From an uncultured Lachnospiraceae bacterium (GTDB lineage: Bacteria > Bacillota > Clostridia > Lachnospirales > Lachnospiraceae): a DNA stretch of 33,060 nucleotides. How positions within the stretch are numbered: position 1 is the first letter of the stretch; each line of letters starts with the position of its first letter. The notes under the pieces were generated by a model. That model was not told where the DNA came from. It did no database searches and saw nothing but the letters and a program-made list of their open reading frames with translations. The stretch is taken from NCBI GenBank assembly GCA_902775895.1, contig CACYNO010000012.1, positions 1 through 33,060 of the forward strand, written 5' to 3'. Positions 1 to 33,060 of the stretch are shown piece by piece. A program made the position numbers and the translations under genes.

Positions 1-417
<417 letters not shown>

Positions 418-550
418 AAAGTTACCATGTCACATCATTATTCGTATGCGGTTTTCAGAGAATGATTTCTCTGATATATAAAGGTGTACAGCACCTGCGA
501 ATATTCGCATTACCCCAAAGAAGATGCCGTGCATTTTCAGAGAGGAATTT
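418..550 (+). other. 23S-tRNA spacer without a 5S rRNA gene
   Basis: These 133 nt separate 23S from tRNA-Asn. No 5S-like sequence is visible. The spacer holds three small hairpins: CAGAGAA/TTTCTCTG at 456-473, GGTG/CACC near 484-497 and the palindrome GCGAATATTCGC at 498-509. These may be processing sites. The 5S gene may sit elsewhere in this rrn operon, for example upstream of 16S, or at another locus. Confidence 0.6.
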
Positions 551-622
551 TCCTCGATAGCTCAATGGTAGAGCACTCGGCTGTTAACCGAGTTGTTGTA
601 GGTTCGAGCCCTACTCGGGGAG
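551..622 (+). tRNA. tRNA-Asn(GTT)
   Basis: Full cloverleaf of 72 nt with acceptor TCCTCGA/TCGGGGA (one T-G wobble), discriminator G, anticodon stem CTCGG/CCGAG around GTT and the T-loop GGTTCGAGCC. CCA is not encoded; the bases after the discriminator are CTAA. It is the first tRNA after 23S. Confidence 0.97.
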
Positions 623-627
623 CTAAG

Positions 628-662
628 AAAGTGACCACCTTTTTTTAAAGTGGTCACTTTTA
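628..662 (+). terminator. Hairpin with T-run after tRNA-Asn
   Basis: Stem AAAGTGACCAC (628-638) pairs with GTGGTCACTTT (650-660) and is followed by T residues. It resembles a Rho-independent terminator. The same AAAGTG...CACTTT design recurs in later tRNA spacers. Confidence 0.6.
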
Positions 663-685
663 TAAGTTAAAAATGAAAATGTGAT

Positions 686-706
686 GTTTCGACCGAAGGG
701 AGAAAC
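686..706 (+). repeat. tRNA-spacer hairpin repeat (GTTTC/GAAAC copy)
   Basis: GTTTC (686-690) and GAAAC (702-706) enclose GACCGAAGGGA. A nearly identical copy lies at 1833-1853 and divergent copies precede several tRNAs. It belongs to a spacer repeat family rather than a coding gene. Confidence 0.6.
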
Positions 707-784
707 TCACAAGCGAATGCGTAAAATAAGAATGTCCATATCTAAGTATTCAAATCGTGAGTGCTTAGGTATAAGGCAAATAAT

Positions 785-840
785 GAGTTTCAAGGCTTTA
801 GCCGTAGAAACTCATAAGCAAAACCGAAGGTTTTGGTTTT
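785..840 (+). repeat. Paired-hairpin module abutting tRNA-Asp
   Basis: The first hairpin is GAGTTTC...GAAACTC (785-813) with an inner GGC/GCC stem. The second is CAAAACC-gaa-GGTTTTG (819-835), followed by GTTTT ending at base 840, directly before the first base of tRNA-Asp. The second hairpin plus T-run looks like a terminator but sits on the 5' side of a tRNA. Confidence 0.65.
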
Positions 841-914
841 GGCCCGGTGGCTCAGCTGGTTAGAGCACCGCCCTGTCACGGCGGGGGTCATGGGTTCGAA
901 TCCCATCCGGGTCG
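841..914 (+). tRNA. tRNA-Asp(GTC)
   Basis: Cloverleaf of 74 nt: acceptor GGCCCGG/CCGGGTC with one G-T wobble, discriminator G, anticodon stem CCGCC/GGCGG around GTC, and T-loop GGTTCGAATCC. CCA is not encoded. Confidence 0.97.
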
Positions 915-915
915 T

Positions 916-950
916 AAAAGTGACCCCCTTATACGTAAGGGGTCACTTTT
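916..950 (+). terminator. Hairpin with T-run after tRNA-Asp
   Basis: AAAAGTGACCCC and GGGGTCACTTTT form a long stem around the ATACGT loop and end in TTTT. It is similar in design to the element at 628-662. Further hairpins follow immediately. Confidence 0.65.
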
Positions 951-1156
951 AGAGAATCATATGCCATAGGCATATGATTCTCTGTCAGGTCGTCGTTGCC
1001 ATATATGGCAGCAGCGACGATTTTAGTACTTACATGAAGTAAGTGCTGTATGCCGGTCCTTACGGACCGTCATCCCGCGACTACGTCGCGAATTAACGGA
1101 CGATAATACTTACACTAAGTCGAATACTTCGACGAGTTTTGCTAAAGCAAAACTCG
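951..1156 (+). repeat. Ladder of seven consecutive hairpins
   Basis: Seven stems follow one another almost without gaps: 951-983 (15-bp perfect stem, loop ATA), 991-1019, 1025-1047 (AGTACTTAC/GTAAGTGCT), 1054-1069 (CGGTCC/GGACCG), 1076-1090 (CGCGAC/GTCGCG), 1119-1133 (GTCGAA/TTCGAC) and 1133-1156 (CGAGTTTTGC/GCAAAACTCG). Most loops are 3 to 5 nt. No open reading frame explains the structure. It lies in a tRNA operon spacer; the function is unknown. Confidence 0.7.
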
Positions 1157-1157
1157 T

Positions 1158-1192
1158 AAAGTGGGCGCTTTGGTGTAAGGCGCCCACTTTTT
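1158..1192 (+). repeat. Terminator-like hairpin abutting tRNA-Val
   Basis: AAAGTGGGCGC pairs with GCGCCCACTTT, followed by TT directly before tRNA-Val at 1193. A near copy with the same arms lies at 1377-1412, directly before tRNA-Thr. Confidence 0.65.
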
Positions 1193-1265
1193 GGGGTCTT
1201 AGCTCAGCTGGGAGAGCATCTGCCTTACAAGCAGAGGGTCATAGGTTCGAGCCCTATAGGCCCCA
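1193..1265 (+). tRNA. tRNA-Val(TAC)
   Basis: Cloverleaf of 73 nt: acceptor GGGGTCT/AGGCCCC, discriminator A, anticodon stem TCTGC/GCAGA around TAC, T-loop GGTTCGAGCC. CCA is not encoded. Confidence 0.97.
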
Positions 1266-1350
1266 CTCTGATTTATTTGAAACTCATAAATTTAATAACT
1301 TTCGGTGGTGGCGCATGAGATTGATTACTCGTTTACCGAAACGCTGTGAT

Positions 1351-1372
1351 GTTCCGAGCGAAGCGAAGGAAC
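1351..1372 (+). repeat. Spacer hairpin with compensatory change (GTTCC/GGAAC)
   Basis: GTTCC (1351-1355) and GGAAC (1368-1372) occupy the place of GTTTC/GAAAC in sister copies. Both arms changed together, which preserves pairing and argues for selection or copying of a stem. The sequence TCACAAAAGTGGGC follows, as in other spacers. Confidence 0.55.
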
Positions 1373-1376
1373 TCAC

Positions 1377-1412
1377 AAAAGTGGGCGCTTGCGCCTAAGG
1401 CGCCCACTTTTT
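1377..1412 (+). repeat. Terminator-like hairpin abutting tRNA-Thr
   Basis: AAAAGTGGGCGC...GCGCCCACTTTTT is a second copy of the 1158-1192 element with a changed loop. Its T-run ends at 1412 and tRNA-Thr begins at 1413. Confidence 0.65.
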
Positions 1413-1484
1413 GCCGACATGGCTCAATGGCAGAGCAATTGATTTGTAATCAATAGGTTGCTGGTTCGACTCCGGCTGTCGGCT
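1413..1484 (+). tRNA. tRNA-Thr(TGT)
   Basis: Cloverleaf of 72 nt: acceptor GCCGACA/TGTCGGC, discriminator T, anticodon stem ATTGA/TCAAT around TGT, T-loop GGTTCGACTCC. CCA is not encoded. Confidence 0.97.
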
Positions 1485-1517
1485 CTTGTGCCGGTAGAAA
1501 GGCCAATATGCCGCGAT

Positions 1518-1572
1518 GTTTCGAGGCGTTAGCCGTAGAAACTCGCAAACGAACTGCAAAGCAGTTCGTTTT
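1518..1572 (+). repeat. Paired-hairpin module before tRNA-fMet
   Basis: GTTTC/GAAAC (1518-1542) with inner GGC/GCC is followed by CGAACTGC-aaa-GCAGTTCG (1550-1568) and TTTT. It ends 4 nt before tRNA-fMet. The design matches the modules at 785-840 and 1896-1952, but the second stem has a different sequence. Confidence 0.65.
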
Positions 1573-1576
1573 ATGC

Positions 1577-1650
1577 CGCGGGGTGGAGCAGTCTGGAAGC
1601 TCGTCGGGCTCATAACCCGAAGGTCACAGGTTCAAATCCTGTCCCCGCTA
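1577..1650 (+). tRNA. Initiator tRNA-fMet(CAT)
   Basis: 74 nt with anticodon CAT. It has initiator hallmarks: the first acceptor pair is mismatched (C1577 against T1649) and the anticodon stem TCGGG/CCCGA carries three consecutive G-C pairs next to the loop. CCA is not encoded. Confidence 0.96.
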
Positions 1651-1717
1651 CTAAACTCAAACTTACGTTAGAGTAACTCAAACTTTCGATTTGGGTTTAA
1701 ACAAATTATTCTAATAC

Positions 1718-1799
1718 GGATGGATTCCCGAGCGGTCAAAGGGATCAGACTGTAAATCTGACGGCTACGCCTTCGAAGGTTCGAATCCTTCTCCATCCA
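1718..1799 (+). tRNA. tRNA-Tyr(GTA)
   Basis: Class II tRNA of 82 nt with a long variable arm: acceptor GGATGGA/TCCATCC, discriminator A, anticodon stem TCAGA/TCTGA around GTA, T-loop GGTTCGAATCC. CCA is not encoded. Its upstream flank lacks the terminator-like hairpin seen before the other tRNAs. Confidence 0.97.
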
Positions 1800-1832
1800 C
1801 TAAACAGATTTAAAAATCAGTTTAATATTTAT

Positions 1833-1881
1833 GTTTCGACCGAAGGGAGAAACTCACAAGCAAAACCGAAGGTTTTGGTTT
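1833..1881 (+). repeat. Paired-hairpin module copy downstream of tRNA-Tyr
   Basis: GTTTC/GAAAC (1833-1853) is followed by CAAAACC-gaa-GGTTTTG (1861-1877). The first part matches 686-706 and the second matches the stem at 819-835, so copies are mixed and matched between spacers. Confidence 0.6.
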
Positions 1882-1895
1882 AGGCAGTAGCCGTA

Positions 1896-1952
1896 GAGTT
1901 TCAAGGTTTAAGCCGCAGAAACTCTTAATCGAAACCGTTAGGTTTCGGTTTT
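1896..1952 (+). repeat. Paired-hairpin module abutting tRNA-Phe
   Basis: GAGTTTC/GAAACTC (1896-1924) is followed by CGAAACC-gtta-GGTTTCG (1930-1947) and GTTTT, which ends at 1952 directly before tRNA-Phe. Confidence 0.65.
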
Positions 1953-2025
<73 letters not shown>

Positions 2026-2033
2026 CGTTTTAG

Positions 2034-2062
2034 ATCGTAAGATGTATTCTTACGATTTTTTT
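2034..2062 (+). terminator. Terminator of the rRNA-tRNA operon
   Basis: ATCGTAAG (2034-2041) and CTTACGAT (2049-2056) form a stem followed by six T. It ends the tRNA cluster. Confidence 0.85.
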
Positions 2063-2119
2063 ATTGTTTTTACGTCTGTCTATATTTTAACAATATTAAA
2101 CACATTTTAGCTCATGATT

Positions 2120-2170
2120 TGTTACAAAAAAGTTACATAATTATTTCAAAAAGGTTGACAAATGGTTACA
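2120..2170 (+). promoter_or_regulatory. Helically phased GTTACA repeats over the promoter
   Basis: GTTACA occurs at 2121, 2132 and 2165, and GTTGACA at 2154. The start spacings are 11, 22 and 11, with a weak ATTTCA at the missing phase (2143). The geometry, two hexamers separated by five bases, resembles the WalR/YycF box TGTWAH-N5-TGTWAH known from Bacillota wall-hydrolase genes. That fits the wall-binding product, but the match is imperfect. Confidence 0.4.
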
Positions 2171-2183
2171 AACCGTGTATTAT
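2155..2183 (+). promoter_or_regulatory. Strong sigma-A-type promoter
   Basis: A consensus -35 TTGACA (2155-2160), 17-bp spacer and TATTAT -10 (2178-2183) lie about 85 bp ahead of the wall-binding protein start. The -35 is embedded in the GTTACA repeat array. Confidence 0.75.
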
Positions 2184-2267
2184 ACTCAAGGTTTTTAGAA
2201 TTTTTCCTAAAATATGGAGTGGATCGTACCACTCTTTTTTATTGATAATATTAATACGGAGATAAAA

Positions 2268-3854
2268 ATGAGATTAAAAAAATATTTAGTCGCGGCATCT
2301 ATTGCGGCATGTTCTATGACAGGTATTGCGTCAATGTCTCAGATTGAGACTTTTGCCGCAACGGCACAGACAGAGGCAAAGGCAACATCAAAGACCTCCG
2401 GAAATTCTACAACTAAGACAGATACAAAGACAACTACTACAACAAAGGAAGCTGCAAAGACTGACTCAAAGTCATCTGCAAAGACGACTGATAAAGCTTC
2501 TGCAGATACTTCGACAAAGACTACAGATAAGAAAACGGATACATCTTCGTCGACATCTGCAAAGATTACGGAAAAATCATCAACGAAGTCGACAGAACCT
2601 TCCCCTGCTAAGACAACCGGAAAGTCTTCTGAAAAAGAAACTCCGAAGAAGGTAAATGTTTCAATAGAAGGAAAAACTTTCGAGGTTTCTGCTACCGGTT
2701 ATGCATGGATCTATGTTAACGGATATTACCATTTCGTACAGAACGGAAAGCTCGTAACAGGATGGAAACTATTAACAAAGGCCGAAGGCGAAAAGACAGA
2801 TCATTGGAGTTATTTCGACAAGAAAAACGGAAGGATATACACAGGCTGGAGAAAAATGGGAGCAGCTGAGGGCGAAAAGACCGAGCATTGGAGTTACTTC
2901 GGTAATAACGGTTGGATCCGTACAGGCTGGCAGCTTATGGGAAAAGGAACATCTAATCCCGATGGTAATGCAACAGCTCACTGGAGTTATTTCGGACCCA
3001 ATGGCTGGCTTCGAACAGGATGGCAGGTGATGGGAACTTCATCCAATCCTGATGGAAAAAACAAAGTTCACTGGTCATATTTCGGCGGAAACGGCTGGAT
3101 GGTCAAAGGCTGGTATAAGAACTCTGAAGGACTTCATTACTTCAAGTCAAACGGATGGATGTGTGCGTCCGAGACCGCAAAGATAGACCAGTCGGAATAT
3201 AAGTTTAACAGCCGAGGAATCCTTACAGGGGTAGATCATACAGGCTTTAAGTATATTAATCAGTACAAGACATACGGTTACTATCCCATGTCATGCGGAT
3301 CTTCATCTTCACTAATGGCAATGCAGGCTGCTGGCTATTGCAAGGGTCTTGATACAAAGGGAGAGTACGAGGATTATCTTTCAACCTGGAGAGCAGTCTG
3401 CGGAAAATCTTTCGGTACTAAAGGAGGCGTTGGTGCGTCTCTTCCGAGCAAGGTCGTAAATGTTGTAAAAAATGAAAACACTACCAGAGGAGTTCCTGTA
3501 AAAGGAGTCACAAATGGTTCGCTTAATGCTGATTACTTAAAGGACAGCCTGACGCACGGTCAGACATCCATCGTTATCATTCAGAATTTCAAAGTTTACA
3601 CTCACTGGATCGCGATAACCGGATGGGAAATGAAGGGAAACGAGTTGGTATTCAAGATTGCCGATCCGCTTCCGAGTGACTGTGGCCGTGGCGCCGCTTC
3701 AAGTGTAACAAAGGTTACTCAGGGAAACCTCGGAACTTCAATGAAGAATTCAAAACTTTTCAGTCTTATAGACGCTAAGATAGTTAAAATATTCCACGGC
3801 GGAAGATGCGGAGTGACCTTCGGAAACTACAAATCACTCAATTCATACTATTGA
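2268..3854 (+). CDS. Secreted cell-wall-binding protein with C39-like domain
   Basis: Predicted exported protein of 528 residues. The start at 2268 is chosen because ACGGAGATAAAA precedes it and a signal peptide follows directly (MRLKKYLVAASIAAC..., likely cleaved near residues 29-32); an in-frame ATG at 2214 has no such site. Residues 31-128 form a Thr/Lys/Ser-rich low-complexity linker. Residues 145-320 carry choline-binding-type wall repeats (HWSYF..NGW..TGW). The C-terminal 200 residues resemble papain-like C39-type domains, with candidate catalytic Cys343 (PMSCGSSSS), His446 (YTHWIAITG) and Asp466 (IADPL). It probably sits on the cell surface and may cleave or bind peptides; the substrate is unknown. 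It is a single-gene unit with its own promoter and terminator. Confidence 0.85.
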   Translation: MRLKKYLVAASIAACSMTGIASMSQIETFAATAQTEAKATSKTSGNSTTKTDTKTTTTTKEAAKTDSKSSAKTTDKASADTSTKTTDKKTDTSSSTSAKITEKSSTKSTEPSPAKTTGKSSEKETPKKVNVSIEGKTFEVSATGYAWIYVNGYYHFVQNGKLVTGWKLLTKAEGEKTDHWSYFDKKNGRIYTGWRKMGAAEGEKTEHWSYFGNNGWIRTGWQLMGKGTSNPDGNATAHWSYFGPNGWLRTGWQVMGTSSNPDGKNKVHWSYFGGNGWMVKGWYKNSEGLHYFKSNGWMCASETAKIDQSEYKFNSRGILTGVDHTGFKYINQYKTYGYYPMSCGSSSSLMAMQAAGYCKGLDTKGEYEDYLSTWRAVCGKSFGTKGGVGASLPSKVVNVVKNENTTRGVPVKGVTNGSLNADYLKDSLTHGQTSIVIIQNFKVYTHWIAITGWEMKGNELVFKIADPLPSDCGRGAASSVTKVTQGNLGTSMKNSKLFSLIDAKIVKIFHGGRCGVTFGNYKSLNSYY

Positions 3855-3867
3855 TAATAATATATTT

Positions 3868-3891
3868 AGGGGACAGGGTTCCCCTTTTTTT
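3868..3891 (+). terminator. Rho-independent terminator
   Basis: AGGGGA/TCCCCT stem followed by seven T, 14 nt after the stop of the wall-binding protein. Confidence 0.85.
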
Positions 3892-3972
3892 ATGCAATAA
3901 ACTGCGACCGGGTTTGTCTTTTCAAACCTCCCCCCACTTGTAATATAAGTAAAAGAATAATAAAATAACCTC

Positions 3973-5334
3973 ATGGAAAGTTTGTATAAAAAATTAAACA
4001 ACTATAAGGAAAAGAACATAATCCCCTTTCACATGCCCGGGGGCAAGAGGAATCCCAGTCTGATCTTGGGGGAGCCTTTTGAGATGGACATTACGGAGAT
4101 CGACGGCTTCGACAATCTCCATAACGCAAAAGGTGTTCTTGCTTATGAGATGGACCGCGGCGCACAGCTTTTTAAGGCGGATGAGTCGCTTCTTTTGGTG
4201 AACGGTTCTACTGCGGGGATACTTGCGGCGATCAATGGTGCCGTTTTGCAAAGAGAAAAAGTTCTGGTGGCAAGGAACGCACACATATCAGTTATCAATG
4301 CGATTATCATGCGTAATCTGACCCCTGTATATATCGTTCCCGAAAAAGATGAGTACGGGATTGATAAAGGAATTACCGCCAAACAGGTGAAAGATGCTCT
4401 TGAACAGGATCAGGATATAAAAGCAGTTATCATCACTTCTCCTACATACGAGGGTATGGTAAGTGATATAAAGGGCATAGCCGATGCGGCTCACGGGAAA
4501 GGCATACCGCTTATCGTGGATGCGGCTCACGGTGCTCATCTTGTGTTCAATCCTCTGTTTCCCCGGTCTGCCCAGGAAGAGGGTGCGGATGCAGTTGTGG
4601 TAAGCCTGCACAAGACTCTGCCTGCCCTTACCCAGACGGGACTGCTTCTTTTGAACGGTCCGCTGATCGACAGGAAAAGGGTTAAATATTTCTGGAACGC
4701 CTTCCAGACCACAAGCCCGTCTTACGTCCTTATGGGAAGCATCAGCGCATGCTTTGATGTTCTGGCCTCTTCCCAGGGCAAAGAGCTGATGGAGCATTAT
4801 GTAAAAAGAGTAATTACACTGAGGCTGAATCTGAACAACAACCTGGAAAACATCAGATTGTTAGAATCTGATGATCCCTCAAAGCTGGTATTTCTTGCAA
4901 ATGACGGAAAGAGACTTTGCAAACGCATGCTTGAGGAATATAACATTCAGTTTGAAATGGGTATGCCGGGCTACACGCTGGCAATGACATCTCTTGCGGA
5001 TACGAAGGAAATGTACACGGAGTTGTCAAAAGCCATTAGAAATATTGATGCGGAGTTCGGAGCACCTGATACTTTTGGATCTTATGAAAAAAATGATCTG
5101 CCGGAAATGGGAATGGTACCTTGGCGCGCCGTGGAATACAATTTCCTCAAGGCAGAGGATGTGGATATAAATAAGGCTGCAGGAAGAGTGGTTACGGAGA
5201 ACATCTGCATGTATCCTCCGGGAATACCGGTGGTCGTTGCGGGAGAGGTTCTTGATGGAGCCGCCTTAAATATGGCAAAGGAGTCCTTAAAGTCGTGTAA
5301 CAGGGATTCCGTAAGGTGCCTTATTACAGATTAA
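3973..5334 (+). CDS. Orn/Lys/Arg decarboxylase-family PLP enzyme
   Basis: A 453-residue fold-type I PLP enzyme of the basic amino acid decarboxylase family, which yields polyamine precursors such as putrescine, cadaverine or agmatine. Visible motifs are FHMPGGKR near residue 20, the phosphate-binding NGST at 77-80, IVDAAHGAH with Asp183 and His186, and the PLP lysine Lys214 in SLHKTLPALTQTG. The length matches the short Bacillus SpeA/YaaO branch, which lacks the N-terminal wing domain of the E. coli inducible enzymes. The substrate cannot be read from the sequence. No clear Shine-Dalgarno precedes the ATG at 3973. The gene is followed after 22 nt by a guanylate kinase-like gene, probably in one operon; B. 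subtilis yaaO is likewise near a nucleotide kinase gene (tmk). Confidence 0.88.
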   Translation: MESLYKKLNNYKEKNIIPFHMPGGKRNPSLILGEPFEMDITEIDGFDNLHNAKGVLAYEMDRGAQLFKADESLLLVNGSTAGILAAINGAVLQREKVLVARNAHISVINAIIMRNLTPVYIVPEKDEYGIDKGITAKQVKDALEQDQDIKAVIITSPTYEGMVSDIKGIADAAHGKGIPLIVDAAHGAHLVFNPLFPRSAQEEGADAVVVSLHKTLPALTQTGLLLLNGPLIDRKRVKYFWNAFQTTSPSYVLMGSISACFDVLASSQGKELMEHYVKRVITLRLNLNNNLENIRLLESDDPSKLVFLANDGKRLCKRMLEEYNIQFEMGMPGYTLAMTSLADTKEMYTELSKAIRNIDAEFGAPDTFGSYEKNDLPEMGMVPWRAVEYNFLKAEDVDINKAAGRVVTENICMYPPGIPVVVAGEVLDGAALNMAKESLKSCNRDSVRCLITD

Positions 5335-5356
5335 AAACAGCAGACAAGGAAAAGAA

Positions 5357-5962
5357 ATGTCACTTATATTTTTATTGATCGGTAAAAGTGCGTCGGGTAA
5401 AGATGAACTGGCAAGGAGACTTCTTGCAGATAAGGATCTGGATCTGAAGCCGGTGGTGCTTTACACCACACGACCCATGAGAGAAGGGGAAAAAAACGGA
5501 CGGGAATATAATTTCATAAAAGAAGAAGAAAGGCAGGCACTCCACAGCGAAGGCAGGGTGATAGAGGAAAGAGTCTATCATACGGTATTCGGAGACTGGT
5601 ATTATCTTACGGTGGAGGATGATAAATTAAACTGCGATTCGGAAGATGATTTCTTTGCCATAAACACCATCGAAGCTTATGTGAAATACAGGGATCATTT
5701 CGGGGCGGACAGGGTTGTCCCGTTGTACGTGGAGGTTTCACCTGATATCCGGAAGCAGCGTGCCGTGGAAAGGGAGATGCGCCAGGACCAGCCCAACATG
5801 GCTGAGGTGGAAAGGCGTTTCATTGCAGATGAAAAGGATTTTTCGGATGAAAAGATAGAGGCCGCCGGGATCATCAAACGTTTTTCAAATGACGGCGATC
5901 TGGATGACTGTTACGAAATGATAAAAAATGAGATTGAATTAAAATTGAGAGAAACTCATTGA
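5357..5962 (+). CDS. Guanylate kinase-like protein
   Basis: A 201-residue P-loop kinase of the guanylate kinase family. Walker A is GKSASGKD at residues 9-16, and the GMP-binding signature YTTRPMREGEKNGREYNFI spans 41-59. The family phosphorylates GMP to GDP. The lid region and the acidic stretch VEDDKLNCDSEDD are divergent, so it may be a paralogue rather than the housekeeping Gmk. AAGGAAAAG precedes the start. The stop codon TGA at 5960-5962 lies inside the -35 box of the riboflavin promoter, so the genes are packed tightly. Confidence 0.82.
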   Translation: MSLIFLLIGKSASGKDELARRLLADKDLDLKPVVLYTTRPMREGEKNGREYNFIKEEERQALHSEGRVIEERVYHTVFGDWYYLTVEDDKLNCDSEDDFFAINTIEAYVKYRDHFGADRVVPLYVEVSPDIRKQRAVEREMRQDQPNMAEVERRFIADEKDFSDEKIEAAGIIKRFSNDGDLDDCYEMIKNEIELKLRETH

Positions 5963-5987
5963 CAAAAACAGTAAATGATATTAAGAT
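5959..5987 (+). promoter_or_regulatory. Promoter of the riboflavin operon
   Basis: TTGACA (5959-5964), a 17-bp spacer and TAAGAT (5982-5987). Transcription would start near 5994, just ahead of the FMN aptamer. The -35 overlaps the stop codon of the upstream gene. Confidence 0.8.
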
Positions 5988-6002
5988 TTCAGAACAATAA
6001 GA

Positions 6003-6121
<119 letters not shown>

Positions 6122-6129
6122 GTAGAACT

Positions 6130-6520
6130 ATATTCTTGTAGTGGTGGGACCCCGATATTTGTCGGGGTCTTTTGTTGTGTGCAGATATAAAACGTTGACA
6201 GGGATATGCTTTTGCAGTCTGTACGCTTGCTAAGTTGTTATTGTAGAAAAAGAATATCCAGTCTCGCAAGCGTAAGGCCTGCAAAAAACATACCCTGTCG
6301 GTGTGCAAAATTTGCTCATCAAGCCTTCCGGGTTTTTGCATTTTCCCGACAAGGTATGCTTTTGCAGACCTTACGCTTGCCAAGGAGAATGAACATTTTG
6401 AAATGGAAACAAACCGGCAAGCGTACAGACTGTAAAAGCGTACCCTTGTCGGATAGTTTGAAACATCTTAACAACAAAAGACCGAAAAGATCGGGGATTG
6501 GTCCCACCCTGCAAGAATAT
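6130..6520 (+). repeat. Nested long inverted repeat between riboswitch and ribD
   Basis: Three layers of complementary arms nest inside each other. The outer pair is 6130-6151 with 6500-6520 (about 20 of 22 positions), continued by GTCTTTTGTTGT near 6167-6178 with its complement near 6462-6473. The second pair is 6197-6230 with 6417-6450 (30 of 34). The third is 6266-6299 with 6348-6380 (about 31 of 34). The four inner arms are variants of one roughly 34-nt unit that begins GACA(G/A)GG and ends TACGCTTGC. Together they could fold back as one hairpin of about 390 nt with its apex near 6300-6347. The left arm contains the riboswitch terminator and the right arm ends next to the ribD ribosome binding site. 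Confidence 0.8.
6148..6174 (+). terminator. Riboswitch expression-platform terminator
   Basis: GACCCCGA (6148-6155) and TCGGGGTC (6162-6169) form an 8-bp stem followed by a T-rich run. It lies about 30 nt after the aptamer, as expected for FMN-dependent premature termination. The upstream sequence at 6130-6151 also has a long-range complement near the ribD ribosome binding site. Confidence 0.88.
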
Positions 6521-6532
6521 GAGAGAGAGTAT

Positions 6533-7684
6533 ATGATAGAAGAGAAGTTTATGCGCCGCGCCGTGGAACTTGCAAAGGGCGGGATCGGTGCGGTGGATCC
6601 CAACCCGTTGGTGGGGGCGGTGATCGTAAAGGACAATAAGATAATAGGTGAAGGCTACCATGAACGTTACGGAGGGCTGCATGCCGAGCGGAACGCACTG
6701 GCGTCGGTCGCGGGAACCGATCTTTGCGAAGCCACCGCACACTTCCAAAACCTGAGAGATATCCTGTCAGGTGCTGATATGTACGTAACCTTAGAGCCTT
6801 GTGCCCACCACGGCAAGACCCCGCCCTGCACCGAAGCCATAATAGAAAGCGGTATAAGCAGGGTGATCATCGGGTCAAGGGACCCGAACCCTTTAGTTGC
6901 GGGGAAGGGAGTTCAGCAGCTGGAGGCTGCAGGCATTGAGGTTATACAGGATTTCTGCAGGAAAGAATGCGATGCTTTAAATAAAAAGTTTTTCCATTTT
7001 ATAACCACGGGAAAGCCTTACGTTCTTATGAAGTACGCCATGACGGCGGACGGGAAGATCGCCACAAAGACAGGCGCATCCAAATGGATATCATGTGAAA
7101 AGTCGCGTGAGTACGTACATGAACTAAGAAACGAATACCCGGCGATCCTTGCAGGCATAGGAACGGTACTTGCGGACGACCCTATGCTTACGGCAAGGAT
7201 ACCGGGGGCGAGGAATCCGATGCGTGTGATAACAGACAGCAGCCTGCGTATACCTGCCGGCTGTAATATTTTAAAAACGGCAGCTGACATTCCCACGGTC
7301 ATCATCTCTGCCATGACAGACAAGGAGTTCGGATCATCTGAGAAAAAAGCCATGATCGAAAATATGGGCGCCGAAGTCATTAATCTTCCGGGAGAAGACG
7401 GTCACGTTGATCTTAAAAAAGTTGTAAATTTTCTCGGAGAAAGAAAGATATCAGGTCTTCTCATAGAAGGCGGAGGAGGTGTGAACTACAGCGCTCTTAA
7501 AGCGGGAATAGTAAACGAGGTAAATGTTTTCGTTGCTCCCAAGATATTCGGCGGGGCGGCAAAAACCCCGGTTGGCGGTGAAGGAGTGGAACTTCCGGAT
7601 GAGGCAGTGGGACTTATACTTATTTCATCCGAATTGATGGGAGAGGATGTCCTGTTGAAATACAAGACAGGCAGTAACACATAA
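6533..7684 (+). CDS. ribD: RibD, bifunctional deaminase/reductase
   Basis: A 383-residue enzyme performing the deamination and reduction steps that turn the GTP cyclohydrolase II product into 5-amino-6-ribitylaminouracil phosphate. The N-terminal deaminase domain shows zinc ligands His50 (GLHAERNA, with Glu52 as proton shuttle), Cys90 and Cys99 (EPCAHHGKTPPC). The C-terminal reductase domain begins near residue 160 (KPYVLMKYAMTADGKIA) and contains LIEGGGGV. The start at 6533 is chosen because GAGAGAGAG precedes it and the family N-terminus begins there; the open frame continues upstream to 6206, but that part is translated repeat sequence. First gene of the rib operon, under the FMN riboswitch. 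Confidence 0.95.
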   Translation: MIEEKFMRRAVELAKGGIGAVDPNPLVGAVIVKDNKIIGEGYHERYGGLHAERNALASVAGTDLCEATAHFQNLRDILSGADMYVTLEPCAHHGKTPPCTEAIIESGISRVIIGSRDPNPLVAGKGVQQLEAAGIEVIQDFCRKECDALNKKFFHFITTGKPYVLMKYAMTADGKIATKTGASKWISCEKSREYVHELRNEYPAILAGIGTVLADDPMLTARIPGARNPMRVITDSSLRIPAGCNILKTAADIPTVIISAMTDKEFGSSEKKAMIENMGAEVINLPGEDGHVDLKKVVNFLGERKISGLLIEGGGGVNYSALKAGIVNEVNVFVAPKIFGGAAKTPVGGEGVELPDEAVGLILISSELMGEDVLLKYKTGSNT

Positions 7685-7765
7685 TTTTAAGGGAATTAAT
7701 AAAAGCATGATGACAGGCGATCATCATTTCGGCAGATCTGATGAAAAGCATGAGAGGTATGAAAC

Positions 7766-8404
7766 ATGTTTACTGGAATAATAGAAGAGACCGGGACAAT
7801 TAAAAATATGGCAATAACAGGGACTTCCGGCACCATCACCATCAGTGCAAAGAAAGTGCTTGAGGGTACAAAGATCGGTGACAGCATTTCCACGGACGGG
7901 ATATGTCTTACGGTTACGGATATCGGTCCTGATCATTTCACCGCAGATGTTATGGCGGAGACGGTGAGACGCAGCTGCCTGTCGGAAAAGAAGACAGGAG
8001 ACAAGGTAAATCTTGAACGGGCAATGGCAGCAGACGGCAGGTTCGGAGGACACATCGTATCCGGACACATAGACGGTACGGGCACCGTACGGGAAATGCG
8101 CCGGGAAGAAAATGCGGTATGGGTAAAGATTGAATGCGACAGCAGGATCCTGAGATACATAATAGAAAAAGGTTCCATAACCATAGACGGTATAAGCCTT
8201 ACGGTGGCAGAAGTTACCCACAGGGATTTCAGCGTTTCGGTGATCCCCCATACCGGGGCGGAGACAACACTTCTTGGGAAGAAGACGGGAAACAAAGTGA
8301 ATCTTGAAAATGACATAGTGGGTAAATACGTTGAAAAGCTTATGAAGCCGGAGGAAAGCAGAGGGAACCTTACTCTGGAGTACCTGGAAAACAACGGGTT
8401 TTAA
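7766..8404 (+). CDS. ribE: Riboflavin synthase, alpha subunit
   Basis: A 212-residue enzyme that dismutates two molecules of 6,7-dimethyl-8-ribityllumazine to riboflavin. It has the family's two tandem lumazine-binding domains. The first opens with [10 protein letters not shown], and the second starts near residue 98 with the [12 protein letters not shown] signature just before it. The length is typical. The start has GAGAGG upstream. It lies 81 nt after ribD and 13 nt before ribBA. The short gap suggests coupled translation with ribBA. The same gene is called ribC in E. coli nomenclature. Confidence 0.95.
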
Positions 8405-8417
8405 AGGGGGTGATAAA

Positions 8418-9632
8418 ATGAGTGAATACAAATATGATGACATAAAAAAAGCCCTGGAGGATCTTAAAGGCGGAAAGATAATACTGGTTACCGACGATGA
8501 GGACAGGGAAAACGAAGGGGACTTTATCTGTGCGGCGGAATTTGCCACACAGGAAAATATCAACTTCATGGCAACCTACGGCAAGGGTCTGATATGCACG
8601 CCCATGAGTGAGGAGATCGCAAACAAACTGGGACTTCCTCCCATGGTGTCCGAAAATACGGATAATCACCAGACGGCGTTTACCGTATCCATCGACCACA
8701 TAGAAACCACCACCGGGATTTCCGCAGCGGAAAGATCATTTACCATGATCAAATGCGCCGACCCGGATGCAGGCCCGGCGGAGTTCAGAAGGCCGGGACA
8801 TGTATTTCCTTTAGTTGCAAGATACGGAGGAGTCCTTACAAGAAACGGACATACGGAAGCTACGGTGGATCTGATGCGGCTTGCAGGGTTAAAAGAGTGC
8901 GGTGTGTGCTGCGAGATCATGGATGATGACGGAACAATGATGCGCACCCCAAAGCTGTGGGAACTGGCGGAAAAGTTCAATCTGACATTTATCACTATAA
9001 AGCAGCTTCAGGAATATATCCGGATACATGAAATGCACGTGGTAAGGGAGGCGGAAGCAAATCTCCCAACAGAGTACGGCGAGTTTAAAATGTACGGGTA
9101 TGTAAATGATATCACCGGTGAGCACCACGTTGCCCTTGTGAAGGGGGATATAGGCGAAGGAGAAGATGTCCTGTGCCGCGTGCACTCGGAATGTCTGACG
9201 GGAGATACCTTCGGCTCTCTTCGCTGTGACTGCGGGCAGCAGCTTGCAAGGTCCATGGAGATGATAGAAAAAGAAGGCAGAGGGATACTTCTTTACATGC
9301 GCCAGGAAGGACGAGGCATTGGGCTTATCAATAAGATAAAAGCTTACGCCCTGCAGGAAGAAGGTTTGGACACCGTAGAAGCAAATGTGAAACTTGGCTT
9401 TGCTCCGGATATGAGAGAGTACTGGGTGGGAGCCCAGATATTAAAAGACCTGGGAGTAAAGTCCCTGAGACTTCTTACCAACAATCCGGACAAGGTTTAC
9501 GCACTGTCTGATTTCGGCCTTGAGATAAAGACAAGGATACCTATTGAGATAAAGCCTCAAAAGCATGATATAAATTATCTGAAAACCAAAAAGACAAAAA
9601 TGGGTCACATTTTCAACGAGATAGATGTTTAA
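8418..9632 (+). CDS. ribBA: RibBA, DHBP synthase / GTP cyclohydrolase II
   Basis: A 404-residue bifunctional enzyme supplying both riboflavin precursors. Residues 1-200 are DHBP synthase, acting on ribulose-5-phosphate, with the acidic motif [10 protein letters not shown] at 26-35 and the block [14 protein letters not shown] near 144-157. Residues 205-404 are GTP cyclohydrolase II with zinc cysteines Cys259, Cys270 and Cys272 ([18 protein letters not shown]) and the motif RQEGRGIGL at 295-303. AAAGGGGGTG precedes the ATG. It follows ribE by 13 nt and precedes ribH by 15 nt. Confidence 0.96.
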
Positions 9633-9647
9633 AGAAAGGAAAAAGTT

Positions 9648-10124
9648 ATGAAAGAGATCAATGTAATCGAAGGAAAAGTAGTAGCGCCTAAGGGGATGAA
9701 AGTCGGTATAGTGGCATCACGTTTTAACGAATTCATCACGAACAAGCTTCTGGGAGGCGCAGTTGACGGTCTTGTACGTCACGGTGTGGAAGAAAAGAAT
9801 ATCACCGCTGCATGGATACCGGGGGCTTTTGAGATACCCACTGTTGCAAAGAAAATGGCAGAGTCCGGCAAGTATGACGCTGTTATCTGCGTGGGTGCAG
9901 TGATAAGAGGTTCAACAACCCATTATGATTATGTGTGCAATGAGGTTTCCAAAGGTATCGCGCACATCTCAATGGAGACGGGAGTTCCTACACTTTTCGG
10001 AATCCTTACCACCGACAACATTGAGCAGGCGGTGGAGCGTGCCGGTACCAAAGCAGGCAACAAAGGATATGACTGCGCACTGTCTGCGATTGAGATGGTA
10101 AATGTGCTCTCTAACCTTGGCTGA
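9648..10124 (+). CDS. ribH: RibH, 6,7-dimethyl-8-ribityllumazine synthase
   Basis: A 158-residue lumazine synthase, which condenses 5-amino-6-ribitylaminouracil with the RibB product. Members form pentamers or 60-mer capsids. Motifs are ASRFNEFI at 23-30, WIPGAFEIP at 56-64, and [14 protein letters not shown] at 83-96 with the catalytic His92. AGAAAGGAAAA precedes the ATG at 9648. It is the last gene of the rib operon. Confidence 0.96.
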
Positions 10125-10137
10125 TATACAAAAGATT

Positions 10138-10163
10138 CTCCCCGGCAGCAGGTGAGTTTTTTT
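10138..10163 (+). terminator. Weak terminator after ribH
   Basis: CTC-C-CC pairs with GG-T-GAG (10138-10143 with 10151-10156, one mismatch) and is followed by seven T. The stem is short, so this is a tentative call. Confidence 0.5.
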
Positions 10164-10178
10164 GTGCTCAGTTTTCCG

Positions 10179-10207
10179 TTGTCATTTTTCCCCTATGAGT
10201 GTAAAAT
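10179..10207 (+). promoter_or_regulatory. purC promoter
   Basis: TTGTCA (10179-10184), 17-bp spacer and TAAAAT (10202-10207), 40 bp ahead of the purC start. It supports separate transcription of purC from the rib operon. Confidence 0.7.
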
Positions 10208-10247
10208 ACTTTAGGCAACAAAAAACATATTTTACGGGAGCGGGTTT

Positions 10248-10925
10248 ATGGATAAAGTATATGAAGGAAAAACCAAAGACGTATTCAAACTGGAGAACGG
10301 CAACTATTTACTGAAGTTCAAGGATGATGTGACAGGTGAGAACGGTGTGTTTGATCCCGGAGCCAATACCGTGGGACTCAGCATTGACGGTATCGGCAAG
10401 CAGAATCTTAAAACATCCGTCATGTTTTTTGAGGTGTTGAAGGATGCAGGGATAAAGACCCATTATGTTTCCGCTGATGAGGATGCCGCTACCATGGAAG
10501 TCCTGGCGGCCGAGCCATTTGGTAAGGGTCTTGAGGTTATTTGCAGGAGACGTGCCGTAGGCAGTTTCATCAGGCGTTACGGCGCATACATAGAAGAGGG
10601 TGCGCCCCTTGACTATTATGTGGAGATGACATTAAAGGATGATGAAAAGGGCGATCCGCTTATCACCATGGAAGGTCTTGAGGCTTTAAATATCATGTCA
10701 CCAAAGCAGTTTGATGAGACAAAAGAGCTTACAAAGAAGATCACTAAGATAGTTGCGGACAAGATTGCAGAATTCGGCTTAGAGCTTTATGATATCAAGT
10801 TTGAGTTCGGATATAACGGAGACGAGGTTATCCTTATCGATGAGATCGCATCTGGAAACATGCGTGTTTATAAGGACGGTAAGGTAGTAGATCCTATGGA
10901 TCTTACGGCTATCCTCTTAAAATAA
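10248..10925 (+). CDS. purC: PurC-type SAICAR synthetase
   Basis: A 225-residue enzyme of the phosphoribosylaminoimidazole-succinocarboxamide synthase family, which joins CAIR and aspartate in purine synthesis. Visible family features are YEGKTKDVF at residues 5-13, the block [17 protein letters not shown] around 96-112, and the ATP/Mg region [22 protein letters not shown]. The C-terminal signature reads [10 protein letters not shown] where classic PurC has SPDSCR(Y/F); this looks like a subfamily variant, and the enzymatic assignment is slightly less certain for that reason. GGGAGCGGG precedes the ATG. It stands alone with its own promoter. Confidence 0.88.
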
Positions 10926-10930
10926 GAGTA

Positions 10931-10978
10931 AGCACGGGAGAGATTTATTTATATTAAACAGCTCCCGTGCTTTGCCTT
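10931..10978 (+). terminator. Long-loop hairpin after purC
   Basis: AGCACGGGAG (10931-10940) pairs perfectly with CTCCCGTGCT (10962-10971) across a 21-nt AT-rich loop, followed by a mildly T-rich stretch. It is likely the first part of the purC termination region. Confidence 0.55.
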
Positions 10979-11011
10979 TCCAAACTGTAGAATCCAGTCC
11001 TAAAAAAATAA

Positions 11012-11041
11012 CAGACCGACTAAGTCGGTCTGATATTTTTT
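11012..11041. terminator. Bidirectional terminator between convergent genes
   Basis: CAGACCGAC and GTCGGTCTG form a 9-bp stem with a tiny loop. A T-run follows on the plus strand, and an A-run (TAAAAAAATAA) precedes it, serving the minus strand. It sits between purC and the convergent thioesterase gene. Confidence 0.85.
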
Positions 11042-11122
11042 CGGGCTGCCTTCTAATGTTTGAAAAGGCAAACTGGTTGCTGTTAAAAATAAACCTCTCC
11101 CTGATATATTTGTATCAGATGA

Positions 11123-11521
11123 TCATTTTTTAAATCCCGTCCCTGTAAACTGTGCGATAGGTCGGTCCTCTTCGTCGTAAACATCTACGTTTACCACGCA
11201 GGTAGTCCGGCCGTCCTTTTTGCACACAGCCTTTGCGAACATCTTCTTGCCCTTGGGTGAGTTCAGGAAGATGATGCTGATATTCTGAGCTACAGTAGGC
11301 CTGTGGATATTGTTCACCATCACGGCGAAGGCAAAATCCGCCAGTGTAAAGATGGCACCGCCCATAACGCCGCCCAGGGCATTCTGGTGCCTTTCTTCCA
11401 CCAAGACACTACAGGTCACATATTCATCCGTCATTTCATCTATCTGCATCCCCGCGCCTGTAGCGAATTTCTCTCCCTTAAAATATTCTCTTGCATCTTC
11501 AATATTATCAAATACAGCCAT
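11123..11521 (-). CDS. PaaI-family hotdog thioesterase
   Basis: A 132-residue hotdog-fold protein of the PaaI/YdiI acyl-CoA thioesterase type. Recognisable features are HQNALGGVMGGAIFTLADFAFAV, the active-site region with the central helix, and the terminal strands (TCVVNVDVYDEEDRPIAQFTGTGFKK). The asparagine/alanine in the HQNALGG segment replaces the more usual HxNxxGxVHGG. The substrate is unknown. The start at 11521 (MAVFDN) is chosen because AAAGGA lies 8-9 nt upstream; the frame extends further but encodes an unlikely hydrophobic stretch. It is the only clear minus-strand gene in the window and converges with purC. Confidence 0.85.
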   Translation of the reverse strand: MAVFDNIEDAREYFKGEKFATGAGMQIDEMTDEYVTCSVLVEERHQNALGGVMGGAIFTLADFAFAVMVNNIHRPTVAQNISIIFLNSPKGKKMFAKAVCKKDGRTTCVVNVDVYDEEDRPIAQFTGTGFKK

Positions 11522-11874
11522 AGTTTTTATCCTTTCATGAATTATGTAAATGATGATAGCATATATGGAGGTCAAAAGGGAAAAAAACATTGACAGACAG
11601 TATTTCATTGAACAGATCTTTGAAAAATCCCGATTATGAGATAAGAAAGGCGATCGTGTTTTGAGACTGTCCCTTGTCTCACTTTCTCACCATCAACTAA
11701 ATAGTTTTGCGATAAGTAAAAAATTGTTTAGTAAAAACAATGATGATCTTGATTATTCTACAAGCACGGTTGAGCATATAAAACTGAAGGATTTTTTACT
11801 TATGGATGAGGTATAGAACCGGTATGAACAGGAGACGGAAACAGTAACTGCTATAATGAGTGAGGAAGAACCAA
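11522..11874. other. Intergenic stretch without a recognised gene
   Basis: About 350 bp. It includes the leader of the minus-strand thioesterase gene and a dispersed repeat copy at 11659-11685. An open frame on the plus strand runs without a start codon to a stop near 11816 and encodes about 45 residues ending FLLMDEV; it could be the tail of a lost gene, but I do not recognise it. Confidence 0.4.
11659..11685 (-). repeat. Dispersed GACAG...TGTCTC repeat, copy 1 (degenerate)
   Basis: TTTTGAGACTGTCCCTTGTC followed by TCACTT resembles the repeat at 12612-12660 and 32613-32650. It is short and partly degenerate. Confidence 0.45.
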
Positions 11875-12618
11875 ATGAGCAGGCTTAAAGGTCTAAATTC
11901 CAATCACATAAAGCTGATCGCAATTATCGCCATGACCATCGATCATCTTACCTGGGCATTTTTCCCGGGACTACAGACAGTATGGTATGTTTACGCTCTT
12001 CATATCATCGGCAGACTGACGGCGCCTATCATGTGGTTTTTTATCGCGGAGGGCTTTCACTACACCGGGGATGTGCGTAAGTATATCATACGGCTTTTTA
12101 TATTTGCAGGCGTGTCACATTTTGCCTATGATTTTGCATTTGGCATACCGTTTCTGCCACTGTCCACGGGTGTATTCAACCAGACCAGCGTGATGTGGTC
12201 ACTGGCCTGGGCGGTAGTGCTCCTTGCGATATGTAATAATGCAAATGTGCCGGCATGGGGAAAGGTGGTCGCGATCGCGGGTATATGCCTGATCTCGTTT
12301 CCCTCGGACTGGTCCAGTGTTGCAGTCATGGCACCGTTTTTCCTGTATGCAAACAGGGAAAAGTTCAGTCTCCAGGCAAGAACCATCGTTTTCTGGACAG
12401 CGGTATATGCTGCGGTATATTTCTTTTTTATAGACAAGGCATACGGGATATTGCAGATGTTTACATTCCTTACCATACCCATACTGGCACAGTACAATGG
12501 GGAACGGGGTACATGGAAGGGAATGAAATGGTTCTTCTATGTATACTACCCGGCGCACCTGGTTGTAGTGGGGATCATCAGGATAGCGCTGCACGGGGAT
12601 GTGAATATATTGTTTTGA
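11875..12618 (+). CDS. TraX-family membrane protein
   Basis: A 247-residue polytopic inner-membrane protein of the TraX family. It has the family opening LNSNHIKLIAIIAMTIDHLTWAF, the LHIIGRLTAPIMWFFIAEGF block and about seven hydrophobic segments. The prototype TraX acetylates F-pilin. Chromosomal homologues in Bacillota have no settled role and may act as acyltransferases. The start at 11875 is chosen because GAGGAAG lies 9 nt upstream; a GTG at 11860 is in frame. No conjugation genes are nearby. The stop codon lies in a dispersed repeat. Confidence 0.85.
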   Translation: MSRLKGLNSNHIKLIAIIAMTIDHLTWAFFPGLQTVWYVYALHIIGRLTAPIMWFFIAEGFHYTGDVRKYIIRLFIFAGVSHFAYDFAFGIPFLPLSTGVFNQTSVMWSLAWAVVLLAICNNANVPAWGKVVAIAGICLISFPSDWSSVAVMAPFFLYANREKFSLQARTIVFWTAVYAAVYFFFIDKAYGILQMFTFLTIPILAQYNGERGTWKGMKWFFYVYYPAHLVVVGIIRIALHGDVNILF

Positions 12619-12660
12619 GACAGAGAACAGCTTCCCCTGTCTCAGTCCCCTGTTTCATGA
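12612..12660 (-). repeat. Dispersed GACAG...TGTCTC repeat, copy 2
   Basis: This copy runs from TTTTGAGACAGAGAACAG to CAGTCCCCTGTTTC. Read on the minus strand it contains GGGGA..GTTCTCTGTCTCAAAA, like the copy at 32613. It supplies the stop codon of the TraX-family gene and ends just before the next ribosome binding site. Confidence 0.6.
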
Positions 12661-12672
12661 AAGGAGTGTTTT

Positions 12673-13254
12673 ATGATTTTACTGGTCAATGCTTGTGTAA
12701 GAAAAGAGTCGCGGACAAAGCGGCTTGCGGATGCTGTGACGGCGCGGATGGGTGGAGATGTGCAGGAGGTTAAGGTGTGGGAGACGGATCTTCCCGTGGC
12801 AGATGAGGCATTTCTTGAGAAAAGAGACGCCCTGATCGCGGGGGAGGTGTGGTCGGATCCCATGTTTGATCTTGCCCGGCAGTTTGCGGAAGCTGATACA
12901 ATCGTGGTGGCGGCGCCGTACTGGGATCTTTCATTTCCTGCGGCATTGAAGCAGTATTTTGAGCAGGTAAATTTGACGGGAATTACTTTCCGCTACACTC
13001 CGGAGGGAGTGCCGGAGCCCATGTGCAAAGCCGGAAGGCTAATCTATGTAATGACCGCGGGAGGGACATTTGTACCTGAGGAATTCGGATTCGGATATGT
13101 GAAGGCGCTGGCGCAGAGCTTTTACGGGATAGAGGATGTGGAGCTTATAAAGGCCGTGGGGCTTGATACAGACGGCGCTGATGCGGAAGGGATCATGGAG
13201 GAAGCTATACGGGAGATGGAGCAAAATGTTGACCGTGGCATGGCGTGGGAATAA
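12673..13254 (+). CDS. Flavodoxin-fold NAD(P)H oxidoreductase
   Basis: A 193-residue protein of the flavodoxin_2 / FMN-dependent NADH-azoreductase group. It opens with the flavin phosphate loop ILLVNACVRKESRTKRLAD (residues 2-20), has the VVAAPYWDLSFPAALKQYFEQV segment (about 77-98) typical of the family, and MTAGG near residue 123. It probably reduces quinones, azo or nitro compounds with NAD(P)H in the cytoplasm. GAAAGGAGTG precedes the ATG. It overlaps the open frame of the next gene slightly, but the real start of that gene lies beyond its stop. Confidence 0.87.
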   Translation: MILLVNACVRKESRTKRLADAVTARMGGDVQEVKVWETDLPVADEAFLEKRDALIAGEVWSDPMFDLARQFAEADTIVVAAPYWDLSFPAALKQYFEQVNLTGITFRYTPEGVPEPMCKAGRLIYVMTAGGTFVPEEFGFGYVKALAQSFYGIEDVELIKAVGLDTDGADAEGIMEEAIREMEQNVDRGMAWE

Positions 13255-13289
13255 AATGGTATAAAGAAAAAGAAAAGGAGAACAAATAC

Positions 13290-14135
13290 ATGAAAAAAAG
13301 GAGGATCGGACTTATAGGTCTTGCCTGCCTTACTGCCGGCATAGGGCTTGCCGGTTGTGTAGGAAGCAGCGAACAGCCCACAGAAACCACCACAACAGCT
13401 GAAATCACCACGGCAGAAGTCACTCAGGCAGATATTGAGAAAATGATCATCGGCAGCTGGATAGTAGCAGAACGTAAAGGCCAGCCGGCGCTGACAAATG
13501 AGAAGAGTGTCTTTACATTTGAATCCCCCACTAAAGCATACGTAAGCGCGTCCTTTAATGCACGCCCGGAACTTGGTATTGAATGGTTGAACATGCTGGA
13601 ATCAGAAGTTGAGATTAAAGGGAATAAAGTGACCATCACCAGGAAGGGTGGCGGAGAAGCGACCATGGTGAATGAACTGACAATTTCAAATATTACCGAT
13701 GCTGAAACCCGGGGCGACCTTGTTTCGAAATTAGTTGATAACGGTAAAGAGACAGTGATCACAGAAGAGCAGATCCGTTTTGTCAAAGTCAAGGATGATT
13801 ACAGCAAAGATATCCTTGGCACATGGGAAGGCCACTGCACCAGCGAAGGTTCCGTGTACGATGACGGTCAGGAACACCGATGGGAGTATAAAGAGGACGG
13901 CACCTACGTCTACTATCATAAAGATGGAGATAACTGGGTACCCAGCGACGACAAGCTGAATGATTATTTTGTTGATGGTAACCTGCTCTGCACACGTTGG
14001 GGAGATGGAAACACGGAAGACCGTGAGTGGTGGGAGATCACCATTGACGGCGATACCATGAACTGGACTGCCTTGCGTGAAAATGAAGGCGGTTCCACGT
14101 TTACTGCAACATTTGAGATGAATAAGGTAAAATAA
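13290..14135 (+). CDS. Lipoprotein with two lipocalin-like segments
   Basis: A 281-residue predicted lipoprotein. MKKRRIGLIGLACLTAGIGL leads into the lipobox L-A-G-C with lipidated Cys23. A Thr-rich linker follows (residues 30-48), then two similar beta-rich segments, IIGSWIVAERKG... from about residue 53 and ILGTWEGHCTSEG... from about residue 173, reminiscent of lipocalin-like domains. The ligand and role are unknown. The start at 13290 follows AAGGAGAACA and is preferred over an in-frame ATG at 13245. It sits 35 nt after the oxidoreductase, possibly in the same transcript, and ends in a terminator. Confidence 0.85.
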   Translation: MKKRRIGLIGLACLTAGIGLAGCVGSSEQPTETTTTAEITTAEVTQADIEKMIIGSWIVAERKGQPALTNEKSVFTFESPTKAYVSASFNARPELGIEWLNMLESEVEIKGNKVTITRKGGGEATMVNELTISNITDAETRGDLVSKLVDNGKETVITEEQIRFVKVKDDYSKDILGTWEGHCTSEGSVYDDGQEHRWEYKEDGTYVYYHKDGDNWVPSDDKLNDYFVDGNLLCTRWGDGNTEDREWWEITIDGDTMNWTALRENEGGSTFTATFEMNKVK

Positions 14136-14143
14136 GAGAGGGT

Positions 14144-14172
14144 GCGCCTTAATGTTTAGGGTGCATTTTTTT
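14144..14172 (+). terminator. Terminator after the lipoprotein gene
   Basis: TGCGCC (14144-14149) pairs with GGTGCA (14160-14165, one G-T wobble) and is followed by seven T. Termination here separates the housekeeping genes from the accessory region. Confidence 0.65.
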
Positions 14173-14237
14173 GTGAGCAAAAGCCGGACCGGGGTAGGGG
14201 ACGGTACAAAGCAATAGTTTTGAAAATGATATTTAAA

Positions 14238-14320
14238 ATGCATTAATTGAAAACCATAAACATGCAAACAATGCATATTTATATTAAAATATAAATGCAT
14301 TTATTGCATAATAGTTGCAT
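14238..14320 (+). promoter_or_regulatory. AT-rich TGCAT repeat region ahead of the mntA-like gene
   Basis: ATGCAT or TTGCAT occurs at 14238, 14271, 14295, 14304 and 14315, with CATGCA at 14261. ATGCATATTTATA (14271-14283) and TATAAATGCAT (ending 14300) form an inverted repeat with a 2-nt bulge. Toxin-antitoxin operons often carry such operators for autoregulation; binding by the encoded protein is inference. Confidence 0.4.
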
Positions 14321-14333
14321 GGAGGATGTGCAA

Positions 14334-14633
14334 ATGAGAGATCTTAAGACAATAAGGCTTGATAAGAAGCAAAAATGCGCTGACGTTTTTCAGGATTATA
14401 ATGTTAATTACTGCTATCTATTCGGTTCTTATGCAAAAGGTAAAGCCGGGAAGTCGAGTGATGTCGACCTTCTTATATCATCTGATACAAAGGGGCTGAA
14501 ATTTTATGAGATGGTAGAGAGGCTGAGAGGGGTACTTCATAAAAAAGTGGATGCTCTTGATCATAAGCAGTTGTTAAAAAATGAAGCATTGCTGAATGAT
14601 GTTTTGAAGGATGGGGTTAAGATATATAGATAA
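14334..14633 (+). CDS. mntA: MntA-like nucleotidyltransferase antitoxin
   Basis: A 99-residue minimal nucleotidyltransferase. The diagnostic motif YLFGSYAKGKAGKSSDVDLLI (about residues 28-48) has the G-S-x10-D-x-D catalytic pattern. In the MNT/HEPN (type VII) systems this protein silences its HepT toxin partner by AMP transfer. GGAGGA lies about 8 nt upstream of the chosen ATG at 14334; the frame extends to 14295 without a ribosome site. It overlaps the next gene by 23 nt, the usual order for this pair. The partner here is broken, so the antitoxin may be an orphan or may act on the following large HEPN protein. Confidence 0.85.
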   Translation: MRDLKTIRLDKKQKCADVFQDYNVNYCYLFGSYAKGKAGKSSDVDLLISSDTKGLKFYEMVERLRGVLHKKVDALDHKQLLKNEALLNDVLKDGVKIYR

Positions 14634-14874
14634 TAATAAAAATGACGAATATTATATTCAAAAGATTCGGACAGATTTAGCATTTGTAGTAGAGCATACC
14701 AGGGATATAGATCAGGATGAACTTTCCGGAAATGAGGTGCTTTTTGATTCCATGTTGTTTCGCTTAATACAAATATCAGAAAATGCTACTAAACTGAGTG
14801 ATGAGTATAAGGAAGGACACAGTAATATTCCATGTGTAGGAGCTTTTTTGGAGGTTATATATGAGAAAAAATGA
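14611..14874 (+). pseudogene. hepT: HepT-like HEPN toxin, 3'-truncated
   Basis: An 87-residue product resembling the first two thirds of DUF86/HepT toxins: YIQKIRTDLAFVVEHT..., DELSGNEVLFDSMLFRLIQISENATKLSDEYKEGHSNIP. HepT proteins normally continue IPWRxIxGMRNxLVHxYF, where the R-x4-6-H RNase motif sits. Here the text diverges after IP at about base 14833 and runs only 13 further residues to a stop. The catalytic motif is therefore missing and the toxin is predicted to be inactive. The following HEPN gene starts within its last 14 bp. The junction marks the left edge of the restriction island. Confidence 0.8.
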
Positions 14875-16591
14875 ACATTATGAATGGGATGGAGAAATGC
14901 AAGAAGGCGTGCTTTTTGCCATTCGAAGGCTAGATGAAATACTTTTTTTTTATACTAAAGATACATATAAAGCACCTATATTCAATTCTAAAATGCTTGT
15001 TAACGAATACATTGATGTTTGTAATAAAATTGATTTAAAGTTACTTGACGCAAAAAATGAAGAAAAAATTGTAGAGGAATTAATTTGTAAACTTGAGGCT
15101 GACAAAGAAGCACTTGAATTAATAGGAAAAAATATATTTGAGGAATTCAAAAAGAATTATCAATCGTATAATAAACGAGAAGAACGTCAATATATTGAGT
15201 TATTTAAGTCTAGTTTGAGCGGAAAGGTTTACTTAAAATTAATAAAAGAACATTTATTACTTGCGGTAAAAAAAACCGAGAAAAGTGAGATTGACCGTTT
15301 GTTGCTTCAATTTGTATGTGAGGTCAAGAATATTGGTTATGAACCACGTTTTTTATACAAATGTTTAAATGAACAATTGTGGAATACTGAAATAGTAGAT
15401 TTTGAGAAATTTAAAGGTTTTATAGACTCGTTTTCCGGTAAGATTAAACAATACAAATTGCTAATAGAAGAACAACGTGAACTTGCAGATTTCTGTGTAA
15501 ATCTTGCTAAAGAATATCAGGGAATTAGTTTTTCAAAAATGTCTTCCGAAAAAATCCCAGATTACATGCATAAAACAGATGAAAAGTCTGTTTTTATTGT
15601 GCTCGATTCAATAAAAGCATTGGATGAGTATGCTGCGGTTGAAATGGCAAAATCTATAATAAAAACGTTTGACCATTTCTATTTATTTTATAAACATAGA
15701 TTTAGTAGTTCGGATTCGAAATGCTATGTCTGGATTAATGGGAAATATACAAGTATTCGTCCAGAGGCAAAAGGTATTCAGAAGTCTATAAAGGGTGTCA
15801 AACAAGAAAACCTAATAAAGCGTGCTCGTGGGATGTTTGATTTTGCGACTGAACAACCGGATAATTTTTATAATTTGATACGAATAATGGATATTCACAA
15901 TACGGCTGTTGGTACGGAGTCTGCTTCAAATGCTTTGTTGAGTTTATGGTCAATATCGGAATTGTTGCTTGAAAAAGAAAATGCAATATCATCTGGGAGT
16001 CGTATTAACCAAATAGCAAGCATGATGCAGCCTTTTTTAATATATAATTATATTCAGGGATTGGTAAATCAATTTAAAGATGATTTTGGGAGACTGTATG
16101 AAGAAAAGTGTAAAAGAATACTAAAATCAATCAACGAAGGAACTAATGAACTAGAGAGGATGTATGCATTTATTGTGCTTGATAAATATGATAAATTGCG
16201 AAAAAATTTATATGAAGAATTAAATGAGCATCCTTTGTTAAGATATAGATTATTCTCTTTAAATGATACAATGAGGAGTAACAAAGGTATAAAAAAATTA
16301 ATCGAAAGGCATAAGAAAAAAACAGAATGGCAAATATATAGGATATATCGTTCGAGAAATTGTATTATTCATGACGGTGAAAAAATCAGTCATATTGAAG
16401 ATTTGGTTGAAAATCTACATAGCTATATTGATGAGTTATGTAAGGGAATTATAGAAAATGCATCAAAAAGATTAACGTTTTTTTCAGTTGAGGATTCGAT
16501 ATATGAAATGAAAATTAAAAATAAGTTTTATATGGAAAGATTAGATAAAGCTATTGATGAGGATAATCTTTTTGATTATCTATACTTCTAA
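14861..16591 (+). CDS. Large protein with C-terminal HEPN RNase motif
   Basis: A 576-residue protein that I do not recognise as a named family. Its C-terminal part contains YRSRNCIIHDGEKISHIEDL with Arg499-Asn500 and His504, the R-x4-H signature of HEPN ribonucleases, in the local style of ApeA-type HEPN domains (S/R-R-N-x-I-x-H-x-G). The N-terminal 480 residues are helical and lysine/glutamate-rich with no visible motif and no membrane segment. GGAGG lies 7 nt before the ATG. The gene is strikingly AT-rich compared with the rib region, which suggests transfer. It precedes vsr and a restriction-modification pair, so an antiviral RNase role, perhaps as a backup abortive module, is plausible but unproven. 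Confidence 0.75.
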   Translation: MRKNEHYEWDGEMQEGVLFAIRRLDEILFFYTKDTYKAPIFNSKMLVNEYIDVCNKIDLKLLDAKNEEKIVEELICKLEADKEALELIGKNIFEEFKKNYQSYNKREERQYIELFKSSLSGKVYLKLIKEHLLLAVKKTEKSEIDRLLLQFVCEVKNIGYEPRFLYKCLNEQLWNTEIVDFEKFKGFIDSFSGKIKQYKLLIEEQRELADFCVNLAKEYQGISFSKMSSEKIPDYMHKTDEKSVFIVLDSIKALDEYAAVEMAKSIIKTFDHFYLFYKHRFSSSDSKCYVWINGKYTSIRPEAKGIQKSIKGVKQENLIKRARGMFDFATEQPDNFYNLIRIMDIHNTAVGTESASNALLSLWSISELLLEKENAISSGSRINQIASMMQPFLIYNYIQGLVNQFKDDFGRLYEEKCKRILKSINEGTNELERMYAFIVLDKYDKLRKNLYEELNEHPLLRYRLFSLNDTMRSNKGIKKLIERHKKKTEWQIYRIYRSRNCIIHDGEKISHIEDLVENLHSYIDELCKGIIENASKRLTFFSVEDSIYEMKIKNKFYMERLDKAIDEDNLFDYLYF

Positions 16592-16604
16592 TGGTTGTAT
16601 TTAG

Positions 16605-16637
16605 GTAGACAGGGGACCATTCTCTGCCTTGTTTCAC
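16605..16637 (+). repeat. Dispersed GACAG...TCTC repeat, copy 3
   Basis: AGACAGGGGACCATTCTCTG followed by CCTTGTTTCAC matches the core GGGGAC-n-nTTCTCTG of the copies near 12612 and 32613. It lies between the HEPN gene and vsr, so the repeat also occurs inside the defence block. Confidence 0.55.
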
Positions 16638-16756
16638 TTTGGCAATATATGCATTTTTAGAAATAAGATGGGGAACAATCACTGGGCCCATTCGCTGTGT
16701 AAAGTAAGATTACGTGATAGAGAATATTGTTTGGTTGTTTTGGAGATACATATGTT

Positions 16757-17215
16757 ATGAAAGAAAAAGAGCCTAGATTTCATGGTGAAGTTTCAGAAAA
16801 AAGCCATAAGAATATGAGTCGTATCAGGGGGAAAGATACAAGTATAGAGGTGGTTTTAAGGAAGGCACTTTGGGCTAAAGGATATCGTTTCAGAAAAAAT
16901 CACAAAGAGCTTCCCGGAAGACCGGATATAGCTCTGACTAAATACAAGATTGCTATTTTTTGTGACAGCGAATTCTTTCATGGAAAAGACTGGGAAGTAC
17001 TCAAACCTAAACTGGAAGCCGGAAAGAATCCTGATTATTGGGTTAAAAAAATCGAAAGAAATATGGAGAGAGACTACGAAAAAGATAAGATGTTACGAAA
17101 CAAAGGTTGGGAAGTTATCCACTTTTGGGGAAGGGACATTTTGGATGATACAGATGGGTGCGTTAATACCATAGAAAAAACAATTTTTACGTTAAAAGGG
17201 TCTGAGGTAGAATAA
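16757..17215 (+). CDS. vsr: Vsr-family T:G mismatch endonuclease
   Basis: A 152-residue very-short-patch repair nuclease. It nicks DNA at T:G mismatches created when 5-methylcytosine deaminates, and usually accompanies C5 methyltransferases. Motifs are KNMSRIRGKDTSIE (18-31), LPGRPDIAL with Asp57, IAIFCDSEFFHGKDW (66-79) with His75, and a C-terminal WGRDI. The usual DGCFWHGC/H string reads DSEFFHGK, so the Cys normally present is absent, as in a divergent subfamily. The ATG at 16757 is chosen over a TTG at 16727; GGAG lies 11 nt upstream. Its stop is 1 nt before the restriction gene, which indicates one operon. Confidence 0.9.
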   Translation: MKEKEPRFHGEVSEKSHKNMSRIRGKDTSIEVVLRKALWAKGYRFRKNHKELPGRPDIALTKYKIAIFCDSEFFHGKDWEVLKPKLEAGKNPDYWVKKIERNMERDYEKDKMLRNKGWEVIHFWGRDILDDTDGCVNTIEKTIFTLKGSEVE

Positions 17216-17216
17216 T

Positions 17217-18659
17217 ATGGCGAAAATCGATCATTATTCAGGATATGATAAAACTAATCCGATATCTATAGAGATATATTCTCAAAAAATGATCGGAAAG
17301 ACATTTCGAGAAATATGGGAAGAAGATGATATTAGACATTCAATGATCTTGAGGGAAGAGAGTGTATCTTATGGGACAACAGACGTAGCTGTAGTTAAAC
17401 GCAACAAAGGTAATCTGGGGCAGATCATTGAAGAAAAATTCTTTCATTACAAATGCAATAATGATTCCCGCGCTGATTTTAATGAGGCTGGAGTAGAGTT
17501 AAAAGTTACGCCATATCGTATAAACAAGAATGGTACGTTATCAGCAAAAGAAAGGCTGATACTGACAATGATAGATTATTACGAAGTAGTGAACGAACCC
17601 TTTGAAGAGAGTCATTTTTGGAACAAATCAAAACTGATATTATTGGTCTATTATCTTTACTTGAAAGATGTAAAGGATAATCTCGATTATAAGATAGGAT
17701 ATTCAAGATTATTTACGCCGCCGGAACAAGATCTGAAGATAATAAAACATGATTATTACGTTATCGTATCTAAGATAAAAGCTGGTAAAGCACATGAGCT
17801 TTCAGAAGGAGATACTTTATACCTAGGGGCAGCGCCTAAAGCAGCAACCTCGAAAAACAGGAGAAAACAGCCGTTTAGTGAAGTCCCTGCTAAACCTAGA
17901 GCGTTTGCATTTAAGAACTCTTATATGACATATGTGCTTAATAACTATATCGTTCCGGGAAAAGCAACGTATGAGTCTATAGTGCATGATGATAATGTTG
18001 ATTCTCTTGAAGATCATGTTATTGAAAAGATTGATAGATATAGAGGGTTTTCCGTTGATAAACTATGTTCAGAATTTGAGGTTGAAATTCAAAAAAGGCC
18101 CAAGAATTTAGGAGCGTTGCTTGCATATAGGATTCTTGGAGTGAAAGGCGACCATGCTGAAGAATTTGAAAAGGCTAATATCGTAGTAAAAACTATAAGG
18201 ATTGAAAAAAACGATAAGATTAAAGAGAGCATGTCCTTTCCGACGTTCCGGTTCAAAGAATTGATAAAGGAGGAGTGGGAAGACTCCACATTTGGAAATT
18301 ATCTGCGAGAGACTAGATTTCTTTTTGTAGTTTATAAGTTTGATGAGAATGGTATCCTGCGTTTGCGAGGGTGTCAGTTTTGGAATATACCTTATGATGA
18401 TCTTGAGGTTCAAGTAAAGTCAGTTTGGGAAAAAACAAAGCAAGTGATCAAAGAAGGACTTAAGATCACCATGGTTAATGGAATAAGGAAAAACAATCTT
18501 CCGAAAGCATCTGATAATCCGGTCTGTCATGTAAGACCACATGCTAAAAATGCGATGGATACATATGAACTGCCAGATGGAAGACAATATCTAAAGCAAT
18601 GTTTTTGGTTGAATAATACATATATCTATGGTCAGATAGAAGAAAAGATAAAAAGTTGA
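17217..18659 (+). CDS. Sau3AI/MutH-family type II restriction endonuclease
   Basis: A 480-residue nuclease close in length to Sau3AI (about 490). The N-terminal MutH-like domain contains GQIIEEKFFHYKC (68-80) and RADFNEAGVELKVTPY (85-100), giving the catalytic pattern Glu72/73, Asp87, Glu94-x-Lys96. The C-terminal half (from about residue 240, KNSYMTYVLNNYIVPG) would match the second, inactive MutH-like domain that helps bind DNA in Sau3AI. Members cut GATC. ATG is placed 1 nt after vsr, suggesting coupled translation. The methyltransferase follows 61 nt later behind its own predicted promoter. Confidence 0.88.
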   Translation: MAKIDHYSGYDKTNPISIEIYSQKMIGKTFREIWEEDDIRHSMILREESVSYGTTDVAVVKRNKGNLGQIIEEKFFHYKCNNDSRADFNEAGVELKVTPYRINKNGTLSAKERLILTMIDYYEVVNEPFEESHFWNKSKLILLVYYLYLKDVKDNLDYKIGYSRLFTPPEQDLKIIKHDYYVIVSKIKAGKAHELSEGDTLYLGAAPKAATSKNRRKQPFSEVPAKPRAFAFKNSYMTYVLNNYIVPGKATYESIVHDDNVDSLEDHVIEKIDRYRGFSVDKLCSEFEVEIQKRPKNLGALLAYRILGVKGDHAEEFEKANIVVKTIRIEKNDKIKESMSFPTFRFKELIKEEWEDSTFGNYLRETRFLFVVYKFDENGILRLRGCQFWNIPYDDLEVQVKSVWEKTKQVIKEGLKITMVNGIRKNNLPKASDNPVCHVRPHAKNAMDTYELPDGRQYLKQCFWLNNTYIYGQIEEKIKS

Positions 18660-18684
18660 TCAAAACATAGGATCATGATATGAT
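18656..18684 (+). promoter_or_regulatory. Methyltransferase promoter built on GATC sites
   Basis: TTGATC (-35, 18656-18661), 17-bp spacer and TATGAT (-10, 18679-18684). GATC occurs at 18658 (inside the -35), 18671 (spacer) and 18682 (overlapping the -10). GATCAT and ATGATC (18671-18676 and 18680-18685) also form an inverted repeat. Since GATC is the likely methylation target, the promoter could sense methylation state. Confidence 0.6.
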
Positions 18685-18720
18685 CAGATTATATTTTTGA
18701 AAACTAGAGGAGATACTAAG

Positions 18721-20106
18721 ATGAAAAAAACAGTTTGTGAGCTGTTTGCTGGTGTTGGCGGATTTCGTTGTGGTCTGAATTCAATAAGCACCATAGAAGA
18801 TGCTGATAAGCCGGAGAAGTGGGAAACGGTATGGTTTAGTCAGTGGGAGCCTGCAGATAAAAAAACACAGTGGGCACATTCATGTTATGTAAATCGATTT
18901 GGTAAAAGTTTAGATATAGATGGTAAAGATACGACTAATATTGATATTAACGCTGTCGACAAATCAAAGATTCCAAATCACAATTTGCTTGTAGGAGGGT
19001 TTCCCTGTCAAGACTATTCAGTTGCTTCATCACTAGCCACATCAAAAGGATTGGAAGGTCAAAAGGGGGTCCTTTGGTGGGACATAAGAGAAACACTTGA
19101 AGTAAAAAAAGCACCATTTGTGCTTCTCGAAAACGTAGATCGATTGGTCAAGAGCCCTGCCAGCCAGAGGGGAAGGGACTTTGCTATAATCTTAGCTTGT
19201 TTTAGAGATCTTGGATACATAGTTGAATGGCGTATCATCAATGCAGCAGAATATGGCTATCAGCAGAGAAGAAGACGTATTTTTATATTTGCATATCGTG
19301 ATGACACGGCTTATTCAGCCCGTATCTCAGATGCAATAAAATATAACAATGTAGATGATGAGTGTCACCGAAATGGCATAGGGAGTATGATCTTAAAAGA
19401 AGGTTTCTTCGCAAAGAGTTTTCCTGTTGAACCATGCGATGTCAAACAGATGCGGATAGAAGAACTGCCAAAAGGCATCGGAGAACTTTCAAGTTCTTTT
19501 TCGTTCGCGTTTGAAAATACAGGTGTAATGAAAGATGGTGTTGTTTATACGCTTAGTACAAAGCCTGATTACAATGGAAAACAGATAACATTGGGAGATA
19601 TCATTGAAGACGGAGATGTAGATGCTTCATATTTTGTTCCCCAAGAACGATTATATTACACTTATCCAGAAGTGGATCGAAGTGATGAGACACAAAAAAG
19701 ATTATCTGATACAGAGCGTAGGACGTGGCAATATATCAAGGGTGCAAAAAAACTATTAAGAAAAGCAAAAAATGGTCATGCATATGTTTTCTCAGAAGGT
19801 CCTGTGTCGATGATCGATGAGTATGATAAACCGGCAAGAACCATGTTGACGAGTGAGGGTTCATTTAACAGATCCACCCATATCGTCCGAGATAAGAAGA
19901 CAGGGGATATAAGGTTACTAACACCGATTGAAGTAGAACGTATTCAGGGCTTTCCGTCTGATTGGACAAAGGAGTGTTTAGTGGATGGAAAGATTGTAGA
20001 GATGCCGGTACATAAGCGTCGTTTTATGATGGGAAATGCATTAGTGGTTGATCTCATAAAGCAGATGGAACCGCAGCTGGATGATATTATTGATTCTGAA
20101 AAATAA
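18721..20106 (+). CDS. C5 cytosine DNA methyltransferase (GATC type)
   Basis: A 461-residue 5-methylcytosine methyltransferase paired with the Sau3AI-like nuclease; the target is therefore probably the C of GATC. Standard motifs appear in order: I, ELFAGVGGFRCG (7-18); IV, GGFPCQDYS (92-100) with catalytic Cys96; VI, LLENVD (135-140); VIII, QRRRRIFIF; IX, LTPIEVERIQGFP; X, MGNALVVDL. The target-recognition region lies between VIII and IX. The ATG at 18721 follows GAGGAGA and is preferred over an upstream TTG. It ends 19 nt before the remnant of a truncated gene. Confidence 0.95.
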   Translation: MKKTVCELFAGVGGFRCGLNSISTIEDADKPEKWETVWFSQWEPADKKTQWAHSCYVNRFGKSLDIDGKDTTNIDINAVDKSKIPNHNLLVGGFPCQDYSVASSLATSKGLEGQKGVLWWDIRETLEVKKAPFVLLENVDRLVKSPASQRGRDFAIILACFRDLGYIVEWRIINAAEYGYQQRRRRIFIFAYRDDTAYSARISDAIKYNNVDDECHRNGIGSMILKEGFFAKSFPVEPCDVKQMRIEELPKGIGELSSSFSFAFENTGVMKDGVVYTLSTKPDYNGKQITLGDIIEDGDVDASYFVPQERLYYTYPEVDRSDETQKRLSDTERRTWQYIKGAKKLLRKAKNGHAYVFSEGPVSMIDEYDKPARTMLTSEGSFNRSTHIVRDKKTGDIRLLTPIEVERIQGFPSDWTKECLVDGKIVEMPVHKRRFMMGNALVVDLIKQMEPQLDDIIDSEK

Positions 20107-20125
20107 GTGTATTAAGAAATCTGAT

Positions 20126-21007
20126 ATGACTATCATTTGCCTCGTTGGCGGAGGTCAGGAGATCCATACGGGCGAGGCCGGAATATCTGAATGGATAAAG
20201 TCACTAAATGAAACATTTACACATTGGAAGGTTTACATTTCGCCAAAGCTTACCGACCCGGAATATGCTGAAGGGAAGGTAAATGTGCTGTTGGAGGAAA
20301 ACCGGAATGTCACTTATTCCGAGTGTTTACATTTGGGTGTGAGCCTTAGATCGTATAGGGCGGAGAAGTTATCTGCTTTTGTTCATGCGCTGCTTTCTAT
20401 GGATGACAGTGCGGGTTCTATTTATGCGGAGATCAAGGATAAGTATCCCATCGTTCTGACGAGGGATATGGAGAAGGCTAAGGCCTGGCTTCATAAGCAG
20501 GTGAGGGGGTCGGAGAGGAGCGGGGTGCTTATTACGAAGGAGTCTGCGAGGTATAAGCCGTTAGGGATTCATGTTCTGCCGCCGGGGGATAAGGATGCGG
20601 TGCATTGGTTCCTGGAGGATAAGATTGATACCAGGTCTTCTAATTATCTGGAGGATGCGGCTACGGAGATCCAGGTGCAGGGGTTGGAGCTGGATTATAC
20701 CTGTCTTTTGTGGGATGCGGATATGCGGTATGAGGATGGGGAGTGGCATTTTTACAGATTTAACGGAAGGACTGAGTGGCGGGAGATTTTGGATAATAGT
20801 GAGAGCAGGCATGAGCAGATTAAGTATATGCTGAATGCTTACAGGGTGCTGCTGACCAGAGCCAGGAAGGGGATGGTCTTGTGTGTGCCGGAGGGGAATA
20901 GTCATGTAACGCCTAATGGGTTCCCGGAGGATAGGACAAGGCTGCCGGAGTTTTATGACGGGACGTATGAGTATTTGAAAGGGCTGGGGGTGGAGGAGAT
21001 TGATTAA
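20126..21007 (+). pseudogene. DUF2075-type helicase, 5'-truncated
   Basis: The 293-residue frame matches only the C-terminal half of DUF2075 superfamily-1-like ATPases: TIICLVGGGQEIHTGEAGISEWI, the block ATEIQVQGLELDYTCLLWDADM and the arginine-finger region NAYRVLLTRARKGMVLCVP. The Walker A and B motifs that belong in the missing N-terminal half are absent. The first usable ATG is 19 nt after the methyltransferase stop and has no good ribosome site. The gene was probably cut when the restriction island arrived. Its codon choice, rich in GGG and GAG, is unlike the methyltransferase next to it. A fragment like this should be inactive as a helicase. Confidence 0.75.
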
Positions 21008-21032
21008 TTTTATCAAATAAAGAAGTTGTTGC

Positions 21033-21061
21033 TTGTATGTATATAGAAAATAGTGTAAAAT
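21033..21061 (+). promoter_or_regulatory. Promoter of the DUF4143 ATPase gene
   Basis: TTGTAT (21033-21038), 17-bp spacer and TAAAAT (21056-21061), about 50 bp ahead of the start codon. Confidence 0.6.
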
Positions 21062-21073
21062 GGCATTTCAAAG

Positions 21074-21110
21074 TTACACCATAAATGGTGGGAATATGAA
21101 GAAGGTGTAA
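21074..21110 (+). promoter_or_regulatory. Inverted repeat covering the ATPase ribosome site
   Basis: TTACACC (21074-21080) and GGTGTAA (21104-21110) are exact complements, and the right arm overlaps the AAGGTG ribosome binding site. A smaller ACCAT/ATGGT stem lies at the left. It could hide the site in the mRNA or be a protein operator. Confidence 0.4.
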
Positions 21111-21112
21111 AA

Positions 21113-22387
21113 ATGTTAATTCCAAGAGACAGGTATTTAAATAGGATCATTGACTATATGGGAGATGGGCAGGTCAAAGTTATCACAGGAATCCGAAGAT
21201 GTGGGAAGTCTGTACTTCTTTTTGATTTATTTTTTGATTATCTTATTGGGCAAGGTATAGAACCATCTCAGATCATAAAGATACAGCTGGATCAAAGAAA
21301 AAGTGCTAAGTATCGTAATCCGATCGTTCTTGCTGATTATATTGAAGACCTTATTCGTGATAAAAGCAGAACTTTTTATGTGTTCATAGACGAGATACAG
21401 TTTTGCTATGAAGTTGATGACCCTGATAATGAAGGACAAAAAATTACAGTATATGATCTGTTAAATGAACTAAAATCGTATCCGAATCTGGATGTTTATG
21501 TTACCGGAAGTAATTCCAAAATGCTTTCTCGGGATATAGAAACCCAGTTTAGGGGCAGAGCATCAAAAATTCATGTGTGGCCACTGTCTTTTTATGAATT
21601 TCATAGTTACCATAAAAGAGATAAACGTGATGATTTCGATCAATATATGATATATGGCGGAATGCCATATCTGTTAACAAGAAAAAATGACCAACAGAGA
21701 AAGGATTATCTTACGTCTCTATATGATGAAGTATATATAAAGGATATTGTTGAGAGAAACAATGTACAGAAAGTGGATATCCTTGAGAAGATGTTGGACT
21801 ACTTGAGTTCTTCTGTCAGTTCATTGACCAATCCTACCAATATTGCAAAAGCATTAAAAGAAGTTGAAGATATCAAAACAAATAGTCACACAGTTTCAGC
21901 ATATCTGTCGTATATAGAGGATGCTTTTTTGGTTGAGGAAGCTAAGCGGTATGACATTAAAGGAAAGAGATACTTTGATTATCCGAATAAGTATTACTAT
22001 TGCGATGTGGGACTTAGAAATGCAAGGCTTAATTTCAGGCAGCAGGACCATGGACATATCATGGAGAATGTCATTTTCAATGAGCTTAGAATGAGAGGTT
22101 GTTCTGTAGATGTAGGTGTTGTAGAGGAAAAAACCTCTAAAACAACAAAGCGAAGAGAAATAGATTTTGTCGTAAATTATGGGGATAAAAAGCTGTATAT
22201 CCAGTCTGCATATGAGATTCCAACAAATGAAAAGGCAAAAAGTGAAACAGCGTCTCTAAGATTAACGGATGATTTCTTTCAGAAGATAGTTATTCAAAGG
22301 GATATAGTTGGGCAGTATACTGATGAAGATGGAATTGTCCATTGTAATATTATAGATTTTTTGCTGGATGAAAGTCTATTGCTATAA
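21113..22387 (+). CDS. AAA-type ATPase with DUF4143 domain
   Basis: A 424-residue protein of the common AAA_14/DUF4143 family. Walker A is GIRRCGKS (26-33) and Walker B is FYVFIDEIQ (about 87-95). TGSNSKML and FRGRASKIHVWPLSFYEF follow, as in relatives. The C-terminal DUF4143 part has the nuclease-like stretch ENVIFNELRMRGCSVDVG...REIDFVV. Function is unsettled; such genes are abundant and often mobile, with proposed links to defence or toxin-like roles. It appears complete, ending FLLDESLLL, and has its own promoter. A remnant of another ATPase gene overlaps its last 20 bp. Confidence 0.88.
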   Translation: MLIPRDRYLNRIIDYMGDGQVKVITGIRRCGKSVLLFDLFFDYLIGQGIEPSQIIKIQLDQRKSAKYRNPIVLADYIEDLIRDKSRTFYVFIDEIQFCYEVDDPDNEGQKITVYDLLNELKSYPNLDVYVTGSNSKMLSRDIETQFRGRASKIHVWPLSFYEFHSYHKRDKRDDFDQYMIYGGMPYLLTRKNDQQRKDYLTSLYDEVYIKDIVERNNVQKVDILEKMLDYLSSSVSSLTNPTNIAKALKEVEDIKTNSHTVSAYLSYIEDAFLVEEAKRYDIKGKRYFDYPNKYYYCDVGLRNARLNFRQQDHGHIMENVIFNELRMRGCSVDVGVVEEKTSKTTKRREIDFVVNYGDKKLYIQSAYEIPTNEKAKSETASLRLTDDFFQKIVIQRDIVGQYTDEDGIVHCNIIDFLLDESLLL

Positions 22388-22844
22388 AAAACCATATGAA
22401 AAAAGATTTGCTTTTTTGGAAGTTTCCGATGATGAAGTGGTTACATTGTTGGATTACCCCGGTTATTATCGAAAAATTGATTTGCCTATTCCGACTAACA
22501 GAGATAAGGTTTTGAAGGATCTTGAAGATGAAAAATTTATTTATAAAAACGACGGTGGTAGTTGGGATATAACGAATTATGGTGCACTGATGATAGCAAC
22601 CGATTTTAAGAAGTTCGATGATTTGATTAAACGTAGTGTACGTGTGATACGTTATCCTGACAAATCTCGTCTTAATGGTACGGGAGAACGTGTTTTTTCT
22701 GCGGGCTATGCTGTTTCCTTTGATGATATTGTGTCATATATTTTATCCGTTATTCCGCAGGAAGAGATTATTGAGGGGAGTATCCGCAAGCATAGATATG
22801 CGTTTCCGGAGATGGCTATCAGGGAAGGGCTATTGCTGAGATAG
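22368..22844 (+). pseudogene. Divergent-AAA (AlbA_2/AAA_4) protein, internal fragment
   Basis: The 158-residue frame corresponds to the middle of AAA_4-type putative ATP-binding regulators: LLDYPGYYRKIDLPIPTNRDKVLKDL, GGSWDITNYGALMIATDFKKFDDL, RSVRVIRYPDKSRLNG, GYAVSFDDIVSYILSVIP and FPEMAIRE. Intact relatives have an AlbA_2 domain before this and continue AIRELxANALxHRD after it; both ends are missing. The match stops at AIRE (about base 22825), and the next bases belong to a different gene. The fragment is probably inactive. Confidence 0.75.
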
Positions 22845-23200
22845 TGGACCGGATCGGCGCGGAGGATTATGTCTGGAAGCAGACGCTTTATGACGGCGCG
22901 CGGCTGTATAGTGAGAAGAAGGACTATCTTGCGAACCTGTTAAAGCACACTTCCGGTCACGAGTCATTCAGGCGGTATATGTCTGAGATAAACTGCTCGG
23001 CGTTGGAGAAGTATATTCTTTCTGTCAATGGCGGGAGGGCGCTGACCCATGAGGAGATGATGTTTGTGAAGATATACTGTCACGGCATCGTAGGGCTTGC
23101 CTGTGAGTGGATACTGGGTGAGATCGATTCTACGATAGAAGAGGTTGCGGAAGTCTATGAGCAGTCGATCCCGGAGCCGCTGAAAAAATATCTTTTGTAA
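22826..23200 (+). pseudogene. TetR/AcrR regulator, C-terminal fragment
   Basis: In the frame ending at 23200 the text AIAEIVDRIGAEDYVWKQTLYDGA...YLANLLKHTSGHESFRRY...VKIYCHGIVGLACEWILG matches the C-terminal ligand/dimer domain of TetR-like regulators. The N-terminal helix-turn-helix is gone. Only a GTG at 22844 could start it, and no ribosome site is evident. It is fused directly to the divergent-AAA fragment, so a deletion joined two broken genes here. Confidence 0.7.
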
Positions 23201-23255
23201 ATGAGAGATTTTAATTAATTTCTCTTATTATGAGAGATTTATATGGCATTATGAA

Positions 23256-23283
23256 TTGAAAGTTATGCCTTCATGGATATAAT
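23256..23283 (+). promoter_or_regulatory. Promoter of the ferritin-like gene
   Basis: TTGAAA (23256-23261), 16-bp spacer and TATAAT (23278-23283). It precedes the ferritin-like start by about 85 bp and overlaps a PerR-box-like site. Confidence 0.6.
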
Positions 23284-23291
23284 TATAATCA
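23277..23291 (+). promoter_or_regulatory. PerR-box-like operator
   Basis: ATATAATTATAATCA matches the PerR consensus TTATAATNATTATAA at 11 of 14 fixed positions and overlaps the -10 of the promoter. Peroxide-responsive control of a ferritin-like gene would fit PerR; no perR gene is in the window. Confidence 0.4.
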
Positions 23292-23368
23292 GTTGTTGTG
23301 CACAATAATATAGCGCACACACGAGACTGATAATATTTGAAAATATCTGGTATAGGAGGTAGATCATT

Positions 23369-23818
23369 ATGACGAAGATTGAGTTTTTGAAGTATCTGGC
23401 AAAGGGCTGGTTTGGTAATTCACAGCAGCATTCCATTCATGCGCAGCTTTTGAAGGCGCGCGGTCTGAATAAGCTGGCAGACAAGATCATGGGTGAATCC
23501 GATGAAGAATGGGATGAGGCAAAGAAGGTAAACGCCCGTCTTATCGAGCTGGGTGAGACGCCTGTTGTTGAGATCGCGGATTATCCTGTGATCACGGATA
23601 TCAAGGAGATGCTGGAGTATGATCTTAAAGAAGCTGCAGAGGCGCTGCCCATGATGAGCAAGGCACTTGCAATGTTTGATGATGATTATGTAACAAAGAA
23701 TATGATCCAGGAATTCATCATTGACGAACAGGATCATTATAACTGGGTTAAGGGCCATCTTTGCCTGATCGATCAGATCGGTATGGAAAACTACATGATC
23801 GAGATGATCGGTGATTGA
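23369..23818 (+). CDS. Ferritin-like domain protein
   Basis: A 149-residue four-helix-bundle protein resembling bacterioferritin/ferritin-like proteins. The first helix region (FGNSQQHSIHAQLLKARGLNKLADKIMGESDEEWDEAKK) follows bacterioferritin's second-helix layout, and the later helices end in EFIIDEQDHYNWVKGH, with a Glu-x-x-His-like metal motif. Some helix-B ligands are substituted, so diiron binding needs confirmation. A role in iron storage or oxidant protection is inferred. GGAGGT lies 9 nt before the ATG. It is followed after 17 nt by a small winged-helix gene, probably in one transcript. Confidence 0.75.
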   Translation: MTKIEFLKYLAKGWFGNSQQHSIHAQLLKARGLNKLADKIMGESDEEWDEAKKVNARLIELGETPVVEIADYPVITDIKEMLEYDLKEAAEALPMMSKALAMFDDDYVTKNMIQEFIIDEQDHYNWVKGHLCLIDQIGMENYMIEMIGD

Positions 23819-23835
23819 TCAAAGGAGTGATCGTT

Positions 23836-24012
23836 ATGAATGAAAAGGAACAGATCTTAGAGGCTATGAGAAATGCCGGAGAACCTTTAAATGCAGGCAA
23901 GGTCGCTGAACTGACCGGGCTGGACAGGAAGGTTGTGGATAAAGCATTTGCAGAATTGAAAAAGGAAGGCGCTATCGTTTCTCCTGTGAGGTGCAAATGG
24001 GAACCGGCCTGA
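23836..24012 (+). CDS. Small winged-helix DNA-binding protein
   Basis: A 58-residue protein with a compact helix-turn-helix pattern: EQILEAMRNAGEPLNAGKVAELTGLDRKVVDKAFAELKKEGAIVSPVRCKWEPA. The wing is short, and one Cys precedes the C-terminus. The start at 23836 follows AAAGGAG; an in-frame ATG at 23815 overlaps the previous gene and has no site. Relatives occur beside ferritin-like or stress genes in Clostridia. A role as a local regulator is inferred. Confidence 0.75.
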   Translation: MNEKEQILEAMRNAGEPLNAGKVAELTGLDRKVVDKAFAELKKEGAIVSPVRCKWEPA

Positions 24013-24037
24013 AAATAACGGAAAAGATATCTTTTTG

Positions 24038-24073
24038 ACCGGTATGCCTATGATATGAAAGGGCATGCCGGTT
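24038..24073 (+). terminator. Hairpin after the winged-helix gene
   Basis: ACCGGTATGCC (24038-24048) pairs with GGCATGCCGGT (24062-24072, one wobble). The following TTTGTTGG is only partly T-rich, so terminator strength is uncertain. Confidence 0.55.
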
Positions 24074-24108
24074 TGTTGGTGTCAGCGTGAAATAAATGAG
24101 GTTATAAA

Positions 24109-24555
24109 ATGGAGAGAACAGAAAACAACAGGTACGACTGTATCCGGCTGGAAAACCAGATATGTTTTCCTTTGTATGCCTGTGCAAAGGAGGTTGTGCG
24201 TCAGTACAGAAAGCCATTGGAGCGGCTGGGGCTGACGTATACCCAGTACGTTGTGATGATGGTGCTTTGGGAATTCGGAGGAATGACAGAGGGTGAGCTT
24301 GGCAAAAGGATCTTTCTTGATTCGGGGACGCTGGCTCCGCTTTTGAAACGGATGGAAAAGCAGGGATACATCACACGTGTCCGGCCTGAAACGAATGAGA
24401 GAAAACTTTTTGTTGAACTGACAGCAGAGGGAGAGGCCCTGAAGGAACAGGCGACAGGTGTGCCCTGCGAGATGGAGGGTGCTCTAAAACTCGGGCAGGA
24501 TGAGTTGAAGCAGCTGAAGGAATTATTGGATAAAGCGGTTATGGGGATGGAGTAA
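24109..24555 (+). CDS. MarR-family regulator of the OhrR type
   Basis: A 148-residue winged-helix repressor. The N-terminal LENQICFPLYACAKEVVRQYRKPLERLGLTYTQYVVMMVLWE is typical of OhrR, and Cys19 lies in the peroxide-sensing position. The recognition helix region is SGTLAPLLKRMEKQGYITRVR and the wing carries ETNERKLFVELT. OhrR represses peroxide-protection genes until its cysteine is oxidised. No ohr gene is visible here, but a strong inverted repeat downstream at 24581-24613 could be an operator. GAGG precedes the ATG. Confidence 0.85.
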   Translation: MERTENNRYDCIRLENQICFPLYACAKEVVRQYRKPLERLGLTYTQYVVMMVLWEFGGMTEGELGKRIFLDSGTLAPLLKRMEKQGYITRVRPETNERKLFVELTAEGEALKEQATGVPCEMEGALKLGQDELKQLKELLDKAVMGME

Positions 24556-24580
24556 GGCAGGAGAAGGTTTTCTGACTTAA

Positions 24581-24613
24581 TATAAACTTTTTGATAATTT
24601 GAAAAAGTTTATA
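24581..24613 (+). promoter_or_regulatory. Perfect 12-bp inverted repeat between marR and alkD-like genes
   Basis: TATAAACTTTTT (24581-24592) is exactly complementary to AAAAAGTTTATA (24602-24613), with a 9-nt spacer. A second, overlapping stem (AGTTTA/TGTAAACT) follows to 24627. There is no T-run, so this looks more like an operator or leader structure than a terminator; the OhrR-like regulator upstream is a natural candidate ligand. Confidence 0.5.
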
Positions 24614-24674
24614 GTTAACTGTAAACTTATTGATGAAAAACCGTCACCCCGTCACAAAAAAACGGAGAATAAAA

Positions 24675-25355
24675 ATGACCGATATCTTAAATGAACTAAA
24701 TCAGATCCGGGACGAAAAATATGCGGACTTCCAGAGAAAGCTGATCCCCACCATACCGCCGGAATCGGTTATGGGAGTGCGGACTCCTGCATTAAGAAAG
24801 ATGGCGGCGGAGCTGGCAAAGCAGGGGAGGCAGCAGGAGATATACGGAGAGCTGCCCCACAGGTATTTTGAAGAAAATCAGCTTCATGCATTTCTCATAT
24901 CGGGGGAAAAAGATTTTGAAAAATGCATGGAGGAGCTGGAGAGATTTCTTCCCTTTACGGATAACTGGGCTACCTGTGACCAGATGTCACCCAAAGTATT
25001 TAAAAATCACAGAAAAAATCTTTTGCCCCGTGTGAAGAAATGGATCAGGTCGGACAAGGTTTATACCGTGCGCTTTGCCGTGAAGGTCCTTATGGATCAT
25101 TTTCTTGATGAAGAGTTCAAAGAAGAGTACATGAAAATGGTGGCGGAGCTTCGCAGTAAAGAGTATTATGTAAACATGATGATCGCCTGGTATTTTGCAA
25201 CCGCCCTTGCAAAGCAGTACGACAAGGCGAAAGTTTTCATTGAAGAAAAACGGCTTGACCCGTGGGTGCATAACAAAACCATACAAAAGGCGGTGGAGAG
25301 CTTCCGGATAACGGATGAGAAAAAAGCGTACCTTAAGACTTTAAAGATAAAGTAG
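24675..25355 (+). CDS. DNA alkylation repair protein (AlkD-like)
   Basis: A 226-residue all-helical HEAT-repeat protein of the AlkD family. Typical segments are YADFQRKLIPTIPPESVMGVRTPALRKMAAEL near the N-terminus, LPFTDNWATCDQMSPK, VRFAVKVLMDHFLD and VNMMIAWYFATALAKQYDKA. AlkD removes N3- and N7-alkylated bases without base flipping. The C-terminal WVHNKTIQKAVESFRI matches the family. The start at 24675 follows CGGAGAATAA and is preferred over an ATG at 24630. It is 13 nt before trmL, suggesting co-transcription. Confidence 0.87.
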   Translation: MTDILNELNQIRDEKYADFQRKLIPTIPPESVMGVRTPALRKMAAELAKQGRQQEIYGELPHRYFEENQLHAFLISGEKDFEKCMEELERFLPFTDNWATCDQMSPKVFKNHRKNLLPRVKKWIRSDKVYTVRFAVKVLMDHFLDEEFKEEYMKMVAELRSKEYYVNMMIAWYFATALAKQYDKAKVFIEEKRLDPWVHNKTIQKAVESFRITDEKKAYLKTLKIK

Positions 25356-25368
25356 GTCAGGAGATTTT

Positions 25369-25869
25369 ATGTTTAATATTGTTTTACTGGAGCCGGAGAT
25401 CGCTCTGAATACCGGGAATATCGGGAGAACCTGTTCCGTAGCAGGGGCGAAGCTTCATCTGATACGTCCCCTTGGTTTCAGAGTGTCGGAAAAAGAAATA
25501 AAGAGAGCGGGGCTGGACTACTGGGAGAGTCTGGCGCCTGTTATTTATGATGATCTTGAAGATTTTTACGAAAAAAATCCGGTGGCCCGGGAGAGGTGCT
25601 TCTTTGCCAGCACAAAAGCGGTGAACACTTATGCAGACGCAGAGTATGAGCCGGGGGATTACATAATGTTCGGCAAAGAAAGTGCAGGAATTCCGGAAGA
25701 GATACTTGCGGCAAACAGGGACAAATGCATCCGTATCCCCATGGCACCGGATATGAGATCCCTTAATCTTTCCAACTCAGCTGCGATCATCCTTTACGAA
25801 GCTCTCAGGCAAAACGGGTTTGGTGAACTGGAAAAAGGCGGCAGTCTGCACCGGCTTGAGTGGGGTTAA
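25369..25869 (+). CDS. trmL: TrmL, tRNA (cytidine/uridine-34) 2'-O-methyltransferase
   Basis: A 166-residue SPOUT-class methyltransferase. MFNIVLLEPEIALNTGNIGRTC, the FGKESAGIPEEIL block (about 101-113) and the knot motif IPMAPDMRSLNLSNSAAIILYEALRQ (about 123-148) match TrmL/CspR. It methylates the wobble base of tRNA-Leu. CAGGAG precedes the ATG. It closes the short alkD-trmL unit. Confidence 0.93.
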   Translation: MFNIVLLEPEIALNTGNIGRTCSVAGAKLHLIRPLGFRVSEKEIKRAGLDYWESLAPVIYDDLEDFYEKNPVARERCFFASTKAVNTYADAEYEPGDYIMFGKESAGIPEEILAANRDKCIRIPMAPDMRSLNLSNSAAIILYEALRQNGFGELEKGGSLHRLEWG

Positions 25870-25884
25870 AGATAAATCGGAGCG

Positions 25885-25913
25885 TTGACTTTATCAAAGC
25901 AATAAAAGATAAT
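25885..25913 (+). promoter_or_regulatory. luxS promoter
   Basis: TTGACT (25885-25890), 17-bp spacer and GATAAT (25908-25913), 33 bp ahead of the luxS start. Confidence 0.7.
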
Positions 25914-25945
25914 GAAAAATATTAAAGATAAAAGGAGTGTTGAAA

Positions 25946-26470
25946 ATGGATCTGATACCGAGTTTTTCCGTTGACCATACAAAGATCGTGCCGGGGATAT
26001 TTATCAGCAGGCAGGATTCCGTTGGCGGTGAGATAGTGACGACCTACGATGTAAGGGTCACAAGACCAAACACAGAGCCTGCGATAGATGTGGCTGCGAT
26101 GCACAGTCTTGAGCATATCATAGCGACTTTTTTAAGAAACGATCCGGACTGGAAGGATGAAGTCATCTACTGGGGACCGATGGGTTGTCTTACCGGTTTT
26201 TACCTGATACTAAAGGGCGGCCGCAAGCCCCAGGAGATCTTCGACCTGCTGCTTAGAGCTTTCAGGTCGGTGGCGGATTCGGAGGATGTTCCAGGGGCGT
26301 TGCCGGTAAATTGCGGCAACTGCTGTATGCATAATCTGGAAATGGCGAAATGGTACGCGGCAAGATTTGCGGAGTATTTAGCAGAAAATGCCGGCAAGCC
26401 GGAGATCTTTGAGTACCCGAAGGCTGACAGGCTTGTGACGGAAGACGGTAAGCAGTTCTTCGATTCATAA
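25946..26470 (+). CDS. luxS: LuxS, S-ribosylhomocysteine lyase
   Basis: A 174-residue enzyme that splits S-ribosylhomocysteine into homocysteine and the autoinducer-2 precursor. It is part of the activated methyl cycle. Zinc ligands are His53 and His57 (MHSLEH, with Glu56 as base) and Cys123 (NCGNCC). The catalytic Cys81 sits in GPMGCLTGFY. The start at 25946 follows AAAGGAG by 9 nt; a TTG at 25937 is in frame. Single gene with its own promoter and terminator. Confidence 0.95.
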   Translation: MDLIPSFSVDHTKIVPGIFISRQDSVGGEIVTTYDVRVTRPNTEPAIDVAAMHSLEHIIATFLRNDPDWKDEVIYWGPMGCLTGFYLILKGGRKPQEIFDLLLRAFRSVADSEDVPGALPVNCGNCCMHNLEMAKWYAARFAEYLAENAGKPEIFEYPKADRLVTEDGKQFFDS

Positions 26471-26498
26471 TGTGACCCGATCAGGTCATAGTTGTTAT

Positions 26499-26568
26499 AA
26501 AACGCATTAACTTGCATGATAATGGCTGATATGCCATATTAAACGCAAGATAATGCGTTTTATTTTTT
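26499..26568 (+). terminator. Large hairpin terminator after luxS
   Basis: AAAACGCATTA-CTTGC (26499-26515) pairs with GCAAG-TAATGCGTTTT (26545-26561), and an inner ATGGC/GCCAT stem sits in the loop. A T-rich run ends it at 26568. Confidence 0.8.
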
Positions 26569-26635
26569 GTTAAAGCCAAAAACACTGATCATCGGGAGTG
26601 GAAAGCGCTCGGGATGAAAGTGGCATTTACGGATT

Positions 26636-26658
26636 GAGTAGGGGAAAATCTCCTACTC
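26636..26658 (+). other. Hairpin in the ylmH leader
   Basis: GAGTAGG (26636-26642) pairs with CCTACTC (26652-26658). It lies about 70 nt before the ylmH start without a T-run. The 154-bp stretch from luxS terminator to ylmH holds nothing else that I recognise, although it may form a structured leader. Confidence 0.4.
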
Positions 26659-26724
26659 GATTTGTCGTACAGAGCCGTATAAAAATCCCTAATATTATCG
26701 TGTATATACGACAGGAGAACTTAC

Positions 26725-27483
26725 ATGGAAAAGAAACCTATAGAGATAAGAAAACGCCTGGAGGATCTGTATCGCGGATCCTACACAAACAATTCTTTCA
26801 TGTTCACCAGGTTCCTGTCCCCGACGGACGCGGCGGTTGCATTTGAGGTCGCAGGTGAGAACTCCGTAAAAGTATGGGGCGGAGTCGAGGGCTGCGAGCG
26901 GGTGATGGTACGGTTCGGTGATGCGGCGCAACTGGGGTACGAAGTGGATTTTCCAATAAATGTGCTGAAGATCAGTCCTCTGCACCCGAAGTACTGCGAG
27001 GCGCTGACCCACCGGGATTATCTGGGAGCATTTATGAGCCTGGGAGTGGAGCGGGACACCATAGGCGATATCATCGTAAAGGAAAAGACCGGTTACGCTT
27101 TTGTTTGTGACAGCGTTGCCGGGCACATCTGCGACGGGATCGACAGTATCAGGAACACCACGGTGATATGTGCAAAATGCGATCCGGCCGGGGAGACTGG
27201 GATCGTGCCGGAGCCTGAGCTTGAGGAAGTTATGATAATAGTTCCCTCCCCCAGGATAGACGCGGTGATCGCAAAGCTTTACAACCTGTCCAGGAGCACG
27301 GCAAGGAATCTGTTTACCGCAGGCATGGTTCTGGTGAACGGACACAGCTGCGGAAACGAAAGCCTGATACCTAAGGAAGGCGACGTGTTTGCAGTACGGG
27401 GACACGGGAAATTTATTTTTGACAGTGTCGGCGAGACCACCAGAAAAGGAAATGTTATGGTGAGGGTGCGCAAATACATTTGA
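26725..27483 (+). CDS. ylmH: YlmH-like S4-domain RNA-binding protein
   Basis: A 252-residue protein of the YlmH/RqcP2 family. The N-terminal FLSPTDAAVAFEVAG...VKVWGGVEGCERVMVRF and the central HRDYLGAFMSLGVERDTIGDIIV (about 96-118) are family hallmarks. An S4 RNA-binding domain begins near residue 174 (SPRIDAVIAKLYNLSRSTARNLFTAGMVLVNG). In B. subtilis YlmH (RqcP2) binds stalled large ribosomal subunits. In many Bacillota it lies in the ylm cluster by ftsZ, which is not seen here. GACAGGAGAA precedes the ATG. Confidence 0.9.
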   Translation: MEKKPIEIRKRLEDLYRGSYTNNSFMFTRFLSPTDAAVAFEVAGENSVKVWGGVEGCERVMVRFGDAAQLGYEVDFPINVLKISPLHPKYCEALTHRDYLGAFMSLGVERDTIGDIIVKEKTGYAFVCDSVAGHICDGIDSIRNTTVICAKCDPAGETGIVPEPELEEVMIIVPSPRIDAVIAKLYNLSRSTARNLFTAGMVLVNGHSCGNESLIPKEGDVFAVRGHGKFIFDSVGETTRKGNVMVRVRKYI

Positions 27484-27492
27484 AAACGACAG

Positions 27493-27549
27493 GATGTGGG
27501 ATGAGGAAAAAATCACCCACATCTTTTTTTATGCTCTGATCAGATAAAA
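27493..27549 (+). repeat. 57-bp terminator repeat, copy A
   Basis: A Rho-independent terminator (ATGTGGG...CCCACAT, then T-run) with flanking sequence up to ATCAGATAAAA. It is 54/57 identical to 31432-31488. The two copies flank the MoxR, VWA and phosphatase genes. Confidence 0.85.
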
Positions 27550-27575
27550 CAACGCACGTTTAAACCAACGGTAGA

Positions 27576-27604
27576 TTGACGATGGTTCCGGCAGGCGTTA
27601 ATTT
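27576..27604 (+). promoter_or_regulatory. Promoter of the MoxR operon
   Basis: TTGACG (27576-27581), 17-bp spacer and TAATTT (27599-27604), 38 bp ahead of the MoxR start. Confidence 0.6.
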
Positions 27605-27641
27605 TGAAACATAAAAAACGTTATTAAAGGGGGGGAGAAAT

Positions 27642-28715
27642 ATGAAATTACCGTATTCAGTGGATCAGGAGGAGTTGTTTGATCTGCTGATAAATATCGC
27701 GCCGTCAAGGCCTGTTTTTATATGGGGAGCACCGGGGATAGGAAAGTCTGCACTGGTGGAGAAGTTCGCAGACACCGTGGGGCTTCCCTGTGTGTCCCTT
27801 CTGGGGAGTCAGCTGGCACCGGAGGACATAATCGGGATTCCGCAGATAAGAGGCGACACATCTGAGTTCCTACCCCCGAAGATGATAGCAAGAAAAGAGC
27901 CTTACGTGCTTTTCCTGGATGAGTTAAATGCCTGTACCCAGGAGGTGCAGAAGGCATTTTACAGTCTGATACATGAACGACGTGTGGGAGAGTATCATCT
28001 GCCGGAGGGCAGTGTTGTGATCGGAGCCGGAAACAGGGCGCAGGATGGTGCCATAGTAAAGCAGATGTCATCCGCACTTGTAAACCGCATGTTCCATGTT
28101 CAGCTTAAGGCTGATCCAAAGCTGTGGCTTACATGGGCTTATGCAAATGAACTGCACCCATGGGTGACGGATTACATTTCCCAAAGACCCGATCATCTAT
28201 TCAGCGAACCGCCGAAGACAGAGGAGCCGTTCTCCACACCAAGATCCTGGCATATGCTAAGTGATGCGCTGAAAGAGTACGGCCTTGGCAAGGATGGGAA
28301 GGAGCTTTCCCAGGAGATGCTTCGAGTCCTCACATACGGGACCATAAGTGCGGGGCATGCAGGGATGTTTATCGCATATACCAAAAACACGGACAGCAGA
28401 AAGACATTGAACGAGATAATAAAGGGGAACCGCAAATGGCCCGGTAACCCGGAAGACAGGGATGTGCTTTATTTTCTTGCCCAGTCTTTCAGAGGAAGGC
28501 TTATACATGATCTGCCTGCGGAGAAAAATAAGATGAGCAGCGAGACAAAGTTTTTCACCCACAGGGCGAAGGCGCTTATCAAGGAGCTATCTCAGATCAA
28601 TTATGAACTGGCACAGATGGTGGTGGCATCGGATGGTGAAGAGAAACTGCCTGACTGGTTTATGATCGAGGTGGTAAGAGACCTGCCAAGGCTTGCAAGT
28701 GCAAGCGGCAGTTGA
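27642..28715 (+). CDS. MoxR-type AAA ATPase
   Basis: A 357-residue ATPase. Walker A is GAPGIGKS (29-36), Walker B is VLFLDELN (about 88-95), sensor 1 is in VVIGAGNR, and VNRM is followed by conserved C-terminal helices. MoxR ATPases act with von Willebrand A proteins as chaperones in metal insertion or complex assembly. The next gene encodes such a protein. A run of seven G (GGGGGGGAGAA) forms the ribosome site. Confidence 0.9.
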   Translation: MKLPYSVDQEELFDLLINIAPSRPVFIWGAPGIGKSALVEKFADTVGLPCVSLLGSQLAPEDIIGIPQIRGDTSEFLPPKMIARKEPYVLFLDELNACTQEVQKAFYSLIHERRVGEYHLPEGSVVIGAGNRAQDGAIVKQMSSALVNRMFHVQLKADPKLWLTWAYANELHPWVTDYISQRPDHLFSEPPKTEEPFSTPRSWHMLSDALKEYGLGKDGKELSQEMLRVLTYGTISAGHAGMFIAYTKNTDSRKTLNEIIKGNRKWPGNPEDRDVLYFLAQSFRGRLIHDLPAEKNKMSSETKFFTHRAKALIKELSQINYELAQMVVASDGEEKLPDWFMIEVVRDLPRLASASGS

Positions 28716-28763
28716 AAATTAAAAGGGAAGATTACAGAGACGGATCAATAAGAGGACGGGGAA

Positions 28764-30650
28764 ATGCCGGTAAATACATGGAGCAAAAAGAAAGAGAAAA
28801 ACAAAACAGATCCTAAAATAGCGGCGATAGAAAAGGGAAGAGCCATATTGCTGAAACACCCTATATTCGGAAGAGTGTTGCGTTATCATCATATAGAGAT
28901 ATTAAAAAAGGACAGGCTGGGAAAGGAAACTTCGGCGATATCCGACAGCGACGGCAATATTTACCTGAATAAAGATTCAGACCTGACTCCTGCCGAATGG
29001 GCGTATACTATAGCCCACTGTATGCTGCACAATGCCTTCGGACATTTTGATGGCGAAAAAATGCCGGGATATGAAAAAAAGACGGATGATGGAAAAAGCC
29101 ACCACGTGGTAAGTTGCGACCCGGATCTGTGGAATCTTGCATGTGACATATACGTTTCCGGCTTTCTGAATGATATAAAGCTGGGAAACCCCACTTGCGA
29201 CCCGGGCGTGCTCGAAAGCTTCGGCGGGGCAAACAGCGATGAGTTGAAGATATATGAGCAGCTTCGTGAAAAATTTCCCGGGGATGTTAAATTTACCTGC
29301 GGAACGGCAGCAGTCCATACTCGGGACATGAAGGGGCTGGAAAAACCGGTATTTTATGATAAAGATTATCCTCACGACATAAATTATTATGAGATAGAGT
29401 TTGCGGAAGCGATTGCATATTCGGTTTCATGGGCGGTGTTAAAGGCAGGCGGGAATGACACAAGTAAGATATATACGAGCAGGGCAAAACAGGCAGCGGA
29501 ATGGTTTTTAAATCATTTTCCCCTTCTGGGAGGACTGGCATCGTGTTTCGAAGTGACTTACAGCAAAGAAGAATGCAATAAATATAATATAGAAGTTGCG
29601 GCGGTGGATGTAAGCGAAGCGGTCATATATGTAAATCCCGATGCCGGGCTGAACGGTAAGGAACTGCGTTTTGTGCTTGCACATGAATTCCTTCACGCGG
29701 GGTTATGCCACCACGAGCGCAGGCAGGGGCGGGAGCCTTTCCTGTGGAACGTGGCATGTGATTTTGTTATAAACGGCTGGCTTATGGAAATGGATATCGG
29801 ACAAATGCCGTATAAAGGCTGTCTTTATGATGAACAGTTCAAAGGCTGTTCGGCAGAAGAGATATATGACCGCATCGTATCCGATCTGAAGAAATATTCA
29901 AAACTGGCGGGATTCAGGGGAGCAGGCATAGGAGATATCATAGGGGGAAATGTTTCATTTGGAAAAGAAGACGGTGCAGCTTCTCTTGATGATTTTTACA
30001 GATCGGCACTGCAGAACGGGCTTGAGTATCATAAAAACAACGGCAGAGGCCTGATACCGGCAGGACTTGAAGAGGAGATAAGGGCACTGGCGATGCCGCC
30101 CATACCCTGGAATGCAAAGCTGGCAGACTGGTTTGATGTAAATTTCCGGCCGTTGGAAAAACGGCGCAGTTACGTCAGACCCAGCAGACGCCAGGGCGCA
30201 ACGCCTGACATACCGAGACCCAGGTGTGTCCGGGCGGACATACCGGAGTACAGCAGGACATTCGGAGTGGTGGTAGATACATCCGGATCCATGTCAGCAA
30301 AACTCATAGGTTACGCCCTTGGTGCCATTGCATCTTATTCGGCGGCGAGGGAAGTACCTTATGCGAGAGTGGTGTTTTGTGATGCAAGTGCTTATGATGC
30401 AGGGTACATGGCACCGGATGACATAGCCGGAAAGGTTATGGTAATGGGCAGAGGCGGAACCGTGCTGCAGCCGGGAGTGGATATGCTTCAGACAGCGAAG
30501 GATTTTCCAAAGGATGTACCCATACTTATCATTACCGACGGATATATAGAGGATGACCTGAAGGTAAAAAGGGAGCATGCATTTTTAGTGCCTCAGGGGA
30601 GAAGGCTGCCATTCAGGAGTAAGGGAGAAGTATTTTATTTTGGAGAATAG
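28764..30650 (+). CDS. Zincin-like metallopeptidase with VWA domain (DUF2201 type)
   Basis: A 628-residue protein with an N-terminal zincin-like region and a C-terminal von Willebrand A domain. Two histidine clusters are visible: a degenerate IAHCMLHNAFGH (His85, His89, His94, no Glu) and LAHEFLHAGLCHH (His307-Glu308, His311, His316/317), a canonical HExxH zinc motif. The MIDAS motif DTSGSM lies at 505-510, and ITDG occurs near residue 593. The family has an N-terminal metallopeptidase-like DUF and a VWA-like domain. With the MoxR ATPase it probably forms an ATPase-VWA pair. AGAGGACGGGGAA precedes the ATG. A peptidase role is inferred only. Confidence 0.85.
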   Translation: MPVNTWSKKKEKNKTDPKIAAIEKGRAILLKHPIFGRVLRYHHIEILKKDRLGKETSAISDSDGNIYLNKDSDLTPAEWAYTIAHCMLHNAFGHFDGEKMPGYEKKTDDGKSHHVVSCDPDLWNLACDIYVSGFLNDIKLGNPTCDPGVLESFGGANSDELKIYEQLREKFPGDVKFTCGTAAVHTRDMKGLEKPVFYDKDYPHDINYYEIEFAEAIAYSVSWAVLKAGGNDTSKIYTSRAKQAAEWFLNHFPLLGGLASCFEVTYSKEECNKYNIEVAAVDVSEAVIYVNPDAGLNGKELRFVLAHEFLHAGLCHHERRQGREPFLWNVACDFVINGWLMEMDIGQMPYKGCLYDEQFKGCSAEEIYDRIVSDLKKYSKLAGFRGAGIGDIIGGNVSFGKEDGAASLDDFYRSALQNGLEYHKNNGRGLIPAGLEEEIRALAMPPIPWNAKLADWFDVNFRPLEKRRSYVRPSRRQGATPDIPRPRCVRADIPEYSRTFGVVVDTSGSMSAKLIGYALGAIASYSAAREVPYARVVFCDASAYDAGYMAPDDIAGKVMVMGRGGTVLQPGVDMLQTAKDFPKDVPILIITDGYIEDDLKVKREHAFLVPQGRRLPFRSKGEVFYFGE

Positions 30651-30689
30651 GGAAGTAAAAATGTCAGTTACAGATAAAGTGGTGATGTT

Positions 30690-31433
30690 ATGGGAACATA
30701 TGTAATGAGCGACCTGCACGGTTGTTTTACCGCGTTTCAGGAGATGCTGGAAAAGATCGGTTTTAATAAAAATGACAGGCTGATAATCGCGGGAGACATG
30801 ATCGACCGCGGTCCGGAAAATCTGGAAATGCTGAAATGGATGGAAAAGAAGCCGGAAAATGTGGAGATACTTATGGGAAATCACGAGTATGATTTTGCAT
30901 TTGAGTATGTGCCTGAAATACTGGCGCGGACAGAACCCTTTGGTGCCGGTTTTTCTTCTAAATTGAGATACATTGATCCATATTATGATCCTTACGGCAC
31001 CATCAGGGAATTAAAGAAAAAAGGCGTTGCGCCGGGCAGGCTTGAATATTGGGCGAAGCTTATGAGAGATTTTCCGTATTACAAGATGCTGACCGTAAAT
31101 GAAAAGCGCTATATCATTGTTCACGCTTCTTATATTTCCCCGGAGAAATATAAAAAGCTTTACGGAACTCAGAAAGGCCTGGAGCACGAATATATCTGGA
31201 ACAGGTTTGCGTTTATGTATGATGAAGGCAAAGGAGATACCATTGTGTTCGGTCATACGCCAACCATAGCGAACGAGGGATATTTCGCCGACGGAAATAT
31301 TTTTAAAGAGGAGTATAACGGAAACAGATTTATAAATATCGACTGCGGATATGTACACCGAGACACCTTCCCAAACGGCAAAATGGCGGCGATAAGGCTA
31401 GAGGATGAAGCGGAGTTTTATGTGGGAGAGTGA
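30690..31433 (+). CDS. PPP-type serine/threonine phosphatase / metallophosphoesterase
   Basis: A 247-residue phosphoesterase with the bacterial PPP (PrpE/PrpA-like) motif set: MSDLHGCF (6-13), GDMIDRGPE (about 35-43), GNHEYDF (about 63-69), IIVHASY and VFGHTPT. Such enzymes act on phospho-Ser/Thr/Tyr proteins or on nucleotides (ApaH-like). It lies 39 nt after the VWA gene, in the same unit. The stop codon overlaps the start of the second 57-bp terminator copy. Confidence 0.9.
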   Translation: MGTYVMSDLHGCFTAFQEMLEKIGFNKNDRLIIAGDMIDRGPENLEMLKWMEKKPENVEILMGNHEYDFAFEYVPEILARTEPFGAGFSSKLRYIDPYYDPYGTIRELKKKGVAPGRLEYWAKLMRDFPYYKMLTVNEKRYIIVHASYISPEKYKKLYGTQKGLEHEYIWNRFAFMYDEGKGDTIVFGHTPTIANEGYFADGNIFKEEYNGNRFINIDCGYVHRDTFPNGKMAAIRLEDEAEFYVGE

Positions 31434-31488
31434 TGTGGGATAAGGAAAAAATCACCCACATCTTTTTTTATGCTCTTATCAGACAAAA
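31432..31488 (+). repeat. 57-bp terminator repeat, copy B
   Basis: Second copy of the terminator element at 27493-27549, with three differences. It acts as the terminator of the MoxR-VWA-phosphatase unit; its first bases overlap the phosphatase stop codon. Confidence 0.85.
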
Positions 31489-31528
31489 GGGCTGTATAAA
31501 AGATTTGGAAAAGAGGTGACAGGAATAT

Positions 31529-32641
31529 ATGTTGGAATTGTTCAAACGTGTGATAGAGGAGTGCGTACCGTCAGAGGACATGAGAAAAGCCATGATAGAG
31601 CAAGGGGTGTCTAAGGAAGATCTTGTCACTTTAATTTTAAATGCTCCGGTATGGATAGGCATTAAGGAAAGATGCTTGTTAGCGTTGACTGAAACGGATG
31701 ATCCTGACAGTAAGTGCCGGGATGAGCTGAATGGCGATGATATCGAGGATTGCCGGGCTCAGCATTTATATGGACGAATCAGAAAAAAAAGCGCTTTGGA
31801 AAATTTAGAAATGATAAAGGACGCCCACAGGGAGCTTTTGGATATGAAATCCGGAGAGGTGTTGTATCTTAAAGAAGCATGGTATGACGAAGAGGTTTTG
31901 GATGAGTATATGAAAGAAAAAGGCGCGGCTGCATTTACATCATTTGAAGCGGCGCGGGATCATATACGGAGAATGATAGGTGAAGAGGAATGGGACGAGG
32001 ATATGTGCTGCTGGAATGTGCTGGAGAAATGGACGCCGGGAATGGACGGGGTCATGGATAACATTTACACGTATTATCTGATCGGGGAAAATGTTGTTTA
32101 TATTGATTCGGCGAAGGAAAGGGACAGTTTTTTCGGAAAGGGTTTGTCAGGAGGTTTAAGAGGTATACATGAAGTGGCATCTACTGTAAGAGTTCCCTTT
32201 GAGGTTGGAGATGCGGTCCTGATCGATCAGCGTCCGTTTGCGCCGGTCAGGTACTGTATCATGTTATTCAAGGGTGAATTTATTGATGATAATTATGTTT
32301 TGTATAAAGATGTCAGAACGGGCTGGCAGGTAAGGAATCTGGGGAATATTATGCCGACAGACGGGGTCATGTGTTCATCTTATTACAGGCTGAAAAAAGT
32401 GGAAAGATGGGAACTGCCTGAGGATGAGCAGGTGCTTCTTAAGGTGCAGGAGTATATTGGGTCGCATGAAATTAGGGGAGCCAAAGGGCATGTCAAAAGA
32501 AAGCGGAAAAGAGGGGAGCGTATAGACAGATTGTTTTCCGGAGACGGAGAGCTTGGGGGCAAGACCGACGAGGATTTGGTGAAGGCGCTGGAGAAACTGA
32601 TCGGGGCTGGAGACGAGGGGACGGTTCTCTGTCTCAAATGA
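31529..32641 (+). CDS. Uncharacterised 370-residue protein
   Basis: I do not recognise this protein. It is acidic and soluble, with no signal peptide or membrane segment. The middle contains WNVLEKWTPGMDGVMDNIYTYYLIGENVVYIDS, and a likely beta-rich part follows (VPFEVGDAVLIDQRPFAPVRYCIMLF). A basic stretch KGHVKRKRKRGERIDRLF lies near the C-terminus. The last residues (about EGTVLCLK) and the stop are encoded by a dispersed repeat, so the natural C-terminus may have been replaced. The ATG at 31529 is preceded by GACAGGAAT. It follows the MoxR unit but is separated from it by a terminator. Confidence 0.7.
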   Translation: MLELFKRVIEECVPSEDMRKAMIEQGVSKEDLVTLILNAPVWIGIKERCLLALTETDDPDSKCRDELNGDDIEDCRAQHLYGRIRKKSALENLEMIKDAHRELLDMKSGEVLYLKEAWYDEEVLDEYMKEKGAAAFTSFEAARDHIRRMIGEEEWDEDMCCWNVLEKWTPGMDGVMDNIYTYYLIGENVVYIDSAKERDSFFGKGLSGGLRGIHEVASTVRVPFEVGDAVLIDQRPFAPVRYCIMLFKGEFIDDNYVLYKDVRTGWQVRNLGNIMPTDGVMCSSYYRLKKVERWELPEDEQVLLKVQEYIGSHEIRGAKGHVKRKRKRGERIDRLFSGDGELGGKTDEDLVKALEKLIGAGDEGTVLCLK

Positions 32642-32650
32642 CCAGACAGG
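32613..32650 (+). repeat. Dispersed GACAG...TGTCTC repeat, copy 4
   Basis: GAGGGGACGGTTCTCTGTCT followed by CAAATGACCAGACAGGGAG. It supplies the last codons and stop of the uncharacterised gene and matches the cores at 12612 and 16605. Confidence 0.6.
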
Positions 32651-32660
32651 GAGTGTATAT

Positions 32661-32968
32661 ATGGATGACATTAAATCCAGGATAATTATCTGCGGGGGCA
32701 GGCATTTTAATGACTATGATCTTCTGGAAAAGACCATGGCCGGGGCTATGTCAGAACTCGATTTAAAATTTGCAGACATTGAGGTCGTGAGCTGAAACTG
32801 CCAGGGAGCTGACCGTCTCGGGGAGCTGTATGCCGAAAGACATAATGTTAAATGCACTGTGTTTCCGGCGCAATGGAAAAAATACGGAAAAGCTGCCGGT
32901 CCTGTTACTACCTATTGTTGACCGATTGACGAGGGTGGGAACGGGGTAAATGTTTTGATCAGGTTGAT
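32661..32968 (+). pseudogene. DUF2493 (YspA/SLOG-type) pseudogene
   Basis: The frame starts MDDIKSRIIICGGRHFNDYDLLEKTM, the usual opening of DUF2493 (SLOG superfamily) nucleotide-binding proteins. It continues after an in-frame TGA at 32793 with NCQGADRLGELYAERHNVKC, then CTVFPAQWKKYGKAAGP, then a second TGA at 32919 and a short tail GGNGVNVLIRL. The order agrees with intact relatives, including the GGxxGADRLG and WxKYGKAAGP blocks. Both stops are at non-conserved positions, so recoding is unlikely. The tail is cut at an insertion-sequence-like end. Confidence 0.8.
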
Positions 32969-33060
32969 GCTACACTAAAAGTGGACACGGAACGGTAGAA
33001 AAAAACTCTTAATGTATTAGAATATAAGAGAATGATCTACCAGGAAGGAGTCCACTATAA
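32966..33060 (+). mobile_element. Left end of an insertion sequence (partial)
   Basis: GATGCTACACTAAAAGTGGA followed by CACGG looks like an IS3-type terminal repeat. Within 100 bp there is a CTCTTA/TAAGAG hairpin (33006-33030) and AAGGAG (33045-33050), the latter a ribosome site for a gene that would start just past the window edge. GTGGAC and GTCCAC form an inverted pair at 32981 and 33050. No transposase sequence is in the window, so the family is uncertain. Confidence 0.45.

Follow-up and report, generated by a model that had tools for sequence, protein, structure and literature searches.

Two copies of a dispersed palindromic repeat and an inverted terminator copy between the FMN riboswitch and ribD of an uncultured Lachnospiraceae bacterium

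The leader between the FMN riboswitch and ribD in the genome of an uncultured Lachnospiraceae bacterium (assembly GCA_902775895.1, contig CACYNO010000012.1, positions 1 to 33,060, a stretch of 33,060 nucleotides referred to here as the window) contains a foldback of three nested layers. Its four inner arms are two oppositely oriented copies, W1 and W2, of an imperfect palindrome of about 105 nt that is dispersed in the genome and is called here the type A repeat. The outer arms consist of the terminator region of the riboswitch and an inverted copy of it. We consider it probable that W1 and W2 were inserted after the terminator and that the outer layer was added by a template switch, the whole being debris rather than a second switch. 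The foldback would then be explained by the insertion of repeats and, as a separate process, the inverted copying of a terminator, and a new riboswitch mechanism need not be sought.

Architecture of the foldback

The features of the leader are collected in Table 1. Compared with its own reverse complement, the region 6130-6520 gave a match over its full length (68%, E 2.7e-25). In the alignment of the outer arms 43 of 54 columns were identical and 9 were gap columns, so that the identity amounts to about 96% of the ungapped columns (43/45). Their local alignment score was 31, against a maximum of 16 for 805 control tiles of the window, and none of 1000 dinucleotide shuffles reached their global score. 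The foldback described in an earlier note on this DNA is real, and its four inner arms can be recognised, together with the words TCTGTACG and CCTTACG that the note had pointed out. The pairing proposed in that note for the outer arms, 6130-6151 with 6500-6520, was also found, but its limits had been drawn too narrowly, the true extent being 6130-6178 with 6471-6520.

Table 1. Positions in the window of the leader features, the rib operon genes and the computed paired arms
Feature	Position	Strand	Details
FMN riboswitch aptamer (RF00050)	6001-6121	+	119.4 bits
Left outer arm: riboswitch expression-platform strand, intrinsic terminator and T-tract	6130-6178	+	
Intrinsic terminator hairpin of the FMN riboswitch	~6146-6171		-18.0 kcal/mol
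W1, first copy of the type A repeat	6197-6301	-	arms ~6197-6230 and 6266-6301; 35-nt loop; 110.1 bits
Centre between W1 and W2 (44 nt)	6302-6345		weak local hairpin, -8.4 kcal/mol
W2, second copy of the type A repeat	6346-6452	+	inverted relative to W1; 36-nt loop; 108.5 bits
Right outer arm: terminator region 6130-6178 copied in inverted orientation and partly decayed	6471-6520	-	
ribD, first gene of the rib operon	6533-7684	+	Pfam dCMP_cyt_deam_1 and RibD_C
Riboflavin synthase, ribBA and ribH, after ribD	following ORFs		Lum_binding; DHBP_synthase/GTP_cyclohydro2; DMRL_synthase
Paired arms I1	6197-6239/6408-6450		
Paired arms I3	6266-6286/6360-6380		
Paired arms I4	6166-6178/6471-6483		
Paired arms I5	6130-6141/6509-6520		

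The 18-nt spacers that separate the outer from the inner layers were without similarity to each other (427 of 1000 shuffles were as good), and no significant inverted similarity was seen between the two halves of the 44-nt centre (346 of 1000). The loops of W1 and W2 showed marginal similarity (38 of 1000). A search of 6122-6540 against Rfam gave no match at the gathering score, and the nine matches obtained for 6100-6560 at a relaxed threshold were all below the gathering score of their own family.

Elsewhere in the window, positions 1-2025 comprise the 3' part of a 23S rRNA gene and, after it, seven tRNA genes. An ORF at 2214-3854 encodes choline-binding-type repeats (PF19127), and many sites of the genome have stretches related to these repeats.

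The inner layers and their repeat family

The type A unit has arms of about 34 nt and a loop of 35-36 nt of free sequence. Its stem is composed, in order, of an outer part that varies in sequence but stays complementary, a word close to TATGyTTTTTGC/GCAAAAGCATA, a region of asymmetric internal mismatch (GCCTT versus ACAGA) and a TACGCTTGC/GCAAGCGTA stem. Because each hairpin is asymmetric and the two copies lie in inverted orientation, arm 1 matches arm 4 and arm 2 matches arm 3. This nested order had been taken as an argument for coordinated evolution or for two successive insertions. Coordinated evolution is not needed, since W1 and W2 resemble unlinked copies at least as much as they resemble each other: the stem identity between W1 and W2 is 0.86, whereas that between W1 and five unlinked copies is 0.94 (C5:51k), 0.93, 0.90, 0.90 and 0.88. 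In loop similarity the pair ranked 19, 27 and 18 among 45 pairs under three gap costs. The slight advantage of these loops over shuffled sequences may be weak evidence of an old common origin.

In what follows the genome under study is designated G000 and the other genomes of the genus G001-G010, G006 being the sister species. A search for the repeat in its own genome, which the earlier note had proposed as a check, revealed alignments of 93-105 nt with 77-80% identity at six unlinked places. One further, weak copy came from a covariance model (C1:191k, 48.5 bits). The copies outside the leader are located at C1:173k, C1:191k, C1:265k, C3:70k, C5:51k, C6:20k and C10:29k, so that nine type A copies were found in G000, and one was found in G006. 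An ORF of at least 90 codons ends upstream of seven of the eight copies outside the window, its stop codon no more than 20 nt before the start of the copy; such closeness to an upstream stop codon is usual for REP-like repeats. The copy at C5:51k is closely followed by an S10-Clostridia ribosomal protein leader, and a lone stretch resembling a half-arm was seen by eye on G000:C3, after the full copy downstream of argF.

Model searches of the genus gave convincing repeat copies in two of 11 genomes, with at most the best 150 candidates considered per genome. A BLAST search of 61 relatives found the own genome and G006; a third match, of 26 nt in G003, was on reading taken as chance. With model R1, 299 sampled genomes of the family (best 12 candidates per genome) gave matches in the own genome only, G006 not being among the matches listed. 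A scan for the right-arm pattern across genomes returned three stretches, one of them probably from the sister species; the other two, in Pedobacter and in a Clostridia MAG, had no R1 match at E 10 and were regarded as chance. A weak match at G006:C73 (24.6 bits) was left out of the counts, and the weak matches of model R3 at G005:C51, G003:C22, G010:C15 and G000:C7:83600 were dropped, the two-arm core being absent by eye.

In the alignment of the ten copies (nine from G000 and one from G006) 97.2% of 317 stem cells were paired and ten of the 32 pairs showed two-sided changes, values that none of 500 shuffles reached for either measure, the stem model being derived from this same alignment, which favours its pairing. 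When the stem partners were slid by 1-3 columns, 30-47% remained paired. The loop measured 35-36 nt in all ten aligned copies, and the loop sequences were unrelated and different in every copy. The two-sided changes and the conserved internal loop suggest some constraint or a repair of the stem, and therefore the word debris may be too simple.

A second repeat, type B, is made up of the core ATCCCGGTTCGCG, a loop of 32-34 nt (six copies counted, two recounted by hand) and AGCGAAAAAAGGGG. Two copies occur in G000 and five in G006, and four of these seven start no more than 27 nt after the stop of an ORF. Six sites were compared between the two species, with trpE, argF, trmB, uvrB and gdhA named by reading the protein sequence, and at five of them a full copy was present in one species only. 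The site downstream of argF carries a full copy in G000 and is empty in G006; between trmB and uvrB the full copy of G000 corresponds to a mere half-arm relic in G006; at the 3' end of gdhA the full copy is that of G006, G000 having a reduced hairpin; the ribD leader has its copies in G000 only; and a type B copy separates ribBA from ribH in G006 alone (G006:C59:6562-6684), this interval being 15 nt in the operon of the window. The sole full copy shared among the six sites is of type B and lies between the trp T-box terminator and trpE (G000:C7:15k and G006:C128), where 62 of 71 stem columns and 21 of 33 loop columns are identical. The reduced hairpin at the gdhA 3' end, on G000:C4, is terminator-like, and its loop consists of the word ATGCTTTTGC of the repeat; it looks like a repeat that became a terminator through an internal deletion.

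These data bear on the possibility that the repeat works in the cell as a structured RNA, such as a hairpin that stabilises mRNA or a site for protein binding, and is kept by selection at many loci including the leader. The covariation of the stem, the conservation of the asymmetric internal loop while the loops drift, and the type B copy, which both species have retained behind the trp T-box terminator, would all agree with such a role. The same covariation would, however, be given by stem repair through template switching and by constraint from a recognising enzyme, and the two species differ at five of the six sites, relics being present at two of these. We find this explanation rather unlikely. 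Against the preferred reading of the repeats as insertions it counts that neither a consistent target-site duplication nor a PF01797 enzyme to move the repeat was found.

Origin of the outer layer and consequences for ribD

Aligned with the terminators native to G006 and G001, the left outer arm scored 19 and 20 and the right outer arm 13.5 and 14.5. Since the left arm scores higher, it is taken as native and the right arm as the inverted copy, which spans 6130-6178 only, the adjoining spacers being unrelated. The outer arms had no further match in their own genome at E 0.001, and a composite mobile element that includes them was rejected on this ground. An inverted template switch, judged from this one genome, appears the likeliest origin of the outer layer. 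Template switching that yields reverse-complement copies is an established mechanism (PMC8794818). An inverted terminator copy was also sought at the trpE site and none was found, so that the template-switch step rests on one locus.

The events may be pictured as follows. The repeats would have entered the interval between terminator and ribD in the lineage of G000 as REP/REPIN-like insertions, and the large quasi-palindrome so formed would have made a replication fork switch template, copying 6178-6130 backwards and producing the third layer. A one-step inverted duplication could be envisaged instead, in which the nascent strand snapped back and copied a single repeat and the terminator, giving W2 and the right outer arm together. 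The mirror-symmetric order of the layers, the outer arms as a true inverted copy and the loops that align slightly better than shuffles are in keeping with this; the last point also leaves some chance of an old duplication of W1 into W2. A single recent event would nevertheless have copied spacers and loops too, whereas the outer arms are nearly identical in their ungapped columns, the spacers and the centre are dissimilar, the loops of W1 and W2 are about as dissimilar as those of unlinked copies, and W1 is nearer to five unlinked copies than to W2. For these reasons the one-step duplication is considered unlikely, and insertion of the repeats followed by a template switch is preferred.

Each of the 11 genomes of the genus yielded an FMN element. 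In the seven genomes in which the leader was readable, ribD being recognised by eye from the start of the protein, the distance from the 3' arm of the terminator to the ribD ATG is 363 nt in G000, and the corresponding interval is 24 nt in G006, 20 in G001, 107 in G003, 96 in G002, 61 in G004 and 16 in G008 (the last counted by eye). In G005, G007, G009 and G010 the switch precedes a putative transporter gene, as judged by eye. Because three congeners, the sister species included, have only 16-24 nt, about 340 nt appear to have been gained in the leader of G000. The interval of G002 contains a near-perfect palindrome that recurs at roughly 40 places in that genome (80 matches when both strands are counted, with 40 of the 334 candidates scored). 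This palindrome, considered as a possible type A repeat, belongs to a different family, with no match in G000 and two half-length matches at one place in G006.

Folding of the leader RNA (6122-6540), as the earlier note had advised, gave -191.1 kcal/mol with z -15.1. For the read-through RNA the full foldback is the optimum at this energy, the local hairpins reaching -140.5 kcal/mol, and positions 6522-6540 are predicted to be mostly unpaired in it (0.75-0.97) and partly paired in the local fold. It might be supposed from these energies, which favour the full foldback by about 50 kcal/mol, that the read-through RNA folds its right arm onto the terminator/antiterminator strand or presents the ribosome site of ribD, in a selected second layer of riboflavin control such as the earlier note had envisaged. 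The comparison of leaders lends no support to this idea: the foldback, and with it the conserved pairing that the note had named as the test of a regulatory role, is absent from all six other readable ribD leaders (G001, G002, G003, G004, G006 and G008). Moreover, everything past about 6176 is made after the termination decision and so, by this reasoning, cannot alter termination of the same transcript, the right copy of the terminator is decayed and the spacers are unmatched. A second control is consequently held to be very improbable. An effect of the foldback on translation of ribD is possible from the modelled fold and is without comparative support.

The termination decision of the riboswitch is probably unchanged, and the hairpins would be carried by the read-through mRNA only, on which they may be at most passive, as a barrier to RNase III or an exonuclease or simply as a longer leader. 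Such a passive effect on RNA processing seems the most likely one. Palindromes between an attenuator terminator and the first gene were met with as the type A pair between the FMN switch and ribD in G000, as the type B copy that lies behind the trp T-box and ahead of trpE in G000 and G006, and as the unrelated one before ribD in G002. It is tempting to speculate that this interval is a preferred and functional home of palindromic repeats, whose hairpins have been domesticated as stabilisers or insulators acting on read-through mRNA only; we think this quite unlikely. If it were true that repeats favour the interval, leader RNAs would have a simple and testable route to gain structure.

Comparison with known systems

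Bacterial MITEs are small, non-coding, dispersed elements with terminal inverted repeats, fixed ends and a target-site duplication. The type A repeat is likewise short, non-coding and dispersed and has terminal inverted repeats, but its ends vary with compensation and no parent insertion sequence was found, PF01797 being the only transposase family searched. A target-site duplication, defined as a direct repeat of at least 3 nt within 4 nt of both borders, was seen in one of ten copies (C10:29k; 5 nt, offset by 1 and 3). The proposal that a MITE-like element is carried in the leader was therefore right in kind, the 34-nt arms being a dispersed palindromic repeat present in two copies, and was not borne out by the test for target-site duplication.

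REPINs are REP doublets that form hairpins and are associated with RAYT transposases (Bertels and Rainey 2011, PMC3116915). As described there they have conserved inverted ends, a spacer of constrained length, a hairpin with compensatory changes and an extragenic location, and are dispersed in one genome, all of which applies to type A. Type A differs from them in its arms of about 34 nt, in the nine copies found in G000, in lacking a GTAG tag and in the absence of Y1_Tnp from G000 and G006. The Y1 transposase (PF01797) was detected in neither of these two genomes and in five of 14 controls; since the assemblies are 95% and 88% complete, a transposase gene may have been missed. In the GTAG- and CGTC-tagged REPs, stems measure 5-13 bp and loops 2-20 bp (Table 1 of PMC3733652), unlike the 32 pairs and 35-nt loop of type A. 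Within 10 nt of either end GTAG/CTAC occurred in none of the ten type A copies and CGTC/GACG in two, where it is part of the stem. Because neither a RAYT nor a tag was found, type A is not filed as a REPIN. The best label seems to be a low-copy REP/REPIN-like family, a small palindromic family in two species of one Lachnospiraceae genus, with no RAYT detected, that was not found described in the open-licence full texts searched. In these texts, a search for palindromic repeats with Lachnospiraceae gave no such family by title, and one for the FMN riboswitch with transposable, insertion or terminator gave nothing.

The outer arms, for their part, are likely to be a natural case in which a replication template switch has duplicated a regulatory hairpin. 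Although the copy spans a loop of about 290 nt and is deduced from one genome, unlike the cases in PMC8794818, it resembles the short-range template-switch mutations described there in that a reverse-complement copy has given rise to a new hairpin stem.
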